Notes under the pieces: model-generated
The model's database searches: none
Told to the model about the DNA's origin: nothing
The model's input: only the letters and a program-made list of their open reading frames with translations
IMG/VR virus record: IMGVR_UViG_3300025886_000034
Coordinates: 1-52,747 of that record
DNA length: 52,747 nt
Origin: a virus
Strand: one strand, 5' to 3'
Translations under genes and position numbers: made by a program
In this document: positions 1 to 52,747 of the stretch, piece by piece
Layout: every line of letters starts with the position of its first letter
Position numbering within the stretch: position 1 is the first letter of the stretch

Positions 1-1158
1 TTCTTCAAGATTTTTACGCAAATCACTAAATGATAGAGATTCCATGTAGTCTTTTGCTTTCAACTTAACGTCGTGAGACTTAGCAAGTTCTGATGCCGCA
101 AATTGTGACAACCACTTGACTTTTGCTTTGGCGATAGTCATCAACTCATCTTTGCTCATATTAGCAATGAATGCCTTTGCTTTCTTATAAGCGGGCCCCG
201 TAACATCAATTCTCTCGATGCTTCCGTATGCTTTTTTCAGTTGTGCGATTTGTGATGATGACATACCTTCATCCAACAAATTCGCAGCTTCAAGTTCTAT
301 ATTTTCATTTTCCCAAATTTGCACAATTTTGTTCCCCCATTGATCTTTTTTACCTAATTCCCTAACAGCTTTGCGTGGATATTTCTTCACAGCGTCGTCG
401 AAATCATCCACAACCCCCATCCATCTTGAAGCATGTTTCCTGTTCTTGTACGGTTTAACTAAATGTGGTCTTACTATTTTACCGCCCAAAGGTTTAGAAC
501 TGTCCGGATTTAGATTTGCTTGATAATCCCCAAGTGCACTCACGGCTTCCTTTACGACAGAGTTCATTGTCACTGCCATGTCACCCTGCGCCATTGTAAC
601 TTTGCCCTGTCTGTTATAGAGATATGATGCTTGTGCAACTGGATTGGCAACGTTTTTTAGCGCAATCTTTTCGAGATTGTACTTTGCTGATTTGCTCTTG
701 GACTTGACAACGTATGTGTTTTCGTTGCCTTTCTTGATAGAAGAATCAAAGTTAATCTTAATCTTGTCACCTTTCTTCAATGACTTGAACATTTCGTCAG
801 AAATAGGCAGTTTCATTTCAGTAATCTCGGTTTCTTCTGGAACACAGTTGGGCACTTCTTTACCATTCTTTTTCTTCATCCCAACCTGTTTATAACCATC
901 CCAGCAGGGATCGTCTTTACGCTTGTCATCTTTCTTTTTCTTGGCTTCTTCAATTTTCATAGCACCCTCTATTGTCCAAACTGCTTTGCTGGTTCCTTCA
1001 GTAGATTTATCCACATTTACTTTCTTACCCAAAAACTTTAAAAGTTCTATGACTTTCTTCAGGTTTCCTTTTTCAATATGCTGAGACGCAATATGTTTTG
1101 TTGCTGGTTTAACGTCTCGTTGTCTTATTCTCAACGATTCTTTAATATCATCTTTCAT
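1..1158 (-). CDS. Conserved phage protein with CWxGY Cys motif, C terminus outside the window
   Basis: The frame is open from an ATG at 1158 to the window edge, so at least 386 residues are present and the C terminus is missing. The start overlaps the stop of the upstream gene (TAATG), which suggests translational coupling. The first 60 residues are basic and helical. Near residues 82-107 is a compact motif, PCWDGYKQVGMKKKNGKEVP followed by NC, with two cysteines; I associate this with structural or prohead-linked proteins of marine T4-like phages, from memory only. The rest is Lys-rich and mostly helical, with no catalytic motif I recognise. It lies at the end of a late run of predicted head-packaged proteins, so a role inside the virion is plausible. 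The function is unknown. Confidence 0.75.
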   Translation of the reverse strand, partial: MKDDIKESLRIRQRDVKPATKHIASQHIEKGNLKKVIELLKFLGKKVNVDKSTEGTSKAVWTIEGAMKIEEAKKKKDDKRKDDPCWDGYKQVGMKKKNGKEVPNCVPEETEITEMKLPISDEMFKSLKKGDKIKINFDSSIKKGNENTYVVKSKSKSAKYNLEKIALKNVANPVAQASYLYNRQGKVTMAQGDMAVTMNSVVKEAVSALGDYQANLNPDSSKPLGGKIVRPHLVKPYKNRKHASRWMGVVDDFDDAVKKYPRKAVRELGKKDQWGNKIVQIWENENIELEAANLLDEGMSSSQIAQLKKAYGSIERIDVTGPAYKKAKAFIANMSKDELMTIAKAKVKWLSQFAASELAKSHDVKLKAKDYMESLSFSDLRKNLEE

Positions 1159-1442
1159 TACAATATTTCCGGTAAGTGTGTCATTAATGATGATATAACA
1201 CCAGCACCAACCAACCACATAATCTTGGTCATTACTGCCATACGTTCTCGCAGAGAGATAACAATCCCATCGATATCATCCATTTTACCCGACATTCTAT
1301 TAAGTCGTTCGTGCCCTTCGGCGCGTCTCACCTCAAGGTCTGTAATTTTTTCTTCTACTCTTGCTAATGCTACAATAGCATCCGACATTTTATCCAACTT
1401 GTCTTCAATCCGTTGAAGCCTATCGTCTGTATGCTGGTCCAT
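1158..1442 (-). CDS. Small coiled-coil protein with C-terminal membrane anchor (XhlA-like architecture)
   Basis: 94 residues. Residues 1-70 are charged heptad-like helix (DDRLQRIEDKLDKMSDAI and onward), typical of a coiled coil. Residues about 70-92 form a hydrophobic segment (IMWLVGAGVISSLMTHL) that looks like one membrane span at the C terminus. Coiled coil plus tail anchor is the architecture of XhlA-type phage lysis proteins and of some small membrane-attached phage proteins, but no specific family signature is visible. It is tightly coupled to its neighbours (13 bases after the previous gene, TAATG overlap with the next). A holin accessory or membrane-tether role is inference. Confidence 0.7.
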   Translation of the reverse strand: MDQHTDDRLQRIEDKLDKMSDAIVALARVEEKITDLEVRRAEGHERLNRMSGKMDDIDGIVISLRERMAVMTKIMWLVGAGVISSLMTHLPEIL

Positions 1443-1455
1443 TTACATCTACCTC

Positions 1456-1806
1456 TTAGTTATCTACTTTAGCACTAGCGCGCCATTGGTAACAAGACCA
1501 ATAATTTGCTTTCCATTTAGGGCCAGGATTGTCGCAACCGTGTCTTGCCCTGAATGATTTTCTCCTTTCGGGATCATCCCGTTTAATTTCCATATTCGGA
1601 TCGCCAAAAGTAACTTTTACAACATTACCCTTGTCGTTCTTTACATACACACCAAACTTTTTGTTCGAACCAGAGGGCAACCTAAAAGGATTATTTAGTT
1701 CTACCTTCTTACCCTGATACTCAGATTCGGTTATAACTAATTCTTCTTGTACAGATTCGCACTGACAATCAATCATCTCTTCTAGGTGTTGCCTAAATGT
1801 TTTCAT
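1456..1806 (-). CDS. Capsid-targeting-tagged protein with conserved Cys/Trp domain (FGDPNM...FRARH)
   Basis: 116 residues. The N terminus MKTFRQHLEE resembles the T4 capsid targeting sequence of internal proteins (MKTYQEFIAE), including a Glu after LxE where the gp21 protease would cut. The rest is one compact domain, residues about 27-110, with the motif FGDPNMEIKRDDPERRKSFR followed by ARHGCDNPGPKWKANYWSC. I have met this domain in marine phage head-associated proteins but cannot name its function. Four cysteines lie in or near the tag and the domain, so metal binding or disulfides are possible. It sits three bases from the Arg-rich gene. Inference: it is packaged in the head and processed by gp21. 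Confidence 0.75.
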   Translation of the reverse strand: MKTFRQHLEEMIDCQCESVQEELVITESEYQGKKVELNNPFRLPSGSNKKFGVYVKNDKGNVVKVTFGDPNMEIKRDDPERRKSFRARHGCDNPGPKWKANYWSCYQWRASAKVDN

Positions 1807-1808
1807 CG

Positions 1809-2897
1809 TTATTCCTTATCAAATATGCCAGAAAATTCATCATCGATCTCTTCATGAATCTTCTTAATTCTTTGTGTGTTGATATCATTCAACGCATTTA
1901 AAACAGAATCCATATCATACTTCATAGTGGCAATATCGGGGTTTTGCCCAGGCGTAGCTCTAGCATAAGCGATAAAAGCATCGTCGGTACCATACTCTAA
2001 AACTTTTTCTTGCAAATCTTCATCCACACTACCATCCGCGATAAAACTATTCACACGAGCAAATCCGAGTTGTTGTGGAGTTTTAAATCGCTGATTTTCG
2101 TATGAATCTAATCCACGGTTATACACTTCCAATACAATATCAAATGGCATATTAGCCCGTTCGGCTTTCTTTACCAAACTAGAATATTCCTCAAAAAATC
2201 CATCAAGTTCTTCGATCTCTTCTTCCGAGAACGACTCCTTACCAGCGCGCAACATAGCAGAAATCATTTCAGACTCGGAATATTCCTCTTCGTCGTCATC
2301 CTCATCATCCTCATCATCTTCTTCTTCGGTGTAGTATTCGAGATAGTCTCTAACCGTAGAAATATAGTCTGACGCTAAAGTGATTTTAGAAAGAATCCAC
2401 TCATCAGGCTCTTCATCCATATCAGACATAATTTCAAGGATTGATAACGCATCTTCCGAGATTTCGTACAGTTGAGCTTCTGCCATCCGTAACCCATCGG
2501 TATTTGGATCATCGTAATCTTCTACAAACAAAGAACCAAAATCCAAATCCAAATCTTCTGATTTAGTTCCTCTTTTTCTTTCGATTTCTTTTCTTCGGAA
2601 TTGTGGAGTTAAACGTGCGGCAACCCGACTGACGAATTTCTTCATCTTTTCTGTGCGTCTATCCACAGTCATTTTCTGTGCGGGTGACAACTTTCCGTAG
2701 GATTTTCCGCCAGCATAACGCTTCTTGAGCATCATTCTTGCTCCGCGTCTGGCTCTTTTAGAAATGCGCGCTCGGTCTGCAAATCGTCGCATAACCAACT
2801 GGCGTTGTCTTTTAATTCTAGTTTTTCTTCTGCGCAACTGCATTCCGCGTTTTCGGCGCTGCTGCATAGACAGAACTTCTGTTTGCATATCTTCCAT
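1809..2897 (-). CDS. Arg/Lys-rich internal head protein candidate with acidic tract
   Basis: 362 residues with an extreme charge pattern. Residues 10-110 are very basic (RRKRGMQLRRRKTRIKRQRQ and similar), suited to binding or condensing DNA. Residues 130-190 form a helical domain containing MAEAQLYEISEDALSILEIM. Residues about 190-210 are a run of Asp/Glu, and the C-terminal 150 residues are helical and acidic. LxE sites such as QLYE would suit gp21 cleavage. The ATG at 2897 has no good Shine-Dalgarno; a start three codons later is possible. A late-type box (CATAAATA) lies 63 bases upstream. It sits among capsid-targeted genes, so an internal or prohead core protein is the best guess. I do not recognise a T4 orthologue. 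Confidence 0.75.
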   Translation of the reverse strand: MEDMQTEVLSMQQRRKRGMQLRRRKTRIKRQRQLVMRRFADRARISKRARRGARMMLKKRYAGGKSYGKLSPAQKMTVDRRTEKMKKFVSRVAARLTPQFRRKEIERKRGTKSEDLDLDFGSLFVEDYDDPNTDGLRMAEAQLYEISEDALSILEIMSDMDEEPDEWILSKITLASDYISTVRDYLEYYTEEEDDEDDEDDDEEEYSESEMISAMLRAGKESFSEEEIEELDGFFEEYSSLVKKAERANMPFDIVLEVYNRGLDSYENQRFKTPQQLGFARVNSFIADGSVDEDLQEKVLEYGTDDAFIAYARATPGQNPDIATMKYDMDSVLNALNDINTQRIKKIHEEIDDEFSGIFDKE

Positions 2898-2959
2898 TGG
2901 AGTTTACCTTAGTCTTATCCCACCGCAGGTTTGCCTTAGCCTTACTGCAGTTATATGTG

Positions 2960-2967
2960 TATTTATG
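2960..2967 (-). promoter_or_regulatory. Possible T4-type late promoter
   Basis: The minus strand reads CATAAATA, one base from the T4 late consensus TATAAATA, upstream of the Arg-rich protein gene and just before the stop of the previous gene. The mismatch at the first base lowers confidence. Confidence 0.4.
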
Positions 2968-2968
2968 A

Positions 2969-3583
2969 TTATTTAACTTTTGACATTCCCATTCCAGCCC
3001 TCAAGTCGTCGAACAACTTTTTGGTGTCTGTGGCAGACATGCTGACAGAAACACCTTTCTTAAATGTGTCAAAGTCACCCTTAGAGACATTCGCTCTTTG
3101 CTTAGAAGCAGACATTCCCTCAACCCCTTCTGCGTCAGGGTCTCTATCCCCCGCAGATACAACATTGATCTGTTTAAAGTCATAAAATCCGTGGCGGGCC
3201 TTTACACCATTATACTTATTTAACAGTGTTTCAAATTCAGATATTCTATCAGCACCAACAACCATCGTGACTTTATCAAATCCTTTGGCATGTAGTGAAC
3301 CGGCAATATCAAAAACGTTTTTGACTTTCTTATCCAGAATAATATTTTTAGAGTGTTTTGGGAACATCTTACGAACGTGCTTGATTTTCTGATCGTATGT
3401 CAGAGGATTTTTCTTAGGATCCTGCGAATGTGACAGATATACAAAAAACGGATTTCTGCCCGCTTTTCTGGCAAGCACGTCAACAAGTTTACCGTGTCCA
3501 ACGGTGGGTGGGTTCATTCTTCCAAATGTAAAGAATGCTTCCTTACCTTGTTGCTCATTAATAAACTGTTTGAACGAGTACAT
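2969..3583 (-). CDS. NMNAT/cytidylyltransferase-like nucleotidyltransferase with capsid-targeting-like N terminus
   Basis: 204 residues. The N terminus MYSFKQFINE resembles the T4 capsid targeting sequence and ends at an IxE site. The enzyme follows immediately: residues 21-30 read GRMNPPTVGH, the GxFxPxxxGH ATP-binding motif of the HIGH nucleotidyltransferase superfamily; residues about 106-113 (VTMVVGAD) match the conserved VGxD strand; residues 157-163 (MSASKQR) match the SxSxxR phosphate-binding motif near the end of the fold. Members join an AMP or CMP group to a phosphorylated partner (NMN, FMN, phosphopantetheine, glycerol phosphate). The substrate cannot be read. It starts right after the stop of the ligase-like gene, under the same late promoter. 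Inference: it is packaged in the head and delivered with the DNA. Confidence 0.8.
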   Translation of the reverse strand: MYSFKQFINEQQGKEAFFTFGRMNPPTVGHGKLVDVLARKAGRNPFFVYLSHSQDPKKNPLTYDQKIKHVRKMFPKHSKNIILDKKVKNVFDIAGSLHAKGFDKVTMVVGADRISEFETLLNKYNGVKARHGFYDFKQINVVSAGDRDPDAEGVEGMSASKQRANVSKGDFDTFKKGVSVSMSATDTKKLFDDLRAGMGMSKVK

Positions 3584-4792
3584 TTACTTTTGCCATCCTT
3601 TTACTATGTCAGGTGAGAAGTTGTTGTATGAAAACTCCATACGGTCAACAAGTTTTACTGCCGATCCGCTAAGTTTATCAACCGCAACAAATCCTTCAGC
3701 ACCAGTTACTTTGTAACCCTTATTAGTTCTAACGAACGTGTCAATAGATTGAAGCTCGTTCAACTTATTTATTAGTCTAAGTTTAGCATCAACAATTAGC
3801 TTCTGCAACTCGAACATTTTTACTAGACTAGATTTATTCTCTTCGGAAAAAAACTCAAGCAACTCATCAAGTTTTGCTTGCTGGGCACTCTTACCCTTTG
3901 CGGTCTTTCTAGCATCAATTTCTTTTTGGTATTTATCTCTAATCCAACCAATCAACTTTTCTGTATGTTCTTTTGTGTCTCCGATAATTGATCCGGCTCT
4001 GACATAGGTGTTGTTGAAGGTTTCGATGTGCTGTGCGAGATGTTGGTTCGCCTCCAGTGTTCGTAATGTCGTTCCACTGATTGAGTTAAAAAGTACTCCA
4101 ATTTTTGATAAAATTGCGTTAACATCTGAAGTCTCCTTCTTTGTCATAGTTGCTTTCGTAACATCAGTCAAAATCGCATCTTGTGACCATACAGCTAAGG
4201 ATTTTCTAAACTGCGAAACATTCACACCATATGTCGCTCGCATCGACATAAAGTCTTTTCCTGTATATGTGGTGTGCCACACAATCCCTATCTTAGCAGC
4301 ACGAACTGCACTAGCTTGTTCTATAGGAACTGCATAAACAATTGTGTTGGGGTGGAAGGTTGCATACTTTTCACCAGCGATAGTTTTGACTTTTACATCG
4401 CCAGGACCAAACAAAAAATCTCCCTGAACGACACCTTTGATGCCAAGTTTAGGGAGATGCTTTAAAGCTTCTTTCAGTTTAGCGGCAAGATCACCAGAAG
4501 TATCTGCGTCAATATCAGCCGGAGTTTTATACACTTTAGGATTTTTATTGAATATACCCTTCTTAGCAACAAAGAATTTCTTGTCACTAGGATCTATACC
4601 AGCAAAAATAGCAGGGGCCCCGTCCCATTTGACCGAGACGGATCCGCCGTGCCCCGACAGCATATTCCGCATATCACGCAGAGCAAAGATTGCTTCTCGG
4701 GTACCATTTACACCACCGTAGAGAACCTTGTCCTCAATGTGGGTCATGTGAGTGTTCTTCTGTTCCGACAAAAAATTTGAAAAAGTTTTCAT
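3584..4792 (-). CDS. DNA/RNA ligase-like nucleotidyltransferase with capsid-targeting N terminus
   Basis: 402 residues. The N terminus MKTFSNFLSE closely follows the T4 capsid targeting pattern with an LxE cut site. Residues 55-58 (KWDG, followed by AP) match motif I of covalent nucleotidyltransferases, Lys55 being the candidate AMP-accepting residue. Residues 122-126 (VQGDF) could be the motif III strand. Residues 366-369 (EGFV) and 380-383 (KLVD) look like motifs IV and V, although they are closer together and further toward the C terminus than in standard ligases, with a helical insertion at about 190-340. The superfamily includes ATP-dependent DNA and RNA ligases and capping enzymes; the substrate here is unknown. 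A perfect late box lies 24 bases upstream, consistent with a virion protein. Confidence 0.75.
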   Translation of the reverse strand: MKTFSNFLSEQKNTHMTHIEDKVLYGGVNGTREAIFALRDMRNMLSGHGGSVSVKWDGAPAIFAGIDPSDKKFFVAKKGIFNKNPKVYKTPADIDADTSGDLAAKLKEALKHLPKLGIKGVVQGDFLFGPGDVKVKTIAGEKYATFHPNTIVYAVPIEQASAVRAAKIGIVWHTTYTGKDFMSMRATYGVNVSQFRKSLAVWSQDAILTDVTKATMTKKETSDVNAILSKIGVLFNSISGTTLRTLEANQHLAQHIETFNNTYVRAGSIIGDTKEHTEKLIGWIRDKYQKEIDARKTAKGKSAQQAKLDELLEFFSEENKSSLVKMFELQKLIVDAKLRLINKLNELQSIDTFVRTNKGYKVTGAEGFVAVDKLSGSAVKLVDRMEFSYNNFSPDIVKGWQK

Positions 4793-4815
4793 TTATTTTC
4801 CTAAACTACAACCCT

Positions 4816-4823
4816 TATTTATA
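4816..4823 (-). promoter_or_regulatory. T4-type late promoter for the left-end packaged-protein genes
   Basis: The minus strand reads TATAAATA, an exact T4 late -10 box, between the end of gp41 and the start of the ligase-like gene. It separates an early replication gene from late packaged-protein genes. Confidence 0.75.
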
Positions 4824-4824
4824 A

Positions 4825-6234
4825 TTAGGAAAACTTCAGTTGCGACCAATCCCTTTCTTGAGTCGCTCGTGTACCAAAATCAGAACGATCGAATATAGGT
4901 TTATCGTCATTCACATGACCACTATCAACAATGTCGTTTTGTGCCGATTGCTCAACATCATACAGTCTCATTTTGGATTTATCAACACCAATAACAAACC
5001 TCTTATATGTATCAGGGCTATTATACCTGTTTTTCAACTGCTTGACCATAATCTGATTTAGGTCTGTCAACTCTTCGGTTGCGATTAATGCTACCATAAA
5101 GTCTGCGGTTGCAGGAAGACCAAATGATTCGCTGGTATCAGTCAAATCCACATCCGAGTTCGCAAAACCACCACGAGTAGTTTGTGTTGCGGATACAATA
5201 GGAACATCATATTCGACAGCCATTCCTCGTAATTCCTCTGCAATACTCTTAATCAAGGTGTAAGAGTTAACAGTAGCACTTGCTCTCATTCTAGAAGATG
5301 AGCATATATTGAGATAATCAATATAAATGATATCAGGCTTGAATTGTTTCTTAAGTTTTACATCATTGATCAAATGTTTAAAATGAGAAACATTTGCCGA
5401 TGCTGTTGGATACTCTTTGACAATCAGTTTACCCTTAGTCTTGCTCTTGATTTTCGATATTTTATTCATGTACTCATCTTTAGATAACTGGTGAAGATAG
5501 TCTAAAGGTGTGTTCATCAAGTTGGCATCAATTCGTTCCGCAATCTTTTCCTCACTCATTTCCAGAGTTATATACAAAACATTTTTACCCTGCGTCAGAT
5601 TTGCCGCTGCAAAGTGACACATAGCAAGTGACTTACCAACGCCAGTGCCAGCAAGAATGATATTCAGAGTTTTGTTGGGCAATCCATTCTTCGTGATTCG
5701 ATTCATATAATCCAAATCAAAAGGAATGCTAGACTCAACTCTATGGTAAAACTCGTATCGCTCTTCAGCATCAGCAATAAAATCGTGCCCGACGTGATTG
5801 TCAAAAGACACAGATAAAGCATCTGCTAGAATCTGAGGAATAGCACCCTTGTCTAATGCTTTCGTATCATCATCAAGAATCTGAATAGATTCCATAATAG
5901 CATTGTATACAGCTTTTTCTTGACAGAACTGCTCTGAGTTTTCTATCAGCCATTCGGTATCTTTTTCTGATACATCATTGTACGCCAGTTCGTCAACATA
6001 ATCAACAACTTTTTTGTGCTGCTCTTGGTTGAGATTTGATATAGAATCAACCTCAATCTTAAGGGCATCAACAGTTGGTGAAGATTTATACTTCAGGATA
6101 TAATCAACAATCTGTTTATAGACTGTCTTCTCGGTTATATCCTGAAAGTAATCTTCCTTGATGAAAGGAATTGTCTTGCGTACAAATTCATCATCATACA
6201 GCAGGTGTTTCAGTATTTTCTTTTCTAAGTTCAT
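4825..6234 (-). CDS. 41: Replicative DNA helicase, T4 gp41 type (DnaB family)
   Basis: 469 residues, close to T4 gp41 (475). It unwinds the fork 5'-3' and works with a primase. The helical N-terminal domain covers about 1-150. The RecA-like motor has Walker A at 196-202 (GTGVGKS), a Walker B strand ending in YIDYLN, and the ATQTTRGG sensor segment of DnaB-type helicases. It is the last gene of the uvsX operon and overlaps the end of the preceding small gene by 41 bases, suggesting coupling. The terminal SQLKFS is followed at once by a late promoter for other genes. The primase (gp61) is not in this window. Confidence 0.95.
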   Translation of the reverse strand: MNLEKKILKHLLYDDEFVRKTIPFIKEDYFQDITEKTVYKQIVDYILKYKSSPTVDALKIEVDSISNLNQEQHKKVVDYVDELAYNDVSEKDTEWLIENSEQFCQEKAVYNAIMESIQILDDDTKALDKGAIPQILADALSVSFDNHVGHDFIADAEERYEFYHRVESSIPFDLDYMNRITKNGLPNKTLNIILAGTGVGKSLAMCHFAAANLTQGKNVLYITLEMSEEKIAERIDANLMNTPLDYLHQLSKDEYMNKISKIKSKTKGKLIVKEYPTASANVSHFKHLINDVKLKKQFKPDIIYIDYLNICSSSRMRASATVNSYTLIKSIAEELRGMAVEYDVPIVSATQTTRGGFANSDVDLTDTSESFGLPATADFMVALIATEELTDLNQIMVKQLKNRYNSPDTYKRFVIGVDKSKMRLYDVEQSAQNDIVDSGHVNDDKPIFDRSDFGTRATQERDWSQLKFS

Positions 6235-6547
6235 TTGTGTATCTCACTTCCGCTTTATCGACTGTTGCCATTAATATAGAGTTTAGCACAGAACTTATAA
6301 CATTTTCAAATGTTTTTTTGTTTTTTTCATCATTTAAGATAAAATCCTTTTCTTCAGTGTGAATATTATATTCGAACGATACATGCAACTCATCGGCGTC
6401 ATTGACATCAGGATCTAAGCTCACAACACCGTATGAATATTCAACTCCGGAAAATTCACCAGTAATTATCTTGACTTTTGCCAAATCTTTATTTTCTTCG
6501 TATCCTTCTTCTGGATCAATTAAAAGATAATCTTTATTCTCCTGCAT
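6194..6547 (-). CDS. Small conserved protein between UvsX and gp41
   Basis: 117 residues from the ATG at 6547, chosen because GGAG lies 7 bases upstream and longer versions run far into uvsX. The protein is acidic, with a predicted beta-rich middle ([20 protein letters not shown]) and a helical C terminus. No catalytic motif or membrane span is seen. It overlaps uvsX by 14 bases and gp41 by 41 bases, so it is translationally embedded between a recombinase and a helicase. A role at the replication fork or in recombination is suggested by position only; the family is unrecognised. Confidence 0.7.
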
Positions 6548-7598
6548 CTTCAGTCTCCAGCACCTCGTCAAACTCTGCACCTTCACTACCGTATAAGAAC
6601 TCCTTCTTACATACATCATCAATCATAGCAAGGATTTCTGGTGTGTAATATTTTTCCGGATTCGAATTGATAGACTTACCAAAGACCTTAGTGCCATCGG
6701 GAAACTCATACCGAGTAGAAACTTTGGTGAAGATTCCATACTTCTCAGCAATTTCAAGCAGCCCATAGTATCGATCCAAACCATGCTCGTAGGTTATCTT
6801 GATTTCAACTTGAGCATTCTCTTTGGTCAAACGAGACTTCTGCATCTTTGCTTTGACGATATTACCAACAACCGTGGTGCCATCTTTTTCTTTCTTCTTG
6901 GTCAGCATCACGATTGTGGATGCGGTGTACTTCAACCCAGAACCACCGGACATTGCTTTCATAGGAACATATGATCCCACAACATCATATACGTGATTCG
7001 TTACCATAAGAGGAACACCGATCTTTGCTAGCTTCAGATTGAGAACGCGAAAGGTGGCTTTGAGGATTTGTGCTTTAGTCATATCCTTAGTCTCTTTACC
7101 TTCCATCGTATCTTCCATTTCCTTGGTAGACGATAGTTGCCCGAGAGAATCGAGGATCATAATCATCGGTTCGCGCTTTTTTTCTGGTTGCGCAGAATAG
7201 TTTTCAATGATCTTTAGTGCGGTGTGTCGGAACTTCTGAATCGTATCAGGCTCAGAAATAATAACTCGGGTAGTATCAATACCTCGGTCTTCCATCATAC
7301 CTTTCGTGACAGCCGCTTCGGTGTCGAAGTAGATTACCCCACCTGTCGGATTAGAATCTAAAAATTGTTTTACGATTCCTAAGACAAAGAATGTCTTACC
7401 GGTTGCAGATTCACCAGCGAATGCGGTGACTTTATTGTTGGGAACACCACCATAGATGCTACCCGAGAGAACAGCATTAAGTGCGTAACTCCCCGTATCA
7501 ATACAACCTGTATACTCGGCAGAAGCACCGCCTTCAGATAGTATTTTTGTGTCTTCGTCTTTGAGTGTTTCCACTAGACTGTTAAAAAATTTACTCAT
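6534..7598 (-). CDS. uvsX: UvsX RecA-like recombinase
   Basis: 354 residues from the ATG at 7598, preceded by GGAG seven bases upstream; the protein then begins [10 protein letters not shown]. UvsX forms filaments on single-stranded DNA and drives strand invasion for recombination-dependent replication. Walker A is at 62-69 (GESATGKT), the Walker B strand contains [11 protein letters not shown], and the L2-like region includes [14 protein letters not shown]. Its loader UvsY and helicase UvsW are at 28-30 kb in the same window. A strong sigma-70-like promoter lies 27-55 bases upstream, and its -35 box is buried in the terminator of the upstream DUF262 gene. Confidence 0.95.
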
Positions 7599-7624
7599 AA
7601 TATAACTCCGTTCAAAGTGTACAT

Positions 7625-7653
7625 AGTATAACACAAAAAGTAAAAAAAAGCAA
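7625..7653 (-). promoter_or_regulatory. Sigma-70-like promoter of uvsX
   Basis: On the minus strand TTGCTT (7648-7653), a 17-base spacer, then TATACT (7625-7630). The -35 box overlaps the stem and T-tract of the terminator at 7642-7675. It drives uvsX, the small gene and gp41. Confidence 0.7.
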
Positions 7654-7675
7654 GAGCGAACCCTTGCTTTTTTTT
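7642..7675 (-). terminator. Rho-independent terminator after the DUF262-HNH gene
   Basis: The minus strand has GCAAG and CTTGC arms flanking an 8-base loop, extended by A/T pairs, then a run of T. It begins three bases after the DUF262 stop codon. The A/T tracts on both sides could allow it to act in both directions. Confidence 0.8.
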
Positions 7676-7677
7676 GA

Positions 7678-9150
7678 TTAGGCTGCTTGTTTAGCAGCCA
7701 TTCTTTCTACAATATCTCGACATAAGTGATTGGGATATTCCTCCCCATACTTCATTAAGAATTCGTCGAGGTTCATGCGTCCCATCTTTCGGTTTACTTC
7801 CTTAGTGATGACGATTAAGTTATCATCGCCATTGTCTCCACCATTTGCGTGTGAGATGATGTGACCACCTTCGATGTCTTTCATAAAGACTGGTGCACCT
7901 TCGATTGCACATCGTTTACCTTGCTGTTCAAATCGATTTAAGATTTGAACTTCACTAAAGCATCGGACACGCTTTCCTACGACTCCAGAAATTTCACCAT
8001 CAACTGTTATCGCATTTAGGAAAATTCCAATCTTAGCAAAGATTTGATCTTTCAAGTGCAGACCTAACATACCGCTCCAAGTTACCAGTAACCTACTTTT
8101 TTGCCTTCCCTCATACGTGGTTTCTTGGTCAAGAAACATTGAGTACATTGTCGGCACGTAAGTATCAGCAAAGGCTTTGAAATCTACAATTTCTAACTTC
8201 ATTGCCTTTAAGTAAAGCAAAAATTCAAAAGCAAACAGAATCTTAGGTCCGCTAGAAAAAGATTTCTTAGCCATTTTCTCGTCGGAAGCTGAATTGACAA
8301 TTTTAAGCATTTGATCCAAAATTTCCTTCAGAGTTTTGTATGTTTTTTTACACTCAGACAAATCTGTCCTTCCAGGCGTAGATTCATACTGTTCATCTAA
8401 CAGAACTCTATCAATTTCTGTTGCTAAAAACCATTCGCTTAAGTTTTCGTTATACAGGATAGATGCTGCAGCAAGTTTTGCTACCAATTCTTCAGCCTGT
8501 CTACGATCATTCCGCAGTTTAAAGACTTCAAAGAAAGGGTGCAGGGAAGTTCCCAACTCGTCAAAAGGAGTATCCGGATTGACTATTGATCGAACCATAG
8601 AAGTGTAAAATCCTTTTATACCATTTCGTTTTTCTTGGTCCTTTAAATCGTTCCCATCGTTTAGCTCAACAAACTTATCTGCTGCTTCTATGTCCGTCAT
8701 TGCGGAGTTGTATATTGAAGTCGCAATTACAGAATCATAAAACGCTTGCTTATCAGCATCTGTCAAGTGTTCCCACTTTAATGAAATTTTTCTGTAGGTT
8801 TCGGAATTCCCCATAGGCACATACACCCCATCCGCACCTTTAGGTGTGGTCAAAGAGATTTTTCCATTGATATAAAGAAAAATACTTTGCAGCCTCTGAA
8901 GTCCATCAAGGACTTCATATGTTCCATCACCAAGGTCTCTTAAGTGTAGTGTGTTAACACCTTTACGATTCCAGATTGAAATTACAATTTTCTTACTCCA
9001 CTTTGGGCGTGCAACAAAATTCCGCTGGTACTCCGGACTCAATATAATTTTTCCAGCAAACATCATATCGAGAAGCCATTTTACAGTTTTTTCAATATTT
9101 TCTACAGGTACGGCCACGTGTGTGTAACTTGTTAAAGCTTTTTTGTTCAT
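7678..9150 (-). CDS. DUF262 (GmrSD-like) protein with C-terminal HNH nuclease domain
   Basis: 490 residues. The N terminus carries the DUF262/ParB-like signature: [10 protein letters not shown] at 37-46 and [10 protein letters not shown] at 80-89 (usual form DGQQR), the nucleotide-using half of GmrSD-type modification-dependent restriction enzymes. The middle is helical. The C terminus, about 410-470, has an HNH-like segment, [20 protein letters not shown] followed by an Asn-rich helix, with His/Asn metal and catalytic candidates. Such proteins cut foreign or modified DNA, so a phage copy could attack competing phages or host mobile elements. It has its own promoter, a 90-base leader with inverted repeats, and its own terminator, as expected for an inserted accessory (moron) gene. 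Activity is unproven; the HNH core lacks the paired Cys of some families. Confidence 0.8.
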
Positions 9151-9197
9151 AATATAACTCCATTGTTTAAGGTTTTTTAGTTGTCCGTATAGAATCG

Positions 9198-9208
9198 GTT
9201 TCAGAAAC
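9198..9208. repeat. Short inverted repeat in the DUF262 leader
   Basis: GTTTC-A-GAAAC, perfect 5-base arms around one base, about 50 bases before the DUF262 start codon. It could be an operator half or mRNA structure; it could also be chance. Confidence 0.35.
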
Positions 9209-9221
9209 TATTTACAGACAA

Positions 9222-9240
9222 TGAATTGCTCATCAATTCA
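9222..9240. repeat. Inverted repeat at the DUF262 transcription start
   Basis: TGAATTG-CTCAT-CAATTCA, perfect 7-base arms around 5 bases. It ends where the predicted promoter would start transcription, a typical position for an operator or a 5' mRNA hairpin. Confidence 0.5.
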
Positions 9241-9246
9241 ATACAT

Positions 9247-9275
9247 ATAATACCCCATTTTGGTGAACATGTCAA
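9247..9275 (-). promoter_or_regulatory. Sigma-70 promoter of the DUF262-HNH gene
   Basis: The minus strand has TTGACA (9270-9275), a 17-base spacer and TATTAT (9247-9252). Predicted start near 9240, giving a 90-base leader. Confidence 0.8.
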
Positions 9276-9282
9276 GCTTTTT

Positions 9283-10161
9283 TTAGCGATTTAGTGAAAA
9301 AGGTCCTCTTTTTTTACCCTGATCTTTCATGACTTTATCAAGTTCATCCTTTTCCATTGGGATAGGATCAAGGGTTGTGGCGTCAAAATAGGCGCTCCCA
9401 GACGGCTTTGGGGCGGGTTTGGGCCTACTCTGTATCAAAGAGTAGTTCCCAGCAATCAAAAGCAGTACAGCCAACGGATCAAACACAAATATAATCGTTA
9501 TGATAACCCAAGTGACTGCTTTTTCCAGTATTTCCTGATCTGTTTCACCATAGACAAATGCAGCAATATACTTGATTGGTCCAACTTCAGCCTCAACCTC
9601 TCTCCTTTCTGCTCGTATCGGCGCAAGTTCCAGACGATAACCGGTGATGTTATTCTGCGAAAGTTCTATCTGATCTAACAACTTAGTCCTTTCTTCGGTC
9701 TGTTCTGCTCGTGCGTTTACACCCTTGGTGACCGCACCAAGTTCCGTATATCGTGCGATTTGGTCATTGAGTGTATTGATATCCAATCGGGCTTGAGATA
9801 TGATCTCCTGCTCTATCTCGATTCTTTCCTCAATTAACACTATTTTATCTGATACATCACCGGATGTCAACCCCTGATCTATGTGCGCTTTTGATAAAAA
9901 ACCAAAGATACCCAAAGATGTTATCAAAATGAGAACAGACACGGCAAACACGAAATAGTACTTCAGTGCCTTGGGTGCGGTTCGCCAGTTGCGGTATGCC
10001 CAACTGGCAGCAACAAGCTTAGAAACTTCGAGAGTCGCACCCATAACCCCAATAGACACAGGGCTAGCAGCAAAGATCGCAATGAGCCCTGCGATGGAAA
10101 AGTATGCTGCGACTGCTGAAACAGACAACCCAGTTAGGATCATCATTATTGCGGAGAACAT
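9283..10161 (-). CDS. Multi-span membrane protein with central coiled coil
   Basis: 292 residues. Three hydrophobic segments lie in the first 105 residues (near 8-30, 32-55 and 68-90), with the motif GATLEVSKLVAASWAYRNW between them. Residues 100-190 are a long charged coiled coil (IEERIEIEQEIISQARLDIN). Another membrane pair lies near 215-240, and the tail is Pro-rich and basic. The arrangement fits an inner membrane protein with a soluble coiled-coil arm. I recall similar proteins in T4-like cyanophages next to DNA polymerase, but no function. It follows the small gene 10163-10597 by one base; AGAGG precedes its ATG. Confidence 0.75.
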   Translation of the reverse strand: MFSAIMMILTGLSVSAVAAYFSIAGLIAIFAASPVSIGVMGATLEVSKLVAASWAYRNWRTAPKALKYYFVFAVSVLILITSLGIFGFLSKAHIDQGLTSGDVSDKIVLIEERIEIEQEIISQARLDINTLNDQIARYTELGAVTKGVNARAEQTEERTKLLDQIELSQNNITGYRLELAPIRAERREVEAEVGPIKYIAAFVYGETDQEILEKAVTWVIITIIFVFDPLAVLLLIAGNYSLIQSRPKPAPKPSGSAYFDATTLDPIPMEKDELDKVMKDQGKKRGPFSLNR

Positions 10162-10162
10162 A

Positions 10163-10597
10163 TTAGCCTCTCGTGAGCGAAACTATTTTATTTACTTGCT
10201 CTTCGAGTTTTTCTTTACGATTGGGCCAGTAGATATATTCCTTCTCTGGATTCTTCATCAAGTTCACTAATAGAGGAACAATCATCTTCTCAAGTTCTGT
10301 AAGTTTTGCTTGTGTGGATGCGATAAGTTCCGATTCTTTCGTAGCAAAACTTTCTTCGAGTTGGAGTTTTTGACCATCCAACCCAAAAGTGGTTTGTTCG
10401 TAGATCGCAAGAACACTATCAATCTTTTGCTCAAGTCTGGCAATAGATTCATTAGAAGTGGATACAGTTTCGCGGATAATAGTGGTTTCCAGCGTTTCAC
10501 TATCAGTGACTTGCTGTACTTCAGACTCATCTACTGCACTGAAACCAAAATCTTCTTGTGTTCTTAAATCCAGATATTCTTGTGGTATTGTTGTCAT
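10163..10597 (-). CDS. Conserved small protein with EYIYWPNR motif downstream of DNA polymerase
   Basis: 144 residues from the ATG at 10597, which overlaps the gp43 stop (ATGA), pointing to coupled translation. The N-terminal third is acidic and Gln/Thr-rich; residues about 65-115 form a coiled coil; the C terminus carries PEKEYIYWPNRKEKLEEQ, a motif I recall at the same place in other marine T4-like phages. No enzyme signature is seen. Its fixed place behind gp43 hints at a replication-linked role, but that is inference. Confidence 0.7.
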   Translation of the reverse strand: MTTIPQEYLDLRTQEDFGFSAVDESEVQQVTDSETLETTIIRETVSTSNESIARLEQKIDSVLAIYEQTTFGLDGQKLQLEESFATKESELIASTQAKLTELEKMIVPLLVNLMKNPEKEYIYWPNRKEKLEEQVNKIVSLTRG

Positions 10598-13095
10598 GTT
10601 TTGAAAAACCTTCTTAAGTTCGATACTGGTTGTGCTGTCCAACTAAATGTGTTTACTATATTATTTAGTGGTTCTACAAACGATTTTTGGAATTGTAGGT
10701 CATAATCTATGTATTTATCTAACTCAAATTGTTTAGGTAACACAGAAGGAACAGAAATTACATTTTCCTGAGTGGGATTAGGCATCTTCATATAACAAAA
10801 CTTGATTTTCTCACCATCCTTGACCAGTTCATATTTCTTCGTGAGATTATGTTTTTTGAGCATATTATTAAATACCAAAGAACCTCTAACATGGATGGGT
10901 GTCGCTTTTTTGTATAATGTATCTTTGTCAGAGTACTTGGTTAATTCAGATACACCACGAGGAAAAGCCACATCTTCAAAAGGCAACTGAGCAAACTCTT
11001 TTTCGAATTGATTAACGAAAGTGTGTAGATCCGATTCGGTTCCATTCATTACAATATTGAGTGCTTCCTTAATTTTATCCCGGCACGACATGGGAGTGGA
11101 TGATTTGACAGCTTCGATACCCATCATCTTTAGTTTGGGTTTCGTATATCGCACACCCTCATTGTCAGAAACATTTAGGATATATCTTTTCTTTGCGGTC
11201 CATATGCCAATGTCAGCAATCGCTTCACGCTTCATAATCATTTTTTGATCATACGCATTCATATAATCTGCAAGCTCTTGATAACATTTGTCTATGTATT
11301 TTTGGATTTTCTCTTCGCAAACCCTATCAAGGAAGTCAATAACTTTATTCTTATCGGGTAGGCTATCTTTGTATGATGCTTTAACTAACGGCCCTAAGTT
11401 CAAATATACAGAGTCAGTATCTGACGCAATTACATAATCAAAATTGTCAGTTTTTAAAAGTTTGTTTAGGTAAACATTTAACTTGCGTTCTATCCAACGA
11501 ATTGCTAATTGACCAGACAGGGTAATTGCTTCTGCTTGCCGAAGATCGTAAAAACGAAACCACTGATTCCCAATAGCACCATAAGCAGAGTTCAACTGAA
11601 CTTTTTTGGCTAATTGTAAGTTGTCGTATTTTGATATTTGATTTTCACACTCGGTGATGTCTTCTTTGGAAGTTGCGAGTTCTTTCTTCTTCTGCCATCC
11701 GATCATAAGTTTCTTATACTTGGACCTATCCTCGTACATAGTATCCATCATTGTTGGCAAGAATCCACGAACATCTTTTCGAAAGTAATGCCCGTTTGCT
11801 GCCATGCAGTTATTAGAATTTGAAACATAACTTCCAGATAGCAGTTCGTTGATCGAGGTGTTAGTATATTCACCCTCAACAATAGTATCTGGGGAAACAT
11901 TATACTGCATAATCAAATGTGGATAGAGCGAGTTTAAATCGAATGAGCATACCCACTCGTAACGCCCCGGCACAGGTTCCTTGACATAAGCACCTTCATA
12001 CTTCTCGACTTTGTGGTTTCTCTTCTTTGGAGGAACAACAACGTTATTCTTGTATAGGTGATTATGAGTCAATACATCCCACATCTTAACCTGTGTGAAT
12101 ACGTCGGTAAGATTGACTTTGGCGTCATAAGCAAGAGCCATTACCATATCAATCAATTTCATCTTATCATCTATTCGGTCAACCAAGTCAACGTCTTTGA
12201 TATTGTACTCAATGAAAAGTTGATAGTCATGCTTGTATAGTTGATTGAGGTTTTCGTATTCACTATAATCTAATTTGCGTTCCCCAAGTTCGACAAACGC
12301 AATGTGGTCTAATCGATAGCTTTCCTGATTGGAATAGGTAAACTTCTTGTACAACTCAAGATAATCCAATATCGCAATACCAACAAGATCAAAAGCAGTT
12401 TGTTGTCTATTAAAGATTGTTGTAGTTCTTTCACCAATCATCCCCCAAGGCGATAACCTAACCGCAGTCTTTTCGCTGAACAGTTTACATATTCTATTAT
12501 ACAAGTAAGGAACATCAAAGAACTGCACGTTCCAACCCGTCAAGATGTCAGGGGAAGTTCTTTCCCAAGTGTCAAGAAAAGTCAAGATCAAATCTCTTTC
12601 ATCTTCGCATTTCTTATATCGCACTTCAGGGCGATCAGTCACAAACTCACCACAACCAAAAACGTAATAGACGCCACGCATCTTATATGTGATTGCAGTC
12701 AAGGGTTCGTTTGCCAATGCCGGTTCTGGAAACCCATTCTCGGAGCCGACCTCGATGTCTATGTTTGCCACTCGAAGCAGAGACTTGTCGTAGTCTATAG
12801 CGTCTGGGTATTCTTCGTTGATATATGAATAAGCATAGTTTGCGGATCCATATACCGTGAAGTTTGACATATCCTCATACTTCTCAAAGAACGACTTAGC
12901 GGCACCCATACTATCCAACTCTCTCGGTTTGACATGTTGCCCGTCCAGAGTTTTCCATCCGGTCGGTGTCTCGCTGGGAAGATATAGTGTTGGACAGTAT
13001 GGCACCTTGCGGGCATACTTCTCACCATTCTGGTTGTATCCTATCTCTAGGATTTTGTTGCCGCGTCTTGAGAAATTTGTGTAGAATTTTGACAT
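10594..13095 (-). CDS. 43: DNA polymerase, T4 gp43 type (family B)
   Basis: 833 residues (T4: 898), one intact frame. It replicates the phage genome and proofreads. Exonuclease residues Asp113 and Glu115 sit in NIDIEVGSENG; further exonuclease motifs are around TGWNVQFFDVPY and NIKDVDLVD. Polymerase motifs A (SFDLNSLYPHLI, about 380), B (KVQLNSAYGAIGN) and C (ASDTDSVYLN, about 545) are all present, so both activities look intact. The C terminus ends in an Arg/Phe stretch (NLRRFFKT) suited to clamp binding. It meets the Sm-like gene at its start and the small gene 10163-10597 at its end. RegA, clamp and loader genes lie upstream in the same direction. Confidence 0.97.
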   Translation of the reverse strand: MSKFYTNFSRRGNKILEIGYNQNGEKYARKVPYCPTLYLPSETPTGWKTLDGQHVKPRELDSMGAAKSFFEKYEDMSNFTVYGSANYAYSYINEEYPDAIDYDKSLLRVANIDIEVGSENGFPEPALANEPLTAITYKMRGVYYVFGCGEFVTDRPEVRYKKCEDERDLILTFLDTWERTSPDILTGWNVQFFDVPYLYNRICKLFSEKTAVRLSPWGMIGERTTTIFNRQQTAFDLVGIAILDYLELYKKFTYSNQESYRLDHIAFVELGERKLDYSEYENLNQLYKHDYQLFIEYNIKDVDLVDRIDDKMKLIDMVMALAYDAKVNLTDVFTQVKMWDVLTHNHLYKNNVVVPPKKRNHKVEKYEGAYVKEPVPGRYEWVCSFDLNSLYPHLIMQYNVSPDTIVEGEYTNTSINELLSGSYVSNSNNCMAANGHYFRKDVRGFLPTMMDTMYEDRSKYKKLMIGWQKKKELATSKEDITECENQISKYDNLQLAKKVQLNSAYGAIGNQWFRFYDLRQAEAITLSGQLAIRWIERKLNVYLNKLLKTDNFDYVIASDTDSVYLNLGPLVKASYKDSLPDKNKVIDFLDRVCEEKIQKYIDKCYQELADYMNAYDQKMIMKREAIADIGIWTAKKRYILNVSDNEGVRYTKPKLKMMGIEAVKSSTPMSCRDKIKEALNIVMNGTESDLHTFVNQFEKEFAQLPFEDVAFPRGVSELTKYSDKDTLYKKATPIHVRGSLVFNNMLKKHNLTKKYELVKDGEKIKFCYMKMPNPTQENVISVPSVLPKQFELDKYIDYDLQFQKSFVEPLNNIVNTFSWTAQPVSNLRRFFKT

Positions 13096-13394
13096 TAAAT
13101 TATGATCTTCTTTTCTGGGAGGATGATGTTTCCGAAGATACTATTATACTGTGTTGCGATCTGATTGTCAACCCCAACGCAGTAAATGGCGTGATTTTTA
13201 TTCAACTCTACAATTTCATCTTTAGAGTACACAATCAGGGGGCGGATACTTAAACTTGGAGTTTGACTCTCATCCAAGACCATTGCGAGTGCGCAAGGGT
13301 TTCTAACTACATAATGTGTTGCGTCCTCTTCGATGAGTTCGCCGAGCACATCTTCATTGTTGACAAAATGAATCAATTTTACTTCTGTGTTCAT
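13095..13394 (-). CDS. Sm-like small beta-barrel protein
   Basis: 99 residues. The order of beta strands in the first 60 residues, with the pattern VLGELIEEDATHYVVRNPCA, looks like an Sm/LSm-type barrel; a second such protein is at 27851-28195. Sm-like folds often bind RNA (as in Hfq), but phage members are uncharacterised as far as I know. It shares a base with the gp43 stop-start junction, and GAGGATTT precedes its ATG. The assignment rests on strand pattern and similarity to the other copy, not on a decisive motif. Confidence 0.6.
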   Translation of the reverse strand: MNTEVKLIHFVNNEDVLGELIEEDATHYVVRNPCALAMVLDESQTPSLSIRPLIVYSKDEIVELNKNHAIYCVGVDNQIATQYNSIFGNIILPEKKIII

Positions 13395-13478
13395 AATAAA
13401 TCCTCATAATAAATTAGCCTGACATTTTTATAGATTCGTTGCAGTAGAATCAGGGAACGTCAGCAAACCCACACTATG

Positions 13479-13622
13479 TTACAAATATGGCGCCGGCATA
13501 TACAGACTTGAACCCGCTGTGTACACACCGTAGTTAGGTGTGAAGAGAGGTGCTATTAGACCTCCCAGTACAAGCGAAGCAAAGAATACAATGCCTAACC
13601 AGTTTTTGATTTTCTTAATCAT
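13479..13622 (-). CDS. 47-residue membrane micro-protein
   Basis: The ATG at 13622 is preceded by AAGGAT. The protein starts MIKKIKNW, has one hydrophobic span at about 9-28 (IVFFASLVLGGLIAPLF) and a short Tyr/Pro-rich tail. It begins 10 bases after the stop of another micro-protein. Positive N terminus plus one span fits a small inner membrane protein. The function is unknown. Confidence 0.5.
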   Translation of the reverse strand: MIKKIKNWLGIVFFASLVLGGLIAPLFTPNYGVYTAGSSLYMPAPYL

Positions 13623-13631
13623 TATCTATCC

Positions 13632-13730
13632 TTACGCGAAGTAAGAAGCGAGAATCATTAATGGTGCAATCGCAAGTACGGTTAAACCTTGATACAATGC
13701 AATCGCGCCTTCGCTTTTTAAAGTTTTCAT
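13632..13730 (-). CDS. 32-residue membrane micro-protein
   Basis: The ATG at 13730 follows AAAGGACG, which lies within the last codons of hsp20, so translation is coupled. The sequence has a basic start (MKTLKSEG) and one hydrophobic span (LTVLAIAPLMILASYFA). Together with the next micro-gene it fills the 340-base stretch between hsp20 and the Sm-like gene. The function is unknown. Confidence 0.5.
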   Translation of the reverse strand: MKTLKSEGAIALYQGLTVLAIAPLMILASYFA

Positions 13731-13733
13731 TTG

Positions 13734-14165
13734 TTACGTCCTTTGTGAGATTTCTATTTTTCTCGGACGCTGTTCTTCGGGTAGTTCCACTTTGAGTTTA
13801 ATCACTAGTAGTCCATTGACGAATTCAGCTCCATCAACGACAACGTGGTCTGCGAGTCGGAATGTTTCCACGAATTTCTTCGTAGTAATCCCTTTATGAA
13901 GATAATCTTTCTTATCCTCTTCTGGGTTTCCCCGAATGACCAGAACACCGGGCTTAGCCTCGATCTCTAGATCTTTCTTGCGATAACCACCAAGTGCAAA
14001 TTCCATGGCGTATTCCGTGTCAGTATATTTGATAATATTGTGACGGGGAAAACCCTTCTCGTTTGCGCCAGCGGCAGTCAGTTTTTCTATCTCATCCCAG
14101 ACATGGTCGAAACCAATGAAACGAGAGTGGGGGAACGAAAACACTTTTGTTCGTGTAGTAACCAT
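13734..14165 (-). CDS. hsp20: Small heat shock protein (Hsp20 / alpha-crystallin)
   Basis: 143 residues from the ATG at 14165, with AAGGAG upstream. The alpha-crystallin domain is clear: IIKYTDTEYAMEFALGGYRK opens it and GLLVIKLKVELP is the conserved strand near the end, followed by an I-x-I type tail (KIEI). These chaperones hold unfolding proteins; T4-like cyanophages usually carry one, perhaps for assembly or scaffolding. Upstream DNA has both a sigma-70-like promoter and a perfect late box, so expression may span early and late stages. Two membrane micro-genes follow immediately. Confidence 0.93.
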   Translation of the reverse strand: MVTTRTKVFSFPHSRFIGFDHVWDEIEKLTAAGANEKGFPRHNIIKYTDTEYAMEFALGGYRKKDLEIEAKPGVLVIRGNPEEDKKDYLHKGITTKKFVETFRLADHVVVDGAEFVNGLLVIKLKVELPEEQRPRKIEISQRT

Positions 14166-14233
14166 TGCTATCTCCTTATTTAATTTAAGCAAGATTGTTG
14201 TCTATCCACCAGATTATTCTGCGTGGACGATGT

Positions 14234-14241
14234 TATTTATA
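14234..14241 (-). promoter_or_regulatory. T4-type late box upstream of hsp20
   Basis: The minus strand reads TATAAATA. It shares its bases with the -10 element of a sigma-70-like promoter at 14236-14264. Confidence 0.65.
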
Positions 14242-14264
14242 ACACATTTTTTACAAAATGTCAA
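14236..14264 (-). promoter_or_regulatory. Sigma-70-like promoter of hsp20, merged with a late box
   Basis: The minus strand has TTGACA (14259-14264), a 17-base spacer and TATAAA (14236-14241). The same -10 bases form the late box, giving a dual early/late start. Confidence 0.65.
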
Positions 14265-14268
14265 ATTT

Positions 14269-14697
14269 TTATTTATTTTTTTCTGCCCATTCTTTTGCAG
14301 TAGTCCCTTCACTCTCTGTGGTTGCTTCACGGTAGTAGATGATCAACTCTTTCTGTTGTAGCACATAACGTCGAACCTCTTGGAAGTTCTCTGCCATCTT
14401 TTCATACCCGTCCGGAGTGAGTGCGAACACGACGAACTGCCCATCGAGCATCTTCTCGATTTCTTTGAATTTATCTTCTAGGTTTTCTTCGGTGATGACA
14501 AAGAAGTTTACGTTGAGTAAATCAATCTCTTGGGGAAGAGGTGGTTGGTAGATCCGTAAAGGAACCTTCTCAGTTACCGTTACTATCTGTGGTTCCGGTT
14601 GAACCACTATCGGTTTCGGACCCCACTCCAGTCTTGGGAGCATCTGACAACTCGCCAGCATCGGTATCATCAATATCCATAAGTTCTTTCGTATCAT
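14269..14697 (-). CDS. Outer membrane spanin (Rz1-like lipoprotein)
   Basis: 142 residues. A short basic start and hydrophobic helix end in the lipobox LASC (Cys17), followed by Pro-rich sequence (VVQPEPQIVTVTEKVPLRIY) as in Rz1-type proteins; the C-terminal half is helical. A lipoprotein of this kind would sit in the outer membrane and reach across the periplasm. The 5' part overlaps out of frame with the inner spanin gene by 128 bases, the classic Rz/Rz1 arrangement. At 142 residues it is longer than lambda Rz1. It acts in the last step of lysis, fusing inner and outer membranes, so the host is Gram-negative. Confidence 0.8.
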   Translation of the reverse strand: MIRKNLWILMIPMLASCQMLPRLEWGPKPIVVQPEPQIVTVTEKVPLRIYQPPLPQEIDLLNVNFFVITEENLEDKFKEIEKMLDGQFVVFALTPDGYEKMAENFQEVRRYVLQQKELIIYYREATTESEGTTAKEWAEKNK

Positions 14698-15088
14698 TTT
14701 CTAATGCCTCAAACACTTTCTGTGTTCCATTATTTATTCGTTTCTCAATCATGCCGGGTTTGGCTCGAGCAAGACGGGTAAGGTTGTGGTCCTTGAAAAT
14801 CTTCAAATATGTTTGCTTCTCACGATTCAACTCTTGGTTGCGAGAGGTGAGAGCACTCATTGCTGCTTCAGATTTCTTAGCGTTTTCTTCGGCTGCTTTG
14901 AGTGATGCTTCTGCCGTGTTGATGGCAATGTCCAATTGTACCTGATTCTCTTTAAGGGTGCGGTTGTTTGCTTCTAGTTTAGCAATACCCGCTTCAAACT
15001 TAGAGATCGTAACTTGGTGGTAGGAGTAAGCACCACCGATGGCACCGATGGCACCAAACAACAAAAACATTTTCACATAACCAAACAT
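14570..15088 (-). CDS. Inner membrane spanin (Rz-like)
   Basis: 172 residues. An N-terminal membrane anchor (FLLFGAIGAIGGAYSYH, about 8-24) is followed by a long periplasmic coiled coil (30-110) and a low-complexity Ser/Gly/Asp tail. This is the i-spanin layout. Its last 128 bases overlap in another frame with the lipoprotein gene, which supports pairing of the two products. It starts two bases after the RegA stop codon. The internal segment KPGMIEKRINNGTQKVFEAL recurs in related marine phage proteins as I recall. Confidence 0.8.
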   Translation of the reverse strand: MFGYVKMFLLFGAIGAIGGAYSYHQVTISKFEAGIAKLEANNRTLKENQVQLDIAINTAEASLKAAEENAKKSEAAMSALTSRNQELNREKQTYLKIFKDHNLTRLARAKPGMIEKRINNGTQKVFEALENDTKELMDIDDTDAGELSDAPKTGVGSETDSGSTGTTDSNGN

Positions 15089-15089
15089 A

Positions 15090-15497
15090 CTATTCTACTC
15101 GCTTTTTAGTTCCTATATTGTATTTCGTTACCAACTCCCAATCACCCCGATCAGCATATGATATGATCTTAATTTGGGATAGTGGTGCTAAGGAATCTGC
15201 ATATTTTTCTGGAGATACAATCTCAACCAAGCCCCATTCGGATAACAGATTTGCTATCGAGTTTCTTCTTCCTATATCGTTATCTTCAAAATTAGTTGGT
15301 TTGCCGTCAAGCGCAAACAGTTCTTTGAAATGCACAATAAAGTATCTACCCCTCTTGTGCAAGATATGACATGATTGGAATAGTTTTTGTTCTTTCCTAG
15401 AAGCAACACCGATTCTTGTCAGTGTTTCTCTAACTTTTAGAAAGTCATCCGGTGCTTTTAGACGAACCTCCAGTAATGTGTCTATATTTACTTCCAT
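15090..15497 (-). CDS. regA: RegA translational repressor
   Basis: 135 residues from the ATG at 15497 (a GTG at 15509 is an alternative). It aligns along its length with T4 RegA: DDFLKVRETLTRIGVASRKE, SCHILHKRGRYFIVHFKELF, and RRNSIANLLSEWGLVEIV match the T4 sequence closely. RegA binds the start regions of early mRNAs and blocks translation, including clamp and loader messages. It lies between gp62 and the spanin genes; in T4 it lies between gp62 and gp43, so order is partly kept. GGGGAG is the nearest ribosome site, somewhat distant from the ATG. Confidence 0.95.
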   Translation of the reverse strand: MEVNIDTLLEVRLKAPDDFLKVRETLTRIGVASRKEQKLFQSCHILHKRGRYFIVHFKELFALDGKPTNFEDNDIGRRNSIANLLSEWGLVEIVSPEKYADSLAPLSQIKIISYADRGDWELVTKYNIGTKKRVE

Positions 15498-15521
15498 AGC
15501 TACGCTCACTCCCCGAAACGA

Positions 15522-15905
15522 TCATACCGCCGCCTCAGCAATTATCCTTAATTCATTCAGCTGATCACCACTCATGATTTTCAGCGCGTCTCTCGCCTTG
15601 GGTTTACTGTACCCAAACATTTCAGATATCAGCAGCAGATCATCAGATTTTTCCTGCTTATGCCACTTACTAAACCTTTTGCGAGGTCTGACACTATTTA
15701 GTAAATATAAGAATTGTGCCTTCTTCGACAGCATATTGTTCATATTCATTTCATTAGCATAAAAAATAGAATCTGGGAAATACGATAATCCACGATTAGT
15801 CAGAAAAGGTTCGTAGGATTTCTCCGCCAACTCATCGTTAGCAGAGTTTTCCATCAAGTTCTTCTTAGACGTATTTATCGCATTCAAATAATCAAAAGGG
15901 TTCAT
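15522..15905 (-). CDS. 62: Clamp loader small subunit, gp62 type
   Basis: 127 residues, shorter than T4 gp62 (187). The start MNPFDYLNAINTSKKNLM and the central SIFYANEMN / KAQFLYLLNSVRPRKRFSKW segments match the gp62 pattern. With gp44 it loads the sliding clamp. It overlaps the nuclease gene by 4 bases (ATGA) and precedes regA. In T4 gp44 and gp62 are adjacent; here four genes (including endolysin and nuclease) separate them. Confidence 0.85.
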   Translation of the reverse strand: MNPFDYLNAINTSKKNLMENSANDELAEKSYEPFLTNRGLSYFPDSIFYANEMNMNNMLSKKAQFLYLLNSVRPRKRFSKWHKQEKSDDLLLISEMFGYSKPKARDALKIMSGDQLNELRIIAEAAV

Positions 15906-16369
15906 ACCAATCCTGCTTCTTCCAATGTCATTTTCACAACACCTTCTTCAATTAACTTGCGACGATTGTTCATGTGAGATACTTGCGTATCTTCTTTGGA
16001 TCCGCCGTAGTAAGGAACACAATGACCTTCTTCTGACATTACCGAAGTAACTGGTCTCCAAGCATCAAGGGTCGAATCATACACCATAAAGTCGCCAAGG
16101 ATACGTCCGAACTTACCTTTCATATCTTCACCGTCGCGAGCAATCTTAGTTTGCAGTACTGGGTTTGGTCCAAGCAGTTCCTTCAATCGCTTGCTTGCGG
16201 CTTTGCCGAAAACTTTCTCTACCTTGTCACGGGTTCGAGATTCTGGAGTATCGATACCCATGATGCGCACTCGTTCTTTCTTTAACCAAACGCCGAAGCC
16301 AAGATCGATATCCACATCAACGGTGTCACCGTCAACTACTTTAATTAATTTTGTTTTATACTCGTACAT
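15902..16369 (-). CDS. Staphylococcal nuclease-like (SNase) nuclease
   Basis: 155 residues. The OB-fold nuclease signature is complete: VDGDTVDVDIDLG (11-23), RVRIMGIDTPES with Arg35, Asp40 and Glu43, and FGRIL with Arg89, corresponding to the catalytic Arg/Glu/Arg set of micrococcal nuclease. There is no signal peptide, so it probably acts in the cytoplasm, for example in host DNA or RNA breakdown. Position among replication genes suggests early expression. The C-terminal helix (NRRKLIEEGVVKMTLEEAGL) is a small extension. Confidence 0.9.
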   Translation of the reverse strand: MYEYKTKLIKVVDGDTVDVDIDLGFGVWLKKERVRIMGIDTPESRTRDKVEKVFGKAASKRLKELLGPNPVLQTKIARDGEDMKGKFGRILGDFMVYDSTLDAWRPVTSVMSEEGHCVPYYGGSKEDTQVSHMNNRRKLIEEGVVKMTLEEAGLV

Positions 16370-16381
16370 AATATATCCTTG

Positions 16382-16849
16382 TTAACCGCTAAGGGAAACG
16401 CCCTTAATTCTTGGAGAATAACCAGACACACTGTCCCACTCTTCGGGAGTGGCATCATTCAGTCTGGAGTGATGACCTGGCGCCATCTTTGGGTCATATT
16501 CTGGGTAGTCGTTTTCCGTAAGAAATGACGGAGAGACTCTGGAGTCATCAAGATTTGAGATATTTTCTTCATCGTGAATATATAGTTGAATCAAAGCATA
16601 GTGCAAAACTTTCATCAAATCTTTTCGATGATCTTCGGGGCTTCCCTTCTTACCATATCTTTGTGCATATTTTAGCACATTACCAACGCAAAATCCAGTA
16701 CCATGCCCACCATCAATAACAAACTCCGTTGCCTGAAACTTGTCCTTCGAATAATGACTGTCGTATGTCGAATTTACATAGTCTCTAAACTGATCAAGCA
16801 AATCACCCTCATTGAATTTATACTGAGGTGTAATCAAACATTTTTTCAT
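16382..16849 (-). CDS. DUF3310-like (SaV-type) small protein
   Basis: 155 residues from the ATG at 16849, chosen for AGGAG upstream. The core, FCVGNVLKYAQRYGKKGSPE followed by DHRKDLMKVLHYAL, is the short helical signature of the DUF3310/SaV family found in many phages; its biochemical role is not established to my knowledge. The C terminus is disordered with HHSRLNDATPEEWDSVSGYS. It lies between the endolysin and nuclease genes. Confidence 0.75.
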   Translation of the reverse strand: MKKCLITPQYKFNEGDLLDQFRDYVNSTYDSHYSKDKFQATEFVIDGGHGTGFCVGNVLKYAQRYGKKGSPEDHRKDLMKVLHYALIQLYIHDEENISNLDDSRVSPSFLTENDYPEYDPKMAPGHHSRLNDATPEEWDSVSGYSPRIKGVSLSG

Positions 16850-16860
16850 AACATATTCTC

Positions 16861-17484
16861 CTATTGCCACCGGTAAAATTTATGTTGCCCTATTCGACCG
16901 ACAACTTGCATTCCCCTATCATCGATCCAGTTTGGCGTAACATATGTTGCATGGTAGTGCGTAGCACCTTCCGTAATTCCCCTGTACTTATCCTGAGTTA
17001 AAGATACTTCAGCAACAGCAAAAGCTTCTTCCCAAGAACCAGCATCGTAAGGCTCATCGGACAATCCATCACAAAACCAACTGAACTGACACATATTTTT
17101 TACTGGAACCACGTCACCTTTCCAGTTAGTTCTTAATTTCGACTGCTCAACAACTTCACATACTGTGTTCGGATACCTATTACTTTCTACTCTATTTAGA
17201 ACGACATCTGCCACAGCAATTTTTCCTGCAAAGTTATCAGATCTAGCCTCATGGTAAATATTTAATGCCATACACTCTACTGCACGAGGGTCAAGCGCGA
17301 CAGACTCAGTTGTATTTGTTTCATCTACACTTTCCTGCGGCAAATTCTCCTCAATTACAACACTTTCTTGCGGCAAATTCTCCTCAATTACAACACTTTC
17401 TTGCGGTGCATCCACAAGTGTCATAAAAGTGTACGTAGTAAATATGCATATCAAAACCCACATCAACAAAAAATATTTCATCAT
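16861..17484 (-). CDS. SleB-like cell wall hydrolase (endolysin candidate)
   Basis: 207 residues. The N terminus is a signal or signal-anchor helix (YFLLMWVLICIFTTYTFM, 4-21). Residues 27-62 are a low-complexity linker with an 11-residue unit, VVIEENLPQES, in tandem. The catalytic domain (about 65-207) is of the Hydrolase_2/SleB type: MALNIYHEARSD with Glu79 as the likely catalytic acid, VVLNRVESNRYPNTVCEVV, and the CQFSWFCDG segment. It would cut peptidoglycan; the anchor suggests export by the host Sec system. Spanin genes lie 2-3 kb downstream. No T4-type lysozyme is seen here. Confidence 0.88.
   Translation of the reverse strand: MMKYFLLMWVLICIFTTYTFMTLVDAPQESVVIEENLPQESVVIEENLPQESVDETNTTESVALDPRAVECMALNIYHEARSDNFAGKIAVADVVLNRVESNRYPNTVCEVVEQSKLRTNWKGDVVPVKNMCQFSWFCDGLSDEPYDAGSWEEAFAVAEVSLTQDKYRGITEGATHYHATYVTPNWIDDRGMQVVGRIGQHKFYRWQ
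17338..17403. repeat. 33-bp tandem repeat in the endolysin linker
   Basis: Two perfect consecutive 33-base copies (17338-17370 and 17371-17403). The length is a multiple of three, so it adds 11 residues to the periplasmic linker without breaking the frame, unlike the 26-base duplication in gp45. Confidence 0.9.
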
Positions 17485-17699
17485 TTGAAAGCATCTTTTG
17501 CGTTATGTTTACCGCCCCACTTATCAATAAAAACTATCGATGAGGTGTCATCATCAAACTCAACTCCGTGGAAACCCAAAGCTTCAGTTACCCTAGCATA
17601 AGTGCGAATTATTCCGTAGGAAATTCCATTCCGTTTTCCCCAAAAATAAGCACACATCATACAAAACATAGTCAAAATAGTATAGTATACAGGATCCAT
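17481..17699 (-). CDS. Small single-span membrane protein
   Basis: 72 residues. MDPVYYTILTMFCMMCAYFWGK gives one N-terminal span, followed by a soluble 50-residue part with IVFIDKWGGKHNAKDAF. It overlaps the endolysin start by 4 bases, so it could be a lysis helper (holin or anti-holin), but one span and a soluble tail do not decide this. It lies 12 bases downstream of gp44. Confidence 0.65.
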   Translation of the reverse strand: MDPVYYTILTMFCMMCAYFWGKRNGISYGIIRTYARVTEALGFHGVEFDDDTSSIVFIDKWGGKHNAKDAFK

Positions 17700-17711
17700 A
17701 AACCCCCCCTT

Positions 17712-18650
17712 TTACTTGAATTGACAGTCTGCCATCACTTCTGTTAAGAATGATACGATATTTATCTCTTGGTCAGAGACGAATGCAGACTGATACTGGT
17801 ATCTTCCGAGATGAATTATCATCTGCGGTATAGAGTTTTCCTGTAAGATAGCAGTCATACTATCGAATACTTTACGATAGAATGGGGTAACATCACCCTC
17901 CAAGTTTTCACCAACCCACTTCCTCATCGCAGTAAAGTTCTTTTCCCTTAGATGAACAACAAGTTCGTCGATATCGGTGTCCAACGATTTTGTCAATATT
18001 CCCGTATCAATTTTACCCAAGGAAGCATATCTCTGAAGTTCGTTCAGGATGCGCCTCCAGTCTGGATTGTGCTTTTTAATGAGCTTTACAAGAACCACAT
18101 CTTCATACTCAATGTTTTCTTCGTCGAGAATGAATTTAGTTCTCTCAAAAAACTTGCTCGACAATTTATTGATCTCTGCATTAGATACGTTGAAATCTAC
18201 AAGAGAACACCGACTGTGCAAAGGCTCAATAATTTTGTTTGGGAAGTTGCAAGTGAGAATAAATCCACAATTAGCAGAAAACTCTTCGATGAAGTTTCGA
18301 AGTGCTGGCTGGGTAGATTGGGGGTTCAGATAATCTGCTTCATCAAGAATGACATATTTACGCCCACCTTTCATAGAAATGGTAGACGCAAAGTTATGAA
18401 TTTCATTACGAAGCGTATCAATATTCCTATCCATCGAACCATTAATCGTCATGTAAGAACACCCCAATTCCTCAAGCATAGCTTTTGCAATCGTTGTCTT
18501 ACCAATACCAGCACGACCTGATAGTATCAGATTTGGAATAACTTTTTTGCCGACGAACTCCTCGAAGGTTTTTTTAAGACCTTGAGGAAGTATCGTATCA
18601 CCGACAGTTTTGGGGCGGTACTTTTCCACCCACAATACATTTTCTAACAT
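17712..18650 (-). CDS. 44: Clamp loader ATPase, gp44 type
   Basis: 312 residues from the ATG at 18650 (T4: 319); the protein then starts MLENVLWVEKYRPKTVGD, the usual gp44/RFC start. Walker A is at 45-52 (GRAGIGKT), Walker B YVILDEADYL, and the SRC motif is HSRCSLVDF. With gp62 it opens and loads the gp45 clamp on primer junctions. A promoter with TTGACA and TAAACT ends about 28 bases upstream. The upstream clamp gene is frameshifted in this sequence. Confidence 0.96.
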   Translation of the reverse strand: MLENVLWVEKYRPKTVGDTILPQGLKKTFEEFVGKKVIPNLILSGRAGIGKTTIAKAMLEELGCSYMTINGSMDRNIDTLRNEIHNFASTISMKGGRKYVILDEADYLNPQSTQPALRNFIEEFSANCGFILTCNFPNKIIEPLHSRCSLVDFNVSNAEINKLSSKFFERTKFILDEENIEYEDVVLVKLIKKHNPDWRRILNELQRYASLGKIDTGILTKSLDTDIDELVVHLREKNFTAMRKWVGENLEGDVTPFYRKVFDSMTAILQENSIPQMIIHLGRYQYQSAFVSDQEINIVSFLTEVMADCQFK

Positions 18651-18677
18651 AGAACACCCCACACATAACAAAGTAAT

Positions 18678-18706
18678 AGTTTAGCATAAATTGGCAACTG
18701 TGTCAA
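18678..18706 (-). promoter_or_regulatory. Sigma-70-like promoter of gp44
   Basis: The minus strand has TTGACA (18701-18706), a 17-base spacer and TAAACT (18678-18683), between the original end of the clamp gene and the gp44 start. Confidence 0.7.
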
Positions 18707-18753
18707 TACATATACTAATATCAAGAAACACAAAAACAGCTTAAAATTGGGGG

Positions 18754-18884
18754 TCATTCGACGAATGAAGATCCAGACTCCGTAGCAATCCAATAATCAA
18801 GATTTCCAGCAACTCGTGAGAAATGCGAGATTCCATCAGTAGAAATTGACACATCATAATCTGCATTTACAATCTTCAGATTTT
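18754..18884 (-). pseudogene. 45: Displaced C-terminal coding segment of the sliding clamp
   Basis: If one copy of the 26-base duplication is removed, the clamp frame continues from NLKIVNAD into YDVSISTDGISHFSRVAGNL and DYWIATESGSSFVE, ending at TGA (18754-18756). This matches the end region of T4 gp45 in position and length. In the given sequence this piece is out of frame and has no start of its own. Confidence 0.85.
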
Positions 18885-18910
18885 ATCTGCATTTACAATC
18901 TTCAGATTTT
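18859..18910. repeat. 26-bp perfect tandem duplication inside gp45
   Basis: Two identical consecutive 26-base units (18859-18884 and 18885-18910). As 26 is not a multiple of three, it shifts the clamp reading frame and produces a stop 10 codons after the second unit begins. Confidence 0.97.
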
Positions 18911-19448
18911 CATAGTTAAAAATAGTTTGAAACTCCAACGAAGTTTCACCGACATCAATAGAAAAAACATCACTGTCGGCATTTTTCACATCGATTGCGG
19001 CAATGGAAATATTTTTGCGATCACCTCTAACTACAATGTTAGGCAGTCCCATCACACCAGCCATTTTCACAATCTTAGTAAAGTTGTCAGAATTCAGACG
19101 GAAGTGGATTTTGGCATTCGATAACTCGATGTCATCTTGGGGCGGAGACACAACCAAAACTTCATCGGACAATCCATAGCGAACCTTAGATTTATCATCA
19201 GAAATTACCAAAGAAGAACCGCCATCAACACCAATATCAGGATTATCCATAGATGACAGCACAGACAAAAATCTGTTCAAATCATAAATCGTGAAATTAT
19301 TGTCGAAAGAATCATCAACAGTGGCTCGTGCCAAAATATTTTCTTGCTTGGAAATTGTTCTAATAACATTACCTTGCTTAAACACTAAGCTAGGATTGAT
19401 AATAGAAAAATTTCTAAGAACATTCAATGTATCTTCACTAAGTTTCAT
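18876..19448 (-). CDS. 45: Sliding clamp gp45, truncated by frameshift
   Basis: As written, the frame gives 190 residues from the ATG at 19448 (MKLSEDTLNVLRNF, matching the T4 start; an ATG 15 bases upstream is the alternative). T4 gp45 has 228. It is the processivity ring for gp43 and, with gp55 and gp33, the mobile activator of late transcription. The normal fold is visible through FNYENLKIVNAD, then the frame reads K-I-stop because of a 26-base tandem duplication; without it the product would be 222 residues with a normal end. Losing the last strands of the second domain should abolish ring function, so either the duplication is a sequence or assembly error or this genome copy is defective. 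A strong promoter lies just upstream. Confidence 0.9.
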   Translation of the reverse strand: MKLSEDTLNVLRNFSIINPSLVFKQGNVIRTISKQENILARATVDDSFDNNFTIYDLNRFLSVLSSMDNPDIGVDGGSSLVISDDKSKVRYGLSDEVLVVSPPQDDIELSNAKIHFRLNSDNFTKIVKMAGVMGLPNIVVRGDRKNISIAAIDVKNADSDVFSIDVGETSLEFQTIFNYENLKIVNADKI

Positions 19449-19474
19449 ATTCACCTCTGGCATAAATTTACCTC

Positions 19475-19503
19475 ATTATATAGCATAATATTTAAAAAGT
19501 CAA
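19475..19503 (-). promoter_or_regulatory. Sigma-70 promoter of gp45
   Basis: The minus strand has TTGACT (19498-19503), a 17-base spacer and a perfect TATAAT (19475-19480). The predicted start near 19468 favours the gp45 ATG at 19448 over the one at 19463. Confidence 0.8.
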
Positions 19504-19504
19504 C

Positions 19505-19528
19505 AAAAAAGGGCGAATATCTTCGCCC
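19505..19528 (-). terminator. Rho-independent terminator upstream of gp45
   Basis: The minus strand has GGGCGAA and TTCGCCC arms around a 4-base loop, followed by six T. It ends the deaminase/methyltransferase unit, just before the gp45 promoter. Confidence 0.85.
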
Positions 19529-19535
19529 ATTAATG

Positions 19536-19793
19536 TTATTGCGCTGCAGTAGCAGGATCAGCCGCAACTTCAGTAGTAGGCTCATCAGAACCAGATTCTG
19601 CTTCAGCTTCTTGTGCTTCTCGCACCGAAGTCACAATCTGATTTGAAAACGCATCTTTAGCAACATTCAACTGATCAAGTTGGAATTGCAAGTTTTGCAT
19701 TTTTCCCTGAATATCCTGCACTTGAGCCACCAAATACTTTTGGGTATCGGTTAGTTGCTCTTCAGTGTATTCTGTACCATCAATAGTAATCAT
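19536..19793 (-). CDS. Small DUF6447-like protein
   Basis: 85 residues from the ATG at 19793, preceded by AAGGAG. It begins MITIDGTEYTEEQLTDTQKY, continues as a helix of coiled-coil type, and ends in an Ala/Glu-rich disordered tail. The start is of the kind found in small phage proteins with a YTIDGKEY-like opening; no function is known to me. It lies between the methyltransferase gene and a terminator, so it is the last gene of its unit. Confidence 0.65.
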   Translation of the reverse strand: MITIDGTEYTEEQLTDTQKYLVAQVQDIQGKMQNLQFQLDQLNVAKDAFSNQIVTSVREAQEAEAESGSDEPTTEVAADPATAAQ

Positions 19794-19803
19794 ACTAAAC
19801 TCC

Positions 19804-21384
19804 TTAAGGTTTGTAGTAAACAAATACGGGTTCATATTTAGTAATATTCCCGTTTATTTTGCAACTATTTTTCATAGTTGCTTCGCCAGTTTCGGAATCT
19901 ATTCGATTCGCGCCTGGCATTCTAGCAAGAGCCATTTTAAGAACACCTTTATAGGTCATTCCTAAACCCTCCAGAATTTCTCTGCTATCGTTTTCTAACG
20001 GTAGCATATTTTTTCCGAGTTTTATATCTGCAATATTCCACAGCAAATACCTATCGTTACGCAAATACTCAACCGCAGTTTTTAGTGTTTGTTTTAAAAA
20101 TCCGTCACGCCATACTTCATATGTATCAAACTTCTTGTAGGACTGCTCATCATCTTCAGAGTACGCTTCCTTTGAAAAGTAAGGAGGCGAAGTAAATACC
20201 ATATCCAACTCACCCTTATGTTTCTGGAAGTCTGGATTTTCACCAATAACTTCTGAACCCAACTGATAGATTTCGTGTGTATGAGACTTCTTAAACAAGA
20301 CAGCTTCGTTCTTAGTCTCATTATAGAATCTAGCAACATCATGGTATTTAGTACTCAAACTTCCGTCAGGCAAAGTAATCGTATGGTCTTTATTTGGATC
20401 GGTTCCAATATAGTGTATCTTGTGAGGAGACCTAACTGACATAGCTCCTAACAATCTCCCACCCCACCCAGCAGACGGGTCATAAATCTTAATCGTATCT
20501 TGATTCTCAATGTGCTTTGTGTACTTTTCATACAAATACTTTGCCGTCATAGGTGGAAAGTTTACCGCATACTGACACCAAGAAACTCGGAACGCTCGGT
20601 ATCCGGCAGGGAAAAGTTTCTGCCCCTTCTCATAAAAACGAATCGTATATATGAATCCTTCTTTGTCTTCATAATCAATGTTGGTTTTGCACGACTCGGG
20701 TATATTATACTCTAAAAGTTGCTCCTTTGTCAATAGTAAAAACTCAACTTTATTAATCTTTTCGTTATACCCAGAGTAGTCAATACCTTTCTTGTGTTCG
20801 ATCCAGTAATCGTGTGTGCCGTACTGTCGGGCTTTACTTTCAAACCATTCAACAAAACTCTTGACATCGGTTAGTGTGTGCCTCACACTACCCACCACGA
20901 TTTCCTCACCAACCATCATAGTACGAGAATGCTGATAGAACGAATCTCGCTTGAAATGTCGGCGCGCATACTTTATTGTTTTTTCTAACAACTCATCCTT
21001 GGCAAAGTGATCGTAGATTGATAACCCCACATCTTTTTCACTATAGTTTATTCGCGTCTTCATCATGGTAGGAAACCATTGGTTCACGGCATTACCTAAC
21101 CCAGAATGATTTCTAATGATATCAGACTCACCAGTAAGTTCGTCAATAGTCTCGAACTCGTGTACAGGATATCCAGCCATTTTCTTAAACTGTTTTTTGA
21201 TGTCCTCCTCATCTTTACCAACTCTAGGAGGATTGCCATAGTCATCCCAAATTTGAGCAACGGTTTTTCGCAACTCAATAAACCAATCACGAAATTCTTG
21301 ATCAGACATCCACAGAATTTCGTCAAAAGTTTTGTTCACCTTATGATCGATTAAGTGGTTGTTCTTTTCGTAAAAATATTTCAT
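19804..21384 (-). CDS. TSPPY-type SAM-dependent methyltransferase (DNA amino-methyltransferase family)
   Basis: 526 residues. Motif I is DPSAGWGGR (302-310) and motif IV TSPPYF (398-403), the order and form of amino-methyltransferases acting on cytosine N4 or adenine N6. The first 270 residues have no motif I know and may hold target recognition or another activity; MVGEEIVVGSVRHTLTD is a conserved-looking part. The C terminus (GNITKYEPVFVYYK) resembles the end of DNA methylases. It overlaps the dCMP deaminase end by 4 bases and shares a transcription unit with it. DNA methylation against host restriction is the simplest role; involvement in building another base modification is possible. Confidence 0.8.
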   Translation of the reverse strand: MKYFYEKNNHLIDHKVNKTFDEILWMSDQEFRDWFIELRKTVAQIWDDYGNPPRVGKDEEDIKKQFKKMAGYPVHEFETIDELTGESDIIRNHSGLGNAVNQWFPTMMKTRINYSEKDVGLSIYDHFAKDELLEKTIKYARRHFKRDSFYQHSRTMMVGEEIVVGSVRHTLTDVKSFVEWFESKARQYGTHDYWIEHKKGIDYSGYNEKINKVEFLLLTKEQLLEYNIPESCKTNIDYEDKEGFIYTIRFYEKGQKLFPAGYRAFRVSWCQYAVNFPPMTAKYLYEKYTKHIENQDTIKIYDPSAGWGGRLLGAMSVRSPHKIHYIGTDPNKDHTITLPDGSLSTKYHDVARFYNETKNEAVLFKKSHTHEIYQLGSEVIGENPDFQKHKGELDMVFTSPPYFSKEAYSEDDEQSYKKFDTYEVWRDGFLKQTLKTAVEYLRNDRYLLWNIADIKLGKNMLPLENDSREILEGLGMTYKGVLKMALARMPGANRIDSETGEATMKNSCKINGNITKYEPVFVYYKP

Positions 21385-21857
21385 AAAACCTGTTCCAACT
21401 CTGTCCCACAGTTGTGTAAGAAATGCTTACCAGAACCCTTATTTGCATTATACTCTTCATCATAATATACTTTTCGAATCCCACTCTGATGAATCAACTT
21501 GGCACATTCGATGCAGGGTATATGAGTCGTGAATAATATAGCATCCTTGCACGACTCAGAACTCTGCGCAACTTTAGCAATAGCATTAGCCTCTGCGTGA
21601 AGCACTTCTGGTTTGGAAACATATGTCACATAAGTGTCGTGATCCTCTTCGGGGATGTCATTTATGCTGCCCGCCCAGCTGGGCAGAACTTGCAACTCAC
21701 AGTCATTATCCCAACCGGAAGGCATACCATTATACCCAATGCTGATAATCCTATCATCCTTAACAATGATAGCACCAACTTTAGCTCTCTTGGCGTAGCT
21801 CATCTCAGCGAAAGTTTTTGCAACTTTCATATACGCAACAATAAATTTATTCTTCAT
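21381..21857 (-). CDS. cd: dCMP deaminase
   Basis: 158 residues from the ATG at 21857 (MKNKFIVAYMKVAKTFAEMS), inside the end of the preceding gene. It converts dCMP to dUMP to feed dTMP synthesis. The zinc site is complete: HAEANAIAK (His87, Glu89) and PCIECAKLI (Cys115, Cys118); the substrate loop GYNGMPSGWDNDCE is typical of the dCMP form. T4 gp cd has 193 residues. It is followed at once by the methyltransferase gene, and the thymidylate synthase partner is not in this window. Confidence 0.93.
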   Translation of the reverse strand: MKNKFIVAYMKVAKTFAEMSYAKRAKVGAIIVKDDRIISIGYNGMPSGWDNDCELQVLPSWAGSINDIPEEDHDTYVTYVSKPEVLHAEANAIAKVAQSSESCKDAILFTTHIPCIECAKLIHQSGIRKVYYDEEYNANKGSGKHFLHNCGTELEQVL

Positions 21858-22506
21858 AGTATTCCAAAGCTTCTTTAACGAACTCACTATCAGGACCATA
21901 GTTGGATCGATTATCGTGCCATTCCATATTCATAGCCCCGACTTTGGCATAGTAACCTTTACCCACAGTATCACAAAAATCTAGGTCCGGTTCCACATGC
22001 TTACCATCATAGTAGTACTCATCAATGATCTCAGCCAGATCCGTTTCGACAGTACCGATACACAACTTAGCAGGGTCAAAGTCACCTTCAGTCTCAATAT
22101 AAACCTCACCAAACCCACCCTTCTCCTCACTAAAGAAATGAAGCACCGGTTGCAGTTCTGGTGTGATTGGTGCAGGTGCACCTTCTGGGCGTGCAGCATG
22201 AGCACTGATATCATACAAATATGCTTCACGGGCATACAGACCATTGTATCTAAATCGCCCTACTTCGGCAATCTCCTCGTCTTCAGAATTTACTTCGAAA
22301 ACATCATATTCATTATCAGCAAAAGGTCCGCTAATATGTTCGATATCATCAATGTCATGCCATGCTAAATCAGAATCCCAGCCATCAAAATTCTCGATAA
22401 TAACATCTTCATCTGCATACTTTAAATTATCAAAAAGTTCTTGAGAAATCCTACCAATAGTAAGTTCACCACCATACCGCCCAGTATAAATCTTAAATCT
22501 TCGCAT
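21847..22506 (-). CDS. Strongly acidic protein of unknown function
   Basis: 219 residues from the ATG at 22506, chosen because GGAG lies 10 bases upstream. It is rich in Asp, Glu and Tyr throughout (DVIIENFDGWDSDLAWHDID; EIIDEYYYDGKHVEPDLDF). No catalytic motif is seen. Proteins with such charge can mimic DNA, as some phage anti-restriction proteins do, but nothing in the sequence proves this. It is the first gene of the unit with the deaminase and methyltransferase, with its own promoter. Confidence 0.7.
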   Translation of the reverse strand: MRRFKIYTGRYGGELTIGRISQELFDNLKYADEDVIIENFDGWDSDLAWHDIDDIEHISGPFADNEYDVFEVNSEDEEIAEVGRFRYNGLYAREAYLYDISAHAARPEGAPAPITPELQPVLHFFSEEKGGFGEVYIETEGDFDPAKLCIGTVETDLAEIIDEYYYDGKHVEPDLDFCDTVGKGYYAKVGAMNMEWHDNRSNYGPDSEFVKEALEYYEE

Positions 22507-22530
22507 AATATAATCTCCAGTTGAATGCAT

Positions 22531-22559
22531 ATTATAACACAGTTTTTCCTAAAAAGCAA
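22531..22559 (-). promoter_or_regulatory. Sigma-70 promoter of the deaminase/methyltransferase unit
   Basis: The minus strand has TTGCTT (22554-22559), a 17-base spacer and TATAAT (22531-22536). The -35 lies in the last codons of the PLP enzyme gene. The element resembles the uvsX promoter, including GTGT before the -10. Confidence 0.75.
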
Positions 22560-23349
22560 CATTCCAATACAAAATATTTTGTGGTTTATCGTGAGTCTCG
22601 TAATAATCCATCATAGGCTTCCAACCTTTAGCATCGTAGGTAGGAGCTGAAGGAAACGGGGGCATCTCCTTTTCCTTGACAGGACGATCAAATTTATAAG
22701 GGGAAATGTGGTGGATTGCTCTACCTATTTCATTCTCCTTCATTGTATGCCCAACTTGAACAACATGGATTTCTGCATCAGGAAACGCCAACTGCAATCC
22801 CCTGCTAAGAGTACCGGACGATCCTACAGACCACACCGCGTCTGGTTTGATAGGTAAATCCTGAGCGACTTTTATGATGGAAGCCAGAACAGTTTCGTGT
22901 TCCAATCCAAGGGGTAGAACTCGGCGTGTAGATGGAGACTTTTCTACATACTTACGCGCATGGGATTGTGTAACATTGAGCATTCCCATCTTAACCCAGT
23001 GATATTCAGCACCGAGTTCTATCCCCCGCTTCTGGTAGTTGTGGAGTTTGTCCATACTCCTCTCTGCCATAAACAAAACTGCTTTCTTACCATACTTAGA
23101 ACATACTACAGGCAAACTTATCTGTGCATATCCAGTTGCGGGGCAAGACCCAAACACCCACTCTTCCACATCTCTGTTTTCTTCTGCGTGACCAACAAAA
23201 TAATCAATAAATCTAATCTTACTACCATAGTTTAGTAAGTCATCACGCACTACAGATACGCCATCATATTCCTCTATCACAGGCGCGGGGTTTGGATCTT
23301 GCCAACCAGCAAGCAACTTTAAATAATCATCAACCAATAAGTTTTCCAT
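22549..23349 (-). CDS. Fold-type II PLP-dependent enzyme (ACC deaminase / D-cysteine desulfhydrase-like)
   Basis: 266 residues. The opening VVRDDLLNYGSKIRFIDYFV (33-52) matches the family pattern KREDL..GGNKxRKLEY, with Lys44 as the PLP-binding residue. FGSCPATGYAQIS is the substrate/phosphate loop, and WSVGSSGTLSRGLQLAFPDA the Gly-rich PLP phosphate loop. The family carries out deamination, lyase and replacement reactions on amino acids. At 266 residues it is shorter than ACC deaminase (about 330), lacking part of the C-terminal region. It overlaps the oxygenase gene by 20 bases, in the operon started at gp47. Substrate unknown; nitrogen or sulfur metabolism, or provision of a group for DNA modification, are options. 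Confidence 0.8.
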   Translation of the reverse strand: MENLLVDDYLKLLAGWQDPNPAPVIEEYDGVSVVRDDLLNYGSKIRFIDYFVGHAEENRDVEEWVFGSCPATGYAQISLPVVCSKYGKKAVLFMAERSMDKLHNYQKRGIELGAEYHWVKMGMLNVTQSHARKYVEKSPSTRRVLPLGLEHETVLASIIKVAQDLPIKPDAVWSVGSSGTLSRGLQLAFPDAEIHVVQVGHTMKENEIGRAIHHISPYKFDRPVKEKEMPPFPSAPTYDAKGWKPMMDYYETHDKPQNILYWNVAF

Positions 23350-24421
23350 ATAAAGATTCCTTAGTCACAACATCAACAACTAAATGTATTCGGTCTTCGG
23401 AACCGAAGTTCACTGCTTTGTGAGGCTTCCTCGTATCAAGAAACCAACACTCACCAACACTCATACTAACATTCTGTTCTACTCCATCAGTATCCCAGAC
23501 TGTAAACATAACCATATCATTTGTTACGATAGGAAAATGTAATCGTGCCAACTTCCCCAAAGAGCCACCAGAATCGGGGTCAACTTGATCCGTATGGCGA
23601 CTCAATTCACCAGACTTAGGTTTCAATAACATAAATCTGACACGATGAACATCATCACCGTAAGGTTCTATCAGATCCCTCACTTCAGGGAACAGATTAT
23701 ATAATACACTATCTTGTAGGGTAAAGTCAATATCTACGTGATCTTTTTTCCACGCATCCGACATCTCGGAAGGTTTAGTGATAAACGCAGGGTCATCGGT
23801 GTATCCGCGCAAAGATAATGCAGACCAAGACTTTCCTTTGTTATAGTTGCTATAATGATTTGTAAACTCGGGTAGTTTGTCCAGTTTAGATCGTATCGAC
23901 TCAATTAAATCCCCATCAACATTATCAACTTTTTTGATACCAACAAACTCAACAGGGTCTATCTCAGGAAACTCTCTCGACTCGCCCCGATAATATATCT
24001 TATAGATTTCTCCGTATGAAGTAATCTTAGGTCCAACTTCACAAAACCCACATTCCTTCGCCAACTCAACGTGCGAATTATTTTCTGCCCACACGTATAG
24101 CCAACAGTCTGCAGTGTACTCATTAATTTTATTTTTCAGTGTAGAAATGTTACCCGACAACTTTGATATAGTAATATCACCGGATAGCTTCTCACCCAGC
24201 ACAGTATTACCATACACCTTGATCTTAGACTTAGCTTTAGACTCGGCAACTTCCAAACGCGCATCATCTAATAATATCAGCCTGTTCTTGTGTAAAGACT
24301 CCGCAATGTTATTTTTCTTGTACTTAGCAAAAGGCGATAAAGTATACTGATTGTAGTCATCAAACAATTTTTCTATATCTTTTAGATAATCTAGATCGTA
24401 CCCATGCTGCCACGCTTTCAT
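23330..24421 (-). CDS. Acetyltransferase-like region fused to a 2-oxoglutarate/Fe(II) oxygenase (aspartyl hydroxylase-like)
   Basis: 363 residues in two parts. Residues about 60-145 end with WLYVWAENNSHVELAKECGF followed by CEVG, the pattern of the last strands of a GNAT acetyltransferase, though the acetyl-CoA loop is not clear. Residues about 180-355 form a cupin-type oxygenase: HTD (276-278) and His334 (RKPHKAVNFG) give a metal triad, and Arg344 (DRIHLVVD) would bind 2-oxoglutarate, as in the aspartyl/asparaginyl beta-hydroxylase family. It would hydroxylate a protein or small-molecule substrate. It overlaps gp46 by 4 bases and the PLP gene by 20, so the three are co-translated. The fusion and its link to a PLP enzyme are unusual. 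Confidence 0.75.
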   Translation of the reverse strand: MKAWQHGYDLDYLKDIEKLFDDYNQYTLSPFAKYKKNNIAESLHKNRLILLDDARLEVAESKAKSKIKVYGNTVLGEKLSGDITISKLSGNISTLKNKINEYTADCWLYVWAENNSHVELAKECGFCEVGPKITSYGEIYKIYYRGESREFPEIDPVEFVGIKKVDNVDGDLIESIRSKLDKLPEFTNHYSNYNKGKSWSALSLRGYTDDPAFITKPSEMSDAWKKDHVDIDFTLQDSVLYNLFPEVRDLIEPYGDDVHRVRFMLLKPKSGELSRHTDQVDPDSGGSLGKLARLHFPIVTNDMVMFTVWDTDGVEQNVSMSVGECWFLDTRKPHKAVNFGSEDRIHLVVDVVTKESLYGKLIG

Positions 24422-26133
24422 TGCTCTACCATCCGAGAAAAATTATTGTGCTTTTCGAACTTCATAACATCAGCAAACTTGTCTTGCAGGATATCACCCT
24501 TATGGCTAATAACAAATAGATTAGTCGCTTCTAGCATATTGAGAAGTTTCATAAGATCCTCTGTTCCATTATTATCGAGAGAAGAATCAAAGACTTCATC
24601 CAAAAGCAAAATATTTGTGCTAGCTGAGTTCTTGAGTTTTGCAATGGTTCTCCAAGTCAGCATTAGTGCCATATCAATCCGCTGTTTCTCACCCTCAGAG
24701 AAGGAAGAATACGAAAAGTCATCGCGGTGCCTAGACTTGATAGTTTCTTTGAACGCTTCGTCAAGATTGAAGTTCACGAAGAAATCCATAGACGCCAAAT
24801 ACTTATTCACCAACTTGTTTATAATCGGAATGTATTGTTTGATGATTCTAGTTTTAATTCCAGTATCCTTGAGCAAGGTAGATGCAATCTCCTGATGATG
24901 TTTTTCATCGAGCATTATGCGGATATTATCCTCGATATCAAGCAGTTCCTGTTCGTATTTGGCAAGCTTTTCTTGCTGCTCTTTGATGTTATTTTTAGCC
25001 GATTCTGATCTAGAAATTTCGTGTTGTAGTGAACCAATATATTTCTGGGATGCCGTGTTTTCGCTCTGTAGACTAACAATTCGTTTTTGTAAATTGTCGA
25101 TTTTATTCATAGATTCATTGATAGACTCCATACGCTCTTTCAGAGACTTATGCTTGCACTTCAGTTCTGACAAACCTTCGCTCACCTGAATCTTTTTATT
25201 TGCCCGCTCAGAAAGCACACTAGACTTAAAAACACCGTCTATATCCTGCTTGCAAGTAGGGCACTCATCGTTACCCTCATAAAAAGAAATTTCACTATCA
25301 ATTTTCTTGACGGTACGGCTTAGATCTTTACGAACATCTTCTAGTTTTTTTAGTTTATCGGAAACCGACGAGGCGACTTTTACGTCTTCTTGCAGTGAGT
25401 TACGAGCAGACTCCAAACTATCAAGATCATCTTTGCGCTTTTCTATCTGAATCTGCTCATCATCAATTTGTTCTTGCAGAACAGCAACCTTTTCTTTGTT
25501 ATCTCTCGTGATATCATCGATATATTGCTTGTGTACATCAATCTTTTCTTCAACAGAATCTGATTTATATTTTGTGTTAGACACCTCGTTTTTTAGTTTT
25601 AAGTGTCTTTCCTTTAGTAAGGAATTCATAGTGGTAAAAATTCGAATGTCCAGCAAATCTTCAATAATAGATCTACGGTCAGCCGCAGACAACTGCATAA
25701 AAGGTGTAAACGAGGCACTACCCAATATCACAATCTGTGTGAATGACTTGTAATTCAGTTTCAGAATAACCTTTTCTAAAGTATCTTGATAATCTTTTAC
25801 TGCAGCGTCTTGATTCAAGAACTTGCCGTTACAATAAATCTCAAAGATGTTAGGCTTCATACCACGAACAACACGATAGGATTTATTGCCAGCATCAAAC
25901 TCAACCTCAACCACCGCATTTTTTTGGTTGATGCTGTTAACCAATTGTGGCTTATTGATATTCCGAAAAGGCTTACCAAACAAACTAAAACACAAAGCAT
26001 CTAGCATGGTAGACTTACCCGAGCCATTAGCACCAAGAATCAGGGTGGAAATTTCTTTGTCCAGTTCAATTTTCGTGAAATAGTTTCCTGAAGACAAAAA
26101 GTTTTTATACTTTAATGTTCTGAATACGATCAC
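24418..26133 (-). CDS. 46: Recombination nuclease subunit gp46 (Rad50/SbcC-like)
   Basis: 571 residues (T4: 560). Walker A is at 34-41 (GANGSGKS). A long coiled coil runs through the middle, with a zinc hook CPTC near residue 289. The signature and Walker B region near the end includes SFSEGEKQRIDMALML and NILLLDEVFD. With gp47 it processes DNA ends for recombination and host DNA breakdown. It overlaps gp47 by 4 bases (ATGA) and the oxygenase gene by 4. Confidence 0.96.
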   Translation of the reverse strand: MIVFRTLKYKNFLSSGNYFTKIELDKEISTLILGANGSGKSTMLDALCFSLFGKPFRNINKPQLVNSINQKNAVVEVEFDAGNKSYRVVRGMKPNIFEIYCNGKFLNQDAAVKDYQDTLEKVILKLNYKSFTQIVILGSASFTPFMQLSAADRRSIIEDLLDIRIFTTMNSLLKERHLKLKNEVSNTKYKSDSVEEKIDVHKQYIDDITRDNKEKVAVLQEQIDDEQIQIEKRKDDLDSLESARNSLQEDVKVASSVSDKLKKLEDVRKDLSRTVKKIDSEISFYEGNDECPTCKQDIDGVFKSSVLSERANKKIQVSEGLSELKCKHKSLKERMESINESMNKIDNLQKRIVSLQSENTASQKYIGSLQHEISRSESAKNNIKEQQEKLAKYEQELLDIEDNIRIMLDEKHHQEIASTLLKDTGIKTRIIKQYIPIINKLVNKYLASMDFFVNFNLDEAFKETIKSRHRDDFSYSSFSEGEKQRIDMALMLTWRTIAKLKNSASTNILLLDEVFDSSLDNNGTEDLMKLLNMLEATNLFVISHKGDILQDKFADVMKFEKHNNFSRMVEQ

Positions 26134-27188
26134 GCAATAGTCTCCTGAGATAATGCTTCAACATATAATTCACGCATAAGAGTTTTTACCTCCTCAGATT
26201 CATCAATGTTTTGTTGGTCAATATAGTTAGATAAAATCGTCAGAGTATCTTCTGCCTGATCGATCAACTCAGAATCTATATCACCAAGAGTTTCATCCGC
26301 AAAATCTTCTATCACAGAAATGTTTGCAGGATCTACATTATACAGCTCATCGAGCAGTTTGTCAAATAAATATGGACTTTGTTTATTCAGTACGACAATC
26401 TTAACATAAGAATCTGCATAGTCATCAAAATCAATATCAGGCATATCCTTAGAATCGTCATAGTAAATCTTCTGAAACATATTATATTGCGTTTTTACAA
26501 ACTCGATCTCAGAGGTATCAGTATCAAATATCCAAAACCCTTTAGGATCGTTATAGTCATTCCAAAACAACTCGTATGGAGTTCCTAAGTAGCGGATCTT
26601 GCCCACTTGAGATTGTGTGTGAAAGTGCCCACTGTATACAGAATCATATCGATCAAGAAAATCGGAGTTCATACCATCGTGAGACGGAATACCTTTCATC
26701 ATCTGAAAACCAGCCAACTCAAAATGACCAATGCAAAATGGAGAGTTACTTCTATCAATAAAGTTGAAGATCTCTTCCTGATTATCCTTGCAAATCCAAG
26801 GTATCATATCAAACACCGTATTACCCACGGTCAGAGAACCCGGCCCCTGCCACAGAGTAATGTTATCATAACCTCGAAGTAACAAATCTGGAGAGTTTAC
26901 TTCCACACTATTTTTCCAGAAGATATCGTGATTGCCAATCAACGCATGAAAATCAATATCAAACTCCTGTAACCTGTCAAAAAAATACCTGCGGCTTTCT
27001 GACAGAGAAACAAAGTTGATATACTTCCTGCGATCAAACAAATCACCCAGCTGAATAACTGTTTTAATACCATGTTTTTCTATATAAGGAAAGAACTGGT
27101 TTGTGTAGAAGTTGTCATAGTATCGATGAAACGCCAACGAATCGTTACGTACACCAAAATGAGTATCACCTAAGAGGCACACTTTCAT
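26130..27188 (-). CDS. 47: Recombination nuclease subunit gp47 (Mre11/SbcD-like)
   Basis: 352 residues (T4: 339). The metallophosphoesterase motifs are all present: GDTHFG at 7-12 (Asp8, His10), QLGDLFDRR, LIGNHDIF and SGHFHTQS, the last giving two metal-binding His. It forms the nuclease complex with gp46. A near-perfect consensus promoter ends 31 bases upstream and starts the gp47-gp46-oxygenase-PLP operon. Confidence 0.96.
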   Translation of the reverse strand: MKVCLLGDTHFGVRNDSLAFHRYYDNFYTNQFFPYIEKHGIKTVIQLGDLFDRRKYINFVSLSESRRYFFDRLQEFDIDFHALIGNHDIFWKNSVEVNSPDLLLRGYDNITLWQGPGSLTVGNTVFDMIPWICKDNQEEIFNFIDRSNSPFCIGHFELAGFQMMKGIPSHDGMNSDFLDRYDSVYSGHFHTQSQVGKIRYLGTPYELFWNDYNDPKGFWIFDTDTSEIEFVKTQYNMFQKIYYDDSKDMPDIDFDDYADSYVKIVVLNKQSPYLFDKLLDELYNVDPANISVIEDFADETLGDIDSELIDQAEDTLTILSNYIDQQNIDESEEVKTLMRELYVEALSQETIA

Positions 27189-27218
27189 TTAATAAATCCA
27201 TTTCTAAGTTAATTGTAT

Positions 27219-27247
27219 ATTATAGACTAATATAACAACAATGTCAA
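27219..27247 (-). promoter_or_regulatory. Consensus sigma-70 promoter of the gp47/gp46 operon
   Basis: The minus strand has TTGACA (27242-27247), a 17-base spacer and TATAAT (27219-27224), a full consensus match. It overlaps the last codons of gp55. Confidence 0.85.
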
Positions 27248-27774
27248 GACTTCTTTTTTGATTTCTTTTTCTTGGTTGCTTCAAAGCTTTGGATGAAGTT
27301 TGCAATGAACTCTTCGCTGTATGCATCGTGCATCATACCATTGAGCTGAGTGGTTACGTGATCCTCACCCAAGTTTTGAATCAGCGTATTGATGACCTCA
27401 TTTTCCATGCTCTTATACTTAATGTATAGATGTTTCTTTTCTTTCTGAATCCTTCTTAGGAATGCGTAGTATATGATCTGCGTGAAATATGAAAATGGGT
27501 TTTTTGATTTCTCGGGGTTAAAGTTGTCGATATACAATAGACAGTTTTCTACGCCATCCGAAATCATATCATCTCGAAAGGTATAATTGACAAAGTTTGG
27601 TCTGCGTGATAGATGCGTTGCTATCTTGAACAGGCAGGAGCCAATATACTCAGGCACTCTAGGTCTAGGCATCTCGTTCTCCCTAGCTGCTAATACGGAG
27701 TTTCTATACACGACCATATTCTCTAAGAACAGCTGGTTGTCTACGTAATGCTTCAATGGCTTATCTTTTTTCAT
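27244..27774 (-). CDS. 55: Late sigma factor gp55
   Basis: 176 residues (T4: 185). It directs host RNA polymerase to TATAAATA late promoters, together with gp33 and the gp45 clamp. The region-2-like core MISDGVENCLLYIDNFNPEK followed by SKNPFSYFTQIIYYAFLRRI matches T4 gp55 (MIADGIEA...[26 protein letters not shown]). The tail is Lys-rich (KKKKSKKKS) with a Phe nearby, as needed for clamp contact. Exact late boxes before many structural genes in this window are its expected targets. Confidence 0.93.
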   Translation of the reverse strand: MKKDKPLKHYVDNQLFLENMVVYRNSVLAARENEMPRPRVPEYIGSCLFKIATHLSRRPNFVNYTFRDDMISDGVENCLLYIDNFNPEKSKNPFSYFTQIIYYAFLRRIQKEKKHLYIKYKSMENEVINTLIQNLGEDHVTTQLNGMMHDAYSEEFIANFIQSFEATKKKKSKKKS

Positions 27775-27850
27775 AATATTTTCCTAAAGTACTTGACATT
27801 TCCTTGACAATGTGGTTAAATAACAGTGTAGCCTATCCATAAGGGTATTT

Positions 27851-28195
27851 CTAATGTATATCCTTTTTATCAAAATCTTCAAACTCATCTATAGCTTCTT
27901 CAGCTTTCTTCTTCTCATAAAAGTGTAGTTCATTATCTACAACTTCTACATATGACTTTTCCAGATTAAATGTTGGGTCAGAAACAGAAACGATTGCCGT
28001 TTTGTATATTCTGAAAGGCTGATCAAATCTTGATGCCCAATCCCAACGGATAACTTCTAACTTCATGTTCTGATTATCAAACGTAGAATATATCTTAAAA
28101 GGATTCTTCACTTCGACATAAGATATAGTTTCACTTAGTATCTGTGCAACTATAGTGTCGCCACTTACGGTTTTGATTATTTTATTAATTTCCAT
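27851..28195 (-). CDS. Sm-like small protein downstream of uvsW
   Basis: 114 residues. MEINKIIKTVSGDTIVAQIL followed by alternating strands with VEVKNPFKIYS looks like an Sm-type barrel, similar in plan to the protein at 13095-13394 (compare VLGELIEED...VVRNPCA). An acidic tail (EEAIDEFEDFDKKD) follows. It is 3 bases after uvsW. RNA binding is possible by fold analogy only. Confidence 0.6.
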   Translation of the reverse strand: MEINKIIKTVSGDTIVAQILSETISYVEVKNPFKIYSTFDNQNMKLEVIRWDWASRFDQPFRIYKTAIVSVSDPTFNLEKSYVEVVDNELHFYEKKKAEEAIDEFEDFDKKDIH

Positions 28196-28198
28196 ATT

Positions 28199-29653
28199 CT
28201 AACCTTTCAGTTGTATTTGATACATCTTGTAATCAAACTTTTCTTCATTATATATTTTCATTCTTTCCACAAAATGTTGCAGCGTGTAGTTTTGTTTTTT
28301 CCCATGTGTCAGATCGTCAGCAATATCGTATAGGGTAGCATACTCTTTATTGTCACCTAATCTTAATCCCCTTCCTATAGACTGCAATGTTCTAACTTTA
28401 CTTTTACTGGGCGAAGCAAAGATTACATTGTGCAAGTTCCTTATATTTATACCAGTAGAAAACGTACCGAAAGAAGCCACAATGATGGAGTTGCTTTCAC
28501 TTTCCACTATCCCTCTAATATCTTCCCTGACACTGGCCTTGGTTTCTCCTGACACATAAAACACTTTTCTGTTTTTATCAACTTTTTCACATATGGTATT
28601 ATACAACATTTTCCCGTGTTTGTCTACATATTGGAACAAAAGAAGTGTATTTCCCCCTAAAGATAGCGTAAGATTTGTGATAAATTTGTTCCTTGATTGG
28701 CTAGAAACCAGATAGTCGATTTCCTCTTGATATTTGTATTTACTCACCAACTTACAGTTTTCTTTAGTGTGCTTCAGTATGAGAGATTTTATCTTAAACT
28801 CCGCAAGATTACCTTGGTCCATTAGCGTTTTTGTTGTTGTAACTTTTTCGACTTGACCGAACAGCCCCTCCAGCACCAGCTTATGAGTTTGAGTTCCGTC
28901 CAGAGTTCCAGTAAAGCCATACCGGTATGAACATCCATCAAGGTTTGTCATGATTGTTGTCAAAGATTTTGCTTTAAACTGGTGAGCCTCATCTCCGATA
29001 ACAACATCAAATTGATCGAACCAATCCTTCTTTTGTTTATAGATAGACTGCCATGTGGAGATTACCACTGGCTTGTCTGTATTTTTATCTGCGCCGGACA
29101 TAATCGGGTGAACATATTTCTGCGAATCATATCCATACTCATAGAAATCTTTTTCTAACTGAGATACTAAAGATGTTGTGGGAACAATAATCAAAGTCTT
29201 TCCGTCGAGGAAACGGGTAACAAGGTAGATTATCAATGACTTGCCGGATGCAGTTGGAGACAGCATCATCGCTCGCCGCTTTCTTATGGCATGAACAAAG
29301 GCATCAACCTGATAGTCTCTAGGATCAAGTTTCATCTGCAAAGTTTTTATAAATTCTCTGGCTTCCTCTACAGAAAAATCTTCGTCAGCATCCACCGAAC
29401 GATCCACCTCGAAGGTGTACCCCCTATCATCACAAAACTTTTTTAGGTATGGTATTAGACCATAATAGAGTGTTTGATTATATGAATGATATAGTCTTAT
29501 CTTACCGTCCCATATCTTATTGCGGTATGCTGGCATAAACTTATAGCCAGGAACCATAAACGTAAAGTGCTCGCTTATCTCCATACCTTCGCCTTTTTCG
29601 CAATGGATGTATGCATACACTTCGTTTAGTTTTGATACCTTTATTATTGACAC
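28199..29653 (-). CDS. uvsW: UvsW helicase (SF2)
   Basis: 484 residues (T4: 502 with its extension). It unwinds recombination intermediates and R-loops and switches replication from origins to recombination. Motif I is LSPTASGKSL, motif II GDEAHQFK, motif III FTGTLDG, and motif VI QSIGRGLRLGD. The N-terminal 100 residues hold a double-stranded DNA-binding domain (GEGMEISEHFTFMVPGYKF). Its start overlaps the uvsY stop. Confidence 0.95.
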   Translation of the reverse strand: MSIIKVSKLNEVYAYIHCEKGEGMEISEHFTFMVPGYKFMPAYRNKIWDGKIRLYHSYNQTLYYGLIPYLKKFCDDRGYTFEVDRSVDADEDFSVEEAREFIKTLQMKLDPRDYQVDAFVHAIRKRRAMMLSPTASGKSLIIYLVTRFLDGKTLIIVPTTSLVSQLEKDFYEYGYDSQKYVHPIMSGADKNTDKPVVISTWQSIYKQKKDWFDQFDVVIGDEAHQFKAKSLTTIMTNLDGCSYRYGFTGTLDGTQTHKLVLEGLFGQVEKVTTTKTLMDQGNLAEFKIKSLILKHTKENCKLVSKYKYQEEIDYLVSSQSRNKFITNLTLSLGGNTLLLFQYVDKHGKMLYNTICEKVDKNRKVFYVSGETKASVREDIRGIVESESNSIIVASFGTFSTGINIRNLHNVIFASPSKSKVRTLQSIGRGLRLGDNKEYATLYDIADDLTHGKKQNYTLQHFVERMKIYNEEKFDYKMYQIQLKG

Positions 29654-30090
29654 TACAACTCACCACCCGTTAGCTTCATATAATCAATCGCATTTTTGAT
29701 TTGAAAATTGCGCTGATTTAAATTTTTCACAATCTCTTCCAACAAAGACATTTTTTCTTTTTGGTTTACTGTCTTAATATTGGTCTGTATGATATCTTTG
29801 TCTGATTGCATATACATTTCGGATTCGGATTTCAATAAGATTTTTTCGAATGGCTCCCAGCCACGCTCTCGGAGTTCTTCTTCGGACATTTTACCTGTGT
29901 AGTATTCGTGCTTTGCTAACTGCAAATCTTTAATCTGAAATTCTATCGCTTTTAGTCTGCGTCTTTCCTCATAGTATATTTTCATGTACTTGCTGTGTAG
30001 AACTGGAATCTTCAGAGACTCTGCGCCAAGCGCGGTAGAGTCCAACTGACAATCATTTCTCCACTCATCAATAATTTCATCGAGCGTCAT
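29653..30090 (-). CDS. uvsY: UvsY recombination mediator
   Basis: 145 residues (T4: 137). It loads UvsX onto single-stranded DNA covered by gp32. The start MTLDEIIDEWRNDCQLDSTA followed by LHSKYMKIYYEERRRLK is the UvsY signature, and the remainder is helical, as in the heptameric protein. It is the first gene of the uvsY-uvsW unit, with a consensus promoter about 30 bases upstream. Confidence 0.93.
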   Translation of the reverse strand: MTLDEIIDEWRNDCQLDSTALGAESLKIPVLHSKYMKIYYEERRRLKAIEFQIKDLQLAKHEYYTGKMSEEELRERGWEPFEKILLKSESEMYMQSDKDIIQTNIKTVNQKEKMSLLEEIVKNLNQRNFQIKNAIDYMKLTGGEL

Positions 30091-30119
30091 ATATTCTCCA
30101 TAATATAAGTAGGCATACT

Positions 30120-30148
30120 ATTATACCATATTTTTAAGGTGTTGTCAA
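30120..30148 (-). promoter_or_regulatory. Consensus sigma-70 promoter of uvsY
   Basis: The minus strand has TTGACA (30143-30148), a 17-base spacer and TATAAT (30120-30125), a full consensus match, overlapping the end of the gp3 gene. Confidence 0.85.
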
Positions 30149-30646
30149 CTTAGTTGCAGTAAAATAAGTGTAAGCAAATGTAACAGATGTTGTTTGAAAA
30201 TCTTGACCTTCGGCAGAACTCATTTGAAACCCCGTAAGTTCCATAGGAAAGATATCATAAAATTGCACATTTATATTGTCATTGTTTGAGTTTGTTTTAA
30301 TCAATAAACTTGCATCAGAAACAACACTATTTTCTTTGCCCGCGACTGTTGTTAGTATTCCCAATTTATCAAGCGACGTTGGGTTACCGAGATTTGTCAT
30401 CCAATTGTAAATTTCAAACCACGATTGCATATCTTCGTCTATAACGTAGGTGACCTGTAACTGCTCATATGTCAACTGATTTGCAGGCTGATACAACTGT
30501 GTGTATGGTGTGTTTGTCTGCACAGGGTTCATAGTTAGAGAAGGCATGTTTATGCCTTGCACAAAAAAGGTAAAGTTGGGTAAACGATCTATAACAAATT
30601 GATATTTGTTATTTGCAAGAAAGCTTGTGTTGGTTGGAGTCGCCAT
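30134..30646 (-). CDS. 3: Tail completion protein gp3
   Basis: 170 residues (T4: 176). It caps the end of the tail tube. VTYVIDEDMQSWFEIYNWMT lines up with T4 VRFIVDEELKSWIGMYEWML, and the end TFAYTYFTATK with T4 TIPYTYFQVEK. The order gp23-gp3-uvsY is also seen in cyanophages as I recall. A late box and the gp23 terminator lie upstream. Confidence 0.85.
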   Translation of the reverse strand: MATPTNTSFLANNKYQFVIDRLPNFTFFVQGINMPSLTMNPVQTNTPYTQLYQPANQLTYEQLQVTYVIDEDMQSWFEIYNWMTNLGNPTSLDKLGILTTVAGKENSVVSDASLLIKTNSNNDNINVQFYDIFPMELTGFQMSSAEGQDFQTTSVTFAYTYFTATKLTTP

Positions 30647-30676
30647 TTGTTTTGATTACCTTATTAATGATATGTA

Positions 30677-30684
30677 TATTTATA
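30677..30684 (-). promoter_or_regulatory. T4-type late promoter of gp3
   Basis: Exact TATAAATA on the minus strand, 31 bases upstream of the gp3 ATG and directly after the gp23 terminator. Confidence 0.7.
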
Positions 30685-30688
30685 AGAC

Positions 30689-30713
30689 AAAAAAAGGGGG
30701 CCGAAGCCCCCTT
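30689..30713 (-). terminator. Rho-independent terminator after gp23
   Basis: The minus strand has GGGGGC-TTCG-GCCCCC followed by seven T. The UUCG loop makes it very stable. Confidence 0.92.
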
Positions 30714-30741
30714 GAATGTCATTTCTAATGATGACTTAATC

Positions 30742-32094
30742 TTACATAAGATTGACAATCTTGAACTTGCGGTAGTAAGCATTAGTACCGGAAGTGATTG
30801 TTCCATCAGATACATCCGCAGCACCCTGCACAGATCGTGAGAAAGGATTAGCGACCATGCCGTAGCGAGTCTTGAATCCGATCTTTGGTTGGAAGCTATC
30901 TTGACCAACCGCACGTACCATCTGGAGAGGAACGTAAGGGCAGTAGAATACACCAGAATCGTATGATGAAGAACCTTTGTATCCCATAGTTGCATAGTGG
31001 CTACCAGCAGATCCTTGGAAGTATGGATCGATGTAAACTTTTACGCGACCATTCAATACACCAGCGAACGTGCTACCAGTGTCATCAACCTGAAGGCTGT
31101 TAGACAAAGCAGGAGTGTAATCCAGAACACCAGCCATCTGAAGTGCAGAAGCAACGTCAGAAGAACAGATGAGGATGTTACCCTTACCACGACGAGTATC
31201 TTTAGCGATTTGGTTTGCTTCACGCTCTAATTGGAACATCAAACCCTTGAACTTCTCTACTGACCAACGGCCATTAGCGTCAACATCAAGGTCAAATGTG
31301 CCTGGAGTAGCAGTATCAGCAGCACCAAGCTTGGCACCAAAGTTAACTGTACGAACAACTTCGCGGTTGATTTCAGCAAGAATTTCCGTTGACAGAATGT
31401 TAGCAAGTTCTGACTCGGCGTCCAAACCATGAACAGCTTTAAGATCTTGTGCTAATTCCATCGTGTATTCTGCTTTCAGAGCGCGGCTCTTAGCAACAAC
31501 ACTAACTTTCTCGATAGAGAATGCCATTTCAGCGAACTGATTACCAGCCGCGTCACCGAGTGCTTCGGATTGTGCTGTAGTCATACCACCAGCGCTAGTG
31601 TACCCAGCAGCTGCAAACGGGTCTGTTGTTGTGCTTGTTGCTACAACACCGCCTGGCGCGTCCTGAGCTGCGTTCTGGCCAGAGAAGTTTGTATCAGATT
31701 CGTCATAAAAAGATTCATCACCAGTTTGGCTTGTGTACCTTGCGCTCATTGCGAAAATCAAACCAGTAGGACCTGACATAGGCTGAACACCAGCAATATC
31801 ATAAGCAATTAAGTTTGGCATAGCGCGACGAATCAGTGAAATCATTACTGGATCGACAAAATTGATGTTACCAGAATCACCCCCAGCAGCTGCAGAAGCA
31901 CCCATAGCATTAGTTGGTGCTTCTAACAGTGAAGTTTGCTCACTGTACCCACCAGACTGACTTTCGCGGATGGCTTGCTCTTGGTTTTCGAGCATTTGAG
32001 CAATAGTAGCTCGCTTGTGAGAGTCCGTAATCTTTGGCAAATCTGCATGCTCAAGAATAGGGGCCCATTTTTTTTGTAAAATATCTGTTGACAT
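30742..32094 (-). CDS. 23: Major capsid protein gp23
   Basis: 450 residues (T4: 521). It forms the hexamers of the head. The start MSTDILQKKWAPILEHADLP and the later FSIEKVSVVAKSRALKAEYT and ELAQDLKAVHGLDAESEL are core gp23 sequences. The prohead protease site is visible as SLLE/A after Glu58 (T4 cuts after Glu65), so the propeptide would be 58 residues. AAAGGAG precedes the ATG, and a perfect late box is 37 bases upstream. A stable terminator follows, as suits a very highly expressed gene. Confidence 0.97.
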   Translation of the reverse strand: MSTDILQKKWAPILEHADLPKITDSHKRATIAQMLENQEQAIRESQSGGYSEQTSLLEAPTNAMGASAAAGGDSGNINFVDPVMISLIRRAMPNLIAYDIAGVQPMSGPTGLIFAMSARYTSQTGDESFYDESDTNFSGQNAAQDAPGGVVATSTTTDPFAAAGYTSAGGMTTAQSEALGDAAGNQFAEMAFSIEKVSVVAKSRALKAEYTMELAQDLKAVHGLDAESELANILSTEILAEINREVVRTVNFGAKLGAADTATPGTFDLDVDANGRWSVEKFKGLMFQLEREANQIAKDTRRGKGNILICSSDVASALQMAGVLDYTPALSNSLQVDDTGSTFAGVLNGRVKVYIDPYFQGSAGSHYATMGYKGSSSYDSGVFYCPYVPLQMVRAVGQDSFQPKIGFKTRYGMVANPFSRSVQGAADVSDGTITSGTNAYYRKFKIVNLM

Positions 32095-32130
32095 AGTTTT
32101 CTCCTTTGAGTAAATTCTAAACTCTGTTAT

Positions 32131-32138
32131 TATTTATA
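32131..32138 (-). promoter_or_regulatory. T4-type late promoter of gp23
   Basis: Exact TATAAATA on the minus strand, 37 bases upstream of the gp23 ATG. Confidence 0.8.
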
Positions 32139-32143
32139 AAAAA

Positions 32144-32959
32144 TTAACTTTTAACAATGCGTGAAAGACTGTTAACATAAGCGTTCATCGATGATGAACT
32201 GAGACTTTCTGTCAACTCTTCGGTAGAGTCTTCGGTGAGACTCGGCGCTTGTGATGAATTATCATTAGATTCTGAAAAATACTTCTGCTTGATCATCCCA
32301 ACCTTATCTGAGAAATCTTCTTCGGATTCGAAAACGATATTTTCTGATAAAGACTTGAATTTCTCAACCTGTACTTCGGTCAAACCTTCAGAGACATTTT
32401 CAACAACCTTTTCTTTCTTCAACACTCTCAACTGCTCGGCGAGTTCGTTGTTTGTGTTGACTGCTTTGTCAAGTTCACCCTTCAGAGAATCAACCTGTGT
32501 TGCAAAGTTTTCTACTACGTCAACTTTGTCTTCGGGGATTTCTACATAGTGTTCTACGAAAAGATTTTTAAGACCTAACATAAAGTCTTCTACCATTTCA
32601 GCACGAATACCATGATCTACTGCGAGTCTGTTTTCTTCCATCCACTCGGAAACAACATACTCTAAGTACTCATCGACTTTAGATACTAAACCTTCAGAAA
32701 AGGCTTCAGCTTCTTCTTCTAATTTTTGGTCAAACTCTTCTTGCAAGCCTGCAGTAACTTCTTTTACTCGCTCAGTTACAACGGCTTCAAAAATAGACTT
32801 GGCCTTTAACTTGTATTCTTCTGACAATTCTTCGCCAGAAAACAATGAATCAACGTCAATAGATGATTGCTCTTCAACAACTTCCGTCGTTTCTGTAGTT
32901 TCTTCTACCGCTGTTTCAACAGTGTTTTCCTCTAGTTCATGTTGAATTTCTGCTGTCAT
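32144..32959 (-). CDS. 22: Prohead scaffold protein gp22
   Basis: 271 residues (T4: 269). It is the major core protein of the prohead and is degraded by gp21 during maturation. The sequence is acidic, almost wholly helical, with many LxE/VxE sites (VTAGLQEEFDQKLEEEAEAF). The C-terminal MNAYVNSLSRIVKS is the short tail that contacts gp23 in this family. It sits between protease gp21 and capsid gp23 as in T4, with its own late box. Confidence 0.88.
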   Translation of the reverse strand: MTAEIQHELEENTVETAVEETTETTEVVEEQSSIDVDSLFSGEELSEEYKLKAKSIFEAVVTERVKEVTAGLQEEFDQKLEEEAEAFSEGLVSKVDEYLEYVVSEWMEENRLAVDHGIRAEMVEDFMLGLKNLFVEHYVEIPEDKVDVVENFATQVDSLKGELDKAVNTNNELAEQLRVLKKEKVVENVSEGLTEVQVEKFKSLSENIVFESEEDFSDKVGMIKQKYFSESNDNSSQAPSLTEDSTEELTESLSSSSMNAYVNSLSRIVKS

Positions 32960-32996
32960 ACGATTCTCCTTATAATTTTTGAGTCAATTATTAAGT

Positions 32997-33004
32997 TATT
33001 TATA
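32997..33004 (-). promoter_or_regulatory. T4-type late promoter of gp22
   Basis: Exact TATAAATA on the minus strand, 38 bases upstream of the gp22 ATG. Confidence 0.75.
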
Positions 33005-33020
33005 ATAATACGGTTTTTGA

Positions 33021-33671
33021 TTATAGCCGACGAAGAAAGTTTTCAAAAATCTTTAACTTTGCTTCTCGGAGCTGTTTTGTGGATGCTTTCTTAATAATTT
33101 TTTTAGACTCTTCTATTTGTTTTTCCATCCAATGACCATCAACGCAAATCCACTCTCTGTTTTCCATAATACCTCGTACAAAGGCGTCTGGCGCAGAAGG
33201 ATCTGCTACGATATCTGCTGCTGTTGCGAGATGGAAGTCATCGCAAACAACCTTGTAACCCTCTTTAGTGTCTTCGAGAGTTCCCATTCCGCGAGTAGAT
33301 ACACCAAACTGCGCACCCTCACCGATTAAATTCTTAACAATGTTTCCGTATGGAGTATCTAAAAGTTTTGCTTTCCCGTAGAAATTGGAGCCTTCTGCAC
33401 GAAGATCTTTGATAAGATGACTAACGCGCTCTAAGTTAATTGTTGGTCCTTCGGGGTGTCCGAGTTCACCAAAAGCGCGACCTTTTTTTACGTATTCTTC
33501 GTTATACCTTTCAGTCTCTTTATTTAAAACACTAAAAGGGTACATGCGCCCATTCCGATTTGCAATGTCGGCTTGCATAAAGATACCTTCAATGAACATA
33601 TCCTTTTTACCATCTTCTCTTTCTTCTGTTACGAAACTAACTGTTTCGTTAAGTTCAGTTATGAGTCTCAT
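33021..33671 (-). CDS. 21: Prohead maturation protease gp21
   Basis: 216 residues (T4: 212). It cuts head proteins after LxE/IxE sites once the prohead is assembled. The catalytic His72 is in AFGELGHPEGPTIN and Ser125 in QFGVSTRGMG, the herpes-type assemblin arrangement. Its likely substrates in this window are gp23, gp22, gp67, gp68 and the MKTF-tagged proteins at the left end and at 33.7-34.1 kb. Its ATG overlaps the stop of the preceding 47-codon gene. Confidence 0.95.
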   Translation of the reverse strand: MRLITELNETVSFVTEEREDGKKDMFIEGIFMQADIANRNGRMYPFSVLNKETERYNEEYVKKGRAFGELGHPEGPTINLERVSHLIKDLRAEGSNFYGKAKLLDTPYGNIVKNLIGEGAQFGVSTRGMGTLEDTKEGYKVVCDDFHLATAADIVADPSAPDAFVRGIMENREWICVDGHWMEKQIEESKKIIKKASTKQLREAKLKIFENFLRRL

Positions 33672-33814
33672 TGTTGTGCCCCTTTATGTTTCGTATAACC
33701 TTTCTTAATCTCCTTTTTTTTGTCTTTTTGCACCGAAGATTTATTATATTTATATGCATGCTTCGCTACAAAATTTGGAGATTTTTGTTCTAAAAACTGT
33801 TTAAAGGATTTCAT
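33668..33814 (-). CDS. Tiny basic protein with capsid-targeting-like start
   Basis: 48 residues from the ATG at 33814. It begins MKSFKQFLEQ, close to the T4 capsid targeting sequence, and the rest is Lys-rich (KDKKKEIKKGYTKHKG), which would suit DNA charge neutralisation inside the head. The stop overlaps the gp21 start (ATGA). In T4 the prohead core genes 67 and 68 sit in this position. The exact orthology is unclear. Confidence 0.65.
   Translation of the reverse strand: MKSFKQFLEQKSPNFVAKHAYKYNKSSVQKDKKKEIKKGYTKHKGAQQ
33747..33754 (-). promoter_or_regulatory. Possible late promoter of gp21
   Basis: Exact TATAAATA on the minus strand but inside the tiny basic gene, 76 bases before the gp21 ATG. 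It could be fortuitous in A/T-rich codons. Confidence 0.35.
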
Positions 33815-33883
33815 ATTGCCCCACGAACAACTCTGTGGCATACCCACATACAATCCATAAAAGTTTTTCTAAAAACACCTTAG

Positions 33884-34090
33884 TTACTCTTCAAATTTAG
33901 ACAGAGCAAACATTACGAGTTTCTCTGTATCAGTATCTAAGCGTTCTCTAAACTTATCTTTGTTCTCTTCGTTAATGCTGTTATATAGAGCAACAAGTGC
34001 TTGTTGACCGCGCTCATCATCTACCATAGAAGCAATCTCTTCTTCTATGGTAGGTTGTTCAGATGTAACGAATTCTAAAAAAGTTTTCAT
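33884..34090 (-). CDS. Small prohead core protein with capsid-targeting-like start (gp68 position)
   Basis: 68 residues. It begins MKTFLEFVTSEQPTIEEEIA, resembling the T4 capsid targeting sequence, then forms an acidic helical protein. Position directly after gp67 and before gp21 corresponds to T4 gp68, although it is half the length (T4: 141) and sequence similarity is not clear. It follows gp67 without a gap (stop and start abut). Confidence 0.65.
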   Translation of the reverse strand: MKTFLEFVTSEQPTIEEEIASMVDDERGQQALVALYNSINEENKDKFRERLDTDTEKLVMFALSKFEE

Positions 34091-34351
34091 TTATTCTTCC
34101 TCTGGGATTTCTGTATCATCCTCTTGAGCCAGATCTGGTTCTTCTTCGGCTTCTTCTTCAGCGTTCAGTTCAAGATCAACTTCTGCTTCCGGCTCATCCG
34201 ACTTGAAAATATTTCCGGCCAGCTCCATTTTTTTGAGTTCCAAGTTATTGGATACTTTGTCTTCGATTGCTGCGGCGATAGCATCTTTAAAAGATAAAAC
34301 ATCTTCCGCTTTGGCTGCTTGTACAGCAGCATTTAAATCAAATTCGCTCAT
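34091..34351 (-). CDS. 67: Prohead core protein gp67 (PIP-like)
   Basis: 86 residues (T4: 80). The first half is helical (AVQAAKAEDVLSFKDAIAAA), with KKMELAGNIF matching the T4 gp67 KIAIARNFL region, and the second half is almost all Asp/Glu, as in T4. It is needed for correct head shape and is cut to internal peptides by gp21. AAGGAG precedes the ATG, and an exact late box is 15 bases upstream. Confidence 0.8.
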   Translation of the reverse strand: MSEFDLNAAVQAAKAEDVLSFKDAIAAAIEDKVSNNLELKKMELAGNIFKSDEPEAEVDLELNAEEEAEEEPDLAQEDDTEIPEEE

Positions 34352-34365
34352 ATCACTTTCTCCTT

Positions 34366-34373
34366 TATTTATA
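34366..34373 (-). promoter_or_regulatory. T4-type late promoter of the gp67-gp68-gp21 group
   Basis: Exact TATAAATA on the minus strand, ending 15 bases before the gp67 ATG; the leader would contain little beyond the AAGGAG site. Confidence 0.7.
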
Positions 34374-34386
34374 ATAATTCAATATT

Positions 34387-34998
34387 CTAACTCAACGCAA
34401 TATACTGGTTTTTCTTGATATTGTCTTTCAACTTCTTACCAGCACTTCCTTCTATTTGATGATCAGTGAGCAATTCATCCCAAACCTTATCCGCTGCTGC
34501 ATTAGAAATATTATCAATATCAGCTTCTGTAATCGCAACCGCAAGCGCTTCTACCGTAATCAAATCAACGATGTTAGATCTAACCAACGACACTGAAACA
34601 CCATTCGCAAATCGAAACGGCGTTTCCCCAGCCTCTCTAGTATATATGTTGCCATTAATAGTTAGAGTATACGACGTTCCACTAGAAGCAGGTTGTATCC
34701 TCCATCCATTTTCCAAGAAGTAGGTGGTGCCCAAGTCTTGCGTCTGAGTAATAGGGTCACCCCCAACAGCCGTAAACGCTTTTGGCCATGTTGATGCTGT
34801 GCCCGCTTCCTGAGAATATATCGACCACTCTTTCCACGCAGAGTACAAATCGATTTTCACATCAAGTTCCGTGATACCTTCTGCAACAAAAATGATTTTG
34901 TTGGATCCATCAAATGATACCTTTTGGTTTGGGTAACCACCTTCATCTGTTGGTAACCAGTTCCACCACGATCCATAGTTGAAATGAATAGATGGCAT
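34387..34998 (-). CDS. Virion structural protein, tail- or neck-associated candidate
   Basis: 203 residues from the ATG at 34998, which overlaps the stop of the upstream gene (TAATG). Residues 30-130 are a beta-rich domain with VKIDLYSAWKEWS and TYFLENGWRIQPA, a combination I recall from phage adhesion or tail proteins. The C-terminal 60 residues are helical and end VWDELLTDHQIEGSAGKKLK, a segment frequent at the end of phage fibre-associated proteins. It is coupled to the 914-residue structural gene, so the two may assemble together. Exact role unknown. Confidence 0.65.
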   Translation of the reverse strand: MPSIHFNYGSWWNWLPTDEGGYPNQKVSFDGSNKIIFVAEGITELDVKIDLYSAWKEWSIYSQEAGTASTWPKAFTAVGGDPITQTQDLGTTYFLENGWRIQPASSGTSYTLTINGNIYTREAGETPFRFANGVSVSLVRSNIVDLITVEALAVAITEADIDNISNAAADKVWDELLTDHQIEGSAGKKLKDNIKKNQYIALS

Positions 34999-37742
34999 TA
35001 CTGTGTGCGCTCTCGCCAATAGATAGACCAGTTTAACCTAACGTTGTTCCAATCCACCGCTAAAGCATCACCATCAGCATCTTCTTCATTGCTATCAAGG
35101 TGTTTGGCCATAAACGTCCACACCGCTCGTGGTGGGGGGCTAGCGTATAACGCAAGACCAGTCGTAATGTCTACGTCTGCACCCATACCTAAATCGGTGT
35201 AAGTTAATGCTTTTAATGATGTCCAATAATCGTTCGCCAAACTGGCATTAGTTGCAGTAGATGCTATAGTACCACTACCACCACCATCTGTTGTAAATGC
35301 TCCGCTGTAGGACGCTTCAGCAGCACTTCTGCCACAGATAGCAACCGTACCAGCATTAGATGTTGCAACAATAGTTCCTGTTCCGCCCGATGGGGCTGTT
35401 GCGGTCGCAGTAAAGATTTCGCCGGGAACATTTCGGGATGCACCAGCAGCGGTTGTATAATCAGTACCACCAACAGTGACGATTTGATATTCAACACCAT
35501 TTGATGCTGTTGACGCCGCAATTACATTAGCATCTTCAACTCCTTTGTCAACATCAATCTTCATAATAAAAGCAGTATGACTTCCTGTGGTGACAGTTAA
35601 TTTCTGTCCAATGTCCAAACTTGTGCAATTATTTACAGCAAGAGTTCGAACAAGACGATCATCCGCGATGTCTGCTTGAGAATTATACAACCAAGCCTGG
35701 CTTCTTGTCACATACGACAAATAATACCAATCATTCGGATTATCTACTTGGTCTTGGCTAGCATAACCTGAACCACCGGCCGTCTTACCTGTAAAAGTTG
35801 TACCGAGAACAGTTGCAACATCTTGGTCACCATCTGTTTCACGAATTACAACTGGCTGAGTGTCCGCAAAATAATGTTTGGATTCACCAAATACTGGGTG
35901 GGGTCCCACATCAATAAGAACTGTAGAATGCCCTGTCGTATACTTATCTTCGACACTCTTCCAACTTGCAATGGGGTGCAGAGCCCGAGAAAGGCTTTGG
36001 TCAGAAAGATTTCTTACTGTACCGTATTGGAAGTTGTCAGACAAAAGATCAAACCTGAACAGACCATCACCTTGAACAACAAATTGTCCAATCTCTTGAA
36101 GGTGTGCCAAATGGTCTGCACTTTCATCAACTATCACAGTAGGAGAAGATATGGACGGACTACCAAAATCAAACCCCCGATTAATACAACCATAAAATAA
36201 TCTGATTTCTACTGGTACTGCATTCCCCGTTCTGATGTCGTATGAAGACACTTCGAAAGATAGTGGTTGATATATCGAGTGATTCTCGTCACCGTTTGAT
36301 AAGAACTGGATTGGTGATAATGACCCGTGATACTGGGTAGATGTTCCCGAACTGGCAGTACCAGACTTCAGCGTTGCTGGAAAACTGGTGGAACCATTTC
36401 TAGTTTGTTTAGTTCTCCAATAAGGTTCTAAGTCTGTTCGGCCGAAATGTTTTGTATCCCACGATTTACTGATCTGTTTTGACGCCCGAAGTGGATCTGT
36501 AACCCCCTCGATAAAGACACCAGCACCATATGCATAAAATTCTGAGGAACTTCCTGTAGTACCATAATTTGCTTGAGCCCAACAAACTGGACGATTTGGA
36601 TTTCCTATCGGGTTATTGTTTTGTGTGCCGATACCAATACCATTGTGATGGTACATTTCGTGGCACACAATACGTTGTCCTTCAAAAAATACACCCCAAC
36701 GAGTACGACCACCACCCATGAATTGAAAGTCAATCCAGTAAGTGTTAATCTTAGAAACATCAAGTTTAATACCTGATGGATTGTTCGCACCACCGTTGCC
36801 TAATAAGGTATCTGTGTTCCACTCTTTTTGTACAATTTCGTGATTTTTTGTTGCTTGATTATTAAAAGTAAAACGATGTACTACTCGAAGTGCGGAGCCT
36901 GGTCCTGTGCCAATTGCATCTGCCGGAGTTGCTCTTCCGCCTGGGCTTGAGTCGGATCCTTTTATTTGAAAGAAAAACCCGTCAGTGGCGTCAAATGCCC
37001 CCCAAAGTTTTGTGTTATTTTCTGTTCCGGTTTCTACATCAGCACGAGCCGCCATAACAAATAACATTGAAGTACCTTCTTCATAAGAATGAAAAAGATT
37101 TGACGTATGGGTTACTCGTTCTCCTGCGGTTGTTCCTACAGTAAGTTTAACTCCTCGTGTTAATGGATCCCAAGTGTTAGATACTGCGTTACCACCTTCT
37201 CTTGAGTTTACAAACTCATTCGGAAGATTGGATTTTGAAAAGTCATAAGACGCAAGCAATCTGGCATCATTTATCTTAAGACTACCCATACCAGTGATTT
37301 GCGGGTTGCCTTCCGCAAAAGTTACTTGCCCCGATCCAAATCGGTCGATATCCCAACCATATTCGGGATTGTCGTATCCCATAATGTTTTGTGCTGGGAT
37401 ATACACATCATAAAATACATCGACTTGAGCAACATCTTGAGAATCATATGAAATTGCAGCGTTTTGTGTCGGTTCGAAATTGTCAAACTTAGCAGTCTTA
37501 TTATAATGAACTGAAAGGATACCAGTCCCATTACCCCTATCGAATACACCATGAACATGAACCTTGCCGCCGCCACCAAAACCAACAATATCATACCTTT
37601 CGCCGACTTTCCAAACATGGTCTGTAGATCCACCAGCAACCGAGTTGAAAGTTTTGTATTCAATCTCGGCAGTATGTATCATGTACACGCGGTCGCCAGT
37701 ACTCTCTGGTGGTATCCTAGTATATCTCTTTTCGCCTGCCAT
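34998..37742 (-). CDS. Large virion structural protein, fibre-like
   Basis: 914 residues, beta-rich with many Gly/Ser/Thr/Asn, and no catalytic motif. An N-terminal domain (1-100) with YMIHTAEIEYKTF may attach to the particle. Near 180-420 is a lectin-like beta region (VTHTSNLFHSYEEGTSMLFV). Residues about 745-800 hold a module VEYQIVTVGGTDYTTAAGAS ... FTATATAPSGGTGTIV, a common appendage in phage tail proteins. The C terminus ends LNWSIYWRERTQ. Receptor binding or head/tail decoration is likely; which of these cannot be read. Confidence 0.7.
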   Translation of the reverse strand: MAGEKRYTRIPPESTGDRVYMIHTAEIEYKTFNSVAGGSTDHVWKVGERYDIVGFGGGGKVHVHGVFDRGNGTGILSVHYNKTAKFDNFEPTQNAAISYDSQDVAQVDVFYDVYIPAQNIMGYDNPEYGWDIDRFGSGQVTFAEGNPQITGMGSLKINDARLLASYDFSKSNLPNEFVNSREGGNAVSNTWDPLTRGVKLTVGTTAGERVTHTSNLFHSYEEGTSMLFVMAARADVETGTENNTKLWGAFDATDGFFFQIKGSDSSPGGRATPADAIGTGPGSALRVVHRFTFNNQATKNHEIVQKEWNTDTLLGNGGANNPSGIKLDVSKINTYWIDFQFMGGGRTRWGVFFEGQRIVCHEMYHHNGIGIGTQNNNPIGNPNRPVCWAQANYGTTGSSSEFYAYGAGVFIEGVTDPLRASKQISKSWDTKHFGRTDLEPYWRTKQTRNGSTSFPATLKSGTASSGTSTQYHGSLSPIQFLSNGDENHSIYQPLSFEVSSYDIRTGNAVPVEIRLFYGCINRGFDFGSPSISSPTVIVDESADHLAHLQEIGQFVVQGDGLFRFDLLSDNFQYGTVRNLSDQSLSRALHPIASWKSVEDKYTTGHSTVLIDVGPHPVFGESKHYFADTQPVVIRETDGDQDVATVLGTTFTGKTAGGSGYASQDQVDNPNDWYYLSYVTRSQAWLYNSQADIADDRLVRTLAVNNCTSLDIGQKLTVTTGSHTAFIMKIDVDKGVEDANVIAASTASNGVEYQIVTVGGTDYTTAAGASRNVPGEIFTATATAPSGGTGTIVATSNAGTVAICGRSAAEASYSGAFTTDGGGSGTIASTATNASLANDYWTSLKALTYTDLGMGADVDITTGLALYASPPPRAVWTFMAKHLDSNEEDADGDALAVDWNNVRLNWSIYWRERTQ

Positions 37743-37775
37743 TTTAGATCCTGTTAAATTCCGTTGTTATCATTC

Positions 37776-37783
37776 TATTTATT
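37776..37783 (-). promoter_or_regulatory. Possible late promoter of the 914-residue structural gene
   Basis: The minus strand reads AATAAATA, one base from the late consensus, 34 bases upstream of the ATG. Confidence 0.4.
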
Positions 37784-37797
37784 CTTCGTAATATTCA

Positions 37798-38349
37798 TTA
37801 CTTTAAGTAAACTATTTCATGAATTTTAGGTGTTATAGATTCTCTAGCTTCTTCAGTATCCGAGCTGCCCGAAGTCTCCGCAAGTTGTTCTGCAATTTTA
37901 GAGTCTAAAACTTCTTGCGTAATCTCAACTTTTTGCTGAGGTACTCTTTTTATTAATTTTGTAAGAATTCTTTTATTGTCTGGATCTTGCCTTACGATCC
38001 ATTCATCTCTATAATTCGTCCAGTCCATAATTCCATCTAAGAATTGTGCCTCCATAGATTCGATAATAGCGGTTTGTCTTTCATCAAATTCCGGTTCAGC
38101 ATTTAATTTTACAGCCATCTGTTTTTGAGCACAAACAGTTTCAACTTCAGATAGATTTTTTATAGAAGCAATAATTCGTATTTCATTATTAACAATAGCA
38201 ACGTCCCAGAAATCATTGAAACTATGCCATGACCAATTCTTCTCTTCGATCAGCGGTTCTACTAGTTCAATGTATTGAGGATATTTAGGAGATTTGCCTT
38301 TCTTCATAGAAAAACAAGTATTTCGAAGTTCGTATCTATCAATTTTCAT
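37798..38349 (-). CDS. Structural-region protein of unknown function (tail fibre assembly-like context)
   Basis: 183 residues from the ATG at 38349 with GGGA upstream. The N-terminal half has PYIELVEPLI-like sequence with many aromatic residues (NWSWHSFNDFWDVAIVNNEI); the C-terminal half is helical with GIMDWTNYRDEWIVRQDPDN. No known motif. Position between two large structural genes suggests a small structural part or an assembly chaperone for a fibre; this is inference. Confidence 0.65.
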   Translation of the reverse strand: MKIDRYELRNTCFSMKKGKSPKYPQYIELVEPLIEEKNWSWHSFNDFWDVAIVNNEIRIIASIKNLSEVETVCAQKQMAVKLNAEPEFDERQTAIIESMEAQFLDGIMDWTNYRDEWIVRQDPDNKRILTKLIKRVPQQKVEITQEVLDSKIAEQLAETSGSSDTEEARESITPKIHEIVYLK

Positions 38350-38370
38350 AATTATTCCCAATATTTAAAA

Positions 38371-38391
38371 ATAGGGGGGACGAATCCCCCC
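38371..38391 (-). terminator. Rho-independent terminator after the 681-residue structural gene
   Basis: The minus strand has GGGGGGA-TTCG-TCCCCCC followed by a T-rich stretch (TATTTTTAAAT). Confidence 0.85.
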
Positions 38392-38407
38392 GTGATCTTA
38401 CTATTTA

Positions 38408-40453
38408 TTACGCTGGGTTAGCGTAGTTTCTTTCAAGTGGAGCAACAAGAGATACCGTTAAGTCAGCACGTTGGATTGTCGATGTTGCAGACACCCACTG
38501 TGCAGTTCCTAGACCAATCGCAACAATAGTAATTGGTGCATCTTTGGCAGCACTTGCAGTGCCACGTTGAACGTTTGCATCATATGCATACGAGAACGTT
38601 AGTGATGATTGTGTGGCGTTACCAGCAATGTCCGTGTTAGTTTGATCTTGAACAATAATCGCAGTTGCAGTACCAAAGTCTCTTCCAGTATTATCACCAT
38701 CATCGTCGTTGGTAAAGAATACACGGTAGATTGCATCAGTATCAGAAACAAGGTTACTGTTAAAGTTCAATGTCAAGCTAGATACAAACGGGAAGGTAAG
38801 ATTATCAAATCGTGCAGGTGATGCCAAAGAACTTGCATCAACAGTACCAGATTCATCTCCTCCGGTTTGTGCAAACGTAAAGTTAGAACCAGTAGCACCT
38901 GTCAATTCAAACGTTCCATTGAAACTTGTCGCACCGCCCGTCACACCAGAAATTGTAATATAATCGCCGGTAGTGAAAGTATTGGTTGCTGTTACTGTAA
39001 CTACGTTGGTTGCTCTAGCAATTGCTGTAATTGTTGCCGCAGCATTAACTTCTGAACCATATCCCCAGAAGTGCAATCTGTTCTGGTCGGCTGAAGCGAA
39101 GTTATTAATGTAAACACCTTCGAAGTCTTCAGCGCCGGGAACGTCATCTTGACCAAGAGTAAAGAGATCGTCTCCAACAAATCGCAATTTCAGGGGGGTA
39201 ATATCACCACGTCTTACACCAGTATTACTGGTATTGAGGTTGATATCGCCGGTCTTGACCAGCTGAGCCTGTACATACTGATATACTTTCTCAGCAGTAG
39301 GGTTAGGATTTTGTGTAGAACCAACATCGGCATCAATTGTAACAGTAAAGTACGCTTCGGGAACAGAAACACCAGTTGAATCAAAGGTGTCATTGAAACC
39401 AGTTTGTTGAGTGTTGTCACCAGTAGCCGCCCAAGAAATGCTCATATTATTGGTTTGAAAACCAGAAGCAGAGGCGGGTGAGTCTGAGGCCTCAGTAGCG
39501 TTTGTAACATTCGCGTAAGTGAATGTAGTGGCTCCAGTTACAGTAATAATATTATTAGTACTATTAAACCCTGTTTCAGTCGCACTAGTAATATCTATTA
39601 CATCGTTTGTTGCCAAACCGTGAGCAGCTTCAGTTGTTACTGTGACAGTAGTTCCATCGCCGACGAGAGTGTCGATCGCAATAAGGTCACCAGAAGCGGC
39701 AGCCTTAGACTGTGTTATCTTAGGATCAGCAGTGTTAACAAGTGGGAAACGGTATGCTTGATATGTAACACCATCCGCAGCACCGATGTCCGCTAAGTTT
39801 GTTTGTGCATATGTTTTACCAAATGTACGAATAAACGTTTCGAAGAAGCCAGAGTTGTCCGTATCAGGACTACCATCGGCATTCGTGTCAACGTAGAATT
39901 GTACGGCTTGGTTGACTGGACCAGTCAAAAGAAAGTTAGTAGGCGCTGTTGTTGTATCATCAACTTGACGATAATATACTTGGTCGTTTACATCCAACGC
40001 ACCTAGAGTAATTACATTGATCCAACGTTCAGAGTCGTTTGTGCCAGGACCAGCGTTAACCGCCCAACCACCAGTTCGAATCAAACCCGTAGTAGTTGCA
40101 CCAGTTGCAGATGATCCACCGAGGCCGCCAGTACCAGTAGAAATTGTATCATCTAAGTTCCATCCGTTTGTGAATTCAAACTGTTCGTCCGTAATAGGAG
40201 TCATTGGAAACGGAAATTTAATTAAGTTAGCGTCAGCTTTCCATCGTTCCTTAAGAAACGAGTAAAGACACTTGAGTGTTAGACCAGATACGGTCATACC
40301 ATTACCAGTATCTACCGCTACATAGATGAGTTTGTTTAATGTATCAATGTGAATCTCATCTGCGGCAGTTCTACTACCAGCACCAGAAGTATCAACGGTT
40401 GCTGTTAGATCGTCCGGATCTGTGATTACATCACTAGCGACAAATAATGCCAT
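38408..40453 (-). CDS. Virion structural protein with two Ig/FCCH-like repeat modules
   Basis: 681 residues, beta-rich, Thr/Asn/Asp-rich. The N terminus (DEIHIDTLNKLIYVAVDTGN; LKCLYSFLKERWKADANLIK) is a conserved-looking attachment domain. Two related modules of about 70 residues occur at roughly 258-331 (VTVTTEAAHGLATNDVIDIT) and 470-541 (VVTVTATNTFTTGDYITISG); their plan is the Ig/FCCH-like fold found in many phage proteins, and a third copy sits in the tail sheath. AAAGGAG precedes the ATG and an exact late box is 42 bases upstream. A surface decoration or neck/fibre protein is likely. Confidence 0.72.
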   Translation of the reverse strand: MALFVASDVITDPDDLTATVDTSGAGSRTAADEIHIDTLNKLIYVAVDTGNGMTVSGLTLKCLYSFLKERWKADANLIKFPFPMTPITDEQFEFTNGWNLDDTISTGTGGLGGSSATGATTTGLIRTGGWAVNAGPGTNDSERWINVITLGALDVNDQVYYRQVDDTTTAPTNFLLTGPVNQAVQFYVDTNADGSPDTDNSGFFETFIRTFGKTYAQTNLADIGAADGVTYQAYRFPLVNTADPKITQSKAAASGDLIAIDTLVGDGTTVTVTTEAAHGLATNDVIDITSATETGFNSTNNIITVTGATTFTYANVTNATEASDSPASASGFQTNNMSISWAATGDNTQQTGFNDTFDSTGVSVPEAYFTVTIDADVGSTQNPNPTAEKVYQYVQAQLVKTGDINLNTSNTGVRRGDITPLKLRFVGDDLFTLGQDDVPGAEDFEGVYINNFASADQNRLHFWGYGSEVNAAATITAIARATNVVTVTATNTFTTGDYITISGVTGGATSFNGTFELTGATGSNFTFAQTGGDESGTVDASSLASPARFDNLTFPFVSSLTLNFNSNLVSDTDAIYRVFFTNDDDGDNTGRDFGTATAIIVQDQTNTDIAGNATQSSLTFSYAYDANVQRGTASAAKDAPITIVAIGLGTAQWVSATSTIQRADLTVSLVAPLERNYANPA

Positions 40454-40494
40454 GTGAAATCTCCTTTAATTTTATGTTAATATTATAACAAAAC

Positions 40495-40502
40495 TATTTA
40501 TA
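40495..40502 (-). promoter_or_regulatory. T4-type late promoter of the 681-residue structural gene
   Basis: Exact TATAAATA on the minus strand, 42 bases upstream of the ATG. Confidence 0.7.
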
Positions 40503-40514
40503 ATATTGTGTTGT

Positions 40515-43487
40515 TTAAGGGTTGAAGTATTGCCTGTCAATTACTTGCGTAATTGGAATAGACGTTGATTCATCATTTAGAATAATATTACTCAACCTTA
40601 AAGATTGAAAATTCAAGTTAAATATCACTACAAAAACATTAATATCTGATGCATATGTGTAAGTATATACAAAGGTATTATCGTTCGTTGATCCTAAAGT
40701 AGTTACTCCTGTTGTTGGTGAAGTTCCTGTGCCATTAGTTATATCCTCAACACCCGCAACGTCGGAAGTATCAGATGTTTGATATATTCTTATTTCAGTA
40801 CCATCTTGCAAACCGGTCAAACTAAACGTAACCTGCAATGGTGGGAATCGTGCAACACCATTATTATCAATTAACTGGTAATTTGTAATATCCGCGGCCG
40901 CTATGTTAGTTAACCACACCCCTTGTGCACCAAAGAAACGACCACCAGCAAATGTACCGAATGGTGATTGTTTATTATCTACGTTGCTGAAGTTTGCTTC
41001 ATTCGCATTACGATATTCATAACCATCGTCGCCGTTAACTGTCTGCGAGAAGTCAAATGATGTAATATATTTAGTGCGTTCATAAACTTCTTTAAGTGTT
41101 CTACCGCTACAATCAACAATAACACTATATGGTTGATTACCATTTCCATCACCAATATCTTGTGAGGTTGCTCCAAAGGTTGTTGTTACGTTTGTATATC
41201 CAGCCACCGTACCAGAAGCGGTTTCATTATTCAAATCTGGTAAAGTTGAAAGTGCGACAATATTCTGCCCACCATTGGATAGATCAGCAAAGAAGTGGTC
41301 ATATAGATCGCCATATTCTCTTGCGAACAACCAAACCCCACCATCAACATTGGTTGCTGTATCATCAGTTGATTGAATAAATGTGCCGTCTTCTACTTTA
41401 ACTAAAACGTCGATGTTACCGTCAGGCCACCAAGAAGTCAAGGCAGCGTCAGATGCTTCAACGCCTTGAACAATATAAATTCCTGTTCCTGTTTCTACCG
41501 AACCGATTGTTTTGACATTAGACCAAAGTAATGAATTAGCATTATCAAAGTATGAACCATCATATAAGAACTTGTGGTCATTATCTTTTGCACCAAAGGT
41601 ATAACCATTGATGAATTCGTATTGCACTCTGGTGATTGATTGGATAGGCTCAGGGAATTGCATAAAAGCAGTAGCTGCAAATGTATTCATTGCAAATTCG
41701 TATAGATCTTGGGAAGTATCAATTGCGCTGTAAGCACTAAACGGAAGAGTAGGGCCAGATGTCATCGTAATAGTTTGAGCACTAGTATCAATAGTCCAAG
41801 TATTATTTAACGTTGGTACTGCAACCTGCTGTCTGTCGTTAATAAGTGTGACTAGTTGTGATACTGAACCTGTTGCAGTGCCCAAAGTTGTTTCAAATGG
41901 CAGGTCACCAAATCTTCTTACTCGAAGCGTAGTGTTGTTTGAACCAACATAACTTTGTTGTGGGATATTACCACTAGCATCAGTAGTACCATTAAAGATT
42001 GTGATAACACCATCATTCAACCAAACAAATGCGCCAGATACATTAACCCCATCTTCATCTTTTACGTTAACATCAATAGTTTTCGGTGCATTTCGAATAG
42101 TAACAGTGCCACTGTAGTTTGCCCCAAATCGAATACTTGGAACAGTAATACCTGTAGGAATATTCAATATTAAATCTGTTGTTGAGGTAGCACTTGGGTT
42201 TATGTAAAGAGTTGCATTGACATTGGTGCCCGTAGTAAAATCACCAAGAGATCCGGCAAGATATCCTGAAGAAGTATGGTTCCAAGTATACTCTGAAGGA
42301 ACTGTTCCTGTGAATTCAACTGCATGGTTCGAACCATCACTGGTGAAAGAACAAGTTTGCACATCCGTTAAACTGTTCACTGACAGACTTATTGTTCCTG
42401 TACCGTTAATAAAATCGCATGATGTTATTGTGGCACTTCCTTGTGTAACTTGAGCGCATCTTAAAAATGATGTAGAAACTACTGTAGTGTTAGCACCAAA
42501 TACAAATGTATTCATATCACCAAAAGTACAACCATCCAGACTAACAGTTGCGCCGTTATTTACTAAAAAATTACCCTTAGAGTTATCGAATGATAATGTG
42601 TCAATATAACGCAATTTGTTTATTGTGATATTATTAAACGTTATAACCGATGCGGAGTTATTAATTTCAAGCACGTTAAAATTCGTATATACTTGTCGAG
42701 TATCATCAATGTTTATTGTTCTATTTTGTGCCGTAAATAAAAGAGATGATGCAGTTGTTCCCAGTTCAAGTTTACCTTTCCATAAGAAAGAACCACTAGC
42801 CCTTTGAAATAATCCCCATCTGTTAGCAACTGTATCATTAGTGTCTGCAATGTCATCAAATGTTCCAGCAGGTGAACCACCGGTGTATTGAATTAATCCT
42901 CTACCGTAACGGATAGCATCAACAACAAGAGATTGTCCACGAGACGGAGCAGAGGCTATGTTAGGAAGAAATCCAAAGTTTGAATATGTAGAGGCCGCCG
43001 GAGGTCCGTCTGTGAAAGAAGCAGATTGGCCCGGATCAATCGCTGCGTTTTGCCATCCGCCATATGGATAACGACCATAATCTGACCCACCAACTGCGTA
43101 CCAATCATGATTAGTAGTAGAGGATCCGATGCCTATAAAAAATCCAGATGCAGTTCCTGGCGAGTTTTGTGACGGCGCAGTTTGTCCAACCGTTTCGTTG
43201 TAAGCATTAATAGCGCCGGGAAACAGGAAAAGCCACCAAAAGAAAAATACATCTGTACCATCAACGAATCCGGTAGGATCTGCAACGGCGTAGTTCAATC
43301 CAGAAGCAGCACCAGTTTTATTAGCAGACACTTGTTGAGATACACAATCCGTACCTTGAAGGAACGCCTCTGTTTCTGACGATGGAGAAGCACCAGAACT
43401 GTAAGAGGAAAGTTCTGTCCACCCAGTAGTTCCGTCTGCATACAGAGTTTGCCCGCCTGTTAAATCAGTTGTCGGTGTGTTAGCCAT
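40515..43487 (-). CDS. Large beta-rich virion protein (fibre or adhesin candidate)
   Basis: 990 residues, the largest protein in the window. The first 200 residues include FFFWWLFLFPGAINAYNETV, an unusually aromatic stretch, and several Gly/Tyr-rich loops (GSDYGRYPYGGWQNAA). Residues about 260-420 show short repeating strands with Asn/Thr/Ser turns (NNSASVITFNNITINKLRYI), as in right-handed beta helices. A carboxypeptidase-like or Ig-type domain follows (VNVKDEDGVNVSGAFVWLND). No enzyme motif is visible. It begins within the Cys-rich gene and is part of the portal-collagen unit, so it is a late structural protein, plausibly a fibre or adhesin. Confidence 0.68.
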   Translation of the reverse strand: MANTPTTDLTGGQTLYADGTTGWTELSSYSSGASPSSETEAFLQGTDCVSQQVSANKTGAASGLNYAVADPTGFVDGTDVFFFWWLFLFPGAINAYNETVGQTAPSQNSPGTASGFFIGIGSSTTNHDWYAVGGSDYGRYPYGGWQNAAIDPGQSASFTDGPPAASTYSNFGFLPNIASAPSRGQSLVVDAIRYGRGLIQYTGGSPAGTFDDIADTNDTVANRWGLFQRASGSFLWKGKLELGTTASSLLFTAQNRTINIDDTRQVYTNFNVLEINNSASVITFNNITINKLRYIDTLSFDNSKGNFLVNNGATVSLDGCTFGDMNTFVFGANTTVVSTSFLRCAQVTQGSATITSCDFINGTGTISLSVNSLTDVQTCSFTSDGSNHAVEFTGTVPSEYTWNHTSSGYLAGSLGDFTTGTNVNATLYINPSATSTTDLILNIPTGITVPSIRFGANYSGTVTIRNAPKTIDVNVKDEDGVNVSGAFVWLNDGVITIFNGTTDASGNIPQQSYVGSNNTTLRVRRFGDLPFETTLGTATGSVSQLVTLINDRQQVAVPTLNNTWTIDTSAQTITMTSGPTLPFSAYSAIDTSQDLYEFAMNTFAATAFMQFPEPIQSITRVQYEFINGYTFGAKDNDHKFLYDGSYFDNANSLLWSNVKTIGSVETGTGIYIVQGVEASDAALTSWWPDGNIDVLVKVEDGTFIQSTDDTATNVDGGVWLFAREYGDLYDHFFADLSNGGQNIVALSTLPDLNNETASGTVAGYTNVTTTFGATSQDIGDGNGNQPYSVIVDCSGRTLKEVYERTKYITSFDFSQTVNGDDGYEYRNANEANFSNVDNKQSPFGTFAGGRFFGAQGVWLTNIAAADITNYQLIDNNGVARFPPLQVTFSLTGLQDGTEIRIYQTSDTSDVAGVEDITNGTGTSPTTGVTTLGSTNDNTFVYTYTYASDINVFVVIFNLNFQSLRLSNIILNDESTSIPITQVIDRQYFNP

Positions 43488-43950
43488 TTGCTACTCTTCT
43501 ATATTCTGCGAATTTTAAAAGTACATTACGTTGAACATCTCCATCACGACAAAAAACTTTTACTTCTGGTGTATCATATTTTGTAAGTACTACATTATAT
43601 CCTTGTTGATTAAATGCATCAATTTGTTTAGACCCATATTCTGTTATTGGTCGATCTGGTTTTATCGTTCCGACAAATAAACTGTCATCCAACTTTTCAA
43701 ATATTACACCACATTTATCAGGCCTTAATTCAATTGGTGCACTTTCGTGTTGCGTATAAGCGCACTCATATGTCCTGCATATCAACGGTCTATCTTCATG
43801 AACCGTACAACCTATATTTTTATCACAGTAATTGCACAGTTGACCAGCTGGTGAATCAATTGCAATTAATTCTATCTCACCATCTAAAAGAGGTTTCTGT
43901 GAGTCTATATGTAATAACTCACAACATTCTGTGCATTCACCACATTCCAT
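43480..43950 (-). CDS. YkgJ-type Cys-rich protein (putative Fe-S or zinc cluster)
   Basis: 156 residues. [13 protein letters not shown] and the following C39, C42, C48, C58 and C63 (NYCDKNIGC, RPLICRTYEC) are the CxxCxxCC...C pattern of the YkgJ/UPF0153 family, which is thought to hold a metal or Fe-S cluster; function is not established. The C-terminal half is a mixed domain without further Cys apart from one (KVFCRDGD). Its ATG overlaps the collagen-like gene stop (TAATG) and its end overlaps the 990-residue gene, so it is co-translated with two virion proteins. A role in modifying one of them is inference. Confidence 0.75.
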   Translation of the reverse strand: MECGECTECCELLHIDSQKPLLDGEIELIAIDSPAGQLCNYCDKNIGCTVHEDRPLICRTYECAYTQHESAPIELRPDKCGVIFEKLDDSLFVGTIKPDRPITEYGSKQIDAFNQQGYNVVLTKYDTPEVKVFCRDGDVQRNVLLKFAEYRRVANG

Positions 43951-45134
43951 TAGCTATACTCGTAAGTTGCGCGGTCATCCCAAACTTTGGCAAAATCTGC
44001 TGTGTTGTCGGCCCATATAATTTCTAAGTCATCACCCTGTTCATACACACGCTTAATACGCCACGTAGAGGCGTCTCTCGCGGTGCCTGGGACGGATTCG
44101 CCAATATATGTATAATCACCTTCAGTATCAACTAATCTGTCGTATTGTTGTTCCATACCTATTTGCAATCTCTCTATGATATCGTTAAATGATTCAGAAA
44201 CAAATTTCTGTTTTGATGCATCAAAGATTAAAAGAGAATCGCCTTCGACTTGATGTCTCTTTTTAAATTCTACATCATCGTTTTCCAATATTCGAACTGA
44301 ACCACCACCACCAGAACCACCCCAGCCGTTAGCGATTCTCTGTCGCATTTCGTTCAAGCTTTTTTCTAGATCGCGCTTGACTTTCAACTCAAAATCTTTT
44401 ACATATTTATCTGCGGTTTTTATTTCATCATCAATTTTTTTAACAAAATCTGTTATACTTTCTTCTGTTTTCGATACAAATTCCGTAATTTCTTTCTTGA
44501 TAGACTCTTCGTCGGCTGGAGTTCCGGCGTCGCCCTTAAGCCCTTGTGCGCCCTGTGGGCCTGTGTTTCCGACAGGACCTACATCACCACGCTCTCCTCT
44601 TTCTCCAGTGTCACCCTTCTCACCCTTCTGGCCAGGTTCGCCATCTTTTCCATCTTTACCGTCAAGACCAGAAACTCCATGTATTCCTTGCTCGCCTTGC
44701 TCGCCTTTTTCTCCGCGATCCCCTTTCTTTCCTTTATCACCCTTCTCACCCTTTAACCCCTGTGGTCCTTCGGGTCCGCGCTCTCCACGTTCTCCATTCT
44801 CGCCAGCAATTCCAACAACACCTTGAAGTCCTTGTTCACCTTGTTCACCGCGTTCTCCACGCTCTCCTTGTGGTCCTTGCGATCCTTGTTCTCCGGCATC
44901 ACCTTTATCTCCCTTGTTTCCTATAAAACCCCTTTCACCTTTCGGACCCACAGGGCCGCGTTCTCCGGCAGCACCATCTTTACCATCAAGCCCAAAAATT
45001 CGTACCGGCTGCACATCTTCAATAACCTGAAAAATTTTATTTTCAAGCTTGTCAATTTCTTTCTTGGTATATGCAACAGAGGTTGCTATACTAACAGCTT
45101 CGGTCAAATTCGGATCATTTTTCTTCTTTATCAT
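43950..45134 (-). CDS. Collagen-like virion fibre protein
   Basis: 394 residues. Residues 1-45 are a short helical attachment region. Residues 48-206 are an uninterrupted run of 53 Gly-X-Y triplets rich in Glu, Lys, Arg, Asp and Gln ([19 protein letters not shown]), expected to form a triple helix held by charge pairs. A coiled coil (210-265), a GGSGGGG linker, and a C-terminal 115-residue domain follow; the latter may trimerise or bind a surface. The start lies 20 bases inside the portal gene. Collagen-like fibres occur in many phages; the link to the portal gene and YkgJ-type gene is notable. Confidence 0.9.
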
Positions 45135-46746
45135 TGCTACCCTCTTCTACCAAACTATCGAAAAACTTTGACATAGATTTAGCTAACTCGCTTTGATCTT
45201 CAGTCTCTTTCGGTATAAATTCGAACGTCTCATTCGAAATTTTTGGTTGAGGTTTTTCATCTTCTATCCTTTCTTCGTATTCTTCGTCGCTACCTTCTTT
45301 ATCAATTTCTTTACCAATCTCTTTAATGTCTTCTTCGGACATTTTCAAAATATTTTTCTTGATGTAATCGTGAGAGAAATATTTACCAACATACTGATCC
45401 ATATCGTTCAGCATAGATATTCTTTCTCGAATTATTTCAGTTTCTTTTAACTCAATAAAATGCGAATCCGAAATGAAATCATAATTGATATTTTCTTTTA
45501 ATTCCAACCACTCTTTCTTAGTGCATACACCTTTCAATAACAATTGAGTTTCCAGCAATCGGTCAAACAAGTGCGAGAAACGCATTCTCAATCGACCAAC
45601 GAACTTGCTGAATTTTACTTCATCCCGTGTGATTTCCGAAGCACGCCCTAAAGAAAAACCGGTATCGGCCTCCAAACGTGATGCCGGTACATTCAGCGAT
45701 TTATAAAGTTTTTTCTGAAAGTATAATACGTCATCAATCTCGCCGAGGTTCTGTCCGCCAGGCAATGTAGTAATCTCCGTACCTCTACCACCTTCTCTAC
45801 GAGGCAACCAGAAGTCTTCTAACATGGTTTGATAACGACGATCATCCCTAACCTCACCTGTGTTAGCGTCATACACCAACTTGTTCTTATACTTCTGCAT
45901 CACGTCGCGCAAGTATTGTTCAGCCTTCATCTTGGGAAGATTACCAACATCGATATAAAAAATTCGACGTTCTGGTGCGCGAGAAATCCTATAGATAACT
46001 GTCGCATCCTCAAGCATCCTTAATTGGTTCAAAGGCTTGATTGCTTTGCTCAAATGTGACAGAATATCTTTTCCATTATGGTCAAGAATTCCAGAATGCA
46101 CATAGCACACCGAGTCAGGTGAAATCTTCAATCCATTGTTAGCGTCTTTTTGGAAGCCTTTTTCGGAATAGATAAAATACTCTATAGGTTTTGTATATAA
46201 AGTGTCATTTACGTTATTAGTTTTTTTATCCTTCGGGGTTTCTCTAACCTTACGGATTTTCCGAGGGTCAATATAACGAATCTCTTTCACACCTTTCTTT
46301 GGTGATTTTTCGTCGATGACCATATGGTAGTATAGTTTTCCGTCTACATACCATCTACGAAAAATATCATATGCTTGATTATTGAAATCTAAAAGTTTCA
46401 TTGTGTGATGAAACTCTTCTCTAATTTTATTTTTGAATGCTTCTGATTGTTCTAGTTTATCGAGTATAATTTGCACTGGGTAGTCATCCTCAGAATAAAT
46501 AATAGACTCATTAACAATATCATCTATTGCAGCATCACATTCTGGTTGCGATGACATTTCTCGATACTTACCAATTAAGCTGCTACCGGATTTGGCGGTT
46601 CCTTCAAGATCGACATATGTACCATACACACCGTTACCAGAAATGGTTATTGCGGCGTCATCGTCGGTTGGAGGAACAAAAGATTTTAGTGCTGCTGATT
46701 CAACATCATCCTTTCCAATTTTATATCCAAATAATGTAAATGCCAT
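45115..46746 (-). CDS. 20: Portal protein gp20
   Basis: 543 residues (T4: 524). It forms the dodecameric ring at the head vertex through which DNA is packaged. Typical parts are DAAIDDIVNESIIYSEDDYP, the clip/stem region with YIDPRKIRKVRE, FWLPRREGGRGTEITTLPGG and NVPASRLEADTGFSLGRASE. The end is acidic and disordered. An exact late box is 33 bases upstream. Confidence 0.97.
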   Translation of the reverse strand: MAFTLFGYKIGKDDVESAALKSFVPPTDDDAAITISGNGVYGTYVDLEGTAKSGSSLIGKYREMSSQPECDAAIDDIVNESIIYSEDDYPVQIILDKLEQSEAFKNKIREEFHHTMKLLDFNNQAYDIFRRWYVDGKLYYHMVIDEKSPKKGVKEIRYIDPRKIRKVRETPKDKKTNNVNDTLYTKPIEYFIYSEKGFQKDANNGLKISPDSVCYVHSGILDHNGKDILSHLSKAIKPLNQLRMLEDATVIYRISRAPERRIFYIDVGNLPKMKAEQYLRDVMQKYKNKLVYDANTGEVRDDRRYQTMLEDFWLPRREGGRGTEITTLPGGQNLGEIDDVLYFQKKLYKSLNVPASRLEADTGFSLGRASEITRDEVKFSKFVGRLRMRFSHLFDRLLETQLLLKGVCTKKEWLELKENINYDFISDSHFIELKETEIIRERISMLNDMDQYVGKYFSHDYIKKNILKMSEEDIKEIGKEIDKEGSDEEYEERIEDEKPQPKISNETFEFIPKETEDQSELAKSMSKFFDSLVEEGSNDKEEK

Positions 46747-46778
46747 TGTCGCTTCCTGTATGTATTAGTTTCTTATTC

Positions 46779-46786
46779 TATTTATA
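46779..46786 (-). promoter_or_regulatory. T4-type late promoter of gp20
   Basis: Exact TATAAATA on the minus strand, 33 bases upstream of the gp20 ATG. Confidence 0.75.
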
Positions 46787-46807
46787 ACACGAAAAAACTC
46801 AACCAAT

Positions 46808-46830
46808 AAAAAAGGAGGCAATTGCCTCCT
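46808..46830 (-). terminator. Rho-independent terminator after the tail tube genes
   Basis: The palindrome AGGAGGCAATTGCCTCCT is followed on the minus strand by six T. It separates the tail tube transcripts from gp20. Confidence 0.85.
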
Positions 46831-46857
46831 TCTTTATACCAATATAATATATGATTA

Positions 46858-47385
46858 TTATTCGGTTGTCAAGTGTGAATACTGGAAAGTTACCGAATAT
46901 TCAGCAATTGTGTCAAAGTTGTCATATGACAAGTCTAACTGAGCCAGTTCTGTTGGGAATGCATTTTCCAAATTATATGTTCTCAGATCAGAACCACTTT
47001 GATCAGTATGAATAACACTGATAGTTCCTTGATAATCGTTGGTATCACTTCCTGCCAAATCTTCCTGACTGTAATCTGAAGCTTTGATATATTGCAACCA
47101 CGCTTCCATATCTTTGTGAAGTTGCATTTTTTCATCTGCAATAAACGTTGCGGTCCATTCTGCGAAGGTTCTGTCGCCAGGCACCTTCATTTTACGACCA
47201 CCAAAATGTGGAATCTCAACTACACCAACTGAAAATGCTGGGATAGCTGCAGTTTTACACAGATATCTGATGTTGGTATTAGTAACACCAACTTGGTTGG
47301 GAAAAGTAATGTCCACATAGAAATTGTTAGGTCTGGCTGCAACGCCTAACGCGCCTTTGAAGCTTGATAATTTTAATCCTGCCAT
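46858..47385 (-). CDS. 19: Tail tube protein gp19, second paralogue
   Basis: 175 residues (T4 gp19: 163). It shares the tube plan with its neighbour: AARPNNFYVDITFPNQ (compare GARSNIFEVTYS), KTAAIPAFSVGVVEIPHFGG followed by RKMKVPGDRTFAEWTATFI (compare LKLAGDRVFNEWTATVI), and a final beta strand with EYSVTFQYSHLTT. Two tandem copies suggest a duplicated tube gene with divergence; one may form the tube body and the other a specialised ring. AAGGAG precedes the ATG. Confidence 0.85.
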   Translation of the reverse strand: MAGLKLSSFKGALGVAARPNNFYVDITFPNQVGVTNTNIRYLCKTAAIPAFSVGVVEIPHFGGRKMKVPGDRTFAEWTATFIADEKMQLHKDMEAWLQYIKASDYSQEDLAGSDTNDYQGTISVIHTDQSGSDLRTYNLENAFPTELAQLDLSYDNFDTIAEYSVTFQYSHLTTE

Positions 47386-47395
47386 TTCGTTCTCC

Positions 47396-47914
47396 TTATG
47401 CTACTAACGTGGTGAAGTAATCATACGTCCAAGTAACAGTATACTCTTCAACAGTATCTGTAGTATCGTAGGATAAATCGATTGTACCAATTTCACTAGC
47501 GAAACAGTTTATTAAACTATACGTTCTTACTGCAACACCCGCAGCGTCAAGCTGAGAGACTGTGAGAGTAGATCTTCCTGCGGTTCGATCACCAAGCGAT
47601 TCCGCTTCGAAATCAACATCAGTAAACGAACTTTGATGAGTTTCTAGTGCTGCGCGAATAGCAAAGCTTTCGTCATTAATGACGGTAGCAGTCCACTCAT
47701 TGAACACTCGATCCCCAGCAAGTTTTAGTCTTCTGCCACGAAACGGAACTTCGATCAAACCCACTGTGGAGCTAGGCAGTGCGGCCGCTTTAGTCAAAAA
47801 CGAAAAGTTTGCTGCCACACCATCAAGACCACCACCACTATAAGTTACTTCGAAAATATTGGAGCGGGCACCCGCTCCAATTGCTGTTTTCATGTCTTGT
47901 AATGTAAATGCCAT
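47396..47914 (-). CDS. 19: Tail tube protein gp19, first paralogue
   Basis: 172 residues. MAFTLQDMKTAIGAGARSNI followed by KAAALPSSTVGLIEVPFRGR and AGDRVFNEWTATVINDE is the T4 gp19 pattern. It polymerises into the inner tube under the sheath. It directly follows the sheath gene as in T4, so this is the positional gp19; the second copy lies 10 bases downstream. AAGGAG precedes the ATG. Confidence 0.9.
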   Translation of the reverse strand: MAFTLQDMKTAIGAGARSNIFEVTYSGGGLDGVAANFSFLTKAAALPSSTVGLIEVPFRGRRLKLAGDRVFNEWTATVINDESFAIRAALETHQSSFTDVDFEAESLGDRTAGRSTLTVSQLDAAGVAVRTYSLINCFASEIGTIDLSYDTTDTVEEYTVTWTYDYFTTLVA

Positions 47915-47940
47915 TTTTATATCTCCTTATTGACTTTTAA

Positions 47941-49869
47941 TTAACCCCCGATCTCTGCAAATGCAGCGGCACCGGCAACTGAAGTAAAGTTCAGTTGGAT
48001 GAAGTTAACAGAAGCAATAGGTCGGACAAAAATGTCACATACAAACTCATTAGCATTTACTACAGAGTCTGGATTGTTAGTGCCGTCGCATATTACGCGG
48101 AAGTCAGTAACACCTCGACCACCCTGCACTGTGCGCAAGTATGATCCAACAAGATTGCTAAATGACGCTCTTTGTGCTGCATCATTCTGACCAAACAAAA
48201 CGTCTCCAGCAGCATCCCCAATAATACTTTGGATAGTGATGAACAAACGACGAACATTGATTCGGCTAAATGAAGTTTTCTTCTGCGTGAAAGTCTTGTC
48301 ACCAAACAATACAGTTCCGCGACCAGGCTGAGAGAAGATAGGATTGATACCTAACTTGTACAGTGAGTCACGTTCTGCTTCTGTAGGATTCCAAGCAAGA
48401 CGTACAGAGTTTAAGATACGGCCGTTTTGATAACCAGCAGGAGAGAACCAAGGCTCACCATTAGCATCAGTACGTGCAATACACCCAGCAACATCAGCAT
48501 TACAAGGAACATATGTATAAACATCGTTGTAACGATCAAAAGCATACTTCCAGTTGGAATCGGCGACTGCGTAAGTAGAACGAGCACTTATAGTGTCAGC
48601 GAAAGCAGCAATGTTAGTAGATTCTGTACCAGCAGAGTTTACAACGTCAGCTCTTTGTGGTGAGAATACAGCGACACAATCTTTACGCGCTTCGGCGATT
48701 GTAATTGCTGCGTTTACTACGGTAGCTCCGCCTTGACCGCAGATGATAACATCAACGTCAAGATTCAGCTTATTAGCAAACAACTGTATACCAACAATTC
48801 TTTCTGCATCACCAACCCCATCACCTTCAGCACCACCGCCGAGCGAATCAATATGAACCAAAGCGACACCACCATCAGCAAATGTTGTTCCTGATGCAGT
48901 ATTTCCCCAGTTTGATGATTGCGCAGCTACTGTACCTAAACCACCAGAAACATAAGTGTTTGTGATTCCAGTCGCGGCGATTTCAAAAGTACTACTGGTA
49001 ACAGCTGTGATAGCACCAGTGAGATCAAACTCACCGCCAGTTGCAGAATCAATAATACCAGTTACTACAACTGTTTCACCAACGACAAGTGTGTGAGCAG
49101 CAGAAGTATAGGTAACTTTATCTACCGAGAAAACAGCATCCGTGATTGTTGCGGTCTTTTCAGCAACAGTAGCAACGTGATTAGCCCAACGAATATACTG
49201 TGAAGTATTGTTGATTACGTTCTTGTAGTAGTTTGTTCCACCGTCGATCTTGCGAGCGTCAGAAGCTTTAGATACAGCTTCAAACTTCTCAAGAAGTGTG
49301 CCAGGCACACCAGTGATCTTTCCATCTTCATCGATAACTGCAACGTGAAGTTCGTCATTTGATCCGCCGAGGGCGGTAGCAAAGTCAGAAGTTCCAGGCG
49401 CAACATCAAAGAAACCTTTAAAATCTGAGAAAGATGAATCTTCGAAACCAGTAGCACTTTCACAAATCACAACTTTAAGTGAGTTACCCAAAACACCAGC
49501 GTGTTTTGCAACCCAATGACCAGAACTAGTTAAGGTTGCCTCAAGATATGCGTCATCGTTTTTGACAAGAGTACCGGATCCAGCAGAATCTGCGTTTAAA
49601 GCATTATCACCAACAACACGCACAACGTACTGTGACGCTGAGTATGCAAGATAACTTGATGCAGATAAAAAGTCTACGTTATTAGTTATACTAGGTACAC
49701 CAAATTTAGAAACAAGATCAGTTTCGCTTGTTACTAATGTGGGTTGGTCGATAGGACCCCAGCTAAATGCTCCAACAGAAGCGCCTGTGGTAGTTCCAAC
49801 CGAGCCTACTGAAGTGACTTGATCCGCTTCAGTAATTTTTATTCCAGGCGATTGTAAGTTAATTGCCAT
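47941..49869 (-). CDS. 18: Tail sheath protein gp18 with an inserted Ig/FCCH-like module
   Basis: 642 residues (T4: 659). The contractile sheath. The N terminus SPGIKITEADQVTSVGSVGT and the C-terminal half (NPIFSQPGRGTVLFGDKTFT; INVRRLFITIQSIIGDAAGD) are typical of phage sheaths. Residues about 243-313 are an extra module (VTYTSAAHTLVVGETVVVTG) with the same plan as two modules in the 681-residue structural protein; it would protrude from the sheath surface. GGAGGAG precedes the ATG, and an exact late box is about 70 bases upstream. Confidence 0.95.
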   Translation of the reverse strand: MAINLQSPGIKITEADQVTSVGSVGTTTGASVGAFSWGPIDQPTLVTSETDLVSKFGVPSITNNVDFLSASSYLAYSASQYVVRVVGDNALNADSAGSGTLVKNDDAYLEATLTSSGHWVAKHAGVLGNSLKVVICESATGFEDSSFSDFKGFFDVAPGTSDFATALGGSNDELHVAVIDEDGKITGVPGTLLEKFEAVSKASDARKIDGGTNYYKNVINNTSQYIRWANHVATVAEKTATITDAVFSVDKVTYTSAAHTLVVGETVVVTGIIDSATGGEFDLTGAITAVTSSTFEIAATGITNTYVSGGLGTVAAQSSNWGNTASGTTFADGGVALVHIDSLGGGAEGDGVGDAERIVGIQLFANKLNLDVDVIICGQGGATVVNAAITIAEARKDCVAVFSPQRADVVNSAGTESTNIAAFADTISARSTYAVADSNWKYAFDRYNDVYTYVPCNADVAGCIARTDANGEPWFSPAGYQNGRILNSVRLAWNPTEAERDSLYKLGINPIFSQPGRGTVLFGDKTFTQKKTSFSRINVRRLFITIQSIIGDAAGDVLFGQNDAAQRASFSNLVGSYLRTVQGGRGVTDFRVICDGTNNPDSVVNANEFVCDIFVRPIASVNFIQLNFTSVAGAAAFAEIGG

Positions 49870-49940
49870 TATTTTTCTCCTCCGTTAAGATTTTATAATA
49901 GGAATCACGTAAAAATGTTTGTTTTCCAGATTACTACTAT

Positions 49941-49948
49941 TATTTATA
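49941..49948 (-). promoter_or_regulatory. T4-type late promoter of gp18
   Basis: Exact TATAAATA on the minus strand, about 72 bases upstream of the gp18 ATG and overlapping the end of gp17. A second exact copy lies within the gp17 coding sequence at 50027-50034. Confidence 0.7.
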
Positions 49949-51575
49949 AAAATTCAACTTTCAACGGTTCGGCAAAATCCCACACCTGACCGCTATCATC
50001 TACATACTTTTCTTCTTCCAAACCATTATTTATAAAACCGACAGGTGCAACATTATTCTCTATTGCCTCTATCTGATTTTTATACATCTCCTCTCGTATA
50101 TTAATATCAGTTAGGTCTTTAAAATAAGGATCGGTGAACAGCCAAGAAAACAAAACAAGTGTCATAACCAAATCATCATGGTATCCCTCATCTGCAGAAT
50201 AACTTCCTTTGTTTTCTATGAAGGTTGATATTTCCGATATGATATCCATATCAGTTATTAAAAGTTTCTTTTCCTCAACCAAAGATTTAAATGTAGAACA
50301 TCCAATGCGTTTTATTTTTTTATCTGTTGTGATACCATATTCTGTTCTACCAGACCCACCGAAACCGCTGTTGATTTTTTGCCCAGTGCTAGATCTACTG
50401 ATAAAAAGTAAGTTTTCATACTCGTATTCATTATGTAGTATTTGGGCAACTTGCTCGGATGAATTGATTTCTACTAGTATAAATGATTCATTGTATTGTT
50501 TAGCAACAGTATGTATAACTGAAGGGTACAACAAAGGGCTAATCTTATTGTTACGGTATTTAGCAGATATTGTAAATGGAGATTGTGTAATATCAATAAC
50601 AGTAAATGCAGAATAGTCACCCCCAACACCCTTCGCGGTGTCAGCAACCAACACGTAAACGTGACCAACCTCTGGATCCTTAAATATATCCAACCCATCT
50701 TTATGCATTGTGGGTGGAATGCCTGACATTTGTGATATAACATCTGAGTTAATCAATGTCAGACTTGACCCGAGGAACTTACACAAGACTTCCTGATTGT
50801 ATTTTAGATCTCCCAGAAGTCTGCGCTGTTCGTTTGCCCACGCTTCGTCTCTGCCGGGAATTTCCCAATACGGAATAAAAAGATTTACAAAACCATTTCT
50901 GTCTTCTTCCGCATCATTCCAGAACTTCCAGAAATGATTATAACCAAGCGGAGTAGACGAGAGTAAAATCTTTGTGGTTTCACCAGAAGAAATGGTGGGG
51001 TATACAGAAGTAAAAAAGTCTTCTGCAACGTTATTGGGGATAATTGCTGCTTCATCTACGTATAGCATATTAACGGATCGCCCACGAATTGCACTGGATG
51101 ATGTTGCGGACGTGAATACTTTGGATCCGTTCTCTAATTCTATGTCACCCTTATTCCAAGTCGTAACACCTTGCTGTAACCATACAGGCAAGTGTTCATA
51201 CATAACTTGATATCGAGATAATACTTCCCGCGCTGCGGCAGCCTTATTAGCGAGGATCGCAACCGTTTTGTTTGCGGAAAACAAGGTTGTCCAAAGAATA
51301 TATGCAGCCGAAGTAGTTGTCTTTCCCTGTTGACGCCCTTCCATCAAAATAATTCTACGATTTTCGTGAATAATATTGATTTTATTCTTTTGACACTCAT
51401 ACAAATCGAACGGTTGTAATCCGTGATCAAGCGTTACAATCTTGCAATAATTTATAATAAAGTAAATAGGATCGCCAGCACATCTCATGTACTCTTCGAT
51501 CTGTTCTCTAGTAAAGTTTACTGCAACACCAGCGGCCTTTAGGTTTTGATTACCAAGATACTGTGTTGTTGCCAT
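49944..51575 (-). CDS. 17: Large terminase subunit gp17
   Basis: 543 residues (T4: 610). It powers DNA packaging and cuts concatemers. Walker A is at 80-86 (GRQQGKT), Walker B LYVDEAA with Asp174 and Glu175, and the coupling motif LSSTPLGYNHFWKFW follows. The RNase H-like nuclease domain begins with LVADTAKGVGGDYSAFTVID and ends with GYHDDLVMTLVL, giving the acidic metal ligands. It lies 3 bases after gp16, under the same unit. Confidence 0.97.
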   Translation of the reverse strand: MATTQYLGNQNLKAAGVAVNFTREQIEEYMRCAGDPIYFIINYCKIVTLDHGLQPFDLYECQKNKINIIHENRRIILMEGRQQGKTTTSAAYILWTTLFSANKTVAILANKAAAAREVLSRYQVMYEHLPVWLQQGVTTWNKGDIELENGSKVFTSATSSSAIRGRSVNMLYVDEAAIIPNNVAEDFFTSVYPTISSGETTKILLSSTPLGYNHFWKFWNDAEEDRNGFVNLFIPYWEIPGRDEAWANEQRRLLGDLKYNQEVLCKFLGSSLTLINSDVISQMSGIPPTMHKDGLDIFKDPEVGHVYVLVADTAKGVGGDYSAFTVIDITQSPFTISAKYRNNKISPLLYPSVIHTVAKQYNESFILVEINSSEQVAQILHNEYEYENLLFISRSSTGQKINSGFGGSGRTEYGITTDKKIKRIGCSTFKSLVEEKKLLITDMDIISEISTFIENKGSYSADEGYHDDLVMTLVLFSWLFTDPYFKDLTDINIREEMYKNQIEAIENNVAPVGFINNGLEEEKYVDDSGQVWDFAEPLKVEFL

Positions 51576-51578
51576 AAT

Positions 51579-52022
51579 TTATTTTTTCCCAATTAGCTGC
51601 TGAAGCTCTGCAGTACTCCCAACAAAAAGTGTATTACTTACGTTAGTAACCCCAGACGCCAGCGCATCTTTCGCATCTTCTTTCTTGACATCTTTGACTT
51701 TCTTCGACAAGTCTAAAAGGTCTTTGTTGGTATCAGCAATCGTTTTGATTAATTGCCCCGCAACTTCATACGCTCTTGGAGACTCGGTTTCTTTTGCAAG
51801 GTACATCATATTGGTTATAACATCCTTACCGTTCTCAATCAGCCCCTTGAGATTGTTTCTGGCATACTCATAGTCTGCTTCTACGTTCTCATTTTCTTTG
51901 CTAGAATGAACAACTTCTTGCTTTGGCTTTTCTTCTGTATAAAAATCTTCTTCGCTTATTTCGATGATACCATTGTCAATATTCAAGAAATCACTTATCT
52001 TTTCGTCTACAGTTTTCTTCAC
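51579..52022 (-). CDS. 16: Small terminase subunit gp16
   Basis: 147 residues (T4: 164). It recognises DNA for packaging and regulates gp17. The central coiled coil (YEYARNNLKGLIENGKDVIT; MMYLAKETESPRAYEVAGQL) is the oligomerisation part of this family, and the C terminus GVTNVSNTLFVGSTAELQQL is typical. It overlaps gp15 by 4 bases (ATGA). Confidence 0.92.
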   Translation of the reverse strand: MKKTVDEKISDFLNIDNGIIEISEEDFYTEEKPKQEVVHSSKENENVEADYEYARNNLKGLIENGKDVITNMMYLAKETESPRAYEVAGQLIKTIADTNKDLLDLSKKVKDVKKEDAKDALASGVTNVSNTLFVGSTAELQQLIGKK

Positions 52023-52744
52023 GTTATTACCTCCGTAACATTAAGGCCCGCATCACCAATATAGTTGTATGTGTCAGTAGCGACATTATCATCCCATTGG
52101 AAATATGCAACCTCTGCGTTAGTGATATAATCAGATGTCGTTACAGGTCCAAACAAGTATCCCTTGACAGTAAAATCTAAATCCCAAGATAATATCCTAT
52201 TGCTACCATAATCCCCTTCGTAACTATCATCAGAAGTCACGGAGCCAAGCTCTATTGGAATATCCATAGTAGCATTGACATCAGGCAAAACCTTCATCGT
52301 CACCGTATAATCAGGTACAAAGAAAGGTAAGATTTGTTCTATAAGCTGGGTACCATCTTCAGCATTCTTAGTCAAAATACTTAGTTGGAAATTAAAATCA
52401 TATGGCACCGGAGCATATGTCGTGGGAACATTTGAGTTTACTGTGTCCAGTGTTCCCTGAAACTTAGAAAATGGATTTAGTTTTCTTGTGGGATTGTATC
52501 CCATACTTGACATAGCAAATCCTATGCGTGGTAATATAGTAGAAACAGGTCTAGTAAAATCTGGATCTGCCAACACCCTTTCGATTTGTTTTTGTTTAGG
52601 GCCATAAGAAATGGGAACATTCAGCGTCTGCGCAACAGCACCCAAAGAATCATATCTTTTGATCTGCATATCATTAAAGATATTGCCAAACATAATGACA
52701 TATCTTCTAATTGTTCCGTGATAAAAATCGTGACCAAAAATCAT
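52019..52744 (-). CDS. 15: Tail terminator / proximal sheath stabiliser gp15
   Basis: 241 residues (T4: 272), the full frame ending 3 bases from the window edge. It closes the head-proximal end of the tail and joins it to the neck. HDFYHGTIRRYVIMFGNIFN followed by DMQIKR, then VPISYGPKQKQIER and STILPRIGFAMSSMGYNPTR line up with T4 gp15 (YNSSFRRYATLMGDLFSNIQ; VPITYASKEHF; ETILPRINLHLVDFSYNAPF). The T4 C-terminal extension is absent. The preceding gene ends or lies outside the window. Confidence 0.93.
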   Translation of the reverse strand: MIFGHDFYHGTIRRYVIMFGNIFNDMQIKRYDSLGAVAQTLNVPISYGPKQKQIERVLADPDFTRPVSTILPRIGFAMSSMGYNPTRKLNPFSKFQGTLDTVNSNVPTTYAPVPYDFNFQLSILTKNAEDGTQLIEQILPFFVPDYTVTMKVLPDVNATMDIPIELGSVTSDDSYEGDYGSNRILSWDLDFTVKGYLFGPVTTSDYITNAEVAYFQWDDNVATDTYNYIGDAGLNVTEVIT

Positions 52745-52747
52745 TTA

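Follow-up and report, generated by a model that had tools for sequence, protein, structure and literature searches.

A predicted late cassette of virion cargo with T4-type capsid-targeting N termini, including two nucleotidyltransferases, in an uncultured marine T4 relative

In bacteriophage T4, the internal proteins IPI, IPII and IPIII are small, unrelated proteins that stand behind one 10-residue N-terminal tag with Phe or Tyr at position 4, Phe at 7, Ile or Leu at 8 and Glu at 10. Mutagenesis of IPIII is reported to have shown that residues 4 and 7 govern targeting, and residues 8 and 10 processing (PMC9026906). IPI-III are described as inhibitors of restriction enzymes, and the ADP-ribosyltransferase Alt as an enzyme carried in the T4 head and injected. 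In cyanophages, proteomics repeatedly finds metabolic enzymes in the particles, the choice between cargo and contamination being left undecided in the published accounts. Other groups detected cytidyltransferases in purified particles of S-SM1 (the protein T4-GC190, PMC3037559), S-SCSM1, S-CREM2 and S-SZBM1, and a virion NMNAT was reported for S-CBWM1. Virion cytidyltransferases themselves are therefore already on record. The tag goes unmentioned in the available parts of those reports, and in the literature searched no paper was found that links it to marine phage cargo or to virion cytidyltransferases. The sources drawn on are PMC10665884, PMC9602691, PMC9146016, PMC9026906, PMC3037559, PMC3012670, PMC12373910, PMC10052503, PMC9964418 and PMC9004378.

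The DNA analysed here (the window) is one strand of 52,747 nt, IMG/VR record IMGVR_UViG_3300025886_000034, from an uncultured marine T4 relative. The features concerned are the following.

1..1158, minus strand: open-ended ORF with a 33-aa motif that also occurs in S-CREM2 gp160 (60.6% over 33 aa)
1158..1442, minus strand: coiled-coil neighbour, untagged (0/42 homologues tagged)
1456..1806, minus strand: 116-aa protein with tag MKTFRQHLEE (phrog_7595 E 2.9e-13; tag profile 12.6 bits)
1777..1806, minus strand: predicted capsid-targeting sequence of the 116-aa protein, codons 1-10 (N-terminal sequence)
1809..2897, minus strand: Arg-rich protein, 362 aa, untagged here (ORF; tag scan)
2969..3583, minus strand: cytidyltransferase-like enzyme, 204 aa, with tag MYSFKQFINE (PF01467 33.4 bits; phrog_3041 E 1.4e-59)
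3554..3583, minus strand: predicted capsid-targeting sequence of the cytidyltransferase, codons 1-10 (N-terminal sequence)
3584..4792, minus strand: DUF6267 protein, 402 aa, with tag MKTFSNFLSE, a putative RNA/DNA-ligase-like nucleotidyltransferase (PF19782 E 8e-105)
4763..4792, minus strand: predicted capsid-targeting sequence of DUF6267, codons 1-10, cut expected after Glu10 (Glu10 invariant in 68/68 homologues)
4816..4823, minus strand: late promoter box TATAAATA, 24-31 nt before the start codon (ATG) of DUF6267 (exact box match)
33021..33671, minus strand: gp21 prohead protease (Peptidase_S77), the expected tag cutter (PF03420 E 5e-40, match 33162-33623)
33668..33814, minus strand: 48-aa ORF next to gp21, its start MKSFKQFLEQ tag-like (11.9 bits, no [IL]xE)
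33884..34090, minus strand: 68-aa protein with the tag-like start MKTFLEFVTSE, located between the portal region and gp21 (4.8 bits, weak)

An earlier note on this sequence had described three adjacent genes with T4-like capsid-targeting N termini. All three N termini are there, but the genes do not form an unbroken row, as the Arg-rich gene (2897-1809), which is untagged, separates those of the cytidyltransferase and the 116-aa protein. The Arg-rich protein, which looks DNA-binding-like by composition, had been counted with the set and does belong to the cassette; in the window it has no space for a tag, since an in-frame stop stands 6 nt before its start. In some related loci, ORFs that match portions of this protein are tagged, 40/116 of them reaching 6 bits. 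Of the homologues of the 116-aa protein, 11/42 reach 6 bits with a profile trained on DUF6267 tags. The two further tag-like starts seen near gp21 also exist, but the clean [IL]xE ending is missing from them. The motif partner of the open-ended ORF, S-CREM2 gp160, is virion-detected (search among 26 proteins). Rfam gave no matches in window positions 1-8000, and NCBIfam gave no family for four of the five cassette proteins and only matches below cut-off for the cytidyltransferase. The profile scan of the window also returned two short opposite-strand ORFs (40-41 aa; 8.6 and 7.5 bits), which were taken as noise.

The three window tags all have F4 and E10, with F, F and H at position 7 and L, I and L at position 8, so that the cleavage-type site (L/I-x-E) is present in each and the positions coincide with those mapped in T4 IPIII; His7 of the 116-aa protein deviates from the Phe7 of T4. 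A profile made from 79 IMG/VR tags recovers ipIII, ipII and ipI blind, at ranks 3, 4 and 5 among 276 T4 ORFs, and together with the four residues this bears out the T4-like character claimed for these N termini. As in T4, gp21 is encoded in the genome. Unlike the small T4 proteins, the cargo of the window includes nucleotidyltransferases of 200-400 aa, and its genes are placed after that of the DnaB helicase. Alt resembles this cargo in being an enzyme, but it is unrelated to the window enzymes and its N terminus differs from the tag. The perfect late box reported ahead of the set was confirmed; it is one of 12 in the window, all on the minus strand, where 3.39 are expected and the largest number in 100 shuffles was 9. 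Ten of the 12 lie 22-83 nt upstream of listed genes, one at 165 nt and one near none. Among related loci, an exact box precedes DUF6267 in just 11/79 (about 2 expected).

Taken by itself, the window is only suggestive under a loose tag pattern, with three matches at starts (about one expected) and three among 281 internal Met; a stricter pattern gives three starts vs. 0.33 expected. Because the loose pattern barely exceeds the internal Met, single-window statistics were replaced by relatives. In nine genomes or records pooled, including the window, the loose pattern occurs in 43/2584 start candidates vs. 29/7058 internal Met (p 4e-9). A profile trained solely on DUF6267 tags finds 63/76 cytidyltransferases, and one trained solely on cytidyltransferase tags finds 60/80 DUF6267s, while in the same loci the controls show no tagged coiled-coil neighbour (0/42) and no tagged DnaB (0/6). 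S-SM1-type loci have a tagged cytidyltransferase in 80/80 kept (the best 80 of 126). With both enzyme families omitted, an N-terminal M..F..[FYH] followed by [IL]xE is found in 65/144 vs. 1/28 internal, these being cases from related loci and hence not independent. The tag recurs on unrelated proteins, the tagged proteins forming 39 similarity clusters. Some relatives have no clear cytidyltransferase tag (Melnitz 2.2 bits, HTVC008M -2.9, Syn1 -12), although in Melnitz DUF6267 is tagged. Judged by these comparisons, the relatives make the case for a tag strong.

The cytidyltransferases detected in virions by others are homologous to the enzyme of the window, lie in a similar cassette and bear the same type of tag: MKKFSAFLNEA in S-SM1, MKNFSSFLTEA in S-CREM2, MKSFLQFLKEA in S-SCSM1 and MRFRQFIIEA in S-SZBM1. 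The S-PM2 version is untagged and, according to PMC3037559, was not detected in the S-PM2 virion. In the S-CREM2 proteome, proteins scoring at least 8 bits were virion-detected in 4/4 cases against a base rate of 50/216 (p 0.0026), those of at least 7 bits in 5/6 and those of at least 6 bits in 5/7. The five tagged virion proteins are the cytidylyltransferase, an APH/ChoK-like kinase, a SAM hydrolase, ORF13 and ORF136; cytidyltransferases, SAM hydrolase and kinases found tagged here have thus been shown by others in purified particles of relatives. Over all 50 matched S-CREM2 virion proteins, the tag score gave an AUC of only 0.55, which is not significant (p 0.13). Most S-CREM2 virion proteins are structural and untagged.

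The authors of both the S-CREM2 and the S-SCSM1 studies noted that mass spectrometry cannot separate packaged from co-purifying protein. On that account, the enzymes would act late in the infected cell and be just abundant contaminants of particle preparations, the motif serving elsewhere, e.g., in docking for cytoplasmic assembly. Several untagged cassette proteins were indeed detected too (S-CREM2 gp155, gp156 and gp160; S-SZBM1 139; scores -7 to -12), and S-CBWM1, with its reported virion NMNAT, has no PF03420 match and no ORF reaching 6 bits; the tag is therefore not necessary. DUF6267, however, is untagged in S-SM1, S-CREM2 and S-SZBM1, and the virion tables of the latter two list the tagged cytidyltransferase but not DUF6267. 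Since the motif also agrees with the positions mapped in T4 and its profile retrieves the internal proteins of T4 blind, we regard contamination as quite unlikely. Packaging of the tagged proteins in this uncultured phage, as the earlier note had proposed, is by analogy well supported by relatives, with tagged cytidyltransferases in the particles of four cyanophages. Because same-tag relatives are found in purified particles, the tagged enzymes probably enter the host cell along with the DNA of the phage.

DUF6267 has relatives in 406 phage records; no mention of it was found in the literature searched. Residues K55, D57, G58, D125, E366, G367, V369 and K380 are invariant in 68/68 homologues, and the equivalents K54, D56, G57, D123, E290, G291, V293 and K301 in 54/54. 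We take these to be the ligase motif I KxDG, an acidic motif III, motif IV EGxV and the motif V Lys; the usual second motif V Lys was not seen in the alignments. For the model of a short S-SM1-type homologue, all 50 listed VIA matches, which cover the listed families only, belong to RNA/DNA ligases or to a ligation complex (Z up to 8.2, bordering the clear range of VIA; 172 aligned, 3.9 A), and the best are the ATP-dependent RNA ligases Naegleria Rnl, T4 Rnl1 and T4 Rnl2. These enzymes share with DUF6267 the KxDG, EGxV and C-terminal Lys motifs, but they have no sequence-level match to it, and the long DUF6267 has a helical stretch between the motifs. For the AlphaFold model of the long window protein (pLDDT 74), the matches were a mixture of helical proteins (BAR, Hsp70) and ligases. 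Foldseek returned no match at E <=0.001 for either model (best E 0.022, short model), and a profile search against PDB sequences returned nothing meaningful. Conserved motifs thus support the ligase-like enzyme proposed earlier, as does, more tentatively, the fold of the short homologue, and DUF6267 looks like an RNA-ligase-type nucleotidyltransferase.

The second enzyme had been called NMNAT-like. Its membership in the cytidyltransferase family holds (PF01467 33.4 bits vs. a curated cut-off of 21), and G29, H30, S158, S160 and R163, which presumably correspond to the GH and SxSxxR type motifs, are invariant in 16/16. NMNAT specificity did not follow: the match to the PHROG NMNAT is weak (E 0.052), NCBIfam has no NMNAT equivalog match, and a profile search against PDB sequences found no meaningful relative. 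It therefore seems unlikely that these enzymes, once injected, would restore NAD in the face of NAD-depleting defences, a reading with which the PF01467 match and the name NMNAT given to cyanophage homologues in papers would agree. A general DUF6267-cytidyltransferase fusion, as phrog_455 suggested, was rejected, Syn1 and S-CAM1 carrying two overlapping genes. Among the phages examined, only in S-PM2 does a single ORF combine the cytidyltransferase with the C-terminal part of DUF6267, and therefore no functional argument is drawn from fusion.

Tag-like proteins adjoin gp21, the cassette includes the Arg-rich protein with its DNA-binding-like composition, and IPIII mutants are reported to affect T4 head assembly. 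The tagged proteins might accordingly be parts for head assembly or DNA condensation, as proposed for T4 IPIII, their enzyme folds serving inside the head and not in the host. The invariant motif residues of both enzymes in the alignments made and the 39 clusters fit exchangeable effectors better than core parts, and we consider such a structural role very unlikely. We think it likely that the cassette is late-transcribed virion cargo with removable T4-type tags, its enzymes entering the next host with the DNA. The set would be transcribed late, each tagged protein bearing a removable 10-residue capsid-targeting sequence whose residues 4 (Phe) and 7 (Phe/His) would bind it to the prohead core. 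As we infer, gp21 would cut after Leu/Ile-x-Glu10, and the freed enzyme would stay with the packaged DNA and enter the next host. Two nucleotidyltransferases may travel so in this clade, the RNA-ligase-like DUF6267 and a cytidylyl/adenylyltransferase, and there are weak indications that their likeliest use after entry would be RNA/DNA end repair or modification in the first minutes of infection.

The analysis points to a probable enzyme cargo cassette akin to the T4 internal proteins and provides a sequence predictor of virion cargo. The ligase-like reading gives DUF6267, whose function was so far unassigned, a likely biochemical class. The tag supplies a mechanism and a sequence test for cargo vs. 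contamination; three S-CREM2 enzymes agree with it (the cytidyltransferase, the SAM hydrolase and the kinase), as does the S-CRM01 kinase, and further cargo of marine phages can be predicted from it, including the ligase-like DUF6267, a kinase resembling Zeta toxin and an ATP-grasp enzyme resembling RimK. It is possible, though we put it forward tentatively, that a portable address code of 10 residues is common to marine T4-like phages and can make any enzyme injected cargo. By this code the ligase-like DUF6267 of the window clade, untagged in the cyanophages examined, would shift from cytoplasmic to injected RNA/DNA end repair with the co-packaged cytidyltransferase from the start of infection, and virion cargo across ocean phages may be predicted from sequence alone.

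Three genes of the cassette in this T4-like marine phage start with a tag, a 10-residue N-terminal capsid-targeting sequence of the T4 internal-protein type, and in several relatives proteins with such tags are detected in phage particles. The window, an IMG/VR virus record, spans 52,747 bases. With a simple ORF selection, all its likely genes are read leftward, apart from four short ones close to its left end. The cassette and its surroundings, in reading direction, are:

6234-4825, minus strand: DnaB helicase, preceding DUF6267
4792-3584, minus strand: DUF6267 protein, tagged
3583-2969, minus strand: cytidyltransferase, tagged
2897-1809, minus strand: Arg-rich protein of 362 aa
1806-1456, minus strand: 116-aa protein, tagged
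1442-1158, minus strand: coiled-coil protein
after the coiled-coil protein: an open-ended ORF

The late box that the earlier note placed ahead of the cassette is present, 24-31 nt before the ATG of DUF6267. Nine of the 11 remaining late boxes of the window fall at 30.7-50.0 kb, the region containing the prohead protease gene gp21; the other gene names there we presume from gene order. Melnitz (the cultured Methylophilales phage EXVC044M) is the top annotated DNA match of the window, and phage C48C1 gives the top protein match of its DUF6267 (65.6%). At E 1e-5, relatives of DUF6267 and of the cytidyltransferase occur in 406 and 528 of 50,697 phage records, respectively.

According to a T4 review (PMC9026906), 10 residues suffice for targeting, positions 4 and 7 serve targeting, positions 8 and 10 serve processing, and gp21 cleaves at L/I-X-E. 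The first ten residues of the three window proteins agree with T4 internal proteins at the same critical positions, having F4, F, F and H at position 7, L, I and L at position 8, and E10, and gp21 is encoded within the window; the T4-like N termini claimed for the cassette are thus borne out on three proteins. The review already proposes that the tag allows T4-like phages to package varied proteins. Several homologues of the 116-aa protein (e.g., L024:7102-7449) carry Asp at position 10 (MKKF..HRAD). Since Asp10 in T4 permits targeting and inhibits cutting (PMC9026906), these homologues may stay tagged.

With a loose tag pattern, the window alone gives a weak signal; relatives give a strong one. 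The window DUF6267 was used as a query to retrieve 80 loci, of which 79 score at least 6 bits, a circular count under a profile trained on DUF6267 tags. That profile recovers 63 of 76 cytidyltransferases, and a cytidyltransferase-trained profile recovers 60 of 80 DUF6267s; sampled internal Met residues pass the two profiles at rates of 0.00025 and 0.00325. With both enzyme families removed, [IL]xE follows M..F..[FYH] in 65 of 144 N-terminal cases and in 1 of 28 internal ones, the loci being related and the events non-independent. ORFs tagged at 6 bits or more are confined to 57.3-68.4 kb of 156 kb in C48C1 (6/6) and to 131.5-135.8 kb of 157 kb in the relative genome G001 (4/4); in the relatives G002, G003 and G004 and in Melnitz some also lie outside the cluster. 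Parsimony on a tree built from the core sequences of 240 DUF6267 proteins (85 with the tag, 155 without) requires three changes of tag state, compared with a mean of 70 and a minimum of 61 in 200 label shuffles, so the DUF6267 tag is rarely gained or lost. In C48C1 the annotated cytidyltransferase start (L086:9688-11031) sits within an enzyme motif, and an upstream non-ATG start gives a tagged N terminus, VIKNFSQYLLEE.

A profile built from 79 tags of loci L003-L082 was scanned over whole genomes of phages with particle proteomes. In T4 it places ipIII, ipII and ipI at ranks 3, 4 and 5 among 276 ORFs. The highest T4 match (18.6 bits) is gene 61.1, a hypothetical 54-aa product adjoining primase gene 61 (NC_000866 18966-19130, L380:267-431, minus strand); it begins MKTFKEFIKEDM, which makes it a candidate internal protein. 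The cyanophage S-CREM2 report (PMC10665884, Table 3) lists 52 particle proteins. All four S-CREM2 ORFs of at least 8 bits are among them (cytidylyltransferase, APH/ChoK-like kinase, SAM hydrolase and ORF13), as are five of six at 7 bits and five of seven at 6 bits. In ORF12, an enzyme in the same list, a stretch resembling the tag lies some 17 residues from the start; it was left uncounted. The authors regard the S-CREM2 enzymes as possible cargo or contamination. In cyanophage S-SM1 the sole ORF above 7 bits is the cytidyltransferase, annotated T4-GC190, a group detected in S-SM1 particles (PMC3037559). Also reported are a virion NMNAT in S-SCSM1 (N terminus MKSFLQFLKEA) and a virion cytidylyltransferase in S-SZBM1 (MRFRQFIIEA, 17.7 bits). 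The S-CRM01 kinase (MISFDQFLSE), lying amid more tagged genes, clusters with S-CREM2 ORF14; PMC10665884 cites the detection of a kinase in S-CRM01 virions.

Untagged DUF6267 proteins point the same way. Those of S-CREM2 and S-SZBM1 are missing from both particle tables, and the group of the untagged S-PM2 protein was undetected in the S-PM2 virion according to PMC3037559; sensitivity may explain each absence. Conversely, S-CREM2 gp155, gp156 and gp160 and S-SZBM1 139 are untagged (scores -7 to -12) yet listed in the virion tables. Neither a match to PF03420 nor an ORF reaching 6 bits turned up in the S-CBWM1 genome; a virion NMNAT is nonetheless reported for this phage. Cytidyltransferases of Melnitz (MKKFSEIIEARG, 2.2 bits, a doubtful tag), HTVC008M (-2.9 bits) and Syn1 (-12 bits) lack a clear tag. 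Therefore, the tag is a predictor of packaging, yet neither universal nor the sole route into the particle. S-CREM2 gp160 and the S-CREM2 major capsid protein have in common GFTGAAAP.GP.AG.DP near their N termini (L232:14343-15236, L232:4482-5852), and by eye S-SM1 197 (L233:14806-15354) has a similar stretch, which may be a shared site of contact with the shell or the protease.

The putative tagged cargo is varied. The 240 related loci contain 2471 ORFs, of which 328 reach at least 8 bits; grouping these by similarity with ORFs of at least 7 bits from 11 genomes gives 39 clusters, and one at least (T4 30907-31881) is probably a false match. Of 20 proteins scanned against Pfam (18 tagged ones plus two from S-CREM2: ORF12 and the DUF6267 protein, which is untagged), 14 have no family at E 0.01. 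Tagged enzymes include a Zeta-toxin-like P-loop kinase (L015:2429-3301; PF06414, E 5.6e-8), whose cluster also holds G003 45242-46117 and G004 109392-110264 from marine T4-like phages, and the S-CREM2 SAM lyase (PF23780, E 2e-19). Melnitz has a RimK-like ATP-grasp protein (L357:82-1131; PF08443, E 3e-33) with the tag MTQKFSQFITEE at 23.4 bits, a 131-aa protein (MKNFKNHIAEE, 17.2 bits), gp15 (MQGFKTFLSEA, 15.5 bits), an Arg-rich protein with a doubtful tag (5.6 bits) and a DUF6267 (..INFSKYITE) that scores 17.6 bits from an inner start, the annotated start putting the tag three residues further in. In several tagged cyanophage proteins (L233:10257-11420, L356:1174-2403, L314 ORF12 and ORF14, L376 gp128) a second short module, LNLK..G.G.Y.D..G or similar, follows the tag by eye, as if it were a further element common to cargo.

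The cytidyltransferase belongs to PF01467, its motif residues being invariant in 16 of 16 sequences. The earlier reading of DUF6267 as ligase-like holds up: K55-x-D-G, D125, E366-G-x-V and K380 are conserved in 68 of 68 proteins, with equivalents in 54 of 54 including short cyanophage forms. With the predicted structure of a short, S-SM1-type DUF6267 (pLDDT 83.5), the best 50 of 159 VIA-align matches at Z of at least 2 consist entirely of RNA or DNA ligases and a ligation complex. Naegleria RNA ligase ranks first (Z 8.2 over 172 residues, 3.9 Å), and T4 Rnl1 reaches Z 6.8. The best Foldseek match of this model (E 0.022) is below significance, so we term the protein ligase-like and stop short of calling it a ligase. 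The residue at the predicted cut site, Glu10, shows no variation across the same 68 proteins, including HTVC008M-type forms with shorter extensions (starts such as MELLNEDKN). The DUF6267 proteins of S-PM2, S-CRM01, S-SZBM1 and Syn1 begin near the predicted cut point of the tagged form, and the S-SM1 type has a longer extension of a different kind; the DUF6267 of S-SM1 itself falls in group T4-GC71.

Neither T4 internal proteins nor virion cytidyltransferases are new. As far as literature searches tell, the novel elements are the connection of the tag with enzymes in marine phage particles that had lacked an explanation, a tag profile tested on phages of known particle content, the tagged ligase-like DUF6267 in the window's clade, and a putative biochemical class for DUF6267. 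By the T4 model, the cassette would be expressed late, the tag would bind the core, gp21 would cleave it, and the cargo would be retained with the DNA and injected into the host. The sequence and the proteomes of relatives support the first steps; we infer cleavage and injection. The weakest part of the model is the role of the cargo in the host. The earlier note had offered NAD rescue besides end or RNA repair; given the ligase-like enzyme and an Arg-rich neighbour, NAD rescue seems the less likely of these, and after injection the cargo may serve a putative repair of ends or of RNA.
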